Shown: positions 1 through 64,000 of the stretch, one piece after another
Numbering within the stretch: position 1 is the stretch's first letter
Layout of the letters: each line of letters starts with the position of its first letter
NCBI GenBank assembly: GCA_902779765.1
Contig: CACZCQ010000009.1
Coordinates: forward strand, 1-64,000
Reading direction: 5' to 3'
From: an uncultured Bacteroidia bacterium
GTDB lineage: Bacteria > Bacteroidota > Bacteroidia > Bacteroidales > UBA932
Length of the DNA stretch: 64,000 nt
The notes under the pieces: model-generated
Database searches by the model: none
What the model was told of the DNA's origin: nothing
Seen by the model: only the letters and a program-made list of their open reading frames with translations
Made by a program: the position numbers and the translations under genes

Positions 1-18
1 CGAAAAGGAGGCCTAGTC

Positions 19-669
19 ATGAAAAGGTATCGTTTGGCCACCGCGGCCTTGATCTGCTGCGCCCTGACGGTATCAGGATGCGCCATTATCAGGACGGCCG
101 GTGCGATAGGGTCGATTTTCGGCGGTCACAAGAAGGCATCGACGGTCGTAACGATCGTAAAGATCCTCGGCTCCGTGCTCGGGCAGTTCTATGACACTAC
201 CACCAAGACTGCATTGGTGGGCAAGTGGTCATATGATGAGCCGGCGATCCAATTCGAGAGCGAGAACCTGCTCAAGAAGGCCGGAGGCGCCGTGGCAAGC
301 CAGGGCGTGGCCGACAAGCTCGTGCCGTATTTCGAAATGGTCGGGTTCAAGAAGGGAGGTATCTCTCTCGAGCTGAGGGAAGACAATACCTGCACTTATA
401 CAATTGCGGGCAACTCGTTCGACGGGACTTACGATTTTGACGACCAGAACAAGAAACTCACGCTCAAGACTCCGTTCTTCCCGCTGCCGGCAGCCTACCT
501 GTCTATAGTCGATGACCAGATGGCCATGACTTTCGACTCAAGCAAGTTGCTCAATGTCGTACAGGTGGTGGGCCAGTTCACCAACCAGCCGACACTGTCG
601 GCCGTGTCGAATCTGGCCGACAGCTATGACGGCATGAAGACCGGCTTTACCTTCAAGCGCGCAAACTAG
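19..669 (+). CDS. DUF4923-like lipoprotein
   Basis: A 216-aa protein with a lipoprotein signal peptide; the lipobox VSGC puts the lipidated Cys at residue 21. The mature part starts with a glycine-rich stretch (IRTAGAIGSIFGG), then a beta-rich body with GKWSYDEPAIQFESE near residue 70 and GTYDFDDQNKKLTLKTP near 135-150, as in lipocalin-like lipoproteins of the DUF4923 family common in Bacteroidales. Its function is not known. An AAGGAGG tract sits just before the ATG, which supports this start. It is convergent with the Mrp gene, only 8 nt away. The family call is by recognition of the general pattern only. Confidence 0.75.
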   Translation: MKRYRLATAALICCALTVSGCAIIRTAGAIGSIFGGHKKASTVVTIVKILGSVLGQFYDTTTKTALVGKWSYDEPAIQFESENLLKKAGGAVASQGVADKLVPYFEMVGFKKGGISLELREDNTCTYTIAGNSFDGTYDFDDQNKKLTLKTPFFPLPAAYLSIVDDQMAMTFDSSKLLNVVQVVGQFTNQPTLSAVSNLADSYDGMKTGFTFKRAN

Positions 670-677
670 GAAAGATC

Positions 678-1745
678 CTATCTCTCAGCGGCTTCGGCAA
701 GCGAGCGTGCCAGGGCTATGAATGCCAGGCCGTCCGGTCTGGAAGACAAGGCGGAAGGCTCTCCGGAGTCTCCGCCTTCCCTTATACCCTGGACGATGGG
801 TATCTGTCCGAGAAGCGGGATACCGTACTTGTCTGCCATACGCTGTCCGCCGTCTTTTCCGAAAATGTAGTATCTGTTGTCCGGGAGTTCCTCCGGCGTG
901 AACCATGCCATGTTTTCGACCAGGCCGAATATCTTCCGGTTGATATTCTCGTTACGGAACATGTTGACGCCCTTTTCCACATCCGACAGGGCTACTTCCT
1001 GGGGAGTGGTGACGATCAGCGCGCCTTCCATCGGGATATCATTGACGAGGGAGATGTGTATGTCTCCGGTTCCCGGAGGCATGTCGATGAGCAGGAAGTC
1101 AAGGACACCCCAGCGAACCTGGAGAATCATCTGCTTCAAGGCATTGCAGGCCATCGGGCCACGCCAGATGAGGGCCTGTCCCGGCTCGGCGAAATAGCCG
1201 ATGGACATCCATTTCACCCCGAATTTTTCGATCGGCAGGATGACCTCCTTGCCTTCGTCGGTCGCTTCGGCGCCGGGCACCTCGTTTTCGGTTCCGGTCA
1301 TCAGCGGTACGGAAGGACCGTAGACATCGGCATCGGCCAGACCTACCCTGTAGCCAAGCCTGGCCAGGGCGACAGCCAGGTTGACGGCTACCGTGGATTT
1401 CCCCACGCCGCCCTTCCCTGAGGCGACGCCTATGATATGGCGGACGTTGTTGATTTCCTCCATGCCGAGGTCAAGTCCGGCCTTCTTCTTCGGAGCCTCT
1501 TCCTTGACTATGGCCTTGACTTCGACTTCGGTACCCTGGGGGGCGTTTCGTATAACGGTCGCCCTGGTGGCTCCGACCAGATATTCAGTCAGCGGGTCAC
1601 GCCTTTTTGGGAAGGCCAGTGTGACGGTAACCTTGTTTCCTTCGACGGAGACGGCGTCCACCATCCCCAGTTCTACAATGTTCTGGCTCCCTTTGGCGGG
1701 ATGAACCACCTCCAGGAGCCAGGTTTTAATCTCTTTTTCAGTCAT
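678..1745 (-). CDS. mrp: Mrp/NBP35 family Fe-S carrier P-loop ATPase
   Basis: A 355-aa cytosolic ATPase thought to carry or transfer Fe-S clusters to apoproteins. Residues 1-85 match the small MIP18/DUF59-type domain. The ATPase follows with a deviant Walker A (GKGGVGKS, about 110-117), the DADVYGPS switch region and LLIDMPPGTGD. The CxxC pair that binds the cluster in many Mrp/ApbC proteins is absent; the equivalent place reads ENMAWFTPEELP, which as far as I recall is normal for Bacteroidales homologues. The start ATG directly follows the stop of the upstream S46 peptidase gene (TAAATG), so the two are probably co-transcribed. Confidence 0.93.
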   Translation of the reverse strand: MTEKEIKTWLLEVVHPAKGSQNIVELGMVDAVSVEGNKVTVTLAFPKRRDPLTEYLVGATRATVIRNAPQGTEVEVKAIVKEEAPKKKAGLDLGMEEINNVRHIIGVASGKGGVGKSTVAVNLAVALARLGYRVGLADADVYGPSVPLMTGTENEVPGAEATDEGKEVILPIEKFGVKWMSIGYFAEPGQALIWRGPMACNALKQMILQVRWGVLDFLLIDMPPGTGDIHISLVNDIPMEGALIVTTPQEVALSDVEKGVNMFRNENINRKIFGLVENMAWFTPEELPDNRYYIFGKDGGQRMADKYGIPLLGQIPIVQGIREGGDSGEPSALSSRPDGLAFIALARSLAEAAER

Positions 1746-3878
1746 TTACTTCGTGATATTCATTTCCTTCAGGAGATAGCCTGCGCCTCCGAACTTGTCC
1801 ATGAGGAAGAGGACGTAGCGGATATCGACGCAGATGCACCTCTGCAGTTCGGGTTCGAACATAACGTCGCTGGACATGCTCTCCCAGTTGCCGTCGAAGG
1901 CGAGTCCGATAAGTTCTCCGTCAGCGTTGAGGACAGGGCTTCCGGAGTTTCCACCGGTGATATCGTTGTTCGTGAGGAAGCAGACCGGAAGGTTGCCGTC
2001 AGCCATTGCATACTGGCCATAGTCCTGGGCGTTGTAGAGTTCCTTGAGTTTGGCGGGTACCTTGAACTCATAGTTCTCGGGATCCTCTTTCTCCATGACA
2101 CCCTTGAGAGTGGTGTAATGCCTGTAGACGAGAGCGTCCTTCGGTGAGTAAGGAAGTACCGATCCGTAGGTGAGCCTCATGGTGAAGTTTGCATCTGGAT
2201 AGGTGGCCTTCCCTTTCTGCCATTCGAGCAGACCTGCGGTGAAAGCCTTGGATCCTTCCCTGATCTTGTCGGCTCCGGAAGCTCCTGCCGCCGCGGGCCT
2301 GCGGCCGGCACCCATTCCGCCGACACCGAACTTCATGTAAGTCATGAGCAGGGAGTTCATCAGCTGGTTGACGGGATCCTTCGAGAGGACCTTGACACCA
2401 TTTTCCTCTACCGCTGCCTGAAGCTTTTCAGGAGAAGTGAAGTTGCTGTTGTCGTAAAGGTCGTTGACATACTTGTCGATGTCAAGGGTGGCGAAATCAC
2501 CGGGAAGTCCGTTGAGGTAGTACTCGGGCTTCGCCTTTTCGCGGTAGTACTTCAGCAGGGCGGCTGCCTCTTCACGGTCGAGGGGCTCGTAGTAATCCTG
2601 ATACCTCTTGGCCTGGGATGCGAGGGCGGTCTTGAATGCCGAAAGGGAATCCTGACCGTCCCTTATGGAACGAGCCATGGTATTCTGTATTCCGCTTGAG
2701 AAGCCCATCAGCTCGATATTGGCCACGGTCTCTCCGATAAGCTGCACGTCAAGGGCGGTGGTGTTGGACTCCACTCCTTCCTTGATGTCCTGGAGGGCGG
2801 TTCCGTACTTGGCCTGGCGTTTCTTGTTCTTTCCGACCCATTTCATGAAGTCGGCTTCCTTCTGCTGCTCTTTCTCGATTATTCCGAGATTCTTGAAAGC
2901 GAGCCTTTCACCCTGCCATTTCTTCCATCCGTTTGCGCTTCCGGCATACTTGCTTGCATATTTCAGGCGGATTGACGGATCCTTCTCCATCCACTTCCAC
3001 ATGATGTCCTGACGCAGGGTCCTGGCATCGATGGAGACAGCCTGACGGTCGAGCATGGACTTGAGCTGGGCCTCGGTCTGGAACCTCTGGGTGCTGCCGG
3101 GATAACCCATGATCATGGCATAGTCTCCCTGCTCGACTCCCTTGAGGGAAACCTTCAGGGACTGGGCAGGTACGTAAGGCTTGTTCGAAGGGGAATATGC
3201 GGCGGGCTCGTTGTCCGGTCCTGCATATACCCTGAACATCGAGAAGTCTCCTGTGTGACGGGGCCACATCCAGTTGTCGGTCTCTCCTCCGAACTTGCCG
3301 ATGGATGCCGGAGGTGCTCCGACGAAGCGGACGTCGGTATATACCTTATAAACGATCAGATACCAGAAATTCTCGTTGTAGAACGAAGTGAGCTGTACCC
3401 TGCAGTTGGGGTTGGCGTCCTGGGCAGACTTCTGGAGAGCCTCCCTTACGGCAGCCTGGTCGCCGGCCTTTGCGAGCTGGTCGGTAACGTCTGTCATGCT
3501 CACCAGGTAAGTCACCGAGAGACCGGGGGCGGGGAGTTCCTGGTCACGGCTCATTGCCCAGTATCCATCCTCGAGGTAGTTGTGCTCGTCGGTAGACAGA
3601 GCCTGGATGGTGCCGTATCCGCAGTGGTGGTTAGTCACGAGGAGACCCTGGTCGGAAATCATCTCGCCTGTACAGCCGCCTCCGAATATCACGATGGCGT
3701 CCTTGAGGGAGGAATGGTTCACGCTGTAGATCTGTTCAGGAGTGAGCCTGCAGCCGAGGTCCTTCATGGCTCCGGCGTTTAGTTTCTGGAGGAGCGGCAG
3801 AAGCCACATACCCTCGTCTGCCATTGCGCCCGTAGTGATCAGCAGGGCGGCGGCGATTGAGCATAAAATCCTTTTCAT
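1746..3878 (-). CDS. S46 family dipeptidyl-peptidase, DPP7 type
   Basis: A 710-aa exported serine peptidase that removes dipeptides from oligopeptides in the periplasm, feeding amino-acid catabolism. The start is set at the internal ATG that gives a clean signal peptide (MKRILCSIAAALL..TTGAMA, then DEGMW); nine extra codons upstream look spurious. The chymotrypsin-like halves show TNHHCGYG (catalytic His, about residues 82-89) and GGNSGSPV (catalytic Ser) near the C-terminus. The residue 18 after that Ser is Gly (FDGNWE), the position that is Gly673 in DPP7 and Arg673 in DPP11 of Porphyromonas, so hydrophobic P1 preference is expected instead of acidic. A TAnnTTTG element lies 24 nt upstream of this start. 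Confidence 0.93.
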   Translation of the reverse strand: MKRILCSIAAALLITTGAMADEGMWLLPLLQKLNAGAMKDLGCRLTPEQIYSVNHSSLKDAIVIFGGGCTGEMISDQGLLVTNHHCGYGTIQALSTDEHNYLEDGYWAMSRDQELPAPGLSVTYLVSMTDVTDQLAKAGDQAAVREALQKSAQDANPNCRVQLTSFYNENFWYLIVYKVYTDVRFVGAPPASIGKFGGETDNWMWPRHTGDFSMFRVYAGPDNEPAAYSPSNKPYVPAQSLKVSLKGVEQGDYAMIMGYPGSTQRFQTEAQLKSMLDRQAVSIDARTLRQDIMWKWMEKDPSIRLKYASKYAGSANGWKKWQGERLAFKNLGIIEKEQQKEADFMKWVGKNKKRQAKYGTALQDIKEGVESNTTALDVQLIGETVANIELMGFSSGIQNTMARSIRDGQDSLSAFKTALASQAKRYQDYYEPLDREEAAALLKYYREKAKPEYYLNGLPGDFATLDIDKYVNDLYDNSNFTSPEKLQAAVEENGVKVLSKDPVNQLMNSLLMTYMKFGVGGMGAGRRPAAAGASGADKIREGSKAFTAGLLEWQKGKATYPDANFTMRLTYGSVLPYSPKDALVYRHYTTLKGVMEKEDPENYEFKVPAKLKELYNAQDYGQYAMADGNLPVCFLTNNDITGGNSGSPVLNADGELIGLAFDGNWESMSSDVMFEPELQRCICVDIRYVLFLMDKFGGAGYLLKEMNITK

Positions 3879-3902
3879 CTTGTTCGTTGTATGTTCTTTG
3901 TA

Positions 3903-3910
3903 CAAAAATA
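3903..3910 (-). promoter_or_regulatory. -7 promoter element for the S46 peptidase gene
   Basis: The minus strand reads TATTTTTG, a full match to the Bacteroidota -7 consensus TAnnTTTG, ending 24 nt before the chosen ATG at 3878. It lies just beyond the stop codon of rnhB, so the peptidase has its own promoter. Confidence 0.5.
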
Positions 3911-3911
3911 A

Positions 3912-4532
3912 TCAAAATAACGAAGGTTCCAGTTCTTTCGGATGAAAACTGCGGCGGTGGTAAGGTGTCAGGCCGAACTCCTTGATCGCGGCGATATGCT
4001 CCTTTGTCGGATATCCGAAATTCCTGTCCCAGCCGTACTGGGGATATTCGGCGGCCAGGGATCTCATCTTCTCGTCCCTCCAGGTCTTGGCCAGGACGGA
4101 GGCGGCTGCGATCGAGGCGAAGGTGGCGTCTCCGTGTACCACTGTCCTGTATGAAGAGAAGCCGTATCCCTCGAAGGGCCTGAACTTGTTCCCGTCCACC
4201 AGGAGGAAATCCGGTTTGGGATCGAGCCTGAGGACGGCCTTCTGCATGCCGGTGACCGAAGCCCAGAGGATATTCAGCCTGTCGATCTCTTCGGGACTGA
4301 CAGCCTCCACTGCCCAGGCAACGGCTTCCTTTTCGATGATGGGACGGAGCAGGTCCCTGTCCTTTTCCGTCATCTGCTTCGAATCGTCCAGCAGGGGATG
4401 GTGGAAATCTTCAGGAAGGATGACCGCAGCAGCATAAACCGGTCCTGCAAGCGGACCGCGCCCGGCTTCGTCGCATCCCGCCTCAAGCCTTCCGGCTTCC
4501 AAATATGGCAACAGATTATGTCCGTGTGGCAT
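3912..4532 (-). CDS. rnhB: Ribonuclease HII
   Basis: A 206-aa endonuclease that cuts the RNA strand of RNA-DNA hybrids and single ribonucleotides misincorporated in DNA. The signature GCDEAGRGPLAGP near residue 18 carries the first Asp-Glu pair, and LLVDGN near residue 111 and the region around it (FLLVDGNKFRP) supplies another family motif. Length is typical. The minus strand has TAAATTTG at 4551-4558, 18 nt before the ATG, a good promoter element. No oddities were seen. Confidence 0.96.
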   Translation of the reverse strand: MPHGHNLLPYLEAGRLEAGCDEAGRGPLAGPVYAAAVILPEDFHHPLLDDSKQMTEKDRDLLRPIIEKEAVAWAVEAVSPEEIDRLNILWASVTGMQKAVLRLDPKPDFLLVDGNKFRPFEGYGFSSYRTVVHGDATFASIAAASVLAKTWRDEKMRSLAAEYPQYGWDRNFGYPTKEHIAAIKEFGLTPYHRRSFHPKELEPSLF

Positions 4533-4550
4533 TTAATGGATCTTCTGCCA

Positions 4551-4558
4551 CAAATTTA
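4551..4558 (-). promoter_or_regulatory. -7 promoter element for rnhB
   Basis: The minus strand reads TAAATTTG (consensus TAnnTTTG), 18 nt before the rnhB ATG, in the short gap after the XRE regulator gene. Confidence 0.5.
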
Positions 4559-4572
4559 GTCAAAAGATAGCA

Positions 4573-5004
4573 TCAAACCTTGAGGCGGCCCATCAATTGG
4601 TCGATCAGGAGTTTCTGTGTGGAGATGGTGTCTTCCTTGTCCTTGATTATGCCCTTCAGCCGTTCGATTTCCCTGTCACGGCTCTGGATTTCATTCAGGT
4701 AACCGCTCTCCTGTACCTTCATTTTCAATCCATATGCTATTTTGGCCTCTTCCATGGCGGCCACTGCATCCTTCACGGGTTCAAAGCCATTGATAAGTTC
4801 GGACAGGCTCACGCCGAGGGTTTCGGCGCATCTGGAATAATTGCGGTTGAGTATCCTGGTCCTCCCGCTTTCAATCTTCTGGTAGGCCGTTACCGAAATA
4901 TCCAGGCTGTCAGCGACATCGGCCTGTGTGTAACCGAGTTCAACCCTTTTCTTCCTCAGGTTCTCCCGGATGGCGTTTTCGTCCAGTCTCTTCTCTTCTT
5001 CCAT
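4573..5004 (-). CDS. XRE-family transcriptional regulator with C-terminal coiled coil
   Basis: A 143-aa cytosolic DNA-binding protein. Residues 9-66 form a lambda-Cro/XRE helix-turn-helix (LRKKRVELGYTQADVADSLD..SVTAYQKIESGRT). The C-terminal third (about 103-143) is strongly charged with heptad-like spacing and is predicted to be a coiled coil for dimerisation. Regulators of this layout often act locally or on themselves; the AT-rich gap upstream contains a palindrome between direct repeats (5059-5088) that could be the operator. Targets are unknown. A TATTTTTG element lies 19 nt upstream. Confidence 0.88.
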   Translation of the reverse strand: MEEEKRLDENAIRENLRKKRVELGYTQADVADSLDISVTAYQKIESGRTRILNRNYSRCAETLGVSLSELINGFEPVKDAVAAMEEAKIAYGLKMKVQESGYLNEIQSRDREIERLKGIIKDKEDTISTQKLLIDQLMGRLKV

Positions 5005-5023
5005 CTTCCTGTCTCCTTATGGT

Positions 5024-5031
5024 ACAAAAAT
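5024..5031 (-). promoter_or_regulatory. -7 promoter element for the XRE regulator gene
   Basis: The minus strand reads TATTTTTG, 19 nt before the ATG at 5004. The candidate operator at 5059-5088 lies just upstream, near where the -33 region would be. Confidence 0.45.
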
Positions 5032-5058
5032 ATCCATAGGAGACCGCTATCCTGTCAT

Positions 5059-5088
5059 ACCAAAAGTTTGTAAAACAAACCAAAAGTT
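5059..5088. promoter_or_regulatory. Candidate operator: palindrome between direct repeats
   Basis: ACCAAAAGTT occurs at 5059-5068 and again at 5079-5088, exactly 20 bp apart (two helical turns). The space between and the inner edges form the perfect inverted repeat GTTTGT-AAA-ACAAAC (5066-5080). The site lies 55-85 bp upstream of the XRE gene, in the gap shared with the divergent 64-aa gene, so autoregulation is a natural guess. No binding evidence is available. Confidence 0.4.
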
Positions 5089-5192
5089 AATAAGAAACAC
5101 ATCTTTTTGATAAAAAACAGAAATATTCCACTCCATACCCCTCTCTTCAAAACCAACTTCCGGTTTATTTATTCAAATTTGGTATAAAGAAA

Positions 5193-5255
5193 CGACCTTC
5201 TTCCGGGAACCACTGCCACCCTCGGCTCGTTAAGGAGGGGACCTGAAGGAGGTCG
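5193..5255 (+). ncRNA. Possible structured leader of the 64-aa gene
   Basis: Positions 5193-5206 pair with 5242-5255 in a 14-nt stem with one mismatch and one G-U pair, and an inner stem CCCTC (5219-5223) / GAGGG (5235-5239) fills the loop. The closing strand contains GAAGGAGGT, a near-perfect anti-16S sequence that would be hidden in the stem, while a second AAGGAG at 5268-5273 stands free just before the ATG at 5281. Whether this is a regulatory RNA is not known. Confidence 0.3.
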
Positions 5256-5280
5256 CTTCTTGGGACAAGGAGATAAGATT

Positions 5281-5475
5281 ATGGATAAAACGATGGAAGA
5301 CTATGCCGCTTTCGAGCGAGCGATGGACGAAGGGAAGGTGTTCCTGGACCTGGATTTCGAAGAGATATGCGATGCCCTGGAAACGGACAGGGAAGCCCTT
5401 GACAGGCTGATTATTGAAGAACTTGGATTCTCCGGACAGGAGCTTGTGGACTTTTATCATTCTAATTTTTGCTAA
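5281..5475 (+). CDS. Small conserved-looking protein of unknown function (64 aa)
   Basis: The ATG at 5281 is preceded by AAGGAG at 7 nt distance, which is better than the upstream TTG at 5260. The product is acidic (MDKTMEDYAAFERAMDEG at the start) and helical, with ICDALETDREALDRLIIEELGF in the middle; the spacing resembles small helical-bundle proteins that read like a degenerate helix-turn-helix, but no family can be named with certainty. It has no signal peptide or membrane segment. It lies 73 nt upstream of the EF-G2 gene, which has its own promoter beginning inside its 3' end. Confidence 0.6.
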   Translation: MDKTMEDYAAFERAMDEGKVFLDLDFEEICDALETDREALDRLIIEELGFSGQELVDFYHSNFC

Positions 5476-5498
5476 TGGGGCATTTTTTGCTAACTTTG
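5466..5498 (+). promoter_or_regulatory. Promoter of the EF-G2 gene
   Basis: TAACTTTG at 5491-5498 matches the Bacteroidota -7 element and TTTTTGC at 5466-5472 matches the -33 element, with 18 nt between. Transcription would begin near 5503-5506, giving a leader of about 45 nt. The -33 part overlaps the last codons of the 64-aa gene. Confidence 0.6.
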
Positions 5499-5548
5499 CC
5501 AAACTATGGCTACATGTCCCGATAATTTGTAATTAATAACTTATAGCA

Positions 5549-7657
5549 ATGAAGGAATACTCAACAAAAGACATCCGCAACGTGGTCCTGATCGGTAGTT
5601 CCAAGTCAGGAAAGACCACCATGTCAGAGGCCATGCTCTATGAGGGCAAAGTAATCGACCGCAGAGGTACGGTGGAAGGAAAGAACACTGTTTCCGACAA
5701 CACCGAATTCGAGCAGACAAACCAGAAGTCAGTCTATGCGACTCCGCTTTATGCAGAGTTCATGAACACCAAGTTCAATATCATTGACGCTCCCGGTTCC
5801 GATGACTTCTGCGGTGGTGCAATCTCAGCATTCAAAGTCTGCGAGTCCGCTGTCCTCACCGTCAACGCCCAGCAGGGAGTCGAGGTAGGAACGGAGATCT
5901 TCGCCCGCTACGCCGACCAGTACAATGAGCCGATGGTCGTGGCCGTCAACCAGCTCGACACCGAGAAAGCCAACTGGGAGCACACCCGTGACACCCTCAA
6001 GGAAGCCTTCGAGAAGAAGATCGTCCTTGTCCAGTTCCCCGTCAACCCGGGACTCGGCTTCGACGGTTTCGTGGATGTCCTCACCATGAAGTACTATCAC
6101 TTCAAGGATGAGAACGGCAATTTCGAGGAACTTGACATTCCCGCAGAATATGCCGACGAGGCCGAAGAGCTTCACATGGAGCTTGTCGAGAAGGCTGCAG
6201 AAGGTGACGACGCACTCATGGAGAAGTATTTCGAGACCATGGAACTTTCCATCGACGAGGTCCGCGCCGGTCTTCGCGCCGGTCTGGCCAAGAGGGAGGT
6301 CATGCCCGTCTTCTGCATGTCCGCTAGGAAGGACATCGGTGTCAGGAGGCTCATGGAATTCCTGGTCAACGTGGCTCCCGCTCCCTCCTGCAATGCTGCT
6401 GACCCCGTCAGTCTCTTCATCTACAAGACTTCCGTCGAGCAGCACCTCGGCGACGTCTCCTTCTTCAAGGTGATGAGCGGTGTCCTCAAGGAAGGTGCAG
6501 ACCTCGTGAATCCCGAGACCGGCAACGGAGAGCGTCTTTCCGCCCTCTATGCCGTCAACAAGAAGGACAGGGTCGCTTCCATTTCCGCGGGTGACATCGG
6601 CTGCGCCATGAAACTGAAGGCCGGAAAGACCGACGTCACTCTCGCCGCTCCCGGCGTCGACGCCATCGAGCACATGGTATTCCCTGATGCAAGGTATCGC
6701 TGCGCCGTCAAGGCCGTCGACAAGAACGACGAGGCCAAGGTCGGAGAGGCTCTGAACAAGATCGCCGCCCAGGATCCCACCATCAATGTCGAATATTCAA
6801 AGGAACTCCGCCAGACCATCCTCAGCGGTCAGGGAGAGCAGGCAATCAACCTTGTGAAGTGGAGAATGAACAACGAGTTCAAGCAGAACATCGAGTTCCT
6901 CGCTCCGAAGGTTCCTTATCGCGAGACCATCACCAAGGTCGCTACCGCCCAGTACCGTCACAAGAAGCAGTCCGGTGGTGCCGGTCAGTTCGGTGAGGTC
7001 CATCTCCTCGTCTGCCCTTACGTCGAGGGTGAGCCCGCCGGCAATAAGTTCATGATCAACGGCAAGGAGACCATCCTGAACATCAAGTCCCAGGAGACCT
7101 ACGATCTCGAATGGGGCGGCAAGCTCGAGTTCATCAACTGCGTCGTCGGTGGCGCCATCGATCTCGGCTTCATGCCCGCCATCCTCAAGGGTATCAACGA
7201 CAAGATGACCGAGGGCCCTCTCACCGGTTCCTATGCCCGTGACATCAGGGTCTATGTCTATGACGGTAAGATGCACCCGGTCGACTCCAAGGAAATCGCC
7301 TTCATCATCGCCGGCCGCAACGCCTTCAAGGAGGCCTTCCGCAATGCCGGTCCGAAGATCCTCGAGCCTATCTACAATGTGGACATCCTCACTCCGAACG
7401 AGTTCGTCGGTCCTTGCATGTCCGACCTCAACGGCCGTCGTGGAATGATCATGAACCAGGACATGGACAAGGGATTCACCATCCTCCACGCCCGCGTTCC
7501 GCTCGCAGAGCTTTACAGGTATTCCACCACCCTCAGCTCCCTCACCGGAGGTGCAGCCACATTCACGATGAAGTTCGCTGAATATCAGCAGGTTCCTGCT
7601 GATGTCCAGACCAAGCTTCTTGCCGACTACGCCGCCCAGGAGCAGGACGAGGACTAA
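5549..7657 (+). CDS. fusA2: EF-G paralogue, EF-G2 type (translocase lacking the catalytic His)
   Basis: A 702-aa ribosomal translocase paralogue. The G1 loop reads GSSKSGKTT instead of the AHIDAGKTT of housekeeping EF-G; G3 reads DAPGSDDF, so the catalytic His of DTPGHVDF is Ser84; G4 reads NQLD instead of NKMD. Domains III-V are well kept (YRETITK, GGAGQFGEVHL, GPLTGSYARDIRVYVYDGKMHPVDS). This pattern matches Bacteroides EF-G2, reported to support translocation without GTP hydrolysis and to matter in gut colonisation and starvation. It has its own promoter and a strong terminator. The housekeeping fusA, usually in the str operon, is not in this window. Confidence 0.9.
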   Translation: MKEYSTKDIRNVVLIGSSKSGKTTMSEAMLYEGKVIDRRGTVEGKNTVSDNTEFEQTNQKSVYATPLYAEFMNTKFNIIDAPGSDDFCGGAISAFKVCESAVLTVNAQQGVEVGTEIFARYADQYNEPMVVAVNQLDTEKANWEHTRDTLKEAFEKKIVLVQFPVNPGLGFDGFVDVLTMKYYHFKDENGNFEELDIPAEYADEAEELHMELVEKAAEGDDALMEKYFETMELSIDEVRAGLRAGLAKREVMPVFCMSARKDIGVRRLMEFLVNVAPAPSCNAADPVSLFIYKTSVEQHLGDVSFFKVMSGVLKEGADLVNPETGNGERLSALYAVNKKDRVASISAGDIGCAMKLKAGKTDVTLAAPGVDAIEHMVFPDARYRCAVKAVDKNDEAKVGEALNKIAAQDPTINVEYSKELRQTILSGQGEQAINLVKWRMNNEFKQNIEFLAPKVPYRETITKVATAQYRHKKQSGGAGQFGEVHLLVCPYVEGEPAGNKFMINGKETILNIKSQETYDLEWGGKLEFINCVVGGAIDLGFMPAILKGINDKMTEGPLTGSYARDIRVYVYDGKMHPVDSKEIAFIIAGRNAFKEAFRNAGPKILEPIYNVDILTPNEFVGPCMSDLNGRRGMIMNQDMDKGFTILHARVPLAELYRYSTTLSSLTGGAATFTMKFAEYQQVPADVQTKLLADYAAQEQDED

Positions 7658-7678
7658 TCCAGGTCCCGACAGAGAAAG

Positions 7679-7711
7679 AGGCCGGATCCCATCGGGACCC
7701 GGCCTTCTTTT
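7679..7711 (+). terminator. Rho-independent terminator after the EF-G2 gene
   Basis: AGGCCGG (7679-7685) pairs with CCGGCCT (7699-7705), with further pairing inside (TCCC/GGGA), followed by TCTTTTAT. It separates the convergent EF-G2 and transglutaminase-like genes and may serve both directions. Confidence 0.8.
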
Positions 7712-7728
7712 ATGGTACCGCAGGCAGG

Positions 7729-10254
7729 CTACAGCTTGGAGATGCCTGTGAGCAGCTGGTTGCCGAGGCCGATGGTATAGCCCTCTGTCTTGAAGAATAC
7801 TCGGTTGAAAGTGTCCGCGATCATCACCCTGGGCATCTGGCCTTCGAGCATTGCCTTCGGAGCTATTCCGAAATGGACATTGGAAGGCAGGCGGGAGGAA
7901 TACTCCTTCACCCAGTCGAGTCCGTCTTCAGAAGTCAGGAGCAAGATCGGCCTTCCCCATTTTTCCAGGGCGTCCTTCTCGGCTGCCAGGTCGTTGACCG
8001 CGTGGACCGAGGGTTCGTGACGTGGTGTGAGGAAAGCTACCACGTAGACTCCGCGTCCGGTGGTGGAAAGGATGGAAACAGGATCACCGTCGACCGTATT
8101 CCTGTATTTCGTCTCGGAATCGAACTCCCCGATTACAGACAACTTGTCCTCCGGGACTGCGAAAGTCAGGTCGATCCCGGTGGTCTCCCCTTCCTTTATT
8201 TCGAACCTTCTGACAGTGACCGGAACGCTTCCGTCAGAAAGGCGGCTTCCGCTTACGAGTATGTATTCACCGGCATCCAGGTCCACTCCCTTCTTGAAGG
8301 CGCCTTCCCAGCTCATTCCGCCGCCCATGTCGACCTGTCCTTCATCGAAGGTGAGGAGGTTCGTCCTTCCGTTTTCAATCTTGCTGATCGTGAAATTGCT
8401 GTAGTACCCCGGATTCTTGATGGTTTCGGTGGGAGTATAGTCAAGGACAAGCTTTCCGGTAGGAGCGGCCGCCTGGTTTCCGGCATCAAAGTCCACATCG
8501 ATCCAATTCCCTTCCTGGGGTCTGTATTGGATCTTCCCGGTGACAGGATCTTTCCTGGCATCGATGCCTAGGGTCCTGGCAAGGGCGACAAAGAATATGT
8601 CCCTGGATCGGGAATCGGCTATCCGTGAGCACCATACACCCTTGGGTGACATGGGAATCTTCCACGCCTTGGGATCATCCGGGACGGTGATATTGTCTTT
8701 CACCCATTTTACAAGCGTGTCCGGATCCTTGAGGGCTTCCTGCTCCTTTCCGCTGAGGACACCCTTGAAGAAACCCTTGTAGGGGGAGAGGAATTCGTTC
8801 TCCACCCTGGGACAGAGGATGGAACCCTCTGCATTGTAACTGTCGTCCAGGATTTCCCTGGTTACATCGACCATGTCTTTCTGGCTGAGGGATTCCAGCA
8901 GCTCCAGCGCCCTTTCGTCAGGATGGTCGGCCATGAAGCCGTCTATCACGTCGTGGTTGCCTGCGGCCAATGACAGCAGCCTGCCCTGACGGGTTCCGTC
9001 ATCCTTTGCGAAGGTCTCCATATAGGCCTTGCGTATCTGGTCTTCCTGGTCGAAGCGGATCTTGTTGGCCCTTCTCTGTTCCCTGGTGACTTCGGGCATC
9101 GTGACCTTCTCGGGCGGAGGTACGATCATCATGGATTCAGGTTCTGAAGGATGTTCCCCGGAAATCCTGACCGTTATCAGGGAATCCTTTCCGAAAGACA
9201 CTTTTGAATACCCATACAGTCCGTCCTTGGAAGCCCAGGCCAGCATGTCTCCCTTTCCTGCGGTCAGGAATGTCTTGCCTTCGCTGTCGGTGTACTTGGA
9301 CAGGGCGGGATAGAACTCTGCGTAATTGTAGATCTTGAAATCCACGAGGGCTCCGTCCACGGGCCTGTCTTCCTCGTCCACGACCAGGAAGTCCACCCTT
9401 GCCGTCTCCGCATAATTGTCGATGAGGTTGATCTCAGTGAAATTGGTTCCTTCCATGACCTTCTCTTCAGGTCCGTCGTAGCGTCCGAAGGCACGGGTAT
9501 GCATCAGCAGTCCACGGCTTGCCGGGGCGTTGAACCAGCCAAGGTTAAGGACGGCTTCCGGTTCGCACGCACCCATGAAGTACCATTCTCCATCCGCCCA
9601 GGCTTCCACCCAGGCATGGTTGTCGTCCGTATGCGCCCAACGCGGGGTATAGACCTGACGTGCCGGAATACCTACCGACCTGAGAGCCGCCACCGTGAAC
9701 GTGGATTCCTCCCCGCACCTGCCAAGGGTGCTCCTGACGCTGGACAGGGGTGAAAGGGTTCTGGCATCAGAGGGTTTGTAAGTCAGTTTCTCGTGGCACC
9801 AGTGGTTTACCTCCAGTATGGCGTCCTTCATTCCAAGGCCTTCAAGACGGGGCTTTATCTCCCTGTAGAAGGCCATCCTTGCCGTGTCCAGATTCTCATT
9901 GTTGACCCTGAGGGGCAGCACGAAGTGCCTGAACTCCCTCTCTGGAACATTCCATCCCATCTCGTTGCGAGTACGGAAAGTCTGCTGCACGTTGTCCAGG
10001 TAGAAATCCGTGGAATAATCGGTGAAATCCGCAAGGGGCATATAGGCATACAGGAACTGCAGGGCCTCCTTTTCTTCCGTGGTGATCAGCAGGCTGTCAA
10101 CCTTGTAGAACTGTTTCAGCCCGGCGTTCTTAGAAAGACGGGATCCGAGGTCCTCTGCGACCTGTTTGCGATAGTCCACATCGTTTATGAAATGGTGCAC
10201 TTCGCAGGATGAAAAGATGAGGGCGACAGAGATTGCCAAAAGATAATTTCTCAT
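7729..10254 (-). CDS. Transglutaminase-like domain lipoprotein
   Basis: An 841-aa exported protein. The start is the ATG at 10254, which gives a lipoprotein signal peptide ending in FSSC; the 35 codons upstream read as non-coding. The core transglutaminase-like fold shows GRCGEESTFTVAALRSVGIPARQVY (candidate Cys; split here at the sentence level into GRCGEES and GIPARQVY) and DDNHAWVEAW (candidate His), followed by FMGACEPE. The rest looks like beta-sandwich domains and a C-terminal part (VYVVAFLTPRHEP) near a thioredoxin-like or carboxypeptidase-regulatory fold. The substrate is not known; the family is common in gut Bacteroides and may process peptides or crosslinks at the surface. Confidence 0.82.
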   Translation of the reverse strand: MRNYLLAISVALIFSSCEVHHFINDVDYRKQVAEDLGSRLSKNAGLKQFYKVDSLLITTEEKEALQFLYAYMPLADFTDYSTDFYLDNVQQTFRTRNEMGWNVPEREFRHFVLPLRVNNENLDTARMAFYREIKPRLEGLGMKDAILEVNHWCHEKLTYKPSDARTLSPLSSVRSTLGRCGEESTFTVAALRSVGIPARQVYTPRWAHTDDNHAWVEAWADGEWYFMGACEPEAVLNLGWFNAPASRGLLMHTRAFGRYDGPEEKVMEGTNFTEINLIDNYAETARVDFLVVDEEDRPVDGALVDFKIYNYAEFYPALSKYTDSEGKTFLTAGKGDMLAWASKDGLYGYSKVSFGKDSLITVRISGEHPSEPESMMIVPPPEKVTMPEVTREQRRANKIRFDQEDQIRKAYMETFAKDDGTRQGRLLSLAAGNHDVIDGFMADHPDERALELLESLSQKDMVDVTREILDDSYNAEGSILCPRVENEFLSPYKGFFKGVLSGKEQEALKDPDTLVKWVKDNITVPDDPKAWKIPMSPKGVWCSRIADSRSRDIFFVALARTLGIDARKDPVTGKIQYRPQEGNWIDVDFDAGNQAAAPTGKLVLDYTPTETIKNPGYYSNFTISKIENGRTNLLTFDEGQVDMGGGMSWEGAFKKGVDLDAGEYILVSGSRLSDGSVPVTVRRFEIKEGETTGIDLTFAVPEDKLSVIGEFDSETKYRNTVDGDPVSILSTTGRGVYVVAFLTPRHEPSVHAVNDLAAEKDALEKWGRPILLLTSEDGLDWVKEYSSRLPSNVHFGIAPKAMLEGQMPRVMIADTFNRVFFKTEGYTIGLGNQLLTGISKL

Positions 10255-10276
10255 AATCAAGGATATTGTCGTTCTG

Positions 10277-11095
10277 TTATTCTGCCAAGATGAAGGAACC
10301 GAACCTTTCAGGATTGTGGTTGTCGGCAACACCGACCGGGTGCCAGCTCCAGCCGGCATTTACAGGTTTGCCGTTGATATGGAACAGATTGTACCGCCCG
10401 AGGAACAGTTTCAGGACATCACCTTCCTTCGGAATGACCCGGTCCTTTCCGAACAGGTCGGCGAATCCCTGCCAAGGGAACTTGAGCTCGGCTGTCCAGC
10501 CTTTGGACACCACCGAGGGGTCATTCAACTTGCCATCCACCTTTACGGCTACCTCAAGTCCCGGGAAATCCCAGTTACGGTAAACCCACCTGAGTCCCCT
10601 CGGGTTGATGCCCGACCAGAAATAATCGTCATTCCTGTCGAAATTGCCTCCGAAACTTATCGCACCGTTCTTCAGGATGTCGAACCTGTCCTTGGCGAAA
10701 TACGCTTTGCCGGAAACCAGGTTGCCGTCCAGGTCAAACACCGGATAGGCATCCCTCCACAGGTAGAAAACCTCATAGATGACCCCCAGGGCATTCAGTT
10801 CCAGTTCATAGTAGGTATCTTCGCCGGCAATGAAGACTTCAAGGTCATTCTCCACCCAAAGGAGGCTGTCCCTCTCGGTGAGGGTGGCGGAAGGATATGG
10901 CTCTTCCACCCAGAAGCCCACGTAAAGCGCCTCCGCGTCCCACAATATCGCTGCCCTCGTGTCATAGATGCCCGGGGTTCCTCCTACCGCATCCACGAAC
11001 CGGCCGGACTTCACGGCATTCTTCCAGACGGTCTTGTCGAGGTTTCCGTCTATCCTGACGGGGCTGTCAACCCTCTTTATCCGATATGCTTCCAT
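10277..11095 (-). CDS. CBM9/DOMON-like carbohydrate-binding protein
   Basis: A 272-aa protein with the CBM9-like/DOMON beta-sandwich pattern: VRIDGNLDKTVW at the start, AILWDAEALYVGFWVEEP, ENDLEVFI and YYELELNALG, then GWTAELKFPW. These proteins bind sugars or haem; carbohydrate binding is the usual annotation. No signal peptide is visible, unlike the paralogue at 34951-35691. It lies 22 nt upstream of the transglutaminase-like gene on the same strand, so the two are probably one operon. TATATTTG at 11115-11122 (minus strand) is a likely promoter. Confidence 0.8.
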   Translation of the reverse strand: MEAYRIKRVDSPVRIDGNLDKTVWKNAVKSGRFVDAVGGTPGIYDTRAAILWDAEALYVGFWVEEPYPSATLTERDSLLWVENDLEVFIAGEDTYYELELNALGVIYEVFYLWRDAYPVFDLDGNLVSGKAYFAKDRFDILKNGAISFGGNFDRNDDYFWSGINPRGLRWVYRNWDFPGLEVAVKVDGKLNDPSVVSKGWTAELKFPWQGFADLFGKDRVIPKEGDVLKLFLGRYNLFHINGKPVNAGWSWHPVGVADNHNPERFGSFILAE

Positions 11096-11114
11096 ATTGC
11101 TGTTTACCTATTTA

Positions 11115-11139
11115 CAAATATAAGAAATTTGTAACTTTG
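11115..11139. promoter_or_regulatory. Divergent promoter pair
   Basis: Two -7 elements lie back to back: TATATTTG on the minus strand (11122 to 11115) for the CBM9-like gene and TAACTTTG on the plus strand (11132-11139) for the SGNH gene. Distances to the two start codons are 19 and 16 nt, so the -33 regions overlap and the two promoters could compete. Confidence 0.5.
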
Positions 11140-11155
11140 GGCCTTGCTTTGAAAA

Positions 11156-12604
11156 ATGAAACCTCACAGGATACTGTTGTTCATACTTTCCGTCTTTGCG
11201 ATACTTTTCGCCTGCTGGTACTTCTTCCCGTCCGGAGGCGTCAAGGTCGGAAGCATGAAGTTCAGGTTCCCCTCCTATGAGGCATCGCTCCATGACCTTG
11301 AGAACAGGGGTACCGATGTGGACGTCGATTCTGTCCTCGCTGCAATGAGGATTGGGGAACTGATCCGCCAGTCTGAAGACACCCTTGGTTTTTTCAAGGA
11401 GTTCCTTGATTCAAGCGTATACAGGATACATCTTCCCGACGGCGATTACAGCTATTTCGACTCCCTGTTCATCGAGGCCGACAGCGCAGCGCTCGACGGA
11501 AGGATAGTCAGGATAATGCACTACGGCGATTCACAGCTGGAAATGGACCGTATCTCTTCCGTATTGAGGGAAGAGCTTCAGGGACGTTTCGGCGGCTCCG
11601 GTCCGGGGATGGTGCCTATGATGAGGAGCATATCTTCAGTATCTGTCCAGCAGGCGGCATACGGTGGAGTGACCAGGTACGCCCGGGTGGCTGATTCCCT
11701 TTCACATTGGACATCCACGCACCGTTACGGGCCATTGACCCAGTTCGTTACCGTATATGGTTCCGGAACTTTTACCTTCCGCAAGACTGACAGCCGGTTT
11801 GCGCAGGAAAGGGCGCAGAGGATATCCAGGGTCTCCGTCCTCCTCGGTCATAACAGCGAGGGTCTGGAAATGACGTTGAAGTGCGATACCATGAGTGTCA
11901 GGACAGCAGTGCTGGACTCTGCCCGGGATGATGTCTCACTGGTGTCGTGGACCCTGCCGGCGGATGTTTCCAAAGGAACGTTATCCTTTTCCGGGAACGC
12001 CGAAGTCTATGGCATAATGCTGGACGGGGAACCCGGAATCACCGTGGACAATGCCGCTATGAGAGGCTGTGACGGAACCGTGTTTCCCGGGATAGACTCG
12101 ACCGTGATGAGGCAGTCGTTCGACACCAGCGGGACGAGGCTTATCATCCTGCAGTTCGGAGGTAATGCCATGCCGGCGATAGGTACGAAGAAGGCTATCT
12201 CCGATTATGTGGCCAGGGTTGAGGAACAGTTCGAGTATTTCCGGCAGGTAGCTCCGAAAGCGCAGCTCCTGTTCGTGGGTCCTGCGGACATGTGCAAGAG
12301 TTACGACAGTTATGTTGTCACCTGGCCTCTCCTGCCCGAGCTCAATGACTCCCTCAAGGTCCACTGCCTGGATAACGGGGTGGCCTACTGGGACACTTTC
12401 AACGTAATGGGCGGGGCCGGTTCCATGCGTCAGTGGGTCAACCACAATCCTCCGCTCGGAGGTCCTGACTATATACATTTCACGACCAGGGGAGCGAACG
12501 AGATAGGTTCGGCGCTTGCCAGGTCCATATTGGTTTATGACGATCTCCGCCGTCTGCGGAATACCATTTCCGAAGAAGCGGTCAAAGAATATCTGGGAAG
12601 ATGA
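11156..12604 (+). CDS. SGNH/GDSL hydrolase, membrane-anchored
   Basis: A 482-aa protein with one N-terminal membrane segment (about residues 5-24) and the rest probably periplasmic. The SGNH blocks are visible: HYGDSQLEMD (nucleophile Ser in block I, near residue 125), LQFGGNAMP (block III-like) and DYIHFT near the C-terminus (Asp-x-x-His). Members next to MBOAT genes act as acetyl-esterases or acetyl-transferases in O-acetylation of polysaccharides, like AlgJ/AlgX with AlgI. It is first in a coupled three-gene cassette; its stop overlaps the next start (ATGA). Confidence 0.85.
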   Translation: MKPHRILLFILSVFAILFACWYFFPSGGVKVGSMKFRFPSYEASLHDLENRGTDVDVDSVLAAMRIGELIRQSEDTLGFFKEFLDSSVYRIHLPDGDYSYFDSLFIEADSAALDGRIVRIMHYGDSQLEMDRISSVLREELQGRFGGSGPGMVPMMRSISSVSVQQAAYGGVTRYARVADSLSHWTSTHRYGPLTQFVTVYGSGTFTFRKTDSRFAQERAQRISRVSVLLGHNSEGLEMTLKCDTMSVRTAVLDSARDDVSLVSWTLPADVSKGTLSFSGNAEVYGIMLDGEPGITVDNAAMRGCDGTVFPGIDSTVMRQSFDTSGTRLIILQFGGNAMPAIGTKKAISDYVARVEEQFEYFRQVAPKAQLLFVGPADMCKSYDSYVVTWPLLPELNDSLKVHCLDNGVAYWDTFNVMGGAGSMRQWVNHNPPLGGPDYIHFTTRGANEIGSALARSILVYDDLRRLRNTISEEAVKEYLGR

Positions 12605-13851
12605 GACGGTTGAAGGCATACTTCCTGGCAGTTGTTTTCCTTCCGTCCATCCTTGCGGGGCAGACGGTACGGAAGGATATCCCTGACCTGGATTTCGCCA
12701 GGTTCGACCGGAACCGCATTGTCATGAAAGGGGACAGCAGCAGTTTCGAAACCGTCTACAGGAAGTTGGATTCCATACTTTTCACCGGTCGGGGCAATCT
12801 CAGGATCATGCATATCGGGGGTTCCCACGTCCAGGCCGGTACGATGACCAGGCGGTTTCGCAACGACCTCCTTTCACTGGGTGACAGCCTTGACGGCGGC
12901 CGTGGCCTGGTCTTCCCGTTTTGGGCAGCCAGGACCAACAACCCCAGCAGTTTCAGGACCAGATACGGAGGAGAATGGACAGTTTCCAAGAATGTCCAGA
13001 AAGAGCCTGCCAGGAGACTTGGCCTGACCGGTATGGCATTGTCATCCTCGGATACTTCGGCCTTCGTCAGGATAGTCCTGAAGGCCAGGAATGCCGCGGA
13101 GGATGAGCCGGTATTCAGGTTCGACAGGGTAAACGTAATAGGTTACCGGTCGGGAGGCGACCGTTTCCCGGTTATAGTCAGGGAAAACAATGACACCATT
13201 TCAGGGACATGGGACGATGATTCTTCAAGCTGGTCTTTCCTTCTCCCCGAACCGATGGATTCCGTAACTGTGGCATTGGGAGGAAGCGGGGGAGAACTCA
13301 CCTTGACCGGGATATTCCTGGATAACGCCAAACCCGGGATATCCGTCACGGGAGTCGGTGTGAACGGTGCGGCACTGAACTCATATGCCGCCTGCCAGGA
13401 CTTTGAAAGGGACTTGAAGATGGTAGACCCGGACCTTGTGATATTCGCTATCGGAATAAACGACGCCGTCCCGACCGGTTTCTCCAAGGATGTTTTCATC
13501 AGCCGGTACAAGGCCCTTGTGTCCAGGGTCCGTTCTGTCAATCCTGACTGCGCCTTGCTGTTCGTGACCAACAATGACAGCTACCGCAGGGTCCGCAGGA
13601 GGGTGTATTCCGTCAACCGCAACGCCCTGCCTGTCGAAGAGGCTTTCTTCACGATAGCGGAGGACTGCGGCGGAGGAGTCTGGGATTTCTTTGACATAAT
13701 GGGAGGCCTGGAGTCCATGAAGCGTTGGGAAGAGGCGGGACTGGCTAAACAGGACAAGGTGCATTTCACGGAGGAAGGTTATGCCCTTGCCGGAGACTTG
13801 CTGTTCAACGCTCTGATGGGCAAATATGTAGAATACAGGAGGAACAAGTGA
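12601..13851 (+). CDS. SGNH/GDSL hydrolase, exported
   Basis: A 416-aa protein with a signal peptide (LKAYFLAVVFLPSILAGQ) and SGNH blocks: HIGGSHVQAG (nucleophile Ser), FAIGINDA (block III Asn) and DKVHFTEEGY (catalytic Asp/His). It differs from its upstream partner in lacking a lasting membrane anchor and in having GGS for GDS. The start overlaps the upstream stop by four nt, and its own stop overlaps the next ATG by one nt (TGATG), so all three genes are probably translated together. Likely part of the same O-acetylation system. Confidence 0.85.
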   Translation: MRRLKAYFLAVVFLPSILAGQTVRKDIPDLDFARFDRNRIVMKGDSSSFETVYRKLDSILFTGRGNLRIMHIGGSHVQAGTMTRRFRNDLLSLGDSLDGGRGLVFPFWAARTNNPSSFRTRYGGEWTVSKNVQKEPARRLGLTGMALSSSDTSAFVRIVLKARNAAEDEPVFRFDRVNVIGYRSGGDRFPVIVRENNDTISGTWDDDSSSWSFLLPEPMDSVTVALGGSGGELTLTGIFLDNAKPGISVTGVGVNGAALNSYAACQDFERDLKMVDPDLVIFAIGINDAVPTGFSKDVFISRYKALVSRVRSVNPDCALLFVTNNDSYRRVRRRVYSVNRNALPVEEAFFTIAEDCGGGVWDFFDIMGGLESMKRWEEAGLAKQDKVHFTEEGYALAGDLLFNALMGKYVEYRRNK

Positions 13852-15710
13852 TGGTAGGTTTGAAAGATGTCCTCTTGGATTTCGTGAGGAACCTGTTCTC
13901 CTTCGACCAGGCTCACCCCCTCCTGTTCACCCAGTTCTATTTCTGGGCGTTCTTCGCGATAGTCATGGCCTTCCTCTGCGTGTTCCGCAGCAAGGTCCTG
14001 CTGAGGAATGCCTTCATTTTCTTCGCCAGCCTGTTCTTCTATTACAAGACCAGCGGACTGTTCCTCATCCTGCTGGGCTTCGTGATACTCTATAATTATG
14101 TTGCAGGACTGTGGCTGGCGAAGGACAGGAGCAGGGGTTTGAAGAAGGCCGTAGTCGTGTTGAGCGTTATCGTCAACCTGTCGCTTCTCTGCTATTACAA
14201 GTATGCTTATTTCCTGACCGATGTGGTGAACAACCTGTGCGGGACTTCTTTCGTAGTGAAGGACTGGTTCGCCGCGGCCGGTAATGCCGTGGCAGGATCG
14301 CAGGCTTTCAGCGTGGATTCCATATTCCTTCCGGTCGGAATCTCTTTCTTCATATTCCAGGCTGTCAGCTATGTCGTGGATGTTTACCGCGGCCTGAAGC
14401 CTGTAAGGATTTTCCTGGACTTCGGATTCTACCTGAGTTTCTTCCCTCAACTGGTAGCCGGTCCGATAGTCAGGGCGAATGTTTTCATACCCCAGCTCAG
14501 GAAGCCTTTCTTCCTCGGCCGCACACAGTTCGGCATAGCGGTGTTCTGGATCCTCAACGGCCTTGCCAAGAAGCTGATACTGAGTGACTATCTTGCAGTT
14601 AATTTCTGCGACAGGGTGTTTGAGAATCCTCTCCTCTATACCGGTTTCGAGAATCTTACCGCACTGTTCGGATATTCCCTGCAGGTGTATGCGGACTTCT
14701 CCGGATATACCGACATCGCTACCGGAGTGGCGATGCTGATGGGATTCTACCTTCCCAAGAACTTCAATTCCCCATACAAGGCCAGGAATGCTGCGGAATT
14801 CTGGAGGAGATGGCATATCTCCCTTTCCACCTGGCTGAGGGACTATCTCTATATCCCTCTCGGAGGCAACCGCAAGGGTACTTTCGGCTCATATGCGATC
14901 ATTCTCGGAATAGCATTTCTCGCCTCCGCCCTGGCCGGCAGCTGGTGGGTGTTCCTGCCCGTACTCGCCCTCACGCTGATAATCGCATTGCTGATTATCT
15001 TCAAGAAAGGCTGGAGGAAAGAACTCATTTCGGACATCAACAGGATGGACACCATGCTGCTCGGCGGACTATGGCACGGGGCAAGCTGGAATTTCATGAT
15101 ATGGGGCGGTCTGAACGGTCTGGGAATCCTGATATATCGTTTCTGGCACAACTGCAATGCGTATATCCGGACCCTGGTAATGGTATTGACCGTGGGGGCC
15201 TTCTGGACCCTCAGGCATTTCTTCGGCGCCCCTGTCTTCAACCTGTTCTTCTGGTGGACAGTGATAATACTTGCCGGAGCGGTCTTAGGAATGGCTTTCA
15301 AGTCGGTTTCGGGACCTGCCGCGAAATGGATCAAGGACTCCTGGGCGGTACTTATGACTTTCATATTCATCACCTTCACCAGGCTCTTTTTCCGCAGCGG
15401 ATCCAATCTCGATCCTGCCGAGGCCAACGAAAAGGCCTGGAACACGGCCAAGGAAATGGTGAACCGTATCGGAGGACAGTGGGACTGGTCACTTGTCCCC
15501 CAGATGGCTTGGCAGCACAGGAGCATCATCCTGGTATTCCTGGCCGGTATGATTATCCACTGGCTGCCGGAGAACTTCAAGCGCCGCTACAGGATCTGCT
15601 TTGCAAAGCTTCCCCTGGCCGTGATGGTCCTAGCCTGCGCTGCAGCCATATTCATAATCTGCCAGTTCGTCACCGCCGACCTCCAGAGTTTCATCTACTT
15701 CCAGTTCTAG
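13851..15710 (+). CDS. MBOAT family O-acyltransferase
   Basis: A 619-aa integral membrane protein with 12 or so hydrophobic segments. AEFWRRWHISLSTWLRDYLY and GGLWHGASWNFMIWG (conserved His409) are the MBOAT signatures of AlgI/DltB-like proteins, which move an acyl group from the cytosol to an extracytoplasmic acceptor. A GTG three nt upstream is in frame, but the ATG at 13851 overlapping the upstream stop is preferred. With two SGNH partners this is a typical AlgI-AlgJ-type set for acetylating a surface polysaccharide or peptidoglycan; the acceptor cannot be told. Confidence 0.93.
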   Translation: MVGLKDVLLDFVRNLFSFDQAHPLLFTQFYFWAFFAIVMAFLCVFRSKVLLRNAFIFFASLFFYYKTSGLFLILLGFVILYNYVAGLWLAKDRSRGLKKAVVVLSVIVNLSLLCYYKYAYFLTDVVNNLCGTSFVVKDWFAAAGNAVAGSQAFSVDSIFLPVGISFFIFQAVSYVVDVYRGLKPVRIFLDFGFYLSFFPQLVAGPIVRANVFIPQLRKPFFLGRTQFGIAVFWILNGLAKKLILSDYLAVNFCDRVFENPLLYTGFENLTALFGYSLQVYADFSGYTDIATGVAMLMGFYLPKNFNSPYKARNAAEFWRRWHISLSTWLRDYLYIPLGGNRKGTFGSYAIILGIAFLASALAGSWWVFLPVLALTLIIALLIIFKKGWRKELISDINRMDTMLLGGLWHGASWNFMIWGGLNGLGILIYRFWHNCNAYIRTLVMVLTVGAFWTLRHFFGAPVFNLFFWWTVIILAGAVLGMAFKSVSGPAAKWIKDSWAVLMTFIFITFTRLFFRSGSNLDPAEANEKAWNTAKEMVNRIGGQWDWSLVPQMAWQHRSIILVFLAGMIIHWLPENFKRRYRICFAKLPLAVMVLACAAAIFIICQFVTADLQSFIYFQF

Positions 15711-15764
15711 ATGCTCCCCTTTTTAAAGTAAAATTCCTATATTGCAGTATAAAATAATAGGAAA

Positions 15765-16256
15765 ATGAATATCAGGACTCTCATTCTGGCAGCGGCAGCG
15801 CTGTTCCTGTGCGCCGCAGCCTTTGGGCAGGATCCGAAGCCGGCACCCGAGAAATTCATCGACTTCGAGGTGGTGCAACCGGACGGTAAGACGGTCAAGC
15901 TTTCCGACTTCGCCGGTAAAGGGAAATATATCCTCGTGGATTTCTGGGCCTCCTGGTGCGGCCCCTGCAGGGAAGAGATACCTCGCCTTAAAGACCTCTG
16001 GTACGAATTCAAGGGTGACAGGTTCGATATCATCGGAGCGCCGGTTTTCGACAAGCCGGAAAAAACACTGGCCGCCGTCACTGAATTAAAGATTCCGTGG
16101 ACGCAGATGCTGTCCGTTCCCGAATCCGTTCCGAAGGCATATGGTTTCGACTATATACCCTATATTATACTAATAGGTCCGGACGGGACCATACTCGCCC
16201 GTGACCTGCGCGGCCCGGCCATACGGGAAACGGTGAAAAAGTATCTCTCATTATAA
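15765..16256 (+). CDS. TlpA-like thiol-disulfide oxidoreductase
   Basis: A 163-aa exported thioredoxin-fold protein. A signal peptide (ILAAAALFLCAAAFG) is followed by an AhpC/TSA-like strand order, FWASWCGPCREE with the redox pair Cys65-Cys68, and the cis-Pro in DYIPYIILIGPDG. Such proteins reduce disulfides or act as resistance/respiration helpers in the periplasm. A TATATTGCAG element, near the -7 consensus, lies at 15738-15747; the same 12-nt string occurs before the GlsB-like gene at 62223. It is 16 nt ahead of the phosphoesterase gene, suggesting one operon. Confidence 0.9.
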   Translation: MNIRTLILAAAALFLCAAAFGQDPKPAPEKFIDFEVVQPDGKTVKLSDFAGKGKYILVDFWASWCGPCREEIPRLKDLWYEFKGDRFDIIGAPVFDKPEKTLAAVTELKIPWTQMLSVPESVPKAYGFDYIPYIILIGPDGTILARDLRGPAIRETVKKYLSL

Positions 16257-16272
16257 ATCACAGGCAAGCGAT

Positions 16273-17619
16273 ATGAAAAGAAGGACATTCATAAAGGATA
16301 CTGCGCTGCTGGTTGCGGCGGCCAGTACGGGTGGAGCCCTGAGGGCTGCGGAGAAGTTGGATAAGCAGGGACCGGTCGGTGAGCCTGTCGAACCACAGGG
16401 ACCGGAAGGTAAGCTTATTGTATCTCCCCCTATGCTCCAGAACTATGCCGAAACCTCGATAGGGGTGGCTTTCGCCGTGGGCGCACTGGCCAACGGATAT
16501 GTGCTGATCGGCGAGAAACCGGACCTGAGCGATGCCCGGAAAGTGAAATGCGGAGGTTACCGTCTGACTGAGATAAGCGACAAGGTCAGCCAGATAAGGA
16601 TCACGGGTCTCAAGCCGTCCACCAAATATTATTACCGGATCGGGGCGGACCGTATCCATTACGGTGGCGGATACGACATGAAGATTCTCGGCAACGAGGA
16701 GGATCCTAACATATACGGTTTCACCACGGCCGGCAAGGATGCCAAGGCCCATTTCTGCGTAATCAACGACACCCACGTAAAGTGGGGTTCCATCGACAGG
16801 ATCGTCGGTAAGGTAATGTCGCTGTCTCCGTCCTGCGTTATCTGGAACGGGGATGCTTCCAACACGCAGGAAACCATCGAAAGCCAGGTCAAGATATTCC
16901 TGGACCATGAGACTTCCCACAAGGAATATGCTTCCTCCACTCCCTATCTTTTCTGTCCCGGGAACCATGATTCGAGAGGTATGGCGAACCGTCACCTGGA
17001 ACGGGTCTGGATGTTCCGCCAGCCCGAGGAAAGGACTCCCAGGGATTGGGATCTCGGAAGGAATTTCGCCGTGAGGATGGGCGATGTCGCCCTTATAGGG
17101 CTCGATACTGCCGAGGACAAGATGGATACGAATCCCTTGTTCGCCGGCCTGTTCAACAGCGATGCTTATAGAAGGGCCCAGGTGGCCTGGCTAAGGGATG
17201 CCCTAAAGAGGAAGGAGATAGCCAAGGCTCCCTATCTGGTCGCTTTCTGCCATATCCCTCTGTTCGATCCCAATCCAGACGCCAATCCAGGGGATATCGC
17301 TCCGGCCGACAAGGACCCTCGCTACAGGACGGATTATGCTGCTTGGCAGCGCACCTGTGCCCAGCTCTGGGGGCCGCTTCTCGAAAAGGCCCGTTGCCAG
17401 CTGGTGATCACGGCCCATCAGCACACCTACCGTTATGATGCCCCTGAAGCAGGCAGAAGCTGGGCGCAGATCGTCGGCGGAGGTCCGGATATGAAAGAAA
17501 ACCATTACCCGACGGTAATCGAAGGCAGGACGGAAGGCGGCAGACTGCAGGTCGTCGTACATAACATCATGACCGGACAGGTCCAGGAAACCTTCTCGTT
17601 CTCTCCCAGGAAAAGATAG
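16273..17619 (+). CDS. Tat-exported metallophosphoesterase with N-terminal Fn3-like domain
   Basis: A 448-aa protein starting MKRRTFIKD, a twin-arginine signal. Residues 45-150 form a purple-acid-phosphatase-like beta-sandwich. The calcineurin-type metal centre follows: INDTHVKW, WNGDASN, PGNHDSRG, CHIPLF and TAHQHTYRYD, which together supply the two-metal ligands. It probably removes phosphate from an extracellular or glycan-linked substrate. It is three nt from the GH92 gene, so dephosphorylation may go with mannoside cleavage; the substrate is inference only. Confidence 0.88.
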   Translation: MKRRTFIKDTALLVAAASTGGALRAAEKLDKQGPVGEPVEPQGPEGKLIVSPPMLQNYAETSIGVAFAVGALANGYVLIGEKPDLSDARKVKCGGYRLTEISDKVSQIRITGLKPSTKYYYRIGADRIHYGGGYDMKILGNEEDPNIYGFTTAGKDAKAHFCVINDTHVKWGSIDRIVGKVMSLSPSCVIWNGDASNTQETIESQVKIFLDHETSHKEYASSTPYLFCPGNHDSRGMANRHLERVWMFRQPEERTPRDWDLGRNFAVRMGDVALIGLDTAEDKMDTNPLFAGLFNSDAYRRAQVAWLRDALKRKEIAKAPYLVAFCHIPLFDPNPDANPGDIAPADKDPRYRTDYAAWQRTCAQLWGPLLEKARCQLVITAHQHTYRYDAPEAGRSWAQIVGGGPDMKENHYPTVIEGRTEGGRLQVVVHNIMTGQVQETFSFSPRKR

Positions 17620-17622
17620 GAT

Positions 17623-19971
17623 ATGAAACGGATAGCTTTAGTTCTGTTCATGGCCATGGCCTTCCTGCCAGGTCTTTCGAAGGCATGGGCGAGGAGTGAG
17701 CGTGTGATCGATTATGTAGAGCCCAGGATAGGGACTGCCCACTGCCGGTACTTCCATTTCGCCCCCGGGGCCTTGCCTTTCGGTATGGCGAAGCCGGGAC
17801 CTTCGACCAACGGCCACCTCGGCAACAAGGATGGCTGGGAGGCAACGGGTTATGACTATCGTGACAACTCCATCGAGGGTTTCCCTTCCGTCCATGAGTT
17901 CCAGGTCGGGGGAATCACCCTGATGGCGACCAGAGGCGGGGAACGTCCGGTGACGATTCCCGGACGCCCAGACGGCACTGGTCCTGAAGGCTACCGTTCC
18001 ATTTTCAGTCACGATGAGGAGGTGGTACGGCCGGGATATTATTCGGTACTGCTGAAGGAATATGGAATAAAGGCGGAAGTAACTGCTACCGAGCGTGTTG
18101 CATATGACAGGTTCACTTTCCCCAAGGATCCTCACAGCCGTATAATCTTCAATATCGGCAGCAGGATGGGTGAGAGCGGGGCCGTGAAGGACGCCTCCGT
18201 GGAACTCCTTCCCGACGGAACCGTCGAAGGATGGGTGATCACGCTTCCCGAGTATGTGAAGAAATATCAGCCCGGAGCCGAGGTCCCGATTTATTTTTCC
18301 GCTTCCTTGGACAAGGAGGCTGCGAAGGTATGGGCTTTCAACGGTCCGGATGCCATTGAAGGAGTGAACAAGGCTACGGGTGTCGGGGCAGGTCTTTGCC
18401 TTGAATTCGAAACGGTGCAGGACGAGGCGGTGACGGTCAAGGTGGGAATATCCTATACTTCGGTGGAGAATGCCCGCCTGAACCTGGAGAAGGAGGCCGC
18501 TTCGCTTCCTTTCGACCGGGTCAAGAAGGATGCCCTGAGGACCTGGGAGCGCTATCTCGGCCGGATTAAGGTCAAAGGTAAGTCCAGGGAGGACAAGGTA
18601 AAGTTCTATACCGGGCTTTATCATGCCCTGCTCGGCAGGGGAGTATGCAGCGACGTCAACGGAGCGTATCCGAAACACGACGGCTCGATCGGACAGATAC
18701 CTCTCAGGGACAGCAGCCCTGAATTCAGGCTCTACAATACGGATGGTGTATGGGGAGCGCAGTGGAACCTGGTACAGGTGTGGGCCATGGCTTATCCCGA
18801 GCATCTCTCGGAATATATCAAATCCCACCTGCAGATATACAAGGACAGCGGCTGGCTTGGAGACGGAGTCGCCAATTCGCGCTATGTGTCTGGGGTAGGA
18901 ACCAACCAGCTTTCACTGGTCATTGCCGCTGCCTATGAATGCGGAATACGTGATTTCGACATAGACCTTGCCTATGAGGCGTGCCGGAAGAACGAACTCG
19001 AAGGGAAGGACCGTCCCTTCGGAGCGGGCAAGACCGACACGGACCTGTTCGTTAAATATGGCTATGTCCCCCATGCCGACAGCGGAGAAGGAGCGGACGA
19101 GATGTTCATGTTCTCCGCTTCCCACACCCTGGAGTATGCATTCTCCGCCTATGCCGTGGCACAGTTGGCGAAGCAGCTGGGACATCAGGCAGATTATGAG
19201 CAGCTTATAAGGCTTTCGAAAGGATGGGAGCAGATCTATGACGACGAGCTGGACCTGGTCCGTCCGAAGAAGGCGGACGGCAGTTTCATCGAGGATTTCG
19301 ATCCGATGCAGGTATGGCGCGGGTTCCAGGAGGGCAATGCCTGGCAATACACATTCTATGTACCCCACGATGTCGAGACCCTGGTCGGCAAGGTCGGTCA
19401 CGAAGTCTTCAGCGCCCGTCTGGACAGCATATTCACCCTTTCCCGTCCGAAGATTTTCAGCGGGGGAACGGTAGTCGAGGCTTTTGCCGGGCTTCAGACC
19501 CTGTATAACCATGGCAATCAGCCCTGCCTGCATATCTCCTGGCTTTTCAATGAAGCCCGGAGACCTTCCCTGACCCAGAAATGGGTGCGTGCGATCCTGG
19601 ACGAGTTTTACGGTACCGAAGGAATACACGGTTACGGATATGGCCAGGATGAGGACCAGGGACAGCTGGGCGCCTGGTATGTACAGTCTTCCATCGGACT
19701 GTTCGACGTGAAGGGCCTCACGGCTGCCGACCCTTCTTTCTCCATAGGCTCACCTCAGTTCGACAAGGTGGTTGTCAAGCTCAACCATAAGTATTATAAA
19801 GGAAGGAGATTCAAGATAAAGACTGCCGGGAACTCGAAGCGCAACACCTATGTCCAGGATTTCCGTTTGAACGGCAGGGGTCTCCATTCAACCAGGCTCC
19901 CGTTCAGTGACTTCGCCAGGGGAGGCAAGCTCAAACTTACCCTCTCGGACACTCCTGTCGACGAATACTGA
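17623..19971 (+). CDS. GH92 family exo-alpha-mannosidase
   Basis: A 782-aa exported glycoside hydrolase of the Ca-dependent alpha-mannosidase family. Signal peptide LVLFMAMAFLPGLSKAWA, the N-terminal beta-sandwich with VEPRIGTAH and PFGMAKPGP, then the (alpha/alpha)6 barrel with EGNAWQYTFYVPHD and QDEDQGQLGAWY, the latter with the Asp residues that act as general base in characterised members. GH92 enzymes trim terminal mannose from N-glycans or yeast mannan. It is last in the run TlpA, phosphoesterase, GH92 and ends against a convergent response-regulator gene with only 8 nt between and no clear terminator. Confidence 0.92.
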   Translation: MKRIALVLFMAMAFLPGLSKAWARSERVIDYVEPRIGTAHCRYFHFAPGALPFGMAKPGPSTNGHLGNKDGWEATGYDYRDNSIEGFPSVHEFQVGGITLMATRGGERPVTIPGRPDGTGPEGYRSIFSHDEEVVRPGYYSVLLKEYGIKAEVTATERVAYDRFTFPKDPHSRIIFNIGSRMGESGAVKDASVELLPDGTVEGWVITLPEYVKKYQPGAEVPIYFSASLDKEAAKVWAFNGPDAIEGVNKATGVGAGLCLEFETVQDEAVTVKVGISYTSVENARLNLEKEAASLPFDRVKKDALRTWERYLGRIKVKGKSREDKVKFYTGLYHALLGRGVCSDVNGAYPKHDGSIGQIPLRDSSPEFRLYNTDGVWGAQWNLVQVWAMAYPEHLSEYIKSHLQIYKDSGWLGDGVANSRYVSGVGTNQLSLVIAAAYECGIRDFDIDLAYEACRKNELEGKDRPFGAGKTDTDLFVKYGYVPHADSGEGADEMFMFSASHTLEYAFSAYAVAQLAKQLGHQADYEQLIRLSKGWEQIYDDELDLVRPKKADGSFIEDFDPMQVWRGFQEGNAWQYTFYVPHDVETLVGKVGHEVFSARLDSIFTLSRPKIFSGGTVVEAFAGLQTLYNHGNQPCLHISWLFNEARRPSLTQKWVRAILDEFYGTEGIHGYGYGQDEDQGQLGAWYVQSSIGLFDVKGLTAADPSFSIGSPQFDKVVVKLNHKYYKGRRFKIKTAGNSKRNTYVQDFRLNGRGLHSTRLPFSDFARGGKLKLTLSDTPVDEY

Positions 19972-19979
19972 CTCCGGCC

Positions 19980-20621
19980 CTAGATGGAAATGATACTGTG
20001 GTCGATGGACCATCTTACAAGCTCGAGGGAAGAATTGATCCCGAGCTTCTTGAAGATATTGTCCTTATGGGAATTGACGGTGTTGATGGAGATGTCCAGG
20101 CGCCGGCTGATATCCTTGGCGGACAAACCTCGTGCGCAAAGTTCCAGTATCTCGCTCTCCCTCTTTGTGAAATTTGTTTTCAAACCCTTCCTGGCGTTAC
20201 TGAAATCCCGAAGGATTCTGGCGATGTCCCGGCCGTAATATTCGAGTCCGTCTGCAACATATTCTATCGCAGTCTTGAGTTCCTCCGGAGAAACCGACTT
20301 GTTTATAAATCCGTCAATCCCTATCCTGACCAGTTCGGAGATGGTCTCCCTGGTCGTTTCGGCCGAAAGCACCAGTATTCTCATGGTACTTCCCTGTTTT
20401 CGCAGTTCCCTTGCGATCTCCACTCCGCTTTCACCGGGAAGGATTAGGTCAAGGAGAATTACGTCTGCAACCTTTTCTTTCATAAGGCTGCGCAGAGCCT
20501 CGGCGCAGTCGGCGGTACCCACGACATCGAACCTCCCCCTGTCGGCAGACAGGGTTGTCTGAAGACCCAGTCTTACGAGCGGATGGTCTTCAACGATTAT
20601 GATCCTGATAGGAGAGACCAT
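19980..20621 (-). CDS. NarL/FixJ family response regulator
   Basis: A 213-aa DNA-binding response regulator. Receiver domain at residues 5-120 with the acidic pair VEDH, phospho-acceptor Asp58 (VILLDLILPG), the switch Ser in LVLSAETT and the conserved Lys in NKSVSPEEL. LuxR/NarL helix-turn-helix at the end (LTKRESEILELCARGLSAKDIS region, SINTVNSHKDNIFKKLG). It lies four nt after the histidine kinase gene and forms a two-component pair with it. The signal and the targets are unknown. Confidence 0.93.
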   Translation of the reverse strand: MVSPIRIIIVEDHPLVRLGLQTTLSADRGRFDVVGTADCAEALRSLMKEKVADVILLDLILPGESGVEIARELRKQGSTMRILVLSAETTRETISELVRIGIDGFINKSVSPEELKTAIEYVADGLEYYGRDIARILRDFSNARKGLKTNFTKRESEILELCARGLSAKDISRRLDISINTVNSHKDNIFKKLGINSSLELVRWSIDHSIISI

Positions 20622-20625
20622 ACTT

Positions 20626-21435
20626 TCAAGAGTCCTTTTTCACTGTAAAACAGAAAGTGGAACCTTCACCGACCTTGCTGATAATATCCACCGTTCCTCC
20701 ATATGCTTCGACAATCTGTTTCGCGACCACGAGTCCGAGTCCGCAACCTGTCTCTCCGGCAGTTCCCTTGGTGGTATAGGGTTCTTTTGCAGAACACAGT
20801 CTGGGTATATTCTCGGGAGGAATTCCGATTCCACGGTCCGATACCATGATTTTCACGGAGCCGTCTCCGGTATCCCTGGAATCTACCGTGACCAAACCGC
20901 CTTTTTTCGAGAATTTGATCGCATTGCTGACAAGGTTCCTGATGACGGTCGCAATCATGTTACGGTCTATCAATACGAAGCACCCCGGATCTACATCATT
21001 CCGAATCTCTACCTCTTTTATCGTGGACTGGTCCTTAAGAACTATAAAGGTATCGTCTACGAAATCCCTCAGGTTCGAGCGGGTGAGGTCGTCAAAGCTA
21101 CCCATTGTATTCAGCTGCCTGAAGCTGAATATATTGTCCAGAAGTTGGGCAATGGAAGACGAAGAACGGTAAATTTCAGTGATATGCCGTTTGACCGTTT
21201 CCTTGGGCAGGGTGTCAAATGAATCCTTCAGATTCTTCAATATCAGGATCTGCGCTTGAAGCGGGTTCTTCACTTCGTGCGCCACGAGTACGTAGAATTG
21301 ATCCTGGACAGTGAATCTCTGCCTCTGTTTCCTGTTCTCACGCGAAAGGTGCGATACCTTGGCTGTCAGTAAGCCTACCAAGGCCAGCAGGATAATGATT
21401 ATGGATACAGATAAAAATCCCATGACAAGATACAC
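20626..21435 (-). CDS. Sensor histidine kinase without a sensor domain
   Basis: A 269-aa kinase with one N-terminal membrane helix (residues 7-24) and a short linker. The H-box is VAHEVKNPLQ with His53, the HisKA layout; the N-box is NLVSNAIKFS and the G boxes are DRGIGIP and GCGLGLVVAKQ. There is no periplasmic loop, so the stimulus must come from the membrane, a partner protein or the cytosol. A HisKA-type kinase next to a NarL-type regulator is less usual, since NarL regulators mostly pair with HisKA_3 kinases. It heads the two-gene operon. Confidence 0.93.
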   Translation of the reverse strand: MYLVMGFLSVSIIIILLALVGLLTAKVSHLSRENRKQRQRFTVQDQFYVLVAHEVKNPLQAQILILKNLKDSFDTLPKETVKRHITEIYRSSSSIAQLLDNIFSFRQLNTMGSFDDLTRSNLRDFVDDTFIVLKDQSTIKEVEIRNDVDPGCFVLIDRNMIATVIRNLVSNAIKFSKKGGLVTVDSRDTGDGSVKIMVSDRGIGIPPENIPRLCSAKEPYTTKGTAGETGCGLGLVVAKQIVEAYGGTVDIISKVGEGSTFCFTVKKDS

Positions 21436-21472
21436 AGGTGGTTAAAGTATAAGCAATTTTACAAGACGGCGG

Positions 21473-23320
21473 TCAGGCCGCTTGTTCAGACAAAGATAAG
21501 AAATTATTCCCAATGCCGGCAGACTTGAGGGCTTCTATAAGCTCTTCGGCATCGGATTTCTCCTCGAAAGGTCCGACCTTGAAAACCACCGAACCGTTTT
21601 CCATGCTCTTGATCAGGTCCTTGTCGGAATTGTTCCGGATCACTTCCATCGCTGAATCAGGAAGGGTCTGTCCCTTCTCCGGATAAATGATCACGGTATA
21701 CAGCCTCTGGGATTCGAGTTTCCTTGCAGCGGAAACGCTGATGCTGCGGCCATCCTGCCAGGCTATGATCTCCGCTGTCCGGAAACCTCTCTTCTTGACC
21801 TTGTTGAGGTTTGAGAGGACGTCCTTGTAGGAACGGAAGACACCGGCGGAATAGATGTACCTGGAACCTCCCGCCGTCCTTTCGAATACCGGGCTCAAGC
21901 CCTTGATATCGGCGACTGTCGCCTTCCTGGACTGGGTGAAGAGCTGGATCTGGTATACGATCCCGTCAGGGATGTCGTTGTTCTCGGCGAACCGGCCTTC
22001 CTGCAGGATCTTGAATGAATAGTCGAACTTGACCTTGGGTTTGTGCATCTTCAGGTCAGGGGCGGGGCCGTAGCTGTTCCTTGAGAATGTGTAGCCGGAT
22101 GAGGCTCCGACCACTTCCTTGTCTGCCTTGGCCTGGAGTTTTGAGGCGTCGATGACTATTCCGTTAGCCAGGAATTCCATTTCGATGTCCTGAAGTTCCT
22201 TGACGGAGGCCTGGAGGGCTTTGTTCAAACCCGGAAGAAGCAGTTCCTTGGCCTGGATCGCCTCTGAAAGGGAGGCTTTTTCGTCATCGGCCGCGGTGGA
22301 ATATTCATTCCTCAGTCCGTCCAGTTCGCGGTTGAAACGGCTGACCGAGTCCCGCAGCGCGCGGACTTCCTTGATCTTGTCGATATAGCGGCGGGTGTCA
22401 TCCCCTGTCTTGCCCGGGTCTTCGACGGCGGAGCCGTTGTCCATCCTGGACGGGTCCCCGGCGGGAACGAGAGCTGAAAGTTCCCGGAGTTCCTTTATGT
22501 CGGAAATGGCCTTGCGGACAGGCATCCCGTCATATTCGAGGACGTATATGCAGACACTGTCCCTGGGGCAGTCCCTGTTCGATGCAAAGATCGAATACTT
22601 GCCGTCTTCGGTATTGATGAACAGGAAATCGTCATAAGGGGATGAATATGGGAATCCCATGTTGACGGGGACGTCCCAATCCTTTGTCTCCTCGTTCCAT
22701 TGCGACATGTAAAGGTCATATCCACCCATCCCGTATAGGCCCTTCGATGCGAAATACAAGGACTTCCCGTCAGGGGAAAGCATAGGGTAGATTTCGTCGG
22801 AGGAGCTGGTCAGCTGTTCGTTGATGAGCATCGGGGCCGACCATAGCGAATCTGCCAGGAAGGTCCTGTAGATGTTGCGGATTCCGTCTTCGTCGGCTGC
22901 CGAGTAGTAAATGTCCTTCGCACCTTCTGGAATATATACAGCGCGCGCGAGGGCGTTCCCTCCAAGGGAGTCAAGCTGGTTGGGAGTTTTCCTCCATCCC
23001 TTGTTGGCAAGGGGATAGAACAGGAAGAAGTCCTGGAGCGGGAAGGTCTGCCTGGCTACCACAACCGGCTGGCTGCAGAAGTCCATCATGCTCCTGCCGT
23101 TCTGAACCATTATGAGCATGTCTTCAACCTTGGCCCTAGCCGTAGAATCCTGTTCGATGGCTTTTTGGCAGAAGGCAAGGGCGGAAGGGAAGTCGTATGC
23201 AAGCCGTGCTGAGTCAGCCTTTGCCAGGAGACTCTCCACCGGGGCTTGGGCTCCTGCCCTGAAACCGCACAGGGAGGCGGTGAAAAGTATCAGAAGATAA
23301 ACTAAAGCCTTCTTTTTCAT
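21473..23320 (-). CDS. Exported PD40-repeat protein with C-terminal SPOR-like repeats
   Basis: A 615-aa exported protein (signal peptide ending FRAGAQA). Residues about 25-55 look like a TPR-type helical pair, 100-270 carry PD40/WD40-like strands (MLSPDGKSLYFASKG, YDLYMSQWN), 310-380 are charged and coiled-coil-like, and 455-610 hold two SPOR-like repeats (YQIQLFTQSRKA and VVFKVGPFEEKSDAEELIEALKS in parts). This layout recalls the OmpA-linked PD40 proteins of Bacteroidota and suggests peptidoglycan binding. TATTTTTG at 23348-23355 (minus) is the likely promoter. Its role is not known. Confidence 0.75.
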   Translation of the reverse strand: MKKKALVYLLILFTASLCGFRAGAQAPVESLLAKADSARLAYDFPSALAFCQKAIEQDSTARAKVEDMLIMVQNGRSMMDFCSQPVVVARQTFPLQDFFLFYPLANKGWRKTPNQLDSLGGNALARAVYIPEGAKDIYYSAADEDGIRNIYRTFLADSLWSAPMLINEQLTSSSDEIYPMLSPDGKSLYFASKGLYGMGGYDLYMSQWNEETKDWDVPVNMGFPYSSPYDDFLFINTEDGKYSIFASNRDCPRDSVCIYVLEYDGMPVRKAISDIKELRELSALVPAGDPSRMDNGSAVEDPGKTGDDTRRYIDKIKEVRALRDSVSRFNRELDGLRNEYSTAADDEKASLSEAIQAKELLLPGLNKALQASVKELQDIEMEFLANGIVIDASKLQAKADKEVVGASSGYTFSRNSYGPAPDLKMHKPKVKFDYSFKILQEGRFAENNDIPDGIVYQIQLFTQSRKATVADIKGLSPVFERTAGGSRYIYSAGVFRSYKDVLSNLNKVKKRGFRTAEIIAWQDGRSISVSAARKLESQRLYTVIIYPEKGQTLPDSAMEVIRNNSDKDLIKSMENGSVVFKVGPFEEKSDAEELIEALKSAGIGNNFLSLSEQAA

Positions 23321-23347
23321 TCCAGGAATCCGGGATCAATGTATCTG

Positions 23348-23355
23348 CAAAAATA
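23348..23355 (-). promoter_or_regulatory. -7 promoter element for the PD40/SPOR gene
   Basis: The minus strand reads TATTTTTG, 27 nt before the ATG at 23320, in the divergent gap shared with secDF. Confidence 0.5.
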
Positions 23356-23396
23356 AGAAATACTTGGCAGATAATTTCTTTCTTAGAAAAAAATGC

Positions 23397-23404
23397 TAAA
23401 TTTG
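23397..23404 (+). promoter_or_regulatory. -7 promoter element for secDF
   Basis: TAAATTTG matches TAnnTTTG, 55 nt before the secDF ATG, giving a leader near 50 nt. The -33 region is AT-rich without a clear TTTG. Confidence 0.5.
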
Positions 23405-23459
23405 TACCCTTATTTTTGTGAGTAATAGTTAAAACAATAAATAAATAAAGTAAAAAGTT

Positions 23460-26400
23460 ATGCAAAGTAAAGGTTGGATAAGGCTTGTCGCCATCTTGTT
23501 AGCGATCGCTTCCCTTTGGCAGCTTTCCTTCACAGCGGTGACGGCTATCCAGGAAAAGAAGGCAGAGAAGTTTGCGGAGAAGGCTGCAGTCGCCGCCATG
23601 AACACCGCCTCTTTTGCCAAGATTCCCACCGAGGCCCAGGCTTACTATCTGGACTCGATCAGGAAAGACCAGAACAGGGTCTACATTGATTCCATTTCTT
23701 CGAAGAAGGTTTATCTCTGGAACACCTACAAGGATTGCAAGGCCAAGGAAATCAACCTCGGTCTGGACCTCAAGGGCGGTATGAACGTCATGCTGCAGGT
23801 CCAGCTCCAGGACCTTGTGACCGCTCTTTCAGGCGACAGCAAGTCTCCTGAGTTCCTCAAGGCCCTCGCTCTTGCGAAGGAGCGCAGCGTCAATTCCAGG
23901 GACGATTTCATAACACTGTTCGGCAACGCCTGGAAGGAAGTTTCCAACGGCCAGAGGCTCGCACAGGTATTCGGAACCTATGAAATGAAGGACAAGATCA
24001 AGCCGGAATCCACCGATGCTGAAGTCCTCAATGTCATCCGCGCCGAGTCCGAGAGCGCAGTTGCCAACTCCTTCAACGTTCTCAGGAACCGTATCGACCG
24101 TTTCGGTGTCACCCAGCCTTCCATCCAGAAGCTTGGAAACAGCGGACGTATCCTCGTCGAACTTCCCGGTGTCAAGGAGCCTGAGCGTGTCAGGAAACTC
24201 CTCCAGGGAACGGCTTCCCTCGAGTTCTGGGAGACTTTCACGAACCAGGAGATCTCCGGTTATCTTGCAGAGGCCAACGCCAAGCTCGCAGAGATCCTTG
24301 CCGATGAGTCCGAGACTCCCGCCGAGGCTCCCGAGGCTGAGACCGTGACCGAAAGCGCCGACACCCTCCTCAATGCCGAAATCGCCCAGAACCAGGGTAA
24401 TGAAGAGGCTATCGAGGCTTACAGGAAGCAGAATCCCCTGTTCGCCGTCCTGACCCCTTCCCAGTACACCGGCAACGCTTGCATCGGTTTTGCGAACGCC
24501 ATCGACACTGCCAGGATCAACAAGTACCTTGCAATGCCTCAGGTCGCCGAGATATTCCCGGCCGAGTTCCGTCCCATGTGGTCGGTGAAGCCGTCTGAAT
24601 ATATCGACGCCGAAAACGTATTCGAACTCATCGCCATCAAGTCCACTTCCAGGGACGGAAAGGCGAAACTCGACGGCGGTGTCGTCACAGACGCCCGCGT
24701 CGTCTATGACCACGGTACCAACGGAGAGCCTTCAGTCTCCATGAGCATGAACGCCGAAGGCGCCAACATCTGGGCCCGCATGACCGGTGACAATGTCGGA
24801 AGGCAGATCGCCATCGTCCTCGACGGTATGGTGTATTCCTATCCGAACGTCAACAGCGCCATCACCGGAGGTCAGTCCTCCATCACCGGACACTTCACTC
24901 CGGATGAGGCTACCGACCTCGTGAACGTTCTCAAGTCCGGTAAGCTTCCCGCCCCTGCCACCATCATCCAGGAGCAGGTAGTGGGACCTTCCCTCGGTGC
25001 AAAGTCGATCAAGGCCGGTATGATTTCCTTCCTGATCGCCTTCCTGCTCGTCCTCGTCTACATGATATTCTTCTATCAGGGCGCAGGTATCGCAGCTGAC
25101 ATCGCCCTCCTCTGCAACGTGCTTCTCCTCTTTGGAGTCCTCGTTTCCTTCGGAGCAGTCCTGACCCTGCCTGGTATTGCCGGTTTGGTCTTGACCATGG
25201 GTATGGCTGTGGATGCGAACGTGATCATATATGAACGTGTCAAGGAGGAGCTTGCCGCCGGCAAGGGCCTGAGCAAGGCTGTGGCCGACGGTTACAAGAA
25301 CGCTTATTCCGCCATCATCGACGGACAGGTGACCACCCTCCTCACCGGTATCGTGCTCTTCGTGTTCGGTTCCGGTCCCGTCCAGGGCTTCGCCACCACG
25401 CTCATCATCGGTATCATCACTTCCGTTCTCACTTCCATCTTCATCACCCGTCTGATCTTCGATGACCGTATCAAGAAGGGAAAGAACATCACGTTCGAGA
25501 ACAGGTTCACCAAGAACTTCCTCAAGAACACCCACTTCGACTTCATCGGCGCACGCAAGTGGTCCTATATCATTTCCGGTGCCCTCATCCTCATCTCCCT
25601 GGTTTCCATCTTCACCAAGGGCTTTACCTACGGTGTCGACTTCACCGGTGGCCGTACCTATGTCGTCCGCTTTGACAAGCCGGTCACTGCCGAGGAAATC
25701 CGCCAGGCTGCCATCGCCGAGTTCGACGGTGCCGTCGAGGTCAAGCAGTTCGGTGGTGAGAGCCAGATGAAGGTCACTACCCAGTACAAGAACAACGAGG
25801 AATCCTCCGAGGTTGACGCAGAGGTCGAGAGCAAGCTCTACAACGCCCTCAAGCCGTTCTTCGCCGAGGATCTCAGCCTCAACGAGTTCAAGTCCACGCT
25901 TGACAACGCCAACGGTATCATCTCCTCCGACAAGGTCGGTCCTACGATCGCCAACGATATCAAGAGGGATGCCATCATCGCCGTCATCCTGGCCCTCATG
26001 GTGATCTTCGCCTATATCGCCTTCAGGTTCAGGGGATGGACTTGGGGTCTCGGTGGAGTTGTTTCACTGGCCCATACCGCTATCATCGTCATCGGTTTCT
26101 TCTCATTGTTCTCCGGTATCCTGCCGTTCAACCTTGACGTTGACCAGACGTTCATCGCGGCTATCCTGACTATCATCGGATATGCTATCAACGATAACGT
26201 GGTTATCTTCGACCGTATCCGTGAGTACAGGACCCTGCATCCGAACACCGACATCAAGACCAACACCAACCTGGCGTTGAACGCTACCCTTACCCGTACG
26301 GTCAACACTTCGGTCTCCACCCTCGTTACCATGCTCGCAATCGCGATCTGGGGAGGTGAGTCCATCAGGGGTCTTGCAGTCGCACTTATCGTCGGTATCT

Positions 26401-26507
26401 GCATCGGAACTTATGCATCCATCTTCATCGGTACCCCGGTGATGTACGATGCCACCATCGCACGTCAGAAGAAACTTGCTGATTCTTCCAAGAAATCTTC
26501 CAAGTAA
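23460..26507 (+). CDS. secDF: Protein translocase subunit SecDF (fusion)
   Basis: A 1015-aa membrane protein that uses the proton gradient to pull exported proteins through SecYEG. SecD half: N-terminal helix (residues 6-26), LGLDLKGGMNVML, P1 periplasmic domain with VLRNRIDRFGVTQPSIQ, then TM2-6 with GMAVDANVIIYERVKEE (the conserved Asp of SecD). SecF half: KWSYIISG, GVDFTGGRTYVV, and the last TM group with GYAINDNVVIFDRIRE. An acidic Ala/Glu-rich insert is present near residues 275-310. Fusion of D and F is usual in Bacteroidota. It has its own promoter and terminator. Confidence 0.97.
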   Translation: MQSKGWIRLVAILLAIASLWQLSFTAVTAIQEKKAEKFAEKAAVAAMNTASFAKIPTEAQAYYLDSIRKDQNRVYIDSISSKKVYLWNTYKDCKAKEINLGLDLKGGMNVMLQVQLQDLVTALSGDSKSPEFLKALALAKERSVNSRDDFITLFGNAWKEVSNGQRLAQVFGTYEMKDKIKPESTDAEVLNVIRAESESAVANSFNVLRNRIDRFGVTQPSIQKLGNSGRILVELPGVKEPERVRKLLQGTASLEFWETFTNQEISGYLAEANAKLAEILADESETPAEAPEAETVTESADTLLNAEIAQNQGNEEAIEAYRKQNPLFAVLTPSQYTGNACIGFANAIDTARINKYLAMPQVAEIFPAEFRPMWSVKPSEYIDAENVFELIAIKSTSRDGKAKLDGGVVTDARVVYDHGTNGEPSVSMSMNAEGANIWARMTGDNVGRQIAIVLDGMVYSYPNVNSAITGGQSSITGHFTPDEATDLVNVLKSGKLPAPATIIQEQVVGPSLGAKSIKAGMISFLIAFLLVLVYMIFFYQGAGIAADIALLCNVLLLFGVLVSFGAVLTLPGIAGLVLTMGMAVDANVIIYERVKEELAAGKGLSKAVADGYKNAYSAIIDGQVTTLLTGIVLFVFGSGPVQGFATTLIIGIITSVLTSIFITRLIFDDRIKKGKNITFENRFTKNFLKNTHFDFIGARKWSYIISGALILISLVSIFTKGFTYGVDFTGGRTYVVRFDKPVTAEEIRQAAIAEFDGAVEVKQFGGESQMKVTTQYKNNEESSEVDAEVESKLYNALKPFFAEDLSLNEFKSTLDNANGIISSDKVGPTIANDIKRDAIIAVILALMVIFAYIAFRFRGWTWGLGGVVSLAHTAIIVIGFFSLFSGILPFNLDVDQTFIAAILTIIGYAINDNVVIFDRIREYRTLHPNTDIKTNTNLALNATLTRTVNTSVSTLVTMLAIAIWGGESIRGLAVALIVGICIGTYASIFIGTPVMYDATIARQKKLADSSKKSSK

Positions 26508-26527
26508 GGAACACATAAATCACACAG

Positions 26528-26557
26528 AGCGCCGGCCCTCATAAGCCGGCGCTTTAT
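26528..26557 (+). terminator. Rho-independent terminator after secDF
   Basis: AGCGCCGGC (26528-26536) pairs with GCCGGCGCT (26545-26553), loop of 8 nt, followed by TTATAT. A weak T-run but a very stable stem. Confidence 0.75.
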
Positions 26558-26571
26558 ATAAACTGATAATC

Positions 26572-27963
26572 ATGACTGAAAAATTCAGAATCGAATCCGA
26601 CCTCCTTGGTGAGCTCCAGGTTCCCGCCGATGCCTATTATGGCGTCCAGACCCAAAGGGCCTTGAACAACTACAAGATCTCCAACACCAGGATGTGCGAC
26701 TACCCCGACTACGTGGTCGCCATGGCTTGCATCAAGCTTGCCGCCGCCGAGACCAACAAGGAACTCGGAGCCCTGGATCCGGTTATCGCAGATGCGATAG
26801 TGGCTGCCTGCAAGGAAATCATCGACGGCAGGTTCCATGACCAGTTCCCCGTGGACATGATGCAGGGCGGTGCCGGAACATCCGTAAACATGAATGCCAA
26901 CGAGGTGATTGCAAACCGTGCCCTCGAAATCATGGGTCACGAGAAGGGCGAATACAAGTTCTGCTCTCCCAACGACCATGTGAACTGCGCCCAGTCCACC
27001 AATGACGCCTATCCTTCGGCTTTCAGGTATGCCTTCATCAGGATGAACAGGAAACTCGTCAGGAGCCTTCAGAACCTGATCGACGCTTTCAGGGCCAAAG
27101 GAGAAGAATTCAAGGACGTGATCAAGATGGGCCGTACCCAGCTTCAGGACGCCGTCCCCATGACATCCGGCCAGGAATTCCACGCCTTTGCCACCAACCT
27201 CGGTGAAGAGATTCTCAACCTTGAAAGGAACGTCAACCTTCTCTATGAAATCAATATGGGCGGAACAGCAATCGGTACCGGCCTGAACGCGAAGCCCGGA
27301 TTCGCCGAGCTCTGCGCCAGGAAGCTTACCGAACTTACTGGTGAGAAGTTCATCGCAGCTCCCGACCTTGTCGAGGCTACTCCCGACACAGGAGCTTACG
27401 TAAGTTATTCAGGAGCCCTCAAGAGGCTGGCAGTCAAGCTTTCAAAGATCTGCAACGACCTCAGGCTCATGGCTTCCGGTCCGCGATGCGGCTTGAAGGA
27501 GATCAACCTCCCTCCCAAGGCTCCGGGATCTTCCATCATGCCCGGAAAGGTCAATCCTGTCATCCCGGAAGTGACCAACCAGGTCTGCTTCAAGGTCATA
27601 GGCAACGATACCACGGTTTCCTTCGCAGCAGAGGCGGGACAGCTTCAGCTCAATGTCATGGAACCGGTGATCGCCGAGTCCGTAATGGAGAGCATCACCT
27701 GGCTGACCAATGCGATGAACACCCTCCGTACCGAATGCATCGAGGGAATCACCGTCAACAAGGATCGCTGCTACGACATGGTCAAAAACAGCATCGGTAT
27801 CGTCACTGCCCTCAACCCGATCATAGGCTACAAGGCCAGCACCAAGATCGCCAAGGAGGCCCTGGAGACCAACCGTTCGGTCTACGACATCGTCCTTGAA
27901 CAGGGAATCATGACAAAGGATGCCCTTGACGCAGCCCTCGATCCGAGGAACATGATCGGATAA
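26572..27963 (+). CDS. aspA: Aspartate ammonia-lyase
   Basis: A 463-aa cytosolic lyase that converts aspartate to fumarate and ammonia; in anaerobic Bacteroidales it feeds fumarate respiration and nitrogen release. Starts with RIESDLLGELQVPADAYYGVQT, the aspartase form of the fumarase/aspartase superfamily, and carries QGGAGTSVNMNANEV, SSTNDAYP-like CAQSTNDAYP and the signature GSSIMPGKVNPVIPE with the catalytic Ser. Length is typical. It lies 65 nt after secDF beyond a terminator, so it is probably transcribed alone. Confidence 0.95.
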   Translation: MTEKFRIESDLLGELQVPADAYYGVQTQRALNNYKISNTRMCDYPDYVVAMACIKLAAAETNKELGALDPVIADAIVAACKEIIDGRFHDQFPVDMMQGGAGTSVNMNANEVIANRALEIMGHEKGEYKFCSPNDHVNCAQSTNDAYPSAFRYAFIRMNRKLVRSLQNLIDAFRAKGEEFKDVIKMGRTQLQDAVPMTSGQEFHAFATNLGEEILNLERNVNLLYEINMGGTAIGTGLNAKPGFAELCARKLTELTGEKFIAAPDLVEATPDTGAYVSYSGALKRLAVKLSKICNDLRLMASGPRCGLKEINLPPKAPGSSIMPGKVNPVIPEVTNQVCFKVIGNDTTVSFAAEAGQLQLNVMEPVIAESVMESITWLTNAMNTLRTECIEGITVNKDRCYDMVKNSIGIVTALNPIIGYKASTKIAKEALETNRSVYDIVLEQGIMTKDALDAALDPRNMIG

Positions 27964-27983
27964 TCCCTAATAGCGGATATAAG

Positions 27984-28021
27984 AAAAGCCGGCCCCTGAG
28001 TTTGTCGAAGGGCCGGCTTTT
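27984..28021. terminator. Bidirectional terminator between aspA and eno
   Basis: AAAAGCCGGCCC (27984-27995) pairs perfectly with GGGCCGGCTTTT (28010-28021), with a 14-nt loop containing TGAGTTTGTCGAA. A-run on one side and T-run on the other make it usable from both convergent genes. The loop and stem base resemble the CCCTGAG..GTCGAAGGG stem-loops found dispersed in many genomes. Confidence 0.88.
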
Positions 28022-28040
28022 TTCATCAAAAGGAAGGATC

Positions 28041-29375
<1,335 letters not shown>

Positions 29376-29394
29376 TTACGTTCAACCCAAAAGA

Positions 29395-29402
29395 CAAAGA
29401 TA
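29395..29402 (-). promoter_or_regulatory. -7 promoter element for eno
   Basis: The minus strand reads TATCTTTG (TAnnTTTG), 46 nt before the enolase ATG. Confidence 0.5.
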
Positions 29403-29425
29403 GTCATTATTCCTCAATTATTTGA

Positions 29426-29433
29426 TAAATTTG
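29426..29433 (+). promoter_or_regulatory. -7 promoter element very close to the 29442 start codon
   Basis: TAAATTTG ends only 8 nt before the ATG at 29442. If it is used, the transcript would start 1-5 nt before the ATG, so the mRNA would be nearly leaderless. Confidence 0.4.
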
Positions 29434-29441
29434 TCTTTATC

Positions 29442-31295
29442 ATGAAACTGAAATATCCAATCCTACTGCTTGCCTTTCTGTCTGGCGTCCTGGTGTCAAG
29501 CGGCCAGGAGAGACTCCGCCGCGACCAGAGTTTCCTCGGAATCCATTTTGATTTCCATGCCAATCCCTCCTGCACGGGAGTGGGTGCCAACACTACCCCG
29601 GAAATGATCGGGACGATCCTGGACATGGTCCATCCCGACTATATCCAGGTTGACTGCAAGGGACACCCCGGTTATTCCAGCTATCCCACTGAGGTTGGGA
29701 ATCCTGTTCCGGACATCGTGGGGGATCCGCTCGCGGTCTGGAGGAAGGTTACGGCTGAGAGAGGCGTATCCCTCTATCTGCATTATTCCGGAGTCTGGGA
29801 TTCCAGGGCTGTGGATCTCCATCCCGACTGGGCGGTCAAGGACAGGGACGGGAATCCCAGCAAGACCATCACATCCGTTTTCGGGCCATATGTGGACAAG
29901 CTGTTGGTCCCCCAGCTCAAGGAACTTGCCGGCAAGTATGGGGTCGACGGTGTCTGGGTGGACGGCGAGTGCTGGGCTACCAGCATCGATTACGGCGAAA
30001 AGGCCGTCAGGCTGTTCAAGGAACAGACCGGAATGGACGCACCCCTCTCTCCCGAGGACCCGGGATGGTTCGAATGGAAGCAGTTCCACAGGGAGGCATT
30101 CCGCAACTACCTGCGTCACTATATCTCGGCCGTACGGTCGGAGTATCCCGATTTCCAGATATGCAGCAACTGGTCCTACACGCACCATATGCCGGAGCCG
30201 GTGTCCGCTCCCATGGACTTCCTTTCCGGTGATTATGCGCCCACGAATAGCGTGAATTCCGCGAGGGTCGCGGCAAGGTATCTTTCCGCCCAGGGCATTC
30301 CGTGGGACCTTATGGCGTGGAGCTTCAGCAATGACAGCAAGCAGCCGGGCCAGAAGCCTTCGGCCCAGCTCATGAGGGAAGCTGCCGTGACGCTATCCCA
30401 GGGAGGCGGTTTCCAGGCCTATTACACCCAGAACCGGGACGGTTCGGTCAAGTTGGAGAAACTCAAGTCGATGGCAGACGTGGCCGTATTCGCAAGGGCG
30501 AGGCAGCCGTACTGCCACCACTCCGTCTCCGTGCCGCAGGTCGCCGTGCTGCTCTCCACCTACAATTACCAGCACCATCTCATTCCGGGCAATCCCGGGG
30601 CCTTGTTCCCCAACGATGCCGGCGGTGCCGGAGGAGTACTGGAATGTCTGCTGGACAGCCAGTACAGCGTGGACCTGCTCGGTGAAGGTTCATTGCAGCC
30701 CGATATGGGGCGTTTCCCCCTGATCGTCATTCCGGAGTGCGAGACCCTGTCGGAAGTGTTCCGCGACGACCTGCTTGAATATGTCCGTGGCGGAGGTTCT
30801 CTGCTCGTCATCGGAGAGGAGATGTCCGGGTCATTCTCCAAGGCTTCAGGAATAAGTCTCCAGGGAGACAAGTGGTTCACGGCAGGATTCGGCTCAGGAA
30901 AGATAGGATTCATCCCGACAAGGATTTCCGGCGACTATGACTCCGGCAGGAATCCCGAGATGATCCGTTCCGGCGTGAAAGCCGTGGTCGGCGAACTGTT
31001 CCCCGCCCCCCTGGTCGAACTCAAGTCTTCCCCTTTCGTGGAAATGTCCGTCAGGAAACACGATGGGAAACTCCAGGTCCATCTGGTCAACACTTCCGGT
31101 GACCATAGACACACCGTATTCTTCGAATCGATCGAACCCGTCCGCAATATCGAGGTGGCAGTCCGTCTGGACAGGGAGCCGGAACGGATAGTCTGCCAAC
31201 CTGATGGCAGGGATATCAAATTCGATTACAAGAATGGAAAGGCGGTCTTCAGGATCGACAGCCTTGATATTTACGATATCATAGAAATAGAATAG
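29442..31295 (+). CDS. Putative glycoside hydrolase: TIM barrel plus GH42-like trimerisation domain
   Basis: A 617-aa exported protein (signal peptide YPILLLAFLSGVLVSSG). Residues 25-350 read as a (beta/alpha)8 barrel: LGIHFDFHANPSC, HPDYIQVDCKGHPGY, SLYLHYSGVWDSRA, KYGVDGVWVDGECW (a candidate acidic pair Asp/Glu) and ICSNWSYTHHMPEP. Residues about 360-530 look like the flavodoxin-like trimerisation domain of GH42 (VAVLLSTYNY, VIPECETLSEVF, VRGGGSLLVIGEE), and the end is beta-rich. Similar proteins are annotated as alpha-L-fucosidase-like or unclassified hydrolases; I cannot set a CAZy family. It ends 15 nt from the convergent GH92 fusion gene. Confidence 0.65.
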   Translation: MKLKYPILLLAFLSGVLVSSGQERLRRDQSFLGIHFDFHANPSCTGVGANTTPEMIGTILDMVHPDYIQVDCKGHPGYSSYPTEVGNPVPDIVGDPLAVWRKVTAERGVSLYLHYSGVWDSRAVDLHPDWAVKDRDGNPSKTITSVFGPYVDKLLVPQLKELAGKYGVDGVWVDGECWATSIDYGEKAVRLFKEQTGMDAPLSPEDPGWFEWKQFHREAFRNYLRHYISAVRSEYPDFQICSNWSYTHHMPEPVSAPMDFLSGDYAPTNSVNSARVAARYLSAQGIPWDLMAWSFSNDSKQPGQKPSAQLMREAAVTLSQGGGFQAYYTQNRDGSVKLEKLKSMADVAVFARARQPYCHHSVSVPQVAVLLSTYNYQHHLIPGNPGALFPNDAGGAGGVLECLLDSQYSVDLLGEGSLQPDMGRFPLIVIPECETLSEVFRDDLLEYVRGGGSLLVIGEEMSGSFSKASGISLQGDKWFTAGFGSGKIGFIPTRISGDYDSGRNPEMIRSGVKAVVGELFPAPLVELKSSPFVEMSVRKHDGKLQVHLVNTSGDHRHTVFFESIEPVRNIEVAVRLDREPERIVCQPDGRDIKFDYKNGKAVFRIDSLDIYDIIEIE

Positions 31296-31310
31296 CCGGG
31301 CCTGAGTTTC

Positions 31311-34300
31311 TTATTGGAGTCCCCACTCCTTGTTGGGCTCCGGTCCCATTACCAGTTCCAGGGTTCCTCCTCCGAGTAATTCGGAGGCAGGGAACTTGAA
31401 AGAATTCCATTCCTTTCCATTGAGTTTGGCGGACTGGACATAGATGTTCTTCCTTGATGCTCCGTCAGCCTTTATGACGAACCGGTCCCCACGTCCTTCC
31501 CTTCCGTCGAGATGTATCACCGTCTCCGGGAATATCGGACTTGCGATTTCATATTGAGGATCGGTATTGCATCCTCCGTCTATCTGGAAAAGTCCCAGCG
31601 AAGTCATTACCGCCCAGGCGCTCATCTGTCCCTGGTCCTCGTCTCCGAGGTAGGCGTTGGCAACTCCGTAGCCGTAGTACCTGTCAAGGATGGAACGGCT
31701 CCATCGCTGAGTGTTCCAAGGCTGGCCGGCGTAATTGAACAGATAGGCGAAATGCATTGATTGCTGGTTTCCCTGAACTACCGGATGGTCCCAGTATTGG
31801 TCGTTGGGCGCATTGTATCGCCAAGCCTCATCCTGGTTGAATCCCCAGAGCAGCCGTTCAGTAAACCTTTCACGGCCAATCATTTCAACGAGGGCCGGGA
31901 CATCCTGGGGGACGAAAAACGTAAGCTGCCATGCGTTTCCTTCGACGTACTGTTGGTTGGCTCCGCTTCTGAACGGATCGAACCCTTCCATCCAGTTCCC
32001 GTCACTGTCTTTCATGTGGCAGTAACCATCGTCATCAATTACGTTTTTCCACCAGTAACCCCGGTCGTTGAAGATTCTATGGACATCGTCCTTCCCGAGG
32101 GACTTTGCCAGCTGCCCTACGGTCCAGTCATCGAAAGAATATTCCATGGTGTTCGAGAACCGTCCTTTGTCATAGGGTACATACCGGTATTTCATGTAAT
32201 GCACGAGGTCGCGGTTCCCGGCGAAACCTTTGAATATTTTCCCCGCCGGAGTTGTCTGCATCTTCACCGCCGCTTCCAGAGCTTTCTCAGGGTCGAAACC
32301 CCTTATACCCATCTGCCAGGCGCTGACAATGAGAGGTATCTCATGCTCCGCAACCATGACCGGGATGTAGTTCAGGCCGGCAGGGCCCTTTGCAAGCCAG
32401 CCGTCAGCCTCATACATGGCAAGCTGTGACCTTGCCCATCTGCGTGACCATTCCGGAGTGACCAGGTTCCAGAATTGATTGAGATTCCAGAATGTGTTCC
32501 AGAAAGCATCGCACCCCAGCATCATGTCCTCTTCCGGATTCTCCACCCTGCGGACGCTCCCGTCGGTGGATATCCATTCACCGTTGACATCACTCCAGAT
32601 GTTCCGGCTGCAAACCGCCCTGTACATGTTGTTGTAGAACCTTGACTTCTCCAAGGCGTCGTCCGACTCGATCTCAATCCTTGCAAAGATGTCATTCCAG
32701 GTCGCTATGTTATTGTTCATCACGGCTTCGAAGTCCCATCCGAAAGGTACGGAGACCTCTTTCTCCAGGTTATCGGCAGCATTGGCTACGCTGACCAGGG
32801 AGATCCCGCTCCGGACCTGGACCTTTTCTCCATCTTCAGGATCGAATACCGCAAACACCCCGGCTGCATCGCATTCTCCCCAGTTGAATCCGGAGATGTC
32901 TTCAAATATCTTTCCGTCAGACCAGCAGCCTATCCTTTTGACCGGCCTGTCAAATTCAATTACGAAGTGGAGGCGGTAATCCTGGTCGGCGTCCCTGCTC
33001 CACACGTTTGGAGAGAATTCGTGGCAGTATCCTTCCAATCTCGTGTCGGAGATTTTCGTGATGTTAGCGTCCTTGATGATGATACCATATTCCGCCTGCG
33101 GCTTGAATTCCAGGATTATCCTTCCTTCGCCACGGTCGGCAGTGAACGTGAACCTTTCGAAGCCGCAACGGGTAGTGGCAGTGATTTCAGCCAGGATGTC
33201 GTAATCAGTCAACCTTGCGCTGTAATAACCTATTCCTGCCTTTTCCGACCGTTTGTCAATCCTTGACCTATAGCCCTCGTCATCCTTCCTTTGATCTCCG
33301 ACCTTCGTCTTGAGCGGACCGTTGGCAGCCATTATCCCAAGGCCAGCCATGGTCCATTCATGGATATGGCTGAAACAACCGATGCTTTCGAATGACGGTT
33401 GGTATCCGGCCTGCCATCCGGAATTCTGGTTGTCCGGACTCATTTTCACCATGCTGAATGGCATCCACGGGCCGGGAGCTATCATCCAACGTGAATGGGC
33501 CGTACCGGTCCTGGTGTCAACATATGCGGCCGGGGTCTGGTTTTGCCGAGGCGAGCGAAGGACTGTACCGGAAGCCACCTTCCTGCCATCCACCAGAACC
33601 TTGTATCTGCTTTTTACCGATTCCTTGACCGCAGCCATCGGAGCTTCCAGGATGTAACGTCCCTGCTCTATGGTTTTCCGCATGATGCTCTTTCCGTCCA
33701 CCTTGATTTCGAGGGAAGGGTCTCCTTCCAGATGCTCGATATCCACCAGCAGGGGTTGGATATCATCCCCAAGCTGATAACCGGCAGCTCTGACATCGCG
33801 TACGAACACTCCATGCGGACGCCTTACCCTTATGCGTGACGGACCGAGAAGTTCGATTTGGTCGAACAGGATCCAGGAACCGTCCAGTACGCTTATGGTC
33901 AAGATGTTCGGTCCTTTTCGAAGGTCCTCTCCATCCAGCGGCATCTCTATGGTACATGCGGAAGCACCGGAAAGGTTTCCGGTTATTCCCATGGTGTCAG
34001 TCACCGGCTCTGTCGTGCCAGGTGCCGGAAGCGACGAAAAGTCCGTTCCTTCCTTTGTGAGCTGGACCTTATGGTCCTTTTCATTCAGGCTTATCTTGAC
34101 AAGGGGAAGGAACTTCGTGGCATGGTCGGCAAGATGGATCTTGAGGACATATTCCCCTTTATCGATAGGTTTTCGCCCCAGGTCGAAAAGGATGTTCACA
34201 CAATGTGTCCTCCAACCAGCCGTAGACCAGGTACCGCCCCAAGTGTCTGCCGGGCCTGGCAAGACATAAGGGAAGTCCTTGGCCGGGTCGGACCAGCCGA

Positions 34301-34502
34301 GGAGGAAGAACTTGTCCTCGAAACCGAAATCGTGTTCGATGAAGTCCTTGAATCCGTCGGGGGAAAGGGCGAATCCTTCCGGAGAACCGTCTTTTTCGCC
34401 TATCTGCCAGATGATCCTGTCTGATTTTCGGGCGGTGGCGTCGATCGATGTCAGACAAGCTATTATTACTAACGCCGATAAAGCTTTCAAGAAGTATTTC
34501 AT
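31311..34502 (-). CDS. GH92 alpha-mannosidase with N-terminal PL4-domain-III-like module
   Basis: A 1063-aa exported protein (signal peptide LKALSALVIIACLTSIDATA). Residues about 28-220 begin IIWQIGEKDGSPEGF and end with FDQIELLG, like the jelly-roll domain III of rhamnogalacturonan lyases (PL4), which binds sugars. After a small linker domain (230-310), the GH92 part starts at AAYVDTRTGTAHSRW and carries VEGNAWQLTFFVPQD and LGDEDQGQMSAWAV with the Asp residues of the active site. The gene is last in the minus-strand operon CE1, CBM9-like, NDT-like, GH92. The extra N-terminal module is not usual in GH92 proteins. Confidence 0.85.
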   Translation of the reverse strand: MKYFLKALSALVIIACLTSIDATARKSDRIIWQIGEKDGSPEGFALSPDGFKDFIEHDFGFEDKFFLLGWSDPAKDFPYVLPGPADTWGGTWSTAGWRTHCVNILFDLGRKPIDKGEYVLKIHLADHATKFLPLVKISLNEKDHKVQLTKEGTDFSSLPAPGTTEPVTDTMGITGNLSGASACTIEMPLDGEDLRKGPNILTISVLDGSWILFDQIELLGPSRIRVRRPHGVFVRDVRAAGYQLGDDIQPLLVDIEHLEGDPSLEIKVDGKSIMRKTIEQGRYILEAPMAAVKESVKSRYKVLVDGRKVASGTVLRSPRQNQTPAAYVDTRTGTAHSRWMIAPGPWMPFSMVKMSPDNQNSGWQAGYQPSFESIGCFSHIHEWTMAGLGIMAANGPLKTKVGDQRKDDEGYRSRIDKRSEKAGIGYYSARLTDYDILAEITATTRCGFERFTFTADRGEGRIILEFKPQAEYGIIIKDANITKISDTRLEGYCHEFSPNVWSRDADQDYRLHFVIEFDRPVKRIGCWSDGKIFEDISGFNWGECDAAGVFAVFDPEDGEKVQVRSGISLVSVANAADNLEKEVSVPFGWDFEAVMNNNIATWNDIFARIEIESDDALEKSRFYNNMYRAVCSRNIWSDVNGEWISTDGSVRRVENPEEDMMLGCDAFWNTFWNLNQFWNLVTPEWSRRWARSQLAMYEADGWLAKGPAGLNYIPVMVAEHEIPLIVSAWQMGIRGFDPEKALEAAVKMQTTPAGKIFKGFAGNRDLVHYMKYRYVPYDKGRFSNTMEYSFDDWTVGQLAKSLGKDDVHRIFNDRGYWWKNVIDDDGYCHMKDSDGNWMEGFDPFRSGANQQYVEGNAWQLTFFVPQDVPALVEMIGRERFTERLLWGFNQDEAWRYNAPNDQYWDHPVVQGNQQSMHFAYLFNYAGQPWNTQRWSRSILDRYYGYGVANAYLGDEDQGQMSAWAVMTSLGLFQIDGGCNTDPQYEIASPIFPETVIHLDGREGRGDRFVIKADGASRKNIYVQSAKLNGKEWNSFKFPASELLGGGTLELVMGPEPNKEWGLQ

Positions 34503-34523
34503 ATGGCAGATCAGCCGTTCGTT

Positions 34524-34946
34524 TTAGAGGGCTTCAAGGAGGTCGTCCATCGAGCCGACAACCTTGTCGAAGATCTTGTACATCAGTTCGGGCTCCTGCT
34601 TTTCAGGAATATAGACCACCGTCTTCAGGCCGCGGCCGGCAAACCAGCCGGCCTCCGCGTGTGCGGACCTGCCGCAGGGAAGGACCAGTACGCAGGCGTC
34701 TGCCCATAGCATCGCATCCAAGTCTGCCTTGAATCCTTTTTCCGCCACCGGATGGTCCAGGTTGCGGATATATTCCCCGACACTCCATTCCTGCCAGTCT
34801 TCCCCTACGTCCGACCAGTGGAAGCCCCCGGGATTGTCCTTTGGATTCCTGAAATCGTACACTTCGTGGCCCGCTTCGCGCAACCGGGTAACCACTTCCG
34901 GTTGGTAGGCGTTCCGCCAGCTTGAGGCGACATATACCTTGGCCAT
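34524..34946 (-). CDS. Nucleoside 2-deoxyribosyltransferase-like small protein
   Basis: A 140-aa cytosolic protein of Rossmann-like fold. KVYVASSWRN at the start, DLDAMLWADACVLVLPCGRSAHAEAGWFAGRG in the middle (in pieces: LWADACVLVLPCG and SAHAEAGWFAG) resemble the nucleoside deoxyribosyltransferase / TIR-like superfamily, where a Glu in the AHAEAG stretch would be the nucleophile. Proteins of this kind are mostly unannotated. Its place between a CBM9-like gene (4 nt) and a GH92 gene (21 nt) is puzzling, since the other three are exported. A role in nucleotide-sugar or NAD-type chemistry is only a guess. Confidence 0.6.
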   Translation of the reverse strand: MAKVYVASSWRNAYQPEVVTRLREAGHEVYDFRNPKDNPGGFHWSDVGEDWQEWSVGEYIRNLDHPVAEKGFKADLDAMLWADACVLVLPCGRSAHAEAGWFAGRGLKTVVYIPEKQEPELMYKIFDKVVGSMDDLLEAL

Positions 34947-34950
34947 ATCC

Positions 34951-35691
34951 TTAAGGGAGTTTGGGAACTACGCCGTCACGGTCTATGAAGCGGATGAATC
35001 CCCATCTGTCAGGAAGGTGGATATCCACTACGCCGGTAGGGGACCATACCCAGTTCTCTTCGGGTTTGGTGAGCCACTCCACGCGGGAGAAATTCGCCCT
35101 CCAGACCTTGTTGGCCCTGGGATCGTCTCCTCCCCGTTTCATCGAGGCGAAGGGAATGCTCATCTCCACGGTCCATCCCTCGTCGACATCATTGGACTTG
35201 TTCAGTGTTCCGTGTACCTTGACTGCGAGCTGCAGTCCCTTGAAATCCCACGGCATGATGTAGGTGCCGCCTTTCCTGTACGGTTTCTCCATCAACAGGT
35301 CCATTACGGTACCCAGGGCGTTGGTCTCCAGCTCGTAGTACAGTTTCTCGTCACAGAAAGGGTTGAGGAAGACCTCGAAATCGTTGTCGTGGTAGACTAT
35401 GTCGTCATGGTCCTTGACAAGTGCCTTCACATCGGGTTCCTCGAGTACGGCCGAAATGTAGAGATTCTCATAATCCCAAAGCATCCTCATGGTGGTCAGG
35501 TACTTGGGTGCAGCGTGACCTTTGCCGCGGATGTCTCCGAACTCGGTGCACGGAATCGCCGCTTCCCAGGCTTTCTCCTTCAGTTTCCCGTCAATCTTGA
35601 TTATCCCCTCTGCCCTGTGGCAGTCGTATACGGGCTGTCCGAGGGCCAGCACCGGTATAAGGGAAAGCACGATAAGCAATACTCTTCTCAT
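34951..35691 (-). CDS. Exported CBM9-like carbohydrate-binding protein
   Basis: A 246-aa protein with signal peptide RRVLLIVLSLIPVLALGQ. The CBM9/DOMON-like sandwich shows IIKIDGKLKEKAW, MRMLWDYENLYISAVLEEP, NDFEVFLNPF, YYELETNALGTVMDL and GWTVEMSIPFASM. It is a paralogue of the protein at 10277-11095 but exported. It likely binds a glycan for the hydrolases coded in the same operon (six nt after the CE1 gene, four nt before the NDT-like gene). Confidence 0.82.
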   Translation of the reverse strand: MRRVLLIVLSLIPVLALGQPVYDCHRAEGIIKIDGKLKEKAWEAAIPCTEFGDIRGKGHAAPKYLTTMRMLWDYENLYISAVLEEPDVKALVKDHDDIVYHDNDFEVFLNPFCDEKLYYELETNALGTVMDLLMEKPYRKGGTYIMPWDFKGLQLAVKVHGTLNKSNDVDEGWTVEMSIPFASMKRGGDDPRANKVWRANFSRVEWLTKPEENWVWSPTGVVDIHLPDRWGFIRFIDRDGVVPKLP

Positions 35692-35697
35692 ATTGGT

Positions 35698-36555
35698 TTA
35701 TTTGAAATTCCTGGAGGCGAATGGCAGGGCGTTCCGAAGGGCGAGGTGCCAGTATTCCCAATTGTGGACTCCGTTGCGGATTCGCAGTTCGCTCTTTACA
35801 TTCCTGGCCTTCATCTTCATGTGAAGTTCGAAAGACAGCCTGACAAGGAAGTCGTCGTCACCGCAATCTATGAACCATTTGACTGTACGCAATGCTTCAA
35901 GCGTGGCATCATCCGCATTGTCGATGAAGTCGAGGGCGGAATGTTCGCGGACGGCCTGGCAGACATAGTACAGCTTGTCCTTCTTCGTATTGTTCCCTCC
36001 TACCTGTCCCGACTCATTGTCGAGCCAGGCGCTCATGGCATAGCAGCTGGAGAACATGTCAGGATGCCTCTGGCAGTAAACGGTGCTTCCGCCACCTCCC
36101 ATGGAAAGGCCCATGACGGCCCTGTGACCCTTGTCTCCGATTATCCTGTATTTCTTTTCGACGGCAGGGAGGAACTCCTTGAAAAAGAAATCCTCATAGT
36201 TCCATCCAGGCATGTTGAAATATCCGTTCCAGACATTATGGGTATCGGGGTGTCCGGCATTCGGCATTATGATTACCATCTCCTCCGCCTCTCCACTGGC
36301 GATAAGCTCGTCTGCAACAAGTTGCATCGAGCCGTTCCTTGCCCAGGTCTGGTAAGTGTCGCTGAGTCCGTGGAGCAGATAGACGACCGGGTACTGCCTG
36401 TCGGTCTTGTCGAAGCCGCTGGGGAGATATACATTGTATTTGACATCCGCGCCGAGGATCCGGCTCTGGAGACTGTCGGTAACGACCTTGCCCGCCCTCG
36501 CAGCTATGGCGGGGACGAGGAGCGCGATCATGACCAGGGAGAAGAATCTTTTCAT
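35698..36555 (-). CDS. CE1-like esterase (alpha/beta hydrolase)
   Basis: A 285-aa exported esterase. The start at 36555 gives the signal peptide FFSLVMIALLVPAIAARAG; 83 codons upstream of it in frame lie over the divergent GH36 gene and are not coding. PVVYLLHGLSDTYQTWARNG supplies the oxyanion loop (in parts LLHGLSDTYQTW), GLSMGGGGS the catalytic Ser, DCGDDDFL the Asp and GVHNWEYW the His. This is the esterase D/feruloyl esterase (CE1) pattern, removing acetyl or feruloyl groups from polysaccharides. First gene of the four-gene minus-strand operon. Confidence 0.88.
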   Translation of the reverse strand: MKRFFSLVMIALLVPAIAARAGKVVTDSLQSRILGADVKYNVYLPSGFDKTDRQYPVVYLLHGLSDTYQTWARNGSMQLVADELIASGEAEEMVIIMPNAGHPDTHNVWNGYFNMPGWNYEDFFFKEFLPAVEKKYRIIGDKGHRAVMGLSMGGGGSTVYCQRHPDMFSSCYAMSAWLDNESGQVGGNNTKKDKLYYVCQAVREHSALDFIDNADDATLEALRTVKWFIDCGDDDFLVRLSFELHMKMKARNVKSELRIRNGVHNWEYWHLALRNALPFASRNFK

Positions 36556-36587
36556 ATTTTTGATTGTGAACATATAAAAATAGTGAT

Positions 36588-36595
36588 TATATTTG
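36588..36595 (+). promoter_or_regulatory. -7 promoter element for the GH36-like gene
   Basis: TATATTTG ends 23 nt before the ATG at 36619 and lies in the 63-nt gap between divergent esterase and GH36-like genes. On the other strand TATTTTTA near 36580 is a one-mismatch -7 element for the esterase operon. Confidence 0.5.
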
Positions 36596-36618
36596 ATAAA
36601 CCGCATAAAATCTCGCTT

Positions 36619-38742
36619 ATGAAAAAGGGGCATCTGCTGTTTGTTCTTTGCATCATATTGTTTGCCGGTTGTTCCAAAACCCCTGAGACAGTTCCCACCG
36701 ACCGCCCCTGCGCCGACCTTGAATCCGCCGCGAGGATGTTCGGTGCCTGGACCGACGATCCGGCATCCATTCCGGTGTCTTTCATATATGGCGAAACCGT
36801 CCACGACGGACTGAAAGGACTGGAATTGTTGTCCAGCACCGTTTCAAATACCGCTGCCGGCCGGAACCTCAAAGCGGTTTTCCGTCTCGACACGGATATC
36901 TTGCTTACCGTAGACGCCTTGCTGAACACCGAGTTCGGCGAGACTGAATATACCGTCTGGATCGAGAACAGGGGCTCCGCTCCGAGCAAGGAGATCAAGG
37001 AATTCCTAAGCGCCGTGATTCCTTTCGAAGGTGAGGATCCGATGCTGAGAGGATGCCTCGGGGACCATACCAACCTTTACGCCGACTACCAGACGGAACT
37101 CAGGGACACGACCGTGTCTTTCGTCTCGTCCAACGGCCGTGCGACCCACATAGTATTCCCTTATTTCGACCTTGTGCATGGGAACGGCGGCACCCTCCTG
37201 GCCATTGGCTGGGCCGGCACCTGGCGGGCTGAATTCACAGTCGAAGGTTCCACGACTTTATGGAAGGCAGGGAACTGCAATGATTTCGACTCGGTCCTGA
37301 TGCCGGGTGAGAAGGTCCGCTCCGCCCTCGTCGTGATGCTTCCGTACAAGGGCCGCGACCGGGACGACGCCACCAATCTCTGGAGGGAATGGTTCCTCAA
37401 GTACAACATGCCCCGCGCCGATGCCGAAGGCAACCGTATACAGCCGTTCTCGACAACCTGTTTTGCCGCTGACACCGGACTTCCAAATTCCGACGGATCC
37501 ATCTCGGAGCGTTTCTATACCTGGAAGCGGACCCTCGAGAGGCTCATCTATGAAGACGTGATACCGGATTTCAGGTGGTTCGATGCCGGGTGGTATTTCG
37601 ACCCCAGGGGAGAGACCGTCCCTTACGACTGGTACGGAACCGTTGGGACCTGGGACCTGGATACGGTAAAGTGGCCGGGGAAGACCTTCCTGGAGTCCAA
37701 CGAGGCCTGCCACAAGGCCGGGATGAAGGTTCTGGTCTGGTTCGAGCCCGAGAGCGTATGCGACGTGGAAGACCTTGCCCGGAACTACGGATATGATCCG
37801 GAGTGGGCGGACCATTACCGCAACAACCGCTACACCAACAACCTGGGGAACCACGACTGTCTGGAATGGACCCTCGGGAGGATTACAAAAATGATGGGCG
37901 AGAACGGTGTCGACCTGTTCAGGGAGGACAACAATTCGAATCCGGTCAAGGCCTGGAGCGGTTTCGACGGGAAGGAGGCCGAGAAGACCGGACTGCCGAG
38001 GAAGGGAATTACGGAGAACCTTGCCATCCAGGGCCATTACGAACTGTGGGACAGGATCATAGACTTCTGCGCCCGGAACGGGAAATGCACCTTCATCGAC
38101 AACTGTGCTTCCGGAGGTGGCCGCAACGACATCGAATCTTTGAGGAGAAGCCTTCCCTTCATGCGCAGCGACGCCGACCGCACCACCACGGCGCTCCGTC
38201 TTTCGATGACTACATCCTACTGCCGCTGGATACCGTTCCACGGGGCGAATACCAAGGAATCCCAGGACGAGCTTGCTCCCGGAGTCGCCGGCGGAAGCAC
38301 CTTCTACATCACCAGGGCATCCTGGCTGCCGGTGTACAATATTTCCGAAGTATTCACCCACGATGTCGAACTGGATTACGACCGCCTCCGCGCGACCTTC
38401 GGCGAGTGGAAGAAGTACAACCACCTTCTTGTCAAGGATATGTATCCTCTGACTCCATGGCACCGCCACGACGACGACTCCCACTGGACCGCCATAGCAT
38501 GGCATGACCGCAAGACCGGGGAAGGCGTGCTCCAGGCATTCCGTCAGGAGACCTGCCCCGATCCGGAATATGTGGCCGTGCTGAAGTTCCTCGACGGGAC
38601 TACTGAATATACCCTTACCAACGAAGATACCGGAGAGGTCCAAACAAGGACCGGTTCCGACCTTGCTTCCGAAGGAATAAGGATCACACTTCCGGAACCC
38701 AAATCCTCTGCCGTTTGGCACATCGTTCCGGCCGATAAATAG
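36619..38742 (+). CDS. GH36-like alpha-galactosidase lipoprotein
   Basis: A 707-aa lipoprotein (MKKGHLLFVLCIILFAGC, lipobox FAGC). The open frame runs on far upstream (to 34939) over two minus-strand genes, but only the part from 36619 is supported: it has the signal peptide, a promoter and the family domains. N-terminal beta-sandwich to about residue 270, then a clan GH-D barrel with DFRWFDAGW, KVLVWFEPESV, DLFREDNN (candidate nucleophile Asp437) and DNCASGGGRND (candidate acid/base Asp504). It probably releases alpha-galactose or a related sugar at the outer membrane. A tandem alpha/beta hydrolase gene follows 26 nt downstream. Confidence 0.85.
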   Translation: MKKGHLLFVLCIILFAGCSKTPETVPTDRPCADLESAARMFGAWTDDPASIPVSFIYGETVHDGLKGLELLSSTVSNTAAGRNLKAVFRLDTDILLTVDALLNTEFGETEYTVWIENRGSAPSKEIKEFLSAVIPFEGEDPMLRGCLGDHTNLYADYQTELRDTTVSFVSSNGRATHIVFPYFDLVHGNGGTLLAIGWAGTWRAEFTVEGSTTLWKAGNCNDFDSVLMPGEKVRSALVVMLPYKGRDRDDATNLWREWFLKYNMPRADAEGNRIQPFSTTCFAADTGLPNSDGSISERFYTWKRTLERLIYEDVIPDFRWFDAGWYFDPRGETVPYDWYGTVGTWDLDTVKWPGKTFLESNEACHKAGMKVLVWFEPESVCDVEDLARNYGYDPEWADHYRNNRYTNNLGNHDCLEWTLGRITKMMGENGVDLFREDNNSNPVKAWSGFDGKEAEKTGLPRKGITENLAIQGHYELWDRIIDFCARNGKCTFIDNCASGGGRNDIESLRRSLPFMRSDADRTTTALRLSMTTSYCRWIPFHGANTKESQDELAPGVAGGSTFYITRASWLPVYNISEVFTHDVELDYDRLRATFGEWKKYNHLLVKDMYPLTPWHRHDDDSHWTAIAWHDRKTGEGVLQAFRQETCPDPEYVAVLKFLDGTTEYTLTNEDTGEVQTRTGSDLASEGIRITLPEPKSSAVWHIVPADK

Positions 38743-38768
38743 TCTGCAATGTTTAATCCCAAAAGAAT

Positions 38769-40499
38769 ATGAAAAAGTATTTAGGACTGCTGCTCTTGTT
38801 CAGCGTGCTCCAGCTTTCGGCTTTGGAGCGTGAGCCGATATGGCCGAAGGGCAAGATGCCCGATGCCCAGAAGCATCAGATCGCGGCGATGACGAATGAA
38901 GTCTCGCAGGACGGTTTCAATCCGGATAAGTTCCGTACGGCTTATCTGGAATGGTTTGACGCTCCTGACAAATCTATCCGCAAGGACGTCTGCATGATCC
39001 TCATTTCCGGAGGTTCATACCAGAACTGCTGCGATGTGGGTCTTATAGACTACTGGCAGAAAGAATTGACTAAGAGGGGTGTACAGTGTGTGAATTTCGT
39101 GTACCGCACTCCCCGTCCAGTCGGCCTGCCGATCTACCAGACTGCGTGGGAGGACGGACAGCGCGCTGTCAGGATGGTCCGCAGCGAAGCGAAGAAACGC
39201 GGATTCGATCCCGAGAAGATAGGAACCGTGTCCATGTCGGCCGGCTCGCATCTGGCCTTGCTGCTGGCCACCAGCTCCCAGACTCCTGCCTATGAACCGA
39301 TTGACAAACTGGACGAAGTTCCCTGCCATATCAACTGGGCGATCGTCAACGCTCCGGCCTACGCGACAACCGATGGTGAAACCGGTATCCCGGCCACGAG
39401 GGAAGGCTATGGCATCGACGTAAAACTCAGCGATGTCTTCAAATTCGACGAAAAGACCTGCCCGATGAGCCTGCACCATGGCGGAAAGGATCCTTATCCG
39501 CCCGAAGGTTCGACTCTGGTGTACCGTCAGCTGAGAAGAATGGGTATTCCCGCCGAACTACACCTCTATGCCGACAAGGGTCACGGAGCATTCGGATTCG
39601 AACGCGGCATCGAGTTCATGACCCAGATGGGTTTCCTCGGCCCCGTCGCGGAGACGGAGATGATCATGGACCGCTTCCCCAGTGACGGCGACCGCGCCGG
39701 TCACATCGTCGAGGATATCTGGCCCGAGGGCAAGATGCCGGATCCCCAGCCCAACCAGTGCAAGCCGTACATCGAGTGGCATATCCCCGCACAGCTCAAG
39801 ACCAAGGCAATCCAGATCATCTATTCCGGAGGATCATATACCGGTAACGATCCCGATGGTTTCGAAGTGGCTCCTGCCAGGCGTTATCTCAACGCGATGG
39901 GTGTGACGGTCGTCACGATGAAATACCGTACTCCCCGCCCCACGACAGGTCTGGCAAAGCATACGACCGCATGGCAGGACCTTCAGAGGGCCATCCGCAT
40001 CGTAAGGAGCGAGGCTGAAAGCCGCGGCCTAGACCCGAACCGTATCGGAATAATGGGCTCGTCTGCCGGAGGCCATCTCACCCTGATGGGTGTCACTTCT
40101 TCACGGCACAAGTCCTACTATCCGATCGATGATATCGACAAGCTTTCCTGCAAGGTCCAGTGGGGTATCGGAATCTATCCTGCCTATTCGCTTACCGACG
40201 GGGCCGAGAGTCCTAACAAGGGTGGCGGCAACGATGATTCCGCTGTCCTGGTTCCTGAATTCTCCTTCGACCTTGACACGGCTCCGATGTTGTTCATCCA
40301 CGGTGATGCAGACAGCTGGGCGGCCATGAATTCCGTGAAGACTTGGGAGAAGATGAGGGCGATGGGCATCCAGTCGGAACTCCATACGCTGGCTCTCCGG
40401 CCGCACTGTTTCCAGAGGGACGCCTCTCCCGGTACGGGCAGCTACACCTGGCTTGACAGGATAGGTGAATACCTCCAGCCTTTCATCAAGGAAGATTAG
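38769..40499 (+). CDS. Exported tandem alpha/beta hydrolase (two domains)
   Basis: A 576-aa protein with signal peptide LGLLLLFSVLQLSAL. Two copies of an esterase/lipase-type domain follow, about residues 25-295 and 310-576. Each begins with a W-P-(K/E)-GKMPD motif, has ISGGSY or YSGGSY, YRTPRP, an AW(E/Q)D-(G/L)QRA stretch, and a nucleophile elbow: SMSAGSH (Ser157) and GSSAGGH (Ser432). Acid/His candidates are HHGGKD, DKGHGAFGF and IHGDADSW, RPHCFQR. Both halves may be active. Likely a deacylase for the same glycan as the GH36-like protein. The gene ends with a 14-bp convergent overlap with the glycerate kinase gene. Confidence 0.82.
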   Translation: MKKYLGLLLLFSVLQLSALEREPIWPKGKMPDAQKHQIAAMTNEVSQDGFNPDKFRTAYLEWFDAPDKSIRKDVCMILISGGSYQNCCDVGLIDYWQKELTKRGVQCVNFVYRTPRPVGLPIYQTAWEDGQRAVRMVRSEAKKRGFDPEKIGTVSMSAGSHLALLLATSSQTPAYEPIDKLDEVPCHINWAIVNAPAYATTDGETGIPATREGYGIDVKLSDVFKFDEKTCPMSLHHGGKDPYPPEGSTLVYRQLRRMGIPAELHLYADKGHGAFGFERGIEFMTQMGFLGPVAETEMIMDRFPSDGDRAGHIVEDIWPEGKMPDPQPNQCKPYIEWHIPAQLKTKAIQIIYSGGSYTGNDPDGFEVAPARRYLNAMGVTVVTMKYRTPRPTTGLAKHTTAWQDLQRAIRIVRSEAESRGLDPNRIGIMGSSAGGHLTLMGVTSSRHKSYYPIDDIDKLSCKVQWGIGIYPAYSLTDGAESPNKGGGNDDSAVLVPEFSFDLDTAPMLFIHGDADSWAAMNSVKTWEKMRAMGIQSELHTLALRPHCFQRDASPGTGSYTWLDRIGEYLQPFIKED

Positions 40500-41625
40500 A
40501 AAGGTATTCCCTAACGGTTTCGAATACATTCCGCCGGGCGACTTCAGGACGCATTGCCGTTTCGAGGGTCATGTCCGGCGGATTTATGCACAGGACATCC
40601 TTGAACCCAACCTGTTCCAGCAGTTCCTTGTCTCTCACCTTTCCGGCGATCGCGACTGTCGGAATACCGAGTTTTGAAGCGCGTCGCAGCACTGAATATG
40701 GAGCCTTTCCCAAGAGGGTCTGGGAATCCAGCCTTCCTTCCCCGGTTATGACCAGGTCCGCTCCTTCTGCAATGGTATCGAAACCTGCCGCATCCAGCAC
40801 CATCTCCGCTCCGGGAAGCAGATCCGAATGGAGGAAGGCCTTGAAGGCACCTCCCAATCCTCCTGCCGCCCCGGCCCCGGCGACGGTCTTCACATCGGTC
40901 CCGGTGGCTTTCCTTATGACTTCGGCAAAGGATTCCATTCCGGCGTCGAGGATCTCGACCTGCCGGGCCCCTGCTCCTTTCTGCGGGGCGAATATATGGG
41001 CTGCCCCTTCAGGTCCGCAGAAGGGAGTATCCACATCGCATGCTGTCTTGAAAGTGCAGCCCAGCAGACGTGGATCCTTCCCGTTGTCGTCTATATGGAA
41101 TATCTTTCCAAGTGAAGATCCAACCGGTGGCAGTTCTTTCCCCTCTGAATCCAGGAACCTCCATCCAAGGGCGGACAGCATGCCGATTCCGGCATCATTC
41201 GTCGCACTCCCGCCTATTCCAGTCAGGAAGGTCCTGCAGCCACGGTCCAGGGCGTCAGAAATCAGCTGACCCGTTCCGAACGTGGTAGTATTCAAAGGAT
41301 TCCTGAGCGCGGGCGGTACGAGGGTAAGTCCGCTGGCCTTCGACATCTCTATGACTGCGGCAGGACCTTTCCCGGGGATGTCCACGATGGCATATTCCGA
41401 ATGGATTACGTTGCCCAGAGGGTCCTTGACTTCCACCTGTATCCTGTTTCCTCCCAGGGAGTTGAAAAGGGCGTCGAGGGTTCCTTCCCCTCCGTCGGCC
41501 ATTTCCAGGCATACGGTCCTGCAGTCTGGAAACACCGAGACTACGGCCTGGGCTACGGCGGCGGCAACCTCCCCGGACCTTAGTGATCCTTTGAAGGAGT
41601 CGGATGCTACCACGATCTTTTTCAT
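40486..41625 (-). CDS. Glycerate 2-kinase (GarK/GlxK family)
   Basis: A 379-aa cytosolic kinase that phosphorylates glycerate to 2-phosphoglycerate, linking sugar-acid breakdown to glycolysis. The start at 41625 gives MKKIVVASDSFKGSLRSGEV, the family N-terminus; 34 upstream codons overlap the LOG gene and are left out. Other motifs: EMADGGEGTLDAL, GIGGSATNDAGIGML, GAGAAGGLGGA and ITGEGRLDSQTLLGKAP (in parts), all expected. It lies seven nt after the LOG-like gene and is probably co-transcribed. Confidence 0.93.
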   Translation of the reverse strand: MKKIVVASDSFKGSLRSGEVAAAVAQAVVSVFPDCRTVCLEMADGGEGTLDALFNSLGGNRIQVEVKDPLGNVIHSEYAIVDIPGKGPAAVIEMSKASGLTLVPPALRNPLNTTTFGTGQLISDALDRGCRTFLTGIGGSATNDAGIGMLSALGWRFLDSEGKELPPVGSSLGKIFHIDDNGKDPRLLGCTFKTACDVDTPFCGPEGAAHIFAPQKGAGARQVEILDAGMESFAEVIRKATGTDVKTVAGAGAAGGLGGAFKAFLHSDLLPGAEMVLDAAGFDTIAEGADLVITGEGRLDSQTLLGKAPYSVLRRASKLGIPTVAIAGKVRDKELLEQVGFKDVLCINPPDMTLETAMRPEVARRNVFETVREYLSNLP

Positions 41626-41632
41626 GAGGGAC

Positions 41633-42757
41633 CTATTGTTCCGTGAACGACATGATGCAGGCGATAGCCTCGTCCGGATCGTCGGTGATGTCAAGGAGAA
41701 GTGACTTGTATACTCCGCGAGCCACAAGATCCTTCAGGAGAGGATAGAGCGGAATCTCCCTGGAGTAGTAATCCTCTCCAAGGAATACCATCGGACTGGG
41801 ATAACCGAAGGATTGGTAATGGTTCTGGGCGGCATCCTGGAATACCTCCTGGATGGTTCCGGCGGAACCGGGAGAATAGATGATTCCTCCCTTGGCGGCG
41901 GAGAGAAGGATGTCTTCCCTGACACTGTTCATGAAGTATTTTGCTATGTCCGTGGCGAATGGTGTGGCAGGTTCGTGTCCATAGAACCAGGTCGGGATAC
42001 CGAGGCTGCGGTAAATGTCCTGAGGATATTTCTTCCTCACTTCAAATGCGGTTCGCAACCATCCTTCATCCCGGAAAGTCGGTGCTACGGATATCATCTC
42101 CAGGGCATCTTCCACCTCTTCCTCTTTTCTTCCCGCCATCCATGCGCCGAAGTGGGTGGCCTCCATGGCTCCGGGACCGCCTCCGGATGCCATGATCTTC
42201 CCCCTTTCCGTCAGGGCCTTGCTGATGTAAGCGACTTTCTTGAAAGACTCGTCCGTCCTCTTCAGGGCATGTCCTCCCATTACGGCTACCACCTGGCGTT
42301 CCTCGAAGCGGCTCAGGAAATCCTCCATGGCATCGGCTATGGCGTGGTCGTGAAGGGACCGTGCCAGGGTCTCCTTGATGTTGTCGCTCTGTTTTCCCTT
42401 CTCCACATAGTCCGAGTACACCCTTTGGTCGAAACAGGTGGCGAAAGAATCCTCGTGCTCCGGATCGTAACCTGCGTAGAGAGATTCACCTGTGTAGAGG
42501 TTGCTCCTGAACACGTTGTAGGTCATGCCCATCCGAGGGAATACCAGGCATGACGTCCCGATTCCGTCCTCCATCTCTTTCGGGATGTCACAGCCGAAGA
42601 AGCAGCAGTCGGTGAACCGGTGTCTCGCTGCGACATACTGCGGGGCGAGGTTGAAATTGATATACTGGAAAACGTAATGGTTGATGAAGCCTGAGCTGTC
42701 CGAAGCCGGGAGTTCGTTAAGGTTCTTGATCTGCTTGTAAGAAGACGAAGTGGACAT
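41633..42757 (-). CDS. LOG-family-like Rossmann nucleotide-binding protein
   Basis: A 374-aa protein with the lysine-decarboxylase-like/LOG fold in its second half: VVAVMGGHALKR, MASGGGPGAMEATHFGAW and YSPGSAGTIQEVFQDAAQNHY in parts. The canonical PGGxGTxxE of cytokinin-activating LOG enzymes reads PGSAGTIQE, Ser for the second Gly. The N-terminal 150 residues (NFNLAPQY, CCFFGCDIP) are an extra region found in the longer bacterial version. The activity is not known; LOG proteins release nucleobases from nucleotides. Upstream on the minus strand TAACTTAG (42782-42789) is a seven-of-eight -7 element. Confidence 0.8.
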   Translation of the reverse strand: MSTSSSYKQIKNLNELPASDSSGFINHYVFQYINFNLAPQYVAARHRFTDCCFFGCDIPKEMEDGIGTSCLVFPRMGMTYNVFRSNLYTGESLYAGYDPEHEDSFATCFDQRVYSDYVEKGKQSDNIKETLARSLHDHAIADAMEDFLSRFEERQVVAVMGGHALKRTDESFKKVAYISKALTERGKIMASGGGPGAMEATHFGAWMAGRKEEEVEDALEMISVAPTFRDEGWLRTAFEVRKKYPQDIYRSLGIPTWFYGHEPATPFATDIAKYFMNSVREDILLSAAKGGIIYSPGSAGTIQEVFQDAAQNHYQSFGYPSPMVFLGEDYYSREIPLYPLLKDLVARGVYKSLLLDITDDPDEAIACIMSFTEQ

Positions 42758-42799
42758 GTGGTTGGTTGATTGATCAGAACACTAAGTTACGAAAATTAT

Positions 42800-42807
42800 T
42801 ATTTTTG
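42800..42807 (+). promoter_or_regulatory. -7 promoter element for the DUF1080 gene
   Basis: TATTTTTG ends 16 nt before the ATG at 42824. It shows that the in-frame ATG at 42770 lies upstream of the transcript and that 42824 is the true start. Confidence 0.5.
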
Positions 42808-42823
42808 TAAAAAATCAGACACG

Positions 42824-44758
42824 ATGAAGACTATTGATTCGATACCGGCTTCGGTCCTGCGCCTGGCAGTTATTCTTGCTGCATCCTTGATGGTTCTCTC
42901 CTGCGGGAACCGCGAAGTGACCCTTGGTGAGGGACAGACACGCCAGTTGAAGGGCGATTATGAGAATTTCATACTGAACGGAGAATTCCTTACGGAGGAA
43001 GGTTCTCAGGCTGAAATAGCATTCCATGACGATGGAACCGGAAGCGGCTACAAGGTCCTGCTTCACGGAGGCCCGATCGACGGAACCATCAAGAGCGGAT
43101 CGCTCCTGCATGTCCGTAACCTGTACCGTTCCCTGGCTGAAGACGGACAGTGGACACCTCTTGAAGTCGCTGTCCGCGGGAAGAACATTTCCGTGAAGGT
43201 CAAGGGTGTCGATGTGGTCTGCTATACCGAGCCCTCAGAACCATGGAGACTTCCTCAATATGAGAAGATGCGTTTAGGGCATGGTTCCGTCAGCCTTTCC
43301 GGAGACAAAGGGACGGTCCGTTTCCGTAACCTGAAACTCAGGCGCCTCGGAGCGGATGACGTGAATCCCGCCGACACCCTTCCTCCGGTCGACGAGACCA
43401 CGGACAAGGCAATCAGGCTCCAGCAGGAAGATTTCCCCGTGATCGACTGGCACGTCCATCTCAAGGGGGGACTGACAGCCGGGATGGCGCACGCAATGTC
43501 CATGAATTACGGAATCAATTACGGCGTCGCTCCCAATGCAGGGGCCGGCGGAGTCGGCAGGATGCTGGCAAATGACGAGGAGGTATACGAATACTACAAC
43601 GAGGTGAAGGACCTTCCCTTCCTCTGCGGAGTCCAGGGAGAGGGCCGCAAGTGGACGGCAGATTTCTCATCCGAAGCTCTCGGCACCTTCGACTACCTGT
43701 TCACCGACGCCATGACGGTTGTTGACCACAAAGGCCGGCTTTCCAGGATATATCGCAACGAAGAGGTCGTGAAGGAACCCCTTACCGACCAGCAGTACAT
43801 GGACATGATCGTGGACCAGACCGTGAAGATACTCTCCAATGAACCTGCGGATTTCTTTGCGAATGCGTTCTTCCTCCCGGAATTCCTGGATGACCGTTTT
43901 GACGAGATGTGGACCCCCGAAAGGGTCGACCGCGTGCTGGACGTGATGCAGGAGAACGGAATAGCCCTGGAAATCAGCGCCCGCTACCTGATTCCCAACG
44001 AATACATCATCCGCGAGGCCAAGGCCAGGGGTATCAAGTTCACCTTCGGAACCAACAACGTGGATGCTGATTTCGGACGTCTGGAGTACAGCATTGACAT
44101 GGCCAGGGAGTGTGGCCTGACCGTGGCTGACATGTGGTTCCCGAACCTCAGCACACGTGCCTCAAGACCCACTGTGATCTATAACCATTTCGCCGACCAG
44201 GGGAAGGTTACCCTGTTCAACGGTACCGACCTGAACGGATGGGTGCCGGTCACCGAATCCGAATCGGAGGAGCCGGTATTCAAGGTTGAGGATGGTTGCA
44301 TCGTGGTTTCAGGCAAACCCAACGGCTATCTGAGGACCGCCCGCCAGTATGGCGACTATTCACTTCACGTGGAGTGGAAGTGGATTGGCGAAGGCACCAA
44401 CAGCGGTATATTCCAGAGGGTGCAGGAAGGCGACAAGGTCTGGCCTGCAGCCTACGAGTGCCAGCTTATGGCAGGCAGGGCCGGTGATATGGTCTCCCTC
44501 GGAGGAGCCCGCATAGCCGAGGTGCCGTACGACCCTGAAGTCAAGTTCCCCATGAAGAAGAGGGTCCATCAGGGCGCGGCCATCGAACTTCCCGACGGGG
44601 AATGGAACAGGGCCGAGATCATCTGCAAGGGCAACAAGATGATCGTCTACATCAACGGCAGTCTTGAGAATGAGGCTACTCTTTCACTCACGCAGGGATA
44701 CATAGCCCTCCAGAGCGAAGGAGGCCCCCTCGCTTTCAGGAATATCTACCTGGAATAG
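42824..44758 (+). CDS. Lipoprotein with DUF1080 - metal-hydrolase-like - DUF1080 layout
   Basis: A 644-aa lipoprotein; the start at 42824 gives a signal with lipobox VLSC. Residues about 30-175 form a jelly-roll like DUF1080 (3-keto-disaccharide hydrolase), with QLKGDYENFILNGEF and VRFRNLKLRRLG. Residues 205-455 start DWHVHLKGG (His210 and His212 as candidate metal ligands) and carry FTDAMTVVD and GIKFTFGTNNVD, like PHP or amidohydrolase barrels. Residues 460-644 are a full DUF1080 domain (VTLFNGTDLNGW, FHVEWKW-like LHVEWKWIGEGTNSGIFQR, PLAFRNIYLE). DUF1080 proteins cleave 3-keto-glycosides. This would fit a sugar oxidised by a Gfo/Idh dehydrogenase, as coded at 47816-48808. Confidence 0.75.
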   Translation: MKTIDSIPASVLRLAVILAASLMVLSCGNREVTLGEGQTRQLKGDYENFILNGEFLTEEGSQAEIAFHDDGTGSGYKVLLHGGPIDGTIKSGSLLHVRNLYRSLAEDGQWTPLEVAVRGKNISVKVKGVDVVCYTEPSEPWRLPQYEKMRLGHGSVSLSGDKGTVRFRNLKLRRLGADDVNPADTLPPVDETTDKAIRLQQEDFPVIDWHVHLKGGLTAGMAHAMSMNYGINYGVAPNAGAGGVGRMLANDEEVYEYYNEVKDLPFLCGVQGEGRKWTADFSSEALGTFDYLFTDAMTVVDHKGRLSRIYRNEEVVKEPLTDQQYMDMIVDQTVKILSNEPADFFANAFFLPEFLDDRFDEMWTPERVDRVLDVMQENGIALEISARYLIPNEYIIREAKARGIKFTFGTNNVDADFGRLEYSIDMARECGLTVADMWFPNLSTRASRPTVIYNHFADQGKVTLFNGTDLNGWVPVTESESEEPVFKVEDGCIVVSGKPNGYLRTARQYGDYSLHVEWKWIGEGTNSGIFQRVQEGDKVWPAAYECQLMAGRAGDMVSLGGARIAEVPYDPEVKFPMKKRVHQGAAIELPDGEWNRAEIICKGNKMIVYINGSLENEATLSLTQGYIALQSEGGPLAFRNIYLE

Positions 44759-44767
44759 GAACCGGGA

Positions 44768-45649
44768 TTATTTGGTCTCGATAATGAGTGTTTCTCCTGC
44801 GTCAAGGGCAGCTTTGAGGTCCTTGGCGTGGGAGGTTACCTTGCACAGGCTCACATCTTCGCCTTCGACATCCTTCACTCTCAGTCGGGCGATCTCCTGT
44901 TTGGCAGTCCTGCCGGCAACGATCTTGCTGCTGAACACCTGCAATACCACTCCTTCGCTCAAGCCGTTTGCGGATCCGAGGTCGATGTAGACCTCTTTCT
45001 GCTTGTCGTTCTTGATACCGGCCCTTTCGATGATGCTTCCGGTGAGCGGGAAGATATTGTTGAAACACATGCGAACCTTTTTTGACAGGGCTTCAAGGGC
45101 TTTGTTCATTGCCCCTTCAGCCGTCTCTATCCAGGACACGTCCGATTCGGTTATGTTGAAAGAGGGGCTGGCCACCACCGACCCGTCGTGCGCGTCCTTG
45201 AGCTGGAGGGTAACCGCAATCTGTCCGCGGAAATAAGTCCTGGAGCGGGTCTTCTTCTCACCTTTGACTTCATAGGTTTCCACTTCCGTCTTGTTGGTCG
45301 TGGTCATGTTGGTGATGTCTCCGTCCACATAGATGACGTATGGATATTCAAGATCCTCCTCGGTCAGTCCGTCAACCACCTTGAGCCGGTATGCATTGGA
45401 CATTCCCTGGACAATGGCAGCACGTACCGCATTCTCATAACCGAGCATCTCCTTGCTGGTCTGTCCGGCAAGGACGGCGACTGCGACCTCGCCGATTACC
45501 TCACCGACACTGTTTTTCTTGACTTTCGGCTTGTAGTCCAGCTTGTTCATCGAAGCTACGATGGTAGGATTGATCTCGTCCTGGGCGACGGAGGAGGCGG
45601 CTACGCAGAGTATGCCCGCAAGCGCCATTAAAAGTTTCCTGATATTCAT
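44768..45649 (-). CDS. Exported protein resembling CsgG/FlgT-like assembly factors
   Basis: A 293-aa protein with signal peptide KLLMALAGILCVAASSVAQ. Residues 30-210 follow a CsgG/LpoB-like pattern (ALSKKVRMCF, LKDAHDGSVVASPSF), and the last 90 residues (GSIIERAGIKNDKQKEVYIDLG.. with NGLSEGVVLQVFSS) resemble the C-terminal domain of FlgT-type proteins. The start at 45649 is chosen because it gives the signal peptide and lies 21 nt after TATCTTTG on the minus strand (45671-45678). The function is unknown; such proteins help build surface structures or regulate wall synthesis. Confidence 0.55.
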   Translation of the reverse strand: MNIRKLLMALAGILCVAASSVAQDEINPTIVASMNKLDYKPKVKKNSVGEVIGEVAVAVLAGQTSKEMLGYENAVRAAIVQGMSNAYRLKVVDGLTEEDLEYPYVIYVDGDITNMTTTNKTEVETYEVKGEKKTRSRTYFRGQIAVTLQLKDAHDGSVVASPSFNITESDVSWIETAEGAMNKALEALSKKVRMCFNNIFPLTGSIIERAGIKNDKQKEVYIDLGSANGLSEGVVLQVFSSKIVAGRTAKQEIARLRVKDVEGEDVSLCKVTSHAKDLKAALDAGETLIIETK

Positions 45650-45670
45650 TCCTGTCTGATTATTATGATG

Positions 45671-45678
45671 CAAAGATA
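45671..45678 (-). promoter_or_regulatory. -7 promoter element for the CsgG/FlgT-like gene
   Basis: The minus strand reads TATCTTTG, 21 nt before the ATG at 45649. Confidence 0.5.
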
Positions 45679-45728
45679 ATTCATTATTCGTGATAATGCC
45701 AACGGATTCCGGGTCCTTATCATTTTTG

Positions 45729-45736
45729 TATATTTG
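45729..45736 (+). promoter_or_regulatory. -7 promoter element 5 nt before the 45742 start codon
   Basis: TATATTTG ends at 45736 and the ATG is at 45742. With the usual distance from this element to the start of transcription the mRNA would begin at or next to the ATG (leaderless). Confidence 0.4.
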
Positions 45737-45741
45737 TAAAT

Positions 45742-47838
45742 ATGGGAAAGGCAATCAACTATATCCGGGCGTTAGCGGTTGTGGCCGTCGCAGCCTGCAG
45801 TTGCGGAAGTAACGGCGGGTGGGACGGTGTCGGCGTCATCGCCGGAGCGGAGGCCACAACGGACGGTTGCGTGTACCTCGCGCATAACACCGACCTTGAC
45901 GGTAAGCAGATGCTCAATATCTACAATGTTCCGGCGGGGGAGGACCGGTGTGCCAGCCTGTGGTTCGAATTCCCCGGCGAGGCGGCTTCCGACAGTTACA
46001 TGAATGAATACGGCGTCTGCCTCGCTACCGTAGGTCCGCACTTCCGGGGGAACCGTGCCGCCAAGGAAAAGGTCTACTCCGTCCGGACAGCCGTGGCACG
46101 GAAGGCCCATTCTGCTGCGGAAGCCGTGGAGATAATAAGCAGGATGACTGATTCCCTGGGTGTAAAGGATACGGGACGGACTTACCTTGTGGCGGACCAG
46201 CATGAAGGCTGGATCTGCGAAGTGAAGAAAGGAGGGCGGATCGACGCCAGGCGTGTGCCTGACGACGGGATAGTCTATGTCCCGGACAAATATACCCCGG
46301 AATGGGAAGGGAAGATCCATCGCAGGGACCTGTCCCAGATGTTCTCGATACCTCCTTTCAGGAGTGACAAAACCGTCCTCACCCAGGTCTTCGCCCTGGA
46401 CCGCAGGTTTTATCCCAGGAAGGGCTCCATCGTATGGGTCGGACATCCAGGGCAGTTCGCCGCCAACCAGACCCCCTGGACGGTGGGCACCGAAGCCTCC
46501 GGGATATATCACCGTTTCGGTTCTGCGGACGAAGCCTTAGGTAAGCATTTTACTGACGTCGGGAGGTGGCGGGAACGCTACCCCGACCATTTCTGGTGGC
46601 ACTACACCGACCCTTCGGCCGATATTGACGTAGTCCCTCACGATTTCGTCGTGTATGTTCCGAAACAGCCCCAGGATGAATCCAAGAGGGATTTCTCGGC
46701 GATAGGGGATACTTTAAACGACCATTTCCATGTCCTTGAAGATCCTGCCAGAGGCCTGTTGTACGCTTTCTGGACCCAGGGATCGCATGAGGCCTGCGAA
46801 GACGAACATATCGCCTTCTCCAAGAGTCCGGACGGCGGCAGGACCTGGACCGATCCGGTCCTGCTGGCCGGCTCCCACGACCGGGTCAATCCGGTTCCAG
46901 TGGCCGGATGGCAACAGCCCATGCTCTCAAAAAGCGGCCGGCTCTATTGTCTCTGGAACCAGGAAACGACTGTGAAACAGCATCTTTGCGGACTTATGTA
47001 CGGGAGGTATTCGGACGATGCAGGAGAGACATGGAGCGAACCTGAAATGGTCCCGTTCCCCGGGAGGATGGATTCCGATCCGGAAGACCCGTCCATACCC
47101 CCGTCTTGGTGCAACTGGCAGCGTCCGCTCCGCCTCGGCGAAGACGGAAAATACCTTGTGGGCTGCTCCCGGCACGGCAAGGCGCCCTACGACGAGAGCG
47201 CCGGCTGCAAGGTGGAATTCTGGCAATATGAGAACATAGACGAGGACCCCGAGGTCCGTGACATAAGGATTTCCTTCTTCTCCACCGGCCGGCAGTCGTT
47301 CGATGCTACCAAGGTGGATACGGATATCGAATATGTTCCCAGGGAAGGGCCCGCAATCGAGGAGGCTTCCATAGTCGGTCTTCCCGACGGTCGGCTGTTC
47401 GCCCTGATGAGATCCTCCCTCGGTCATCCGGTCTGGTCGCAGAGCAGCGACAACGGGCGCACCTGGTCGACGCCGAAATTACTCCTGGACAGGGATGGAG
47501 GTACGGCTTTCAAGCACCCGAGGTCTCCGTGCCCCATTTATGACCTGAACGGTCCCGAAGCCCGCAGCGGTAAGTATTTCGCCTTGATACACAACACTTT
47601 TGACTTCGACGGAATAACCGCCTACCAGATCCGCGGTCCGCTGTACAAGATAGAAGGCACGTTCGTGCCGGATGCCGAGCAGCCGATATGGTTCTCTACC
47701 CCTGAACTCTTCTCGCCCAGGGATATGGGAAATTCGTTCTACACGAGTTATACCTTTGCCGACGGGAAGGGAATCCTGTGGTTCAACGACTACAAATTCT
47801 ATCTTTTCGGCCGGGTTATGACTCAGGACCGTCCATAG
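45742..47838 (+). CDS. C69-peptidase-like domain fused to a sialidase-like beta-propeller
   Basis: A 698-aa exported protein; AACSCG near residue 20 is a possible lipobox. Residues 28-290 follow the Ntn-type C69 dipeptidase fold (TTDGCVYLAHNTDLDG, MNEYGVCLATVG, AAEAVEIISRM, TYLVADQHEGWICEV), but where C69 enzymes have the N-terminal nucleophile Cys this protein has Gly29, as I align it. Residues 320-690 are a propeller with three Asp-boxes: SPDGGRTW (about 361), SDDAGETW (423) and SSDNGRTW (567), as in sialidases and BNR proteins. No family combination of this kind is known to me. It ends in a 23-bp convergent overlap with the Gfo/Idh gene. Confidence 0.7.
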   Translation: MGKAINYIRALAVVAVAACSCGSNGGWDGVGVIAGAEATTDGCVYLAHNTDLDGKQMLNIYNVPAGEDRCASLWFEFPGEAASDSYMNEYGVCLATVGPHFRGNRAAKEKVYSVRTAVARKAHSAAEAVEIISRMTDSLGVKDTGRTYLVADQHEGWICEVKKGGRIDARRVPDDGIVYVPDKYTPEWEGKIHRRDLSQMFSIPPFRSDKTVLTQVFALDRRFYPRKGSIVWVGHPGQFAANQTPWTVGTEASGIYHRFGSADEALGKHFTDVGRWRERYPDHFWWHYTDPSADIDVVPHDFVVYVPKQPQDESKRDFSAIGDTLNDHFHVLEDPARGLLYAFWTQGSHEACEDEHIAFSKSPDGGRTWTDPVLLAGSHDRVNPVPVAGWQQPMLSKSGRLYCLWNQETTVKQHLCGLMYGRYSDDAGETWSEPEMVPFPGRMDSDPEDPSIPPSWCNWQRPLRLGEDGKYLVGCSRHGKAPYDESAGCKVEFWQYENIDEDPEVRDIRISFFSTGRQSFDATKVDTDIEYVPREGPAIEEASIVGLPDGRLFALMRSSLGHPVWSQSSDNGRTWSTPKLLLDRDGGTAFKHPRSPCPIYDLNGPEARSGKYFALIHNTFDFDGITAYQIRGPLYKIEGTFVPDAEQPIWFSTPELFSPRDMGNSFYTSYTFADGKGILWFNDYKFYLFGRVMTQDRP

Positions 47839-48808
47839 GATAACGGACACCCCATTCCTTCCTCAGGGAGTCCATCAGTTCCATGATGAAAAGGATTTCC
47901 GAATGTGGCATCTGGGGCGGCTCGATCAAGCCTTTCCCAATCGAATCCCGGCAGGCCAGGAATTCATATTCATAACCCGAGATACATTCCGGTACGGTCA
48001 GTTCTTCCCGTAGGATACCCCCAAGGGCATATACCTGGATCACGTGGGGGTTGTTGACATTGTCTACGACTATGTAACCTTCCGAACCGGCGATAACCCC
48101 CGTGTTGTAGCCGGCACAACATGCTGAACTCTGGATGTTGGCCATTATCCCTCCGGACAGCGTCATGCTGACCGATTCGGTCAGGTCGACCCCGCTCTCG
48201 GACAGGATGCACTGGGAGTCGATCTTTTCGATCGGGTTTGGACAGAACATCCTCACGAAGTTGATTGCATATACCCCGAGGTCGAGGAGGGCGCCTCCGC
48301 ACAGCTCCGGACGGATGATCCTGGGCTTGTGTTCTATGCTGTAGGCGAGGGTGGCTGAGATCATCCGCATCCTGCCGATCCTTCCGTCGTCGATGAGCTT
48401 GCGGATGATTCCCAGGGCTGGCTGGTAGCGGGTCCATACGGCCTCTCCCACGAAGACTCCTTTCTTCCTGGACAGGTCAAGGACCGCCCTGGTCTGGGCA
48501 GAGTTGGCCATGAAAGCCTTTTCCACCAGGCAGGCCTTTCCTTTCCCGATGGCCTCCATGGTCACTTCGAAGTGATGGGAATGGGGGGTGGCTACATAGA
48601 CCAGGTCGATGTCGGGATCATCCAGCAATTCGCTGTAAGAGCCATATGCCCTGGGAACGTTGAATTCCCTTGCGAAGTTTTCCGCTTTCCCGAAGGACCT
48701 CGAACCGACGGCCAGGATGTCCACGCCATCGGTCTCGGCTATGGTCCTGGCTATCTTCCCTCCGATATGCCCGGCTCCTATGATTCCGACTTTCATTGAT
48801 GTATTCAT
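47816..48808 (-). CDS. Gfo/Idh/MocA family oxidoreductase
   Basis: A 330-aa NAD(P)-dependent dehydrogenase. KVGIIGAGHIGGKIARTI is the N-terminal Rossmann loop, DLVYVATPHSHHFEVTMEAIGKGKACLVEKAFM in parts contains the EKA/P motif with the conserved Lys, and the C-terminal half is the alpha/beta substrate domain. The cytosolic enzyme oxidises or isomerises a sugar or inositol-type compound; with the DUF1080 protein nearby a 3-keto-sugar route is possible but unproven. A second ATG four codons in (48796) is an alternative start. Last gene of the minus-strand run that begins at 52975. Confidence 0.9.
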   Translation of the reverse strand: MNTSMKVGIIGAGHIGGKIARTIAETDGVDILAVGSRSFGKAENFAREFNVPRAYGSYSELLDDPDIDLVYVATPHSHHFEVTMEAIGKGKACLVEKAFMANSAQTRAVLDLSRKKGVFVGEAVWTRYQPALGIIRKLIDDGRIGRMRMISATLAYSIEHKPRIIRPELCGGALLDLGVYAINFVRMFCPNPIEKIDSQCILSESGVDLTESVSMTLSGGIMANIQSSACCAGYNTGVIAGSEGYIVVDNVNNPHVIQVYALGGILREELTVPECISGYEYEFLACRDSIGKGLIEPPQMPHSEILFIMELMDSLRKEWGVRYPMDGPES

Positions 48809-48812
48809 ATTC

Positions 48813-49970
48813 CTATTCTTTGTTTTCAGGTTCCCGGGTTCCCTCGGCCAGGGATTTTACTACTTCCGATAGAGAATCGAGACGAGCTTGCAACTTCACT
48901 ATACGCGCATCCTTGCTGGACAGTTCCTGTTCCGTCTTGTCGTAGATGCCTTTTATGAGGGATCTCATCTCGTTTTCGGTCATTCCAAAAGCCTTTTCCT
49001 TGATTATCAGCTGTTTCTGCTTAATCCCATGCTCTGCGGCCGACTTGGTCAGGATGTCCCGTTTCTCCTGGGACATCCGCTCTCCGGTAACGGATATCTC
49101 CACCTTCTGGCCGTGGTCCCTGAATGTCCGGTAGTCATAGATATATGTGCGCCCAACCAGTTTGTTCTCACTTACGAAAGCCTGGACATCCCTTTCGAAA
49201 TTGCTCGCCTTTATCAAGTTGAAGGCGGTGAAGATACTCGGAAGGGTCACGATGAGCACGATGCAGGTCATCAGGTTTCTCCTTCGTGTCGCACGATCCT
49301 GGTCAATTCCTTTAACCGTATTGAAATTCAGGTATTTCACCATCACATAAGTGGCCAGGATAATGAATACGGTATTGATGATGAACAGATACAGGGCTCC
49401 GAAGAAGAAATGCGGGTTGAGATGGGCAAGGCCGTAACCGGCGGTGCAGAGAGGAGGCATGAGGGCGGTGGCGATCGCAACTCCTGACAGTACGGTCCCG
49501 CGCTCCTTCCTGCTGTTTTCCAGGATTCCGGCCAGTCCGCCGAACAGGGCGATGAGAACATCATATATGGTAGGGCTCGTCCTGGCCACCAGTTCGGTAG
49601 GGTTCACCAACCTGAGGGGTGAAAGGAGGAAGAAAAGGGTGGATGCCGCGACGGAGATCAGCACCATCACCAAAAAGCTCTTCAGGGCGTTTTTCAGCAA
49701 TTCGAAATCATTGGTCCCTATCGCCAGTCCGATGCCGATGATCGGTCCCATCAAAGGGGAGATGAGCATCGCGCCGATGATGACCGCCGTGGAATTCACG
49801 TTAAGTCCTACTGACGCAATGATGATCGAGAAGGCCAGGATCCATGCGTTCGGACCCCTGAACCAGATAGCATCCTTTATCCGCTTTGCGGCATTCTCTG
49901 TATCGATATCATCATCGATATTGACATAATGCTGGATGACCCTGCGATAATATTCTTTATTCCATTTCAT
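48813..49970 (-). CDS. DUF389 family membrane protein
   Basis: A 385-aa membrane protein. The DUF389 core reads RGPNAWILAFSIIIASVGLNVNSTAVIIGAMLISPLMGPIIGIG (in parts AVIIGAMLISPLMGPI), followed by four or five further helices; the C-terminal 130 residues are soluble and end in a coiled-coil-like stretch (EQELSSKDARIVKLQARLD in part). Function is unknown. Gaps of 13 nt upstream and 4 nt downstream place it in the five-gene run. Confidence 0.9.
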   Translation of the reverse strand: MKWNKEYYRRVIQHYVNIDDDIDTENAAKRIKDAIWFRGPNAWILAFSIIIASVGLNVNSTAVIIGAMLISPLMGPIIGIGLAIGTNDFELLKNALKSFLVMVLISVAASTLFFLLSPLRLVNPTELVARTSPTIYDVLIALFGGLAGILENSRKERGTVLSGVAIATALMPPLCTAGYGLAHLNPHFFFGALYLFIINTVFIILATYVMVKYLNFNTVKGIDQDRATRRRNLMTCIVLIVTLPSIFTAFNLIKASNFERDVQAFVSENKLVGRTYIYDYRTFRDHGQKVEISVTGERMSQEKRDILTKSAAEHGIKQKQLIIKEKAFGMTENEMRSLIKGIYDKTEQELSSKDARIVKLQARLDSLSEVVKSLAEGTREPENKE

Positions 49971-49983
49971 GGTAGTCTGTGTG

Positions 49984-50691
49984 TCAGGCGATTATTTTGC
50001 GTATGTCGTTTTCCGTTGCTTCAGGGAACGATCCACGGATATGTTCCACGAGTTTTAAGAAGGATTCTTCAGGAGTACAGTGGCATTTCAGAGTGGTCCC
50101 CCCTATGCGCCAGGGCCCGAATTCTTCCTCGGGGCGTTCGAACAGGGATTCCGGAGTGCAGTATGAGGCGGTCTGCCAGCCCTTGTATTCCAGGTTGGGT
50201 CCCCTGTAAACCCGCTGGATATCTCCGATCACTATCCTTGTGCCCTGCATCAGCCCGGCAAGGACGGAGTCAGCCTTGCTCTTCTTGACTCCGAGCAGTT
50301 CCCTGACCTGCCTGGCCGTACAGGAACCGTCCTTCCCTATTAAGTGCAGGACCTTCTTGCCTTCTTTGGACGGCTTATGCTTTTCTTGCGACAGCCGCCA
50401 GTTCCTGAGGTGGGCGTACCACTCCGGTGTGGCGAAAGACGCTTTCCCTCCGCAGAGGAACTTCCCGTAGACGATCTCTCCGCTTTGCACCACGTCCACT
50501 TTCCAGTCCCATGGGCCGAGCTGCTCGTCAGTCAGCCAGAACCCTGGCGGCGTCAGTTCCTCGATTGAATATCCCCTCACGGGATTCTCGAAGAACGGAA
50601 TGATCCCGATGGCCTTGATCGCCTCGAGCATCGATATGCTGTCGGTAACCTTGACCCCGTAGGGATTGCCGCTATGACGGAAAATGGACAT
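49984..50691 (-). CDS. AlkZ-related (YcaQ-like) protein
   Basis: A 235-aa cytosolic protein. IGIIPFFENPVRGYSIEEL, FWLTDEQLGPWDWK and GKFLCGGKASFATPEW are typical of a Bacteroidota family annotated as AlkZ-related; residues 105-160 (LIGKDGSCTARQVRELLGVKKSKADSVLAGL in parts) form a winged helix. AlkZ proteins are DNA glycosylases for crosslinks, but the catalytic QxQ-type motif cannot be seen here, so DNA repair is not assured. It sits between DUF4153 and DUF389 genes. Confidence 0.65.
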   Translation of the reverse strand: MSIFRHSGNPYGVKVTDSISMLEAIKAIGIIPFFENPVRGYSIEELTPPGFWLTDEQLGPWDWKVDVVQSGEIVYGKFLCGGKASFATPEWYAHLRNWRLSQEKHKPSKEGKKVLHLIGKDGSCTARQVRELLGVKKSKADSVLAGLMQGTRIVIGDIQRVYRGPNLEYKGWQTASYCTPESLFERPEEEFGPWRIGGTTLKCHCTPEESFLKLVEHIRGSFPEATENDIRKIIA

Positions 50692-50712
50692 CTCGGTTCT
50701 TTGTAATCAGCG

Positions 50713-52161
50713 TCATGGTTTACGGAACAGCATCGCTCCGGACGCGATGAAGTTGATGCTTTCTGAGCCGCGCCTGTCTTCAATCATGCTGAACACGGCC
50801 ATGTAGCTGTCATTCCTGTAGATGAGCTTGCCGGCAGGGTCATTACCTTCGTCTTCAAGCATCTCGAGTATATTGCACTCAAGGAGGGGTTCCGTCCTCG
50901 TTTCGTCCTTGTAGAATACTGCCTTGGCTGAATCCTCGTAATAATGATATTCGGAACGTGGAATGAACAGGGTATATCCTCCCAGGTCCACGGGTCCCTC
51001 GATGTCGTTGACCGACGAGATCCGTGGCTCGATTATCCTGGCGGTGTTATCTTCAAGTCCTTCCGCCACCTCCACGGGCCTGTTCCGCTGGCTCCGCGTT
51101 TCAAAATCCTTCGCCCTTATTCCGGGAATGTAAGTGAACAGGATGGCAGCTGCAGCCAGGATGAGTGTCATCAGCTGGAAATTCCTTGAACGCTTCCAGG
51201 CCAGCATCGCGACGAATACGGTCACCAGGATGGTCAGAAGCAGAAGGTAGAACCTGGGTTCAGTAAAGCCGTACTCCCCGATGCGGCGAAGCACCCCCGT
51301 CCAGAGCAGGACCAGAGGGGGAATGAGGATTACAGGAAGGGCCTTGTAGAACCACTCGAAATGTCTCTTCCCTATCTGGAGGCGGAACAGGTGGCAGAGG
51401 AGAGCTATGGCCGTGAAAGTGAGTACCATATAGGCCACGCCACCGTTCGGAAGTTCCCAGTGGAAGAGTATCCTGGCAATGTAGGCATACAGTATCAGGG
51501 CATATATGACCAAGGCCGGAGACAGGATGAAATCTACTGCAATCTGCAGGAATTTGCTCTCCTTCGTGTCCACATCAGGGCGGCTGACGGACCAGCAGCA
51601 GAGCAGCGGGATCACGACCAGGGCGATGAAGGCGTTGGGCCAGGTGAACCATTCATCCCTCAGTTCCAGGTCGAACAGGAAATTGACGGAGGCGATGATT
51701 GCCGACACGATACCCATGAGCAAGGCTCCTATGACAAGTCCCAAAGCCACTTTCAGGGCCATGTTCAGTATATTCCTTCCGTATGCTCCGTTGTCGAGCG
51801 GGCGCTCTCCGATGACCAGGAGTATCAGGGCCAGGATATATGCTATGCCAACGTTCCATCCCGGGTCCTTCGTCCCCCATAGCAGCAGGGGTATCCATAG
51901 GAACCACGAGAGGAAATAGAGGACCTTCATCGCCTTGTTTTCCCTGCTGAACTTGTGCAGGGTGAAAAGCAGCACGTAGTTGGGGAAGAACCAGACGAAC
52001 ATGCCCGGCATCCCGGATCCTCCGGACAGCGTCTCAACCTTTTTCCAGAACACGAACAACAGGAAATACACAAGCCCCAGAAGCGTTTCCAGGGGATATT
52101 CCCTGACGCTTCCTGCCAGGCCTCGGCCAAAGTTCTTTATGCTCTCCGAAAGTCTTGACAT
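50713..52161 (-). CDS. DUF4153 family membrane protein
   Basis: A 482-aa protein with about ten hydrophobic helices (for example LETLLGLVYFLLFVFW, IALVVIPLLCCWSVSRPD, LILYAYIARILF) and a soluble C-terminal part of about 110 residues. PDVDTKESKFLQIAVDFILSPALVIYALIL in parts recalls DUF4153. The role is unknown. Four nt separate it from the upstream lipoprotein gene. Confidence 0.8.
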   Translation of the reverse strand: MSRLSESIKNFGRGLAGSVREYPLETLLGLVYFLLFVFWKKVETLSGGSGMPGMFVWFFPNYVLLFTLHKFSRENKAMKVLYFLSWFLWIPLLLWGTKDPGWNVGIAYILALILLVIGERPLDNGAYGRNILNMALKVALGLVIGALLMGIVSAIIASVNFLFDLELRDEWFTWPNAFIALVVIPLLCCWSVSRPDVDTKESKFLQIAVDFILSPALVIYALILYAYIARILFHWELPNGGVAYMVLTFTAIALLCHLFRLQIGKRHFEWFYKALPVILIPPLVLLWTGVLRRIGEYGFTEPRFYLLLLTILVTVFVAMLAWKRSRNFQLMTLILAAAAILFTYIPGIRAKDFETRSQRNRPVEVAEGLEDNTARIIEPRISSVNDIEGPVDLGGYTLFIPRSEYHYYEDSAKAVFYKDETRTEPLLECNILEMLEDEGNDPAGKLIYRNDSYMAVFSMIEDRRGSESINFIASGAMLFRKP

Positions 52162-52165
52162 CCTT

Positions 52166-52975
52166 CTATTCGGTGGAGAAGTTTGCCTTTATGAAAACAG
52201 TTTCTCCTTGTTCGGCATCGTTGCCGTCGGTCCAGACAAGTTCGCCTTCTTCATTGAGACGGAACGTTCCCTTTCCTTCGGTGTAAATGGTTTCTTCTTT
52301 ATATTCCTTGTCTCCCTGACGCTCGTACCGGCGGATCTTGTAGGAGCCGTCATCATAGGCCAGCCCTCCTTCCCCGTCCTGGACAGCTGTCATTTCCCAG
52401 ATTTCGTATTGTGCCAGTCCTTCTTCACGCCAGCCGATGCATACCTTGTAACCTTCCCCTTCGCGGGTGAAGGCTGCCACGATCCTTTCAGCTGTCTTCT
52501 CGGCCCATTCTCCTGAATAATCCCTGTGGGACTTGATGAAGTCCAGGCACTGCTGCTTGGTGTCATCGAAATCGTCCAGCAGGTAACGGCCGCCGTCCTT
52601 GACTAGTTTAACTGTGTGGAGGGTATTGTCCTGTAGGGTTATCTTCGCTATGAGGCTGTCACCTTTCTGCTTGACCGACTTGACCTTGAATTCGGGTTCT
52701 CCGTCCTGCCCGGAGACGAAATAGTAGAGGAACTCTTCGTCACCGATCATGCCGTCGTTTTCCGGTATTGAGTTCAGGGCACCGGAATAGGCCTTGAAAT
52801 AGCTTTGTGTCAGGTTCTCCCCTGCATCTTCCTTCAGTCCGTGGTCCGGGATGTATTTGCACATGTCCAGTACGACGGCTTTCAGTTCCTTGTCTGTACG
52901 GCTTCCGCAGGAACTCGCGGAGAATGATATGACGGCCATAACCGCCGCGGCCAGGATGATTCTTGTGATTCGCAT
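52166..52975 (-). CDS. Lipoprotein of unknown function
   Basis: A 269-aa lipoprotein (MAVISFSASSCG, lipobox ASSC). The mature part is acidic and beta-rich, with CKYIPDHGLKEDAGENLTQS, an SPOR-unrelated DDFDDTKQQCLDFIKSH stretch and repeated strands near the end. I do not recognise the family. TATTTTCG on the minus strand at 53000-53007 (one mismatch from the -7 consensus) is the probable promoter for the whole five-gene run down to the Gfo/Idh gene. Confidence 0.6.
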   Translation of the reverse strand: MRITRIILAAAVMAVISFSASSCGSRTDKELKAVVLDMCKYIPDHGLKEDAGENLTQSYFKAYSGALNSIPENDGMIGDEEFLYYFVSGQDGEPEFKVKSVKQKGDSLIAKITLQDNTLHTVKLVKDGGRYLLDDFDDTKQQCLDFIKSHRDYSGEWAEKTAERIVAAFTREGEGYKVCIGWREEGLAQYEIWEMTAVQDGEGGLAYDDGSYKIRRYERQGDKEYKEETIYTEGKGTFRLNEEGELVWTDGNDAEQGETVFIKANFSTE

Positions 52976-53050
52976 TTCTCTTCAGATATTGCTTCACTAG
53001 CGAAAATAATCAATTATTCGCGAACTACCATTATTTCTGTGATCAGAGAT

Positions 53051-53150
53051 GTGCAAGGTGTAATTTCAGTGCCTGGACCTTGCACACAATTATGCTTTAG
53101 GGTTATGTGTTGTGTTCAAGGTCTCCTGCATTTTGTTACATCTTGTACAT
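53051..53150 (+). repeat. Left double-palindrome repeat of the RAYT element
   Basis: Hairpin 1 (53051-53085): GTGCAAGGT pairs with ACCTTGCAC, nine perfect pairs, 17-nt loop. Spacer 53086-53110. Hairpin 2 (53111-53150): ends TTCAAGGT and ATCTTGTACA pair less well. Hairpin 1 differs from the right copy by a single base (TAA for TGA); hairpin 2 differs at several places; the spacers have the same length but unrelated sequence. Confidence 0.8.
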
Positions 53151-53213
53151 TATTCTTGCTTCAGAAAAGGATAATGCTTACATTGATCCCGTAAACCAAA
53201 TAGTAAACTAATT

Positions 53214-53630
53214 ATGAAAAAGCTTCTTGAAGTATTTATTGATGAAGAAGGCAATCTGGACCTTCGATGTGAAAATGAGTCAATTATAGACCATAATTTT
53301 TCTTTTAAGAACCCTAAAAAATCCCAGTCTTTCTTTCGGAGGATCCTTGCCGGCATGATTGACAAGATGTGGGAAAAGAGGGCGACCGGTATCAGCAAGG
53401 TAATAAGGCTTTTGAGCATGGCGGAAATCTGCGCTTGTGCAGAGCCTTATGCCCAGGCCGAGGAATTCTGGTCTACGATGATGTTCAACTGTATTCCTTC
53501 CACCGAGAAATATGCTGATTCCCTGAAAATGAAATATGGGTATAATCCTTCTGCCAAACAGCGTCCTGTCACATTTGGCGACTGTGGTCTTTTCGAATCG
53601 GGTATGTTCACAAGGAAAGGAATGAACTGA
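53214..53630 (+). CDS. Unknown protein coupled to the RAYT transposase gene (138 aa)
   Basis: A 138-aa soluble protein with no family that I can name. The N-terminus is acidic (VFIDEEGNLDLRCENES), the middle is basic and helical (KNPKKSQSFFRRILAGMIDKMW in parts), and the C-terminus has FGDCGLFESGMF. Its TGA overlaps the ATG of the transposase by one nt (TGATG), so the two are probably translated together. Codon and base use are less GC-rich than in the neighbouring genes, as for the transposase. It may be an accessory DNA-binding or targeting factor; that is inference from position alone. Confidence 0.6.
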   Translation: MKKLLEVFIDEEGNLDLRCENESIIDHNFSFKNPKKSQSFFRRILAGMIDKMWEKRATGISKVIRLLSMAEICACAEPYAQAEEFWSTMMFNCIPSTEKYADSLKMKYGYNPSAKQRPVTFGDCGLFESGMFTRKGMN

Positions 53631-54553
53631 TGGGACTGATTCGACCTGTATCAAGAAGGCTTCCGGATGGTACCTTCAGAGAAGTCCTTCCTTTCCATGT
53701 CAGTTTCGAAGGGTTGGAAAAAGCGATAATCTGCAGGGATGAAGGGGATTGCGACACATTGGTCAAATGCATTTTCGTGTGTTCCAAAAGGAAGAACGTG
53801 ATTGTAATTATTTACGCCGTGGTCTCCAATCATGCCCATGTTGCTGTCCTGGCAGGGAAGTTCACTGAAGCCAAGGCATTTGGAGAAGAAGTGAAACGGA
53901 CGTATTCCCAACTATTCAGAAAGAAGTACGGCGAATCCAAAATCTTGCGTGGAACAGATGTCAACGTTCAATCCATAGACACGGATTGGTATCTTAGAAA
54001 CGTATTGGCCTACATTCCCCGGAATGCATATGACAACGGTGCGGAGAGTTTGCTGGATTACAAATGGAGCGGGTTCCGTGCCTTTTTCAGAAGAATCCCG
54101 GATAATAGCCGGCTCAGACCCGTGTCAAAACTGACTCATAGGGAATGGCGGGAGATTATGCATACGGGAGATGATTTGAGTGATGTCCCGTGGAAACTCA
54201 ATTCTGATGATGAACTGGAGCCGGGGAGCGCTTGTGACAATGATTATCTGGAAAAGGCTTTCGGGAATGACGAGACGTTTTTCTACCGGTGCATAGGTTC
54301 GGTGAATGTGTCGGAAATGACCCAGAAGCTTGTAGTGTCTCCTCGGAAAATGAAGACGGATGAAGAGTTTTACAAGGAAATAGATGATGTTTCAATCAGA
54401 TGGTTCATGACAGGAGTTGCCAACCTGCCGATGTCCAAAAAGGCCAGGTTGATACCATATGTTTATCATACGATGAAAACGACGGTGCCCCAAATGGCCC
54501 GAGGTTTTGGCGTTTCCAGGGAGGATATCAGGCGTCTCTTGTGCAAGGTGTGA
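53630..54553 (+). CDS. REP-associated tyrosine transposase (RAYT, Y1 HUH family)
   Basis: A 307-aa single-strand transposase-like protein. The HUH motif is SNHAHVAV (His68, His70), in place of the common PNHxHL. A candidate catalytic Tyr lies in DWYLRNVLAYIPRNAY (Tyr121 or Tyr128), the equivalent of the YIxxNP stretch of RAYTs. The C-terminal 120 residues are an added helical domain ending with a helix-turn-helix-like part (MARGFGVSREDIRRLL). The last codons (C-K-V-stop) are supplied by the right-hand palindrome. RAYTs act on flanking REP palindromes and have been linked to their spread. Confidence 0.8.
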   Translation: MGLIRPVSRRLPDGTFREVLPFHVSFEGLEKAIICRDEGDCDTLVKCIFVCSKRKNVIVIIYAVVSNHAHVAVLAGKFTEAKAFGEEVKRTYSQLFRKKYGESKILRGTDVNVQSIDTDWYLRNVLAYIPRNAYDNGAESLLDYKWSGFRAFFRRIPDNSRLRPVSKLTHREWREIMHTGDDLSDVPWKLNSDDELEPGSACDNDYLEKAFGNDETFFYRCIGSVNVSEMTQKLVVSPRKMKTDEEFYKEIDDVSIRWFMTGVANLPMSKKARLIPYVYHTMKTTVPQMARGFGVSREDIRRLLCKV

Positions 54554-54640
54554 TTTCAGTGCCTGGACCTTGCACGTTGAGAGAAGGAGGTGATAAGATT
54601 TGTGCGCAAGGTCCCCGGTTTGTTGTTACACCTTGTACAT
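54541..54640 (+). repeat. Right double-palindrome repeat of the RAYT element
   Basis: Hairpin 1 (54541-54575) has the same GTGCAAGGT / ACCTTGCAC stem as the left copy. Spacer 54576-54600 contains AAGGAGGTGATAAGATT. Hairpin 2 (54601-54640): GCGCAAGGT pairs with ACCTTGTAC except for one or two mismatches. The repeat overlaps the last 13 nt of the transposase gene. Confidence 0.8.
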
Positions 54641-54645
54641 AAATA

Positions 54646-54672
54646 ACCAGGGAAAGGCTTGGTTTCCCTGGT
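54646..54672 (-). terminator. Terminator of the EEP-family gene
   Basis: ACCAGGGAAA (54646-54655) pairs perfectly with TTTCCCTGGT (54663-54672), 7-nt loop; on the minus strand it is followed by TATTTATG. It lies just past the stop at 54697 and directly after the right RAYT repeat. Confidence 0.7.
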
Positions 54673-54696
54673 GAAAAATGTTCTTTCTGCCGTGAG

Positions 54697-55641
54697 CTAC
54701 TTCTTTGGCAACTGGAGGATCACCTTGACGGGGAAGTGATCCGAGGGAGTACGGGCTTGGTAAGCCTGGAAGGATATTTCCTTGGGGAAGTTGCCGTTCT
54801 CGTACTTCTGGGCCTCGGGAGTCATGGTGCGGTATGTGTCAGTCAGGACGCCGTAACGGATCACCCTTGTCTGCGGAGACACGAAGACGTGGTCTATCCT
54901 GCTGTTGGTAAAGCTGTTGGGATCAAATCCATTGGCGGTACCGTCCATCGCGTAGCGGATCTCGCAGACCTCATAGCTGTCTGCAAGGACACCGCTTTCG
55001 ACAAACACGTTATAGATGGGATTGGTCTGGTCCACGTTGAAGTCACCGGTCAGGACCACCGGCTTGCCTTTGCAGATCTCGCGGATCTTGCTGACCACGA
55101 GCTTCGCGCTTTCCATCCTGGCCTGTACTCCGATATGGTCCATGTGCAGGCTGAAATAGTAGAAATCCTGTTTGGTTTCCTTGGACTTGAAATGTCCCCA
55201 GGTGCAGATACGGTTCATCGCGGCGTCCCAGCCAACGCTGGGTATCTCCGGAGTCTGGGACAGCCAGAAGTCACCATGGTCCAGTAGGTCGAACAGTCCG
55301 GTATTGTAGAAGATTGCAGAATGCTCGCCCTTATGTACGCCGTCATCGCGTCCAAGGCCGATATAGTCATATCCGGGGAGTTGGGCTTTCATCTGCTCCA
55401 ACTGGTTGATCTTTCCTTCCTGGGTCCCGAATATCTGAAAGTCGTGGAAAAGGATGAGCTGGGTGATGACAGGGCATCGCTGGCCCCAACCGTTTCCCCG
55501 GAGGGAATCTCCGCGATTCTCGTAGCGGATGTTGAAAGAGCCGACCTGCAAGGTGGTTGCACGGCGGGATGCACCGCAACCGGAAATCAGTGTGACTGCA
55601 AGCGCAGCAGTCAGCACGGAAAGGAATCTTGTGGGTTTCAT
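54697..55641 (-). CDS. Endonuclease/exonuclease/phosphatase family lipoprotein
   Basis: A 314-aa lipoprotein; the start at 55641 gives lipobox ISGC, while 27 extra upstream codons run over the promoter. EEP motifs: VGSFNIRYEN, GTQEGKINQ (metal-binding Glu), SLHMDHIG, LTGDFNVDQTNP (Asp/Asn) and SRIDHVFVS, then TPSDHFPVKV at the end with the catalytic Asp-His. Surface proteins of this family in Bacteroidota are phosphodiesterases for nucleic acids, lipids or sugar phosphates. Substrate unknown. Confidence 0.9.
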   Translation of the reverse strand: MKPTRFLSVLTAALAVTLISGCGASRRATTLQVGSFNIRYENRGDSLRGNGWGQRCPVITQLILFHDFQIFGTQEGKINQLEQMKAQLPGYDYIGLGRDDGVHKGEHSAIFYNTGLFDLLDHGDFWLSQTPEIPSVGWDAAMNRICTWGHFKSKETKQDFYYFSLHMDHIGVQARMESAKLVVSKIREICKGKPVVLTGDFNVDQTNPIYNVFVESGVLADSYEVCEIRYAMDGTANGFDPNSFTNSRIDHVFVSPQTRVIRYGVLTDTYRTMTPEAQKYENGNFPKEISFQAYQARTPSDHFPVKVILQLPKK

Positions 55642-55686
55642 TATGGTGAGGATTTGATATTCAGCGAAAGTAAAGGTAATAAATAC

Positions 55687-55694
55687 TAACTTTA
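55687..55694 (+). promoter_or_regulatory. Near-consensus -7 element for the FucI-fold gene
   Basis: TAACTTTA differs from TAnnTTTG only in the last base and lies 18 nt before the ATG at 55713, in the divergent gap with the EEP-family gene. Confidence 0.35.
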
Positions 55695-55712
55695 CAGACA
55701 AATCCGAATACC

Positions 55713-56918
55713 ATGATTTCAATATTCACTCTGACTTCTCCGCTTCACGACAAGGCCACCGTCGATGCCGTCACCAGGGAATTCCTCGACTCTTTGGGTC
55801 TTGAATATTCATTCAAGGGAGACGATTTCAGCGACTACGGAAGCGACCTGTCGCTGATCTATGTGCGCACGGGAGGGACCGAAGGTCTTTTCAAGGAGCT
55901 GCTGCCTACCTTGCAGGGGCTTTCGCGTCAGACCATCCTGCTGCTCACTTCAGGAAAGAGCAACTCGCTGGCTGCCTCGATGGAGATACTGTCCTATCTG
56001 CGCAGGGAAGGCCAGAGAGGTGAAATCCTGCATGGCAGCCCGGCATATATACGGTCACGCCTGGAAGCGGTTTCAAGGATTAAGACCGCCCGACGTTCCC
56101 TTGAGTACACTACTCTCGGAATCGTGGGTCATCCCTCTGACTGGCTGATTTCCAGCGATTTCGACCGTGAGACAATTTTCGACCGTCTCGGGATCAACCT
56201 CCAGTATATTCCCATGGAAGAATTCATGGAGGAATACTCATCCCTGACTGACGACCTCCAAAGGTCCCGGGAGGCTACCGGCGAGGCTTATATGGGGTCG
56301 TCGACCGCCGTCAAGCAGGCCGTTCCCGGAGCGTTCAGGCTTTATGAAGCCTTCCGTACCCTCGTATCTGAATATGGGCTCTCCGGCCTTACGGTCAGAT
56401 GCTTCGACCTTCTCGGTTCCGTCCACAACACCGGATGCCTCGCCCTTGCCAGGCTGAATTCCGAAGGTATCGTAGCAGGTTGCGAAGGAGATGTCCCGGC
56501 GATGCTTTCGATGATGATAGGACGTGCCGTGACTGGTGTCAGCGGCTTCCAGGCCAATCCGTCCAGAATCGATCCCGAGAGCGGCGAGATGGTCTTTTCG
56601 CATTGCACTGTCCCTCTCGACATGGTCTCCTCCTTCAAGCTGGACACCCATTTCGAATCGGGGATAGGAGTAGGAATACGTGGACATATTCCTGAAGGGC
56701 CGGTGACTGTGTTCAAAGTGGCGGGAGACCTTTCCAGGCATTTTGCCTGTGAGGGTGAACTCATACGGAACGAAGCCAAACCGGACCTCTGCCGCACCCA
56801 GGTGGTGGTTCGCCTGCCCGCAGGCGCAGCAAGTTATTTCCTGACCGACCCTATCGGCAACCACCACATCATCCTTCCGGGTCACGTTGCAGCCGAACTT
56901 GAGGAACTGTTGAAATAA
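55713..56918 (+). CDS. Fucose-isomerase-fold protein
   Basis: A 401-aa cytosolic protein. Its layout recalls the L-fucose/L-arabinose isomerase superfamily: three alpha/beta lobes, with CLALARLNSEGIVAGCEGDVPAMLSMMIGR (in parts CEGDVPAMLSM) as the C-terminal core and HCTVPLDM and GNHHIILPGHVAAEL near the end, where metal-ligand His and Glu are found in true isomerases. Homologues are annotated as hypothetical or fucose isomerase-like. The thioesterase gene follows seven nt later. Substrate unknown. Confidence 0.65.
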   Translation: MISIFTLTSPLHDKATVDAVTREFLDSLGLEYSFKGDDFSDYGSDLSLIYVRTGGTEGLFKELLPTLQGLSRQTILLLTSGKSNSLAASMEILSYLRREGQRGEILHGSPAYIRSRLEAVSRIKTARRSLEYTTLGIVGHPSDWLISSDFDRETIFDRLGINLQYIPMEEFMEEYSSLTDDLQRSREATGEAYMGSSTAVKQAVPGAFRLYEAFRTLVSEYGLSGLTVRCFDLLGSVHNTGCLALARLNSEGIVAGCEGDVPAMLSMMIGRAVTGVSGFQANPSRIDPESGEMVFSHCTVPLDMVSSFKLDTHFESGIGVGIRGHIPEGPVTVFKVAGDLSRHFACEGELIRNEAKPDLCRTQVVVRLPAGAASYFLTDPIGNHHIILPGHVAAELEELLK

Positions 56919-56924
56919 TTGAAT

Positions 56925-57311
56925 ATGTTGGAATTAGGAATAAAAGGCTACCAGGAAGAAACAGTCACTCCTGAGCTACTCGCCTGCCACATCGGCAGCG
57001 GAACCGTGAGGGTCTTCGCGACCCCGCTGATGATCACCCTTATGGAGAGGACCTGCCGGCTCAGCGTCCAGCCCTATCTTGATGCCGGTTACGAGACGGT
57101 AGGCACACACGTCAACGTGTCCCACTTGAGCGCCACTCCCGAAGGGATGAGGGTCTGGTGCGATTCAGAGCTTGTCGGAATCGACGGACGCAGGCTCATA
57201 TTCAAGGTCGTAGCCCGTGACGACAAGGGCATAATCGGAGAAGGTACCCACGAACGTTTCATCGTGAACGTCGCCCGCTTCCAGGCAAAGACCGATACGA
57301 AACTGGAATAG
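56925..57311 (+). CDS. Hotdog-fold thioesterase (FlK-like)
   Basis: A 128-aa protein starting MLELGIKG; the track of the frame begins two codons earlier with a TTG. Hotdog features: VFATPLMITLMERTC (helix with the conserved Glu), TVGTHVNVSHLSATPEG, DKGIIGEGTHERFIV, as in fluoroacetyl-CoA thioesterase-like proteins. It probably hydrolyses a short acyl-CoA in the cytosol. Seven nt after the FucI-fold gene. Confidence 0.88.
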   Translation: MLELGIKGYQEETVTPELLACHIGSGTVRVFATPLMITLMERTCRLSVQPYLDAGYETVGTHVNVSHLSATPEGMRVWCDSELVGIDGRRLIFKVVARDDKGIIGEGTHERFIVNVARFQAKTDTKLE

Positions 57312-57339
57312 TCCGTATCCGGTTCGTTTCTGGCGGGAA

Positions 57340-57368
57340 GGCGGCATTTTTGCCCACAAATTGCTGCC
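57340..57368 (+). repeat. Hairpin repeat, copy 1
   Basis: GGCGGCA (57340-57346) pairs with TGCTGCC (57362-57368), loop rich in T, total 29 nt. It is one of two similar hairpins 52 bp apart between the thioesterase gene and the promoter of tRNA-Leu. No T-run follows, so it does not look like a plain terminator. Confidence 0.6.
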
Positions 57369-57391
57369 AGATGCGTCCAATCAGCTTTCCT

Positions 57392-57420
57392 GGCAGCAAA
57401 TTTGCCCTCAAAATGCTGCC
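57392..57420 (+). repeat. Hairpin repeat, copy 2
   Basis: GGCAGCA (57392-57398) pairs with TGCTGCC (57414-57420). The 29-nt unit matches copy 1 at about 24 positions, with TTTGCCC in both loops. The right arm of copy 1 can also pair with the left arm of copy 2 (AAATTGCTGCCAG against CTGGCAGCAAATTT), so alternative folds are possible. Confidence 0.6.
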
Positions 57421-57429
57421 GATCATGGA

Positions 57430-57462
57430 TTTGGGAGGATTCATGCTTTTTTACTACCTTTG
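57430..57462 (+). promoter_or_regulatory. Consensus promoter of tRNA-Leu
   Basis: TTTG at 57430-57433, then 21 nt, then TACCTTTG at 57455-57462 match the Bacteroidota -33 / -7 consensus. The tRNA begins 24 nt further on, leaving a short 5' leader. Confidence 0.65.
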
Positions 57463-57485
57463 TGACGGCGTAATCGTTACGCCAC

Positions 57486-57804
57486 GCCTTGGTGGTGGAA
57501 TGGTAGACACGAGGGACTTAAACAGATTTGAGTGCGCTTTCCGAAAGGAAAGATGTAGAATGTCGTAAATTCAAGGAAGCCTTAACGGGTCAGGCCGATG
57601 GTAATCTTGAGCCAAGCCTCCGGATGGAGGAAGGTGCAGAGACTAGACACGACACACCTAAAGATTGTTGATCCATGGTGAAGGAATAGTCCAGACTACA
57701 AACGGTCATTTCAGGCATATCGCCGGACCGGTGGTAAAAACCATAGTGGTAAGAAAATCCCTTGGCCCGAAACGGCCGTGCGGGTTCGAGTCCCGCCCGA
57801 GGCA
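57486..57804 (+). tRNA. tRNA-Leu(UAA) split by a group I intron
   Basis: Exon 1 is 57486-57519 (34 nt) and exon 2 is 57754-57804 (51 nt); joined they give an 85-nt tRNA with long variable arm. Acceptor GCCTTGG pairs with CCGAGGC with one G-U; D-stem GTG/CAC; anticodon stem AGGGA/TCCCT around loop CTTAAAA with anticodon TAA; variable stem GGCC/GGCC; T-stem GCGGG/CCCGC with loop TTCGAGT. The discriminator is A and CCA is not encoded. The intron falls between T34 and A35 of the anticodon, the same site as in cyanobacterial and plastid tRNA-Leu(UAA). Confidence 0.95.
57520..57753 (+). other. Group I intron (IC3-like) in tRNA-Leu(UAA)
   Basis: A 234-nt self-splicing-type intron without an ORF. 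Exon end ACTT pairs with guide GAGT (57530-57533), leaving the splice-site U-G pair. P2: CTTTCC-GAAA-GGAAAG (57537-57552). P3: TGTCG (57561-57565) with CGACA (57650-57654). P4: TTCAAGG (57570-57576) with TCTTGAG (57605-57611). P5: GCCT/AGGC. P6a: CCTCC-GGAT-GGAGG. P7: GACTA (57641-57645) with TAGTC (57687-57691), which makes the guanosine site. P8: CACC/GGTG. P9: CGGTC/GACCG. The last base is G (57753). The core strings TCTTGAGCCAA and GGTGCAGAGACTAGAC match the known consensus. Confidence 0.93.
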
Positions 57805-57811
57805 CTAATCA

Positions 57812-57860
57812 GACCTTGCAAGTTGTTGATTTATAAACACTTTGCAAGGTTTGTTTTTTT
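57812..57860 (+). terminator. Terminator of tRNA-Leu
   Basis: ACCTTGCAA (57813-57821) pairs with TTGCAAGGT (57842-57850), 20-nt loop, followed by TTGTTTTTTT. The stem shares the ACCTTGCA / TGCAAGGT core with hairpin 1 of the RAYT repeats. Confidence 0.85.
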
Positions 57861-58024
57861 GTTCAGTTTTGCGTGAAGCGGTACTGGTTGATTATTAATA
57901 AATTAGATAATTGTCCTGTGCGGAAAAAGGCAATAGGATACTTGTATAAGGTATTGAATATCAGACTATTGCGCAATACGATTGCCAGTGTGGTTGGAAT
58001 CGAAATCGGCAGTCATTGATAGAA
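57861..58024 (+). other. Gap with an open frame that may be a gene remnant
   Basis: No intact gene is seen. One frame stays open from the terminator to a TGA at 58017-58019 without an ATG and reads ..VRKKAIGYLYKVLN.. ending RNTIASVVGIEIGSH, which faintly recalls the N-terminal part of a serine/sugar O-acetyltransferase. It could be a pseudogene end or chance. Confidence 0.2.
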
Positions 58025-58546
58025 CTATTCCAGTGACTTGTAGGCATCCACGGCATCACGGAAGGTCTTTCCGGCATTCTCTCTCAGCCAGCGCTGGAAT
58101 CCAACTTTGAAGCGGAAACCCTTACCGAGATGCCGTTCAAAGAAGACCCGTAGTTCCTGGGAACATACAAGGCCATGAGGAATGGTTTCATCCAGTGAGG
58201 AAGGGGCGTGTCTTTTCTTTTCTGTCATCGGATTCCTTTTGGACTTCGGCTTTGGAAGGGCGAGAACGGTCGCTTTTGTAATGGCTGCCAGATATTCCCT
58301 GTCATCCACGTCGGTAATCAGGAAATGTTCTTTGGCCCCCGGGTAAGGAGAGCGCATCACCACCTCTTTCAATTGCGCCGCGCCCTGATACGTGGGCTTG
58401 ATATACAGACTGTTATCGCAGATCAAACCGAACAAGATGCCGTCACAGTAGATGCAATAGTCTCCCATCATCTTCTTAACGACGATTTCCCCGGCGTCCG
58501 AACACTGGTCAATGATGTATTGTACGAAGTCTGGATTGCAAGCCAT
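58025..58546 (-). CDS. TfoX N-terminal domain fused to DUF6434-like domain
   Basis: A 173-aa protein. The start at 58546 (MACNPDFVQYI) lies 5 nt after the upstream stop; the longer frame from 58591 would overlap the GyrI-like gene by 40 nt. Residues 1-95 match TfoX_N (VVKKMMGDYCIYCDGILFG, DNSLYIKPT), and residues 120-173 (VFFERHLGKGFRFKVGFQRWL in part) match the small DUF6434 helical domain. TfoX_N proteins are not always linked to competence. Last gene of a tightly packed four-gene operon. Confidence 0.8.
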   Translation of the reverse strand: MACNPDFVQYIIDQCSDAGEIVVKKMMGDYCIYCDGILFGLICDNSLYIKPTYQGAAQLKEVVMRSPYPGAKEHFLITDVDDREYLAAITKATVLALPKPKSKRNPMTEKKRHAPSSLDETIPHGLVCSQELRVFFERHLGKGFRFKVGFQRWLRENAGKTFRDAVDAYKSLE

Positions 58547-58551
58547 ATGTA

Positions 58552-59184
58552 TTACATCTTTTTTATCGGGTGCCGTATAACGGTCTTCCAATTCTCCGGG
58601 GCGACCTTGCGGGCGTCGGAGAGATAAATCTCGTGGTGAAGACGTGTCGCAGAAAGATCATTCACATAGCCATTCTCTGCCAGGAACTTATCCATGAGTG
58701 CAACCGATGCCGGTTCGTTGTCATAAGGGCCTATGTGCATGATCTGAACACAGAGACCCTCGTCAATCGTCAGGAACTCCGCACAGGAGCAATCTGTCTT
58801 TTTCTTCTTGGAGGCGGTCTGGACCGCCCAGTCAAAATCGGCCTTGGTTATAAAGTCCGGCAGACGGATGACGGAAATCCAGCAGAAGGTCGATTTGTCA
58901 GTATAATCTATACCGTCAACGCCTTCCTGCCACCAGAACCCTTCCAGCGGCGGAACCACATAGTCGTAGAAGCCTTCGATACGATGGTCCGTCTTGTAGC
59001 TCATCTTCAAGGTGTAGGCAATGGAATACAGGATGCCGATGGCCTTTTGATATGCGCCATCTTCATCGTTGGGATTGCCCTTGCCGCGCACGGCAATGTA
59101 ATTCGCCTTAGGAACAGTCACTATAACCGGTTTTTCTGGCGGGAGATAAAACTCCTTGTATTCCTTCTTGAAATCAAAGGCCAT
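58552..59184 (-). CDS. GyrI-like small-molecule-binding protein
   Basis: A 210-aa cytosolic protein of the SHS2/GyrI-like fold: PKANYIAVRGKGNPNDEDGAYQ in part, YDYVVPPLEGFWW, MHIGPYDNEPASV and RLHHEIYLSDARKV, all typical of the stand-alone GyrI-like domain family. Such proteins bind or hydrolyse small toxic molecules. Overlaps the upstream CDP-alcohol phosphatidyltransferase gene by 11 nt. Confidence 0.92.
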   Translation of the reverse strand: MAFDFKKEYKEFYLPPEKPVIVTVPKANYIAVRGKGNPNDEDGAYQKAIGILYSIAYTLKMSYKTDHRIEGFYDYVVPPLEGFWWQEGVDGIDYTDKSTFCWISVIRLPDFITKADFDWAVQTASKKKKTDCSCAEFLTIDEGLCVQIMHIGPYDNEPASVALMDKFLAENGYVNDLSATRLHHEIYLSDARKVAPENWKTVIRHPIKKM

Positions 59185-59698
59185 TTTTATGAGTTTTTAA
59201 GTAGGAATAAACGTCCTTCGTTCTGATGAAATGCCCCTCCTGTACGGCGGCAAACGTGGCTATAGCTGCCACAATGGCAATAGGAATCACAGACCGGAAC
59301 ATGGCCGGAACCGCCAGAAAAAGAAGTATGCCGGTCAGTTTATTAGCCAATGTGTGAGGGAAACAGAATCGTTTGCAGACGACCAGGGCTGAGACCTGGT
59401 TCACAACCTTGATGAAGACAATCACCCCGGCCCAGGTCCAAAGCCAAACGGGAATCTCCACCGCCGGAATCAATCGGACTGCGCAGCAGGCCACGAATAC
59501 GAGGTCGGAAACACTATCCAGAACGGCTCCGGCTTCAGTCTCCGCATGGAGTTTCCTGGCCAGCCAGCCGTCAATCATATCACTGATTCCACACAAAGCA
59601 TAGAGCACCCAGAACGGCCATCCTGTCACATCGCAAAACAGCAGGCCGATGGAGCCTGCTATCCTTAGTATCGATATGACATTCGGCAAAAGCATCAT
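59174..59698 (-). CDS. CDP-alcohol phosphatidyltransferase
   Basis: A 174-aa membrane enzyme that transfers a phosphatidyl group from CDP-diacylglycerol to an alcohol in phospholipid synthesis. The signature DMIDGWLARKLHAETEAGAVLDSVSD (in parts DMIDGWLAR and GAVLDSVSD) holds the D-x2-D-G-x2-A-R-..-G-x3-D-x3-D ligands. Four to five membrane helices. The alcohol cannot be told. It overlaps its neighbours on both sides by 4 and 11 nt, so translation is probably coupled. Confidence 0.92.
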   Translation of the reverse strand: MMLLPNVISILRIAGSIGLLFCDVTGWPFWVLYALCGISDMIDGWLARKLHAETEAGAVLDSVSDLVFVACCAVRLIPAVEIPVWLWTWAGVIVFIKVVNQVSALVVCKRFCFPHTLANKLTGILLFLAVPAMFRSVIPIAIVAAIATFAAVQEGHFIRTKDVYSYLKTHKNGL

Positions 59699-59991
59699 AT
59701 CACTTCAATGTAGAAACTCACCGGCCTGAAGCCGTCGTTACAGCTGATCATGGCGCTCATCGGATTCTTCATCCATCCGTCATAGAAGTTTCCCTCGCCA
59801 CGGGCCAGTGCCTCGACGAATTCCCTCATGGAGCCCCAGGCAGAAAGACACATCCCTTCAGGACATTGACCGTCAATCGAAATCCACTCCTGCCCCTCCT
59901 GCACATCGCAAGTGTGTTCGATAGGGTTCTCATATTTCGCCATCAAATCCGGATACGAAGTCTTCCTGATGGCAGTGATTCTGATTTTCAT
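59695..59991 (-). CDS. TIGR04076 family protein
   Basis: A 98-aa small cytosolic protein. KIRITAIRKTSYPDLMAKYE, CDVQEGQEWIS, CPEGMCLSAWGSMREFV and GWMKNPMSAMISCNDGFRPV (each a piece of the chain) are the family pattern with conserved Cys residues, which may bind metal. The function is unknown. First gene of the four-gene operon; CAAAGGTA at 60011-60018, that is TACCTTTG on the minus strand, gives a promoter 19 nt upstream. Confidence 0.88.
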   Translation of the reverse strand: MKIRITAIRKTSYPDLMAKYENPIEHTCDVQEGQEWISIDGQCPEGMCLSAWGSMREFVEALARGEGNFYDGWMKNPMSAMISCNDGFRPVSFYIEVI

Positions 59992-60010
59992 TTGAATACT
60001 ACAGTTCTCT

Positions 60011-60018
60011 CAAAGGTA
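60011..60018 (-). promoter_or_regulatory. -7 promoter element of the TIGR04076 operon
   Basis: The minus strand reads TACCTTTG, 19 nt before the ATG at 59991. Confidence 0.5.
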
Positions 60019-60055
60019 ACCATTTTTTGATACACTCGGACACATCCCTGGGCAC

Positions 60056-60086
60056 AAAAAAAGACAGCGATGAAGCTGTCTTTTTC
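60056..60086 (-). terminator. Terminator after the 60106 lipoprotein gene
   Basis: AAAAAGACAGC pairs with GCTGTCTTTTT around the loop GATGAA, with runs of A and T on either side, so it works on the minus strand after the stop at 60106. Confidence 0.88.
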
Positions 60087-60105
60087 ATGTCGGATAGTCT
60101 TTCGT

Positions 60106-60543
60106 TTATTTGTACCGGCGGAAGGCATATGTGGTGCTGCCGCCCAAGGATTCTTTCTGGATGACCAGTCTCCTGCGGTTCATCTCAAGGACATTGTATG
60201 TCCCTGACAGGCGCATTTCATAGCGGAGGCCCTGGGTGAGCCAGAGCGTCTTCGTGAAACTGATCTGCTTCCTGGAGGCGCTGTAAGAGAACTGTGAACC
60301 GTCGACATCCACATCCTTGAGGTCAAACTTCGTGAAACTGCCCTTCTTGGCAAGGGCGATCCGTGGTTCGCTCAGGGAAAGATAGAAATGGACGCCGGAG
60401 TAATCGACCTGATTCTTGGATTCCAGTGCCCACACTCCGTAAATGGATCCCGTAACGTCTCCGGTATGGTTGATCCTGGACACTCCGCAGGATGTGAACA
60501 AGGCCGCGCAGGCGATGACAGCCGCAAACAATATCTTCTTCAT
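60106..60543 (-). CDS. Small lipocalin-like lipoprotein
   Basis: A 145-aa lipoprotein (ACAALFTSCG, lipobox FTSC). GSIYGVWALESKNQ, FDLKDVDVDGSQFSYSAS and TYNVLEMNRRRLVIQKES (pieces) show the strand pattern of small lipocalin-like lipoproteins in Bacteroidota. Function unknown. It follows the M49-like gene by 11 nt, so the two may be co-transcribed, and it is closed by a strong terminator. Confidence 0.7.
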   Translation of the reverse strand: MKKILFAAVIACAALFTSCGVSRINHTGDVTGSIYGVWALESKNQVDYSGVHFYLSLSEPRIALAKKGSFTKFDLKDVDVDGSQFSYSASRKQISFTKTLWLTQGLRYEMRLSGTYNVLEMNRRRLVIQKESLGGSTTYAFRRYK

Positions 60544-60554
60544 GTTATGCAGGC

Positions 60555-62177
60555 CTAGTGCTTGAAGTTCAATCTGATGTCTGCGGGAATCTGCTCAAGG
60601 CGCAGGTTGCGGAGGTCTTCCTCATAGTCTGCGCTGTGTTTCGAGTATTTGCTCTCGAATGCCTGGGCACCTTCACGGTCGCCGGTGGCCTGTGTCTTGA
60701 GGACGAAGGCGGTGAGGTCGGACAGGGCATTCTCCATCTTGTCAAGGTTCAGTATGTACTGTCCGGACGGCTTATGCTCGAAGGCACCGGCTTCGTTGAG
60801 GTAATTGAATATGATTACGCTGCAGCGACCGAGAGCCGAAGCTTCTCCGAAGCGCTCGGAGCGGACAAGGGATGCGAAGAAGGTGGTAAGGGCATCGTCC
60901 CTGTAGAAATAGTGGTTGCGGATGTCGAAATGCTTCTGAAGCTTGCATACAAGGAGTACTCCGGCGGCATTCGACTTAATCTCTTCAAAGGTTGCCGCGC
61001 TGCTTCCAAGGGCCTGTTCCACGCTGCCTTTGCCGTTGACGGTTTCCTTTACGCCAAGACCGTGGGCCACCTCACGGAACACGATGTTCCAGAAGAAGGC
61101 GTCGGGGGAAAGGTGCTCGGCGGTTTCAGCATCCAGGAGACGTTCGCCCGTGGGTTTGATAATGCTGTTGTACTTGGCGCGGATAACGTTCTGAAGCAAT
61201 ATGGTACGGGTTCCGCGGTCACGCTGGACATCGGCGTCGAAGGGCAGGTTCAAGGCAATGACCTTGACACCGGCGTTTGCCTTTCCGGCATAGTAGAGGG
61301 CGTCGCAGGAGAAGATGTTCGAGCCTGTTCCGGGTTGGAAGGTCTTATATTCCGGATCACCGGGAAGGTCTTCCTGCAGCTCCCCTATACGGGACACATA
61401 CTGCATGAGCTCGTCGGTCTGCGTCAGGTTCTTCAGCAGGACGTAGGCCTCATAGGAGCGCTTGATGCCAAGAAGCTGGTCGTCAGTGACCTCGTTTGGA
61501 CCGATGACAAGGTCCATCTTGCTGTCGTCCATATCCAGCCAGGCAAGTGCACTCTCGTAATAGTTGTCCGTCTTGAGGGCTTCTATTTTTTTCAGGAGAT
61601 ATTCCCTCACGCTGGGCTTGATGGTGACATCGGCAGCAACTTTCAGGGAATTCTCGATCTTTTCGATATAGGGCTTGTAAGCGTCGTGATACCATACGGC
61701 TTCCAGGGAGCCGTCGGCGGCGCGGCGGACGAGTGTATATGGACTGTCCTTGTCAGGATTGTCCCAGGCTTCGAACTCCTCCACCGTCATGTCGGCAGGA
61801 TAGAAACCGGCTCCGGCAGGACGGTCTCCATAGCCTTCCACGAATGACTTGCCGTCTGCACGGTCCCAGGGACCGTAATTGATCTCGGCAAAGGTCTTCT
61901 GGAGAGGATCTTCGATTCCATTGAGCAGTGCCTGTTTGTCGCCGAAGTACTGCTGCCAGTAGATGGAATCGACCACGTCGGCGGCGTAACGGTAGAGTCT
62001 GAGGACTTCCTTCCCGTTATCGGTAATGCCGCTCAGGTCGGGAGCTTCAAAGGTGACCACGGCATAATCCGCCACTTTGCGGGCAAAGGGGGATTCGGGC
62101 GCTTGCTTGCAAGATACCGCTAATGCAAGTGACAAGGCTGCAAGGAGTAAATACTTTTTCATGATAGGCTTTTTCAT
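60555..62177 (-). CDS. M49-like (dipeptidyl-peptidase III-type) lipoprotein with altered zinc motif
   Basis: A 540-aa lipoprotein (lipobox AVSC). The start may be 62177 or the ATG at 62162; both keep the signal peptide. The family has the zinc motif HEVAHGLG followed by an EExK-(A/S)-(D/N) helix; here it reads FREVAHGLG, so the first His is Arg368 (codon CGT at 61074-61076), followed by GKGSVEQALG and FEEIKSNAAG. One transition (CAT to CGT) would explain it. The rest of the protein appears intact and in frame. It may be inactive, or the base may be wrong. Confidence 0.75.
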   Translation of the reverse strand: MKKPIMKKYLLLAALSLALAVSCKQAPESPFARKVADYAVVTFEAPDLSGITDNGKEVLRLYRYAADVVDSIYWQQYFGDKQALLNGIEDPLQKTFAEINYGPWDRADGKSFVEGYGDRPAGAGFYPADMTVEEFEAWDNPDKDSPYTLVRRAADGSLEAVWYHDAYKPYIEKIENSLKVAADVTIKPSVREYLLKKIEALKTDNYYESALAWLDMDDSKMDLVIGPNEVTDDQLLGIKRSYEAYVLLKNLTQTDELMQYVSRIGELQEDLPGDPEYKTFQPGTGSNIFSCDALYYAGKANAGVKVIALNLPFDADVQRDRGTRTILLQNVIRAKYNSIIKPTGERLLDAETAEHLSPDAFFWNIVFREVAHGLGVKETVNGKGSVEQALGSSAATFEEIKSNAAGVLLVCKLQKHFDIRNHYFYRDDALTTFFASLVRSERFGEASALGRCSVIIFNYLNEAGAFEHKPSGQYILNLDKMENALSDLTAFVLKTQATGDREGAQAFESKYSKHSADYEEDLRNLRLEQIPADIRLNFKH

Positions 62178-62190
62178 GATTATTATTTTA

Positions 62191-62198
62191 CAAAAATA
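62191..62198 (-). promoter_or_regulatory. -7 promoter element of the M49-like gene
   Basis: The minus strand reads TATTTTTG, 13 nt before the ATG at 62177 (28 nt before 62162). Confidence 0.5.
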
Positions 62199-62221
62199 CA
62201 CAAAAAAAGCAGAATGTTTTC

Positions 62222-62233
62222 TATATTGCAGTA
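62222..62233 (+). promoter_or_regulatory. Near-consensus -7 element for the GlsB-like gene
   Basis: TATATTGCAGTA resembles TAnnTTTG with one mismatch; the same 12 nt string occurs before the TlpA-like gene near 15738. It lies about 20 nt before the ATG. Confidence 0.35.
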
Positions 62234-62251
62234 TCGTTTAAAACTAATACC

Positions 62252-62509
62252 ATGAACATCATCCTAACATTGCTTTTCGGAGCCATCGCTGGCTGGCTTG
62301 CCGGTTTCTTTGTAGTAAAGGACAAGGGCGGCCTCATCTGGAACATCATCATCGGTCTCCTCGGCGGCTTCGTCGGTGGCTGGCTGCTCGGCCTCATCGG
62401 AGCAGGCGGATCCTTCTGGTCACAGTGGTACGGCCAGATCATCAGCGCCGTCATTGGTGCTGTGGTCCTTCTGTGGGTCTGGAACATGATCAAGAAGGCC
62501 CTGAAGTAA
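62252..62509 (+). CDS. GlsB/YeaQ/YmgE family small membrane protein
   Basis: An 85-aa protein with three hydrophobic helices rich in Gly: ILTLLFGAIAGWLAGFFV, IWNIIIGLLGGFVGGWLLGL and QIISAVIGAVVLLWVWNMI. This is the pattern of the transglycosylase-associated / stress-response GlsB family. It is monocistronic, ahead of a convergent alkD gene seven nt away. Confidence 0.9.
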   Translation: MNIILTLLFGAIAGWLAGFFVVKDKGGLIWNIIIGLLGGFVGGWLLGLIGAGGSFWSQWYGQIISAVIGAVVLLWVWNMIKKALK

Positions 62510-62516
62510 GGCCTGT

Positions 62517-63218
62517 CTATTGCCTGCTGCCAAGTATCGCTAGCCGTTCCCTTTCCGGGAATTTCTCAATGGCATAGCGCAGCATCGTACGGGGCATGGA
62601 AGCCGCCCGATGGTCCAGGAAGACCCGCAGGGCGTCCATGTCCCGTTTCCCTGCTTCCCTCAACAGCCATCCCACGGCCTTGTGGATAAGGTCGTGAGGG
62701 TGGTTGAGCAGTATATCGGCTATCGCGAAGGTGTCGTCCAGCTGGCCCTGCCTGATGAAAGCCATTGTGCTCACCATTCCTATGCGCTGCTCCCAGATGC
62801 TCTTCCCGTCGGATGCCAAACGGTACAGGAGACTCCGGTCCTTGTCCAGCAGCCAGTCTCCCAGCAGGTTGTAGCAGGAAAGGTCCACGAGGTCCCAGTT
62901 GTTGATACAGTCGGTGTGCGAGAGGTAGAAATCGATGCACCGGCTCCGCAATGACATATCCTTCCTGGCGTGGGAATATATTTCCACGAGTGCCAGCAGG
63001 CCGGCGAGCCGGATTTCATGATATTCGCTGGCGAGGCATTCCTCAAGCTCGTCGAATCCGGTCTGTTTCCAGCATTCCTTGACCACTCCTCGGGTCACCG
63101 GAACCTTTATTCCGAGGAACCTGTCCCCTTCTCCGTACTGTCCGGGGCCGGTCTTGAAGAATCTGGACAGTCCTTCTACCTGTGAAGGGTCCGCCTTAGC
63201 CAGCATCTGTTCTATCAT
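62517..63218 (-). CDS. DNA alkylation repair protein (AlkD-like)
   Basis: A 233-aa protein made of HEAT-like helical repeats, family of the AlkD 3-methyladenine/7-methylguanine DNA glycosylases. FLGIKVPVTRGVVKECWK near residue 40, INNWDLVDLSCYNLLGDWL (Trp and Asp of the active region) and HDLIHKAVGWLLREAGKRD (pieces) are the family marks. It lies four nt after the membrane acyltransferase gene on the same strand. Confidence 0.93.
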   Translation of the reverse strand: MIEQMLAKADPSQVEGLSRFFKTGPGQYGEGDRFLGIKVPVTRGVVKECWKQTGFDELEECLASEYHEIRLAGLLALVEIYSHARKDMSLRSRCIDFYLSHTDCINNWDLVDLSCYNLLGDWLLDKDRSLLYRLASDGKSIWEQRIGMVSTMAFIRQGQLDDTFAIADILLNHPHDLIHKAVGWLLREAGKRDMDALRVFLDHRAASMPRTMLRYAIEKFPERERLAILGSRQ

Positions 63219-63222
63219 ATCG

Positions 63223-64000
63223 TCATTTCTTATGCTTCTCTCCCAGCACGCACCAGCGTATCACGGGGATCCTGCGGATAATCTCGTAGATCAGCGGGGA
63301 AAGGGTGAATACCGCGACACCAAGGATGAGGTACATTGCCACGGGCGGAAGGTCGGTATAGACCTTCATCATGTACCCGAGGCTGGCTATGACGAGATAG
63401 TGGACTATATATATGCCGAAACTGGAGCGGGTCATGTAGCCGGCGAAGGCGGAAGTCCTGTCGAAGCGGGTGCGGAACCAGGCGATCATGGCAAGGCACA
63501 TAAGCCATCCGTAGAGGCAGTTTAGGGGACTGCCCAGGTACTGAGGAGAGGTGTTGTCCTGTCCGAATGTGGTGACAATCAAAGCAATTCCTGTCGCTGC
63601 GGCGCAGCCTAGAAGGGGAATCCATATCCTGCCCAGCCTGTCCTGAACCTGCTCGTGGGAGAATACGAAATAACCCAGCAGGAAGGGGATCAGGTAGAAA
63701 ACAGGTTTATACAGATTCAGAAGGCCGTCCGGGCTTTCCGGCCGTGGATTGCGTATGAGGGTCTGCTCCCCGGCCCAGAACAATACGCCCAGAAGGATTA
63801 TCCATACGATGCCGAGTTTGCCGCACCACTCATGGAAACGGTTCTCCGGGTCCAGTTTGCGTATAAGCAGCAGAATCAGCGAGAACAACCACAGGTCCTG
63901 TATGAACCAGAGCGGTCCCGTCCCGCTGACGGCCCACATCAGGTACCGGCCGATTCCCGGCATGCCGTCGAAGACTCCGCTCTTTGCAGCTACCGCCGTA
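63223..64000 (-). CDS. Membrane acyltransferase family protein, N-terminus cut by the window edge
   Basis: The frame stays open to the window end, so the gene is partial; an internal ATG at 63963 is not taken as the start. Several membrane helices are seen (LWLFSLILLLIRKL, LGIVWIILLGVLFWAG, VFYLIPFLLGYFVFS, SSFGIYIVHYLVIASLGY), as in the acyltransferase-3 family (OafA-like). WFIQDLWLFS and FGIYIVHYL are typical pieces. It would acylate a surface glycan or lipid. Upstream part unseen. Confidence 0.85.
   Translation of the reverse strand, partial: TAVAAKSGVFDGMPGIGRYLMWAVSGTGPLWFIQDLWLFSLILLLIRKLDPENRFHEWCGKLGIVWIILLGVLFWAGEQTLIRNPRPESPDGLLNLYKPVFYLIPFLLGYFVFSHEQVQDRLGRIWIPLLGCAAATGIALIVTTFGQDNTSPQYLGSPLNCLYGWLMCLAMIAWFRTRFDRTSAFAGYMTRSSFGIYIVHYLVIASLGYMMKVYTDLPPVAMYLILGVAVFTLSPLIYEIIRRIPVIRWCVLGEKHKK

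Follow-up and report, generated by a model that had tools for sequence, protein, structure and literature searches.

The window, by which we mean the whole analysed stretch of 64,000 nucleotides, belongs to a genome (G000; 2.48 Mb, 97.75% complete) of what is called a Candidatus Cryptobacteroides-type gut Bacteroidales, and contains a tRNA-Leu(UAA) gene interrupted by a group I intron. The gene, its surroundings and the parts of the intron are as follows, with the basis of each assignment in brackets; for the helices, the figures refer to a comparison of 45 introns.

57430..57462, plus strand: promoter-like site upstream of the tRNA gene (TTTG, 21 nt, TACCTTTG; pattern match to a Bacteroidota-type consensus)
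57486-57804, plus strand: split tRNA-Leu(UAA) gene (exon letters and ARAGORN with introns)
57486..57519, plus strand: 5' exon, up to U34 (sequence and ARAGORN with introns)
57510..57620, plus strand: frame resembling the C-terminal tail of the HNH protein of relatives (78% identity to its residues 148-183)
57516..57533, plus strand: P1 region, whose loop CAGA lies at the place of the HNH gene in relatives (sequence; loop lengths of relatives)
57520..57753, plus strand: group I intron, 234 nt, final base G (RF00028 and ARAGORN with introns)
57537..57552, plus strand: P2 with GAAA loop (97.8% paired, two-sided change in 4/6 pairs)
57561..57566, plus strand: 5' strand of P3, partner 57649-57654 (100% paired, two-sided change in 2/6 pairs)
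57571..57575, plus strand: 5' strand of P4, partner 57606-57610 (invariant, speaking neither for nor against)
57579..57602, plus strand: P5 and P5a (82% and 98% paired; 24/45 sequences lack the first pair of P5)
57611..57635, plus strand: P6 and P6a (P6 invariant; P6a 99% paired, its last pair 86%)
57641..57645, plus strand: 5' strand of P7, partner 57687-57691, which we take to be the guanosine-binding helix (invariant)
57655..57680, plus strand: P8 (inner helix 92.6% paired, two-sided change in 4/4 pairs)
57695..57750, plus strand: P9 and inner hairpin (87% and 99% paired; two pairs of P9 do not form in 20/45 and 10/45, respectively)
57753, plus strand: terminal G of the intron (read from sequence)
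57754..57804, plus strand: 3' exon, A35 to A73, CCA not encoded (sequence and ARAGORN)
57811..57860, plus strand: terminator-like hairpin followed by a T run (read from sequence)

A full-length match to Rfam RF00028 was obtained at 57510-57715 (51.8 bits against a gathering threshold of 50, E 2.8e-10), the sole match at gathering level in the window and also in the genome. A plain ARAGORN scan of the window found no tRNA; with introns allowed, the program reported tRNA-Leu(taa) at 57486-57805 with a 234-nt intron after position 34, and joining the exons gave 85 nt. The sequence-only reading, which had described a group I intron of this length between T34 and A35 of a Bacteroidota tRNA-Leu(UAA) gene, an 85-nt joined product and a drawable set of core pairings, and had suggested the RF00028 check, was thus right on all these points. 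The tRNA flanks found matches in 77/300 genomes in a flank search, and an element resembling the hairpin at 57811..57860 occurs beside tRNA-Leu genes in some other species (short matches, query 6-54). Elsewhere in the window, an ORF at 53630-54553 on the plus strand (307 aa) bears an HAH-type motif, by which we take it to be a candidate REP-associated transposase.

The remainder of the genome encodes 43 other tRNAs, in which the leucine anticodons CAA, CAG, GAG and UAG are represented and no second tRNA-Leu(UAA) was found, nor did the pattern of an unsplit tRNA-Leu(UAA) gene occur in the genome at up to two mismatches; its single match at three mismatches fits the split gene itself. The idea of a dead copy beside an intact gene, named in the sequence-only reading as grounds for rejection, was therefore not borne out, and the window gene most likely must splice, unless a second one resides in the missing part of the genome. 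Among the 43 tRNAs is also a tRNA-Pro with the anticodon AGG, which is unusual in bacteria.

The helices P1 to P9 can all be drawn in the window intron. For the comparison, the window core was combined with 44 random picks from the 96 other distinct cores of the same type (type A, see below). Standard pairs occupied 96.5% of 2378 cells, compared with 92.0% in shuffled and 30-44% in slid controls; both sides had changed in 18/53 pairs (shuffled mean 11.7, 0/500 shuffles as high), and two-sided changes totalled 147 versus 50.6 in shuffles, although relatedness inflates the shuffle test, whereas the slid control retains it. The P3-P9 core with its P3/P7 pseudoknot was supported by covariation, in that P3 covaries, while P4, P6 and P7 are invariant and uninformative alone. 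Chance pairing of the core helices was ruled out by the covariation together with the slid controls, and the window intron very probably works as a ribozyme.

The core pattern GGTGCAGAGACTAGACACG was found in at least 120 stretches of named genomes, and the 5' exon could be located in 113 of them. Such recurrence excludes an assembly artefact, which the sequence-only reading had also considered. The hosts were labelled Bacteroidales, Bacteroidia or families of these, one merely as Bacterium, and included two Candidatus Cacconaster and one Candidatus Cryptobacteroides onthequi; the sources, where given, were rumen, another stomach part or herbivore feces. A model of the intron core (R1) was further applied to genomes of the genus and of the family, which were mostly MAGs. 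Within the genus, R1 matched 113/300 genomes, comprising 91 matches at 158-185 bits (type A), three cut-off pieces of type A, and 19 at 41-68 bits, these last being type B, a divergent form, in 17 cases and type C in two. All 19 sit between ACTT and AAAATC of the tRNA-Leu(UAA) gene, so that three divergent intron types occupy one site within one genus. When Rfam was run on 12 loci with E 0.01 allowed, the two type C loci scored 37 and 31 bits, below the cut-off, and none of eight type B loci gave a group I match.

In the family sample, R1 matched 14/199 genomes and 3/25 genera. No unsplit copy was found at up to two mismatches in these 14 genomes other than a single match in one of them (G255), which is its own split gene; with this gene counted, the unsplit pattern was matched in 153/199 family genomes. 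Direct reading confirmed an unsplit tRNA-Leu(UAA) at 52/60 loci fetched for the unsplit pattern from genus and family. At least four MAGs (G267, G366, G429 and G435) held both split and exact unsplit copies, reflecting either a second gene or contamination.

The sequence-only reading was right about the Bacteroidota host, but its suggestion of a new host lineage is too narrow in scope, since RF00028 matched 26/296 sampled Bacteroidota genomes in 17/140 genera, the genus of the window included. According to ARAGORN, 29 Bacteroidota loci carried introns in tRNA-Arg(UCU), Gln, Thr, Leu(CAA/CAG/UAA) and others. In other families of the phylum, six tRNA-Arg(UCU) introns (L494, L497, L498, L499, L502, L503) lie in a Pro-Arg-Cys tRNA cluster, and one (L514) adjoins tRNA-Pro only. 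Outside the phylum, a tRNA-Leu(UAA) gene with a group I intron was noted at 1899-2189 of plasmid CP094621 of Bradyrhizobium sp. ISRA435 (L368), which has been typed as a conjugative plasmid. Searches of the open-licence literature, which leaves out most subscription journals, listed no account of group I introns in tRNA genes of Bacteroidota; this is weak evidence of novelty.

The introns of this family differ chiefly in the P1 loop, which measures 8 nt in the window by the length measure applied to its relatives. Among the at least 120 named copies, the loop was of up to 13 nt in 65, 14-60 nt in 8, 61-499 nt in 12 and at least 500 nt in 28, and was unread in 7, where the 5' exon was not found. 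Setting the boundary at 490 nt gave 29 long loops (the 28 plus L137, 498 nt) and left 19 intermediate ones. An uninterrupted HNH frame, defined as open from an N-terminal GGNY motif to the HNH motif CPNCH, was present in 28 of the 29 long loops and broken in the remaining one (L053); outside the named copies, the frame is broken in L003, and open without an ATG in the usual place in L014. The HNH frames are under purifying selection, with a median NG86 dN/dS of 0.08 in the 30 pairs that were not saturated and a median pN/pS of 0.25 in the full set of 377 pairs (0.09-0.18 in the four closest). Pfam HNH (PF01844) exceeded its cut-off in 2/4 relatives' proteins scanned, and PHROG 10822 was matched by 3/3 (E 4e-46 to 1e-52). 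An NCBIfam scan gave the common HNH domain only, far below cut-off; a sequence search of solved structures reached E 0.12 at best, and Foldseek with the predicted structure retrieved nothing from the PDB at an E value of 0.001 or below. The prediction (mean pLDDT 79.7, pTM 0.48) was mostly confident to about residue 150, save for residues 51-70, and poor beyond. The ends of the HNH-bearing loops are predicted to pair in a P1-extension helix, for which the median z over 28 copies was -4.2; a promoter-like site was matched in 19/28 of these loops, as against 67/1400 shuffles (4.8%), and was absent from the other 9.

No endonuclease gene was found in the window intron, and in the whole genome the only match to the HNH protein is the core-encoded tail-like frame at 57510..57620, which has one internal stop. 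This frame is open to at least codon 30 in 54/55 bare, 19/19 intermediate and 23/23 HNH-bearing distinct cores; being equally open in introns lacking the HNH gene, it is imposed by the ribozyme, and is hence no fossil by itself. A requirement of the HNH protein for the tail encoded by the core was also considered, and was rejected because the frame is open in bare cores and the structural model is poor past about residue 150. No recognisable remnant of the HNH gene was found in the P1 of the window. In another intron, L011, most of the 169-nt P1 loop resembles unrelated DNA with inner repeats more than it does an HNH remnant.

The flanks of alleles at the same locus were then compared together with a tree of the introns, both restricted to loci with the two exon ends; 129 distinct cores of the 138 found were kept, and 3 added by hand gave 132 rows. 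The nearest intron to that of the window by path on this tree is L080, which bears an uninterrupted HNH frame, and the upstream flanks of the two are homologous (75% over 1241 aligned bases). The window's upstream flank was likewise 83% identical to that of L158 (37-nt loop) and 74% to that of the bare L142, while no homology to its downstream flank was found in these three loci. Pairs on both sides were closer elsewhere: in their best segments, the flanks of the bare L009 and L057 were 91-95% like those of the HNH-bearing L147, and those of type B introns with (L229) and without (L230) the gene were 95-98% identical. The HNH-bearing L154 and the unsplit L217 shared 75% upstream, and 83% downstream over 94 nt only. 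With intermediate loops left out, the HNH and bare states require at least 20 changes on the tree, a rough count because 67/129 inner branches have support below 80, and one that repeated gain of the HNH gene by bare introns would also produce. Long branches also meet in this tree. The type A cores on it, 97 in number, all fall in a single clade with support 97.

Relatives of the endonuclease were also found in phages. When IMG/VR was searched with the HNH alignment, at least 552 relatives were obtained among the 600 candidates listed, and 16 of the best 80 lie inside a split tRNA, 15 being tRNA-Leu(UAA) and one tRNA-Ser by ARAGORN. The P1 loop, measurable in 11 of these 15, spans 497-553 nt; L397, L398 and L401, which agree in the lengths of intron and P1 loop and start with identical letters, may be one element. 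The phage intron L373 scored 155 bits with the type B model, of which two Cryptobacteroides members scored 152 and 170, and L375 scored 133 bits with the type A model. In the tree of HNH proteins (29 of 32 loci tried), the type B proteins group with viral L373 and L376 (SH-aLRT 94), while the 10 type A proteins form their own clade with that of L375 outside. Judging from these similarities, exchange between phage and host is likely for type B. Viral L379 joins type C solely via a very long branch of the intron tree and was not counted. Of ten ORFs beside phage introns, four matched PHROG (sigma factor, unknown, protease and glycosyltransferase), none of them beside L373 or L379, so that the viral nature of these two rests on IMG/VR.

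Split tRNA-Leu(UAA) genes were also present in the Prevotella phages Lak-B1 and Lak-C1 and in the 735-kb phage record LR756501. The Lak-B1 and Lak-C1 genes (L365, L366) apparently contain two group I introns, with cores at about 2840-2978 and 3048-3316 that both score with the core models; as read from the letters, the former lies in the D-loop and the latter in the anticodon loop. For some split genes the anticodon label by ARAGORN differs, for example Ser in L565, L566 and L569 and a Leu(gag) spanning both introns in L365 and L366; the exons of these genes read ACTT|AAAATC, and the letters were preferred over the label. In a 595-kb phage record (LR756511, 1324-2110; L580), a tRNA-Leu(UAA) intron carries an HNH gene of the same family in its P6 region instead of P1, which is an independent placing of the gene. 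Type-B-like introns were seen in tRNA-Ser(CGA), according to ARAGORN, in the crAss-like phage cr115_1 upstream of terL (L577) and in Lak-B1 (L579). Further viral contigs (L258, L264, L267, L285, L295, L296, L302, L304, L316, L332 and L349) have group I introns that ARAGORN places in tRNA-Thr, Gln, Asn, Asp, Lys and His; 14/120 pattern loci lie in tRNAs, three of these Leu(UAA). According to a 2014 review, the phage introns known at that time were all in protein genes despite the many phage tRNAs (PMC3984707).

From these results, we consider it quite likely that the window intron is spliced from tRNA-Leu(UAA) and represents the end state, free of the endonuclease, of a mobile family of HNH group I introns. 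That its ancestor carried the HNH gene is the most likely account of this end state, as suggested by L080, the tree and the upstream flank. The sequence-only reading had left the origin between transfer and retention from old times, a choice that misses the family with HNH in P1, its stages of decay and its phage relatives.

Textbooks present the intron of tRNA-Leu(UAA) as old and immobile. The window could hold such an intron of the kind found in cyanobacteria, passed down vertically without having moved in this lineage, with the HNH genes of its relatives as later parasites. This would agree with the use of the same tRNA in cyanobacteria, as stated in a review (PMC4033280), with the single clade of type A cores in the lineage and with the bare form being commonest (65 of the at least 120 named copies). 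We nevertheless regard vertical descent as unlikely in view of the patchy distribution of the intron in the genus, the unsplit genes read at most loci fetched, the three divergent types at the same site and the small share of family genera matched. A direct origin of the window intron from a phage tRNA gene, instead of another bacterium, appeared less likely still: viral contigs do have introns at the same site with the same HNH family, including L373, L375 and L376 with the scores and protein grouping given above, but the viral cores are distant from type A, the type of the window, whose 97 cores form one clade, and the type A HNH proteins exclude that of L375. As for the insert being dead, unable to splice or produced by misassembly, with UUA codons read in another way, the failure of plain ARAGORN to detect the gene and the roughly 2% of the genome that may be missing could be cited in its favor; given that no other tRNA-Leu(UAA) was found, that covariation holds the structure and that the intron recurs in more than 100 assemblies, we find it hardly credible.

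For the preferred reading, that of an end state of mobile introns, the course of splicing in the cell, cleavage and homing, and the direction of change and of transfer, we infer to be as follows. The transcript of the split gene would fold such that the internal guide base-pairs with the 5' exon in P1, external guanosine would promote a cut after U34, and the freed 5' exon would attack behind the terminal G to yield the joined 85-nt tRNA. In close relatives, the P1 loop holds the gene of the putative homing endonuclease, in many cases together with a promoter-like site for it, and the long P1-extension helix bracketing the gene would permit the ribozyme to fold around it. Genes for tRNA-Leu(UAA) that lack the intron are most likely cut in the anticodon arm by the HNH endonuclease, and their repair would copy the intron into them; after the site has been filled, the HNH gene may decay to a bare loop, as in the window.

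The group I introns of cyanobacterial and plastid tRNA-Leu(UAA) genes belong to subgroup IC3, and those of cyanobacteria may interrupt the gene at 34/35. For the window intron, ARAGORN with introns gave 34/35. A review puts most bacterial tRNA introns at 37/38 (PMC4033280). By description, the cyanobacterial and plastid introns share with the window intron the tRNA, the location in the anticodon loop, the size, the order of helices and the ORF-free bare form, and differ in that the host here is a member of Bacteroidota and relatives have an HNH gene in P1. A cyanobacterial tRNA-fMet intron with its own endonuclease was reportedly described by Bonocora and Shub in 2001; it is said likewise to encode, within a bacterial tRNA intron, a homing endonuclease for the anticodon region, albeit in another tRNA and with another nuclease fold, in contrast to the HNH gene in the P1 loop of tRNA-Leu(UAA) here. 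The phage HNH endonucleases of PHROG 10822 are of the same protein family as those of the relatives, which however reside within bacterial tRNA introns and have their tail encoded by the ribozyme core. The Beggiatoaceae and Thiomargarita have a tRNA-Leu(TAA) with a putative group I intron (PMC4853749), and thus the same tRNA is split outside cyanobacteria, though in sulfur bacteria and not in Bacteroidota. The Jug phages, huge phages of gut Bacteroides, are described as dense in group I introns and HNH genes, with splicing supported by metatranscriptome reads; these introns are described in protein genes, the word tRNA being absent from the main text as available, whereas those here are in tRNA (PMC12363816). 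The class of element is known; the host, the HNH gene in P1 at tRNA-Leu(UAA) and the phage counterparts appear to be new.

A broader and rather doubtful possibility is that tRNA-Leu(UAA) is contested ground between gut Bacteroidales and the phages that infect them, where the divergent introns of types A, B and perhaps C, with HNH genes, would circulate between phage and host copies of the tRNA. If so, a filled site would be uncuttable by a phage-borne HNH enzyme, and bare introns would persist by shielding the sole tRNA-Leu(UAA) gene.

Split tRNA genes are commoner in Bacteroidota than the literature searched indicates. The window gene was missed by a plain tRNA scan, and the Rfam model is blind to one intron type (type B). 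The sister-species and viral relatives with a DNA-cutting gene suggest how this long-known insert can spread. In one tRNA and largely within one genus, introns with an apparently conserved endonuclease, its graded loss, empty alleles and phage relatives are found together, and the question of how tRNA introns spread thus becomes directly testable.
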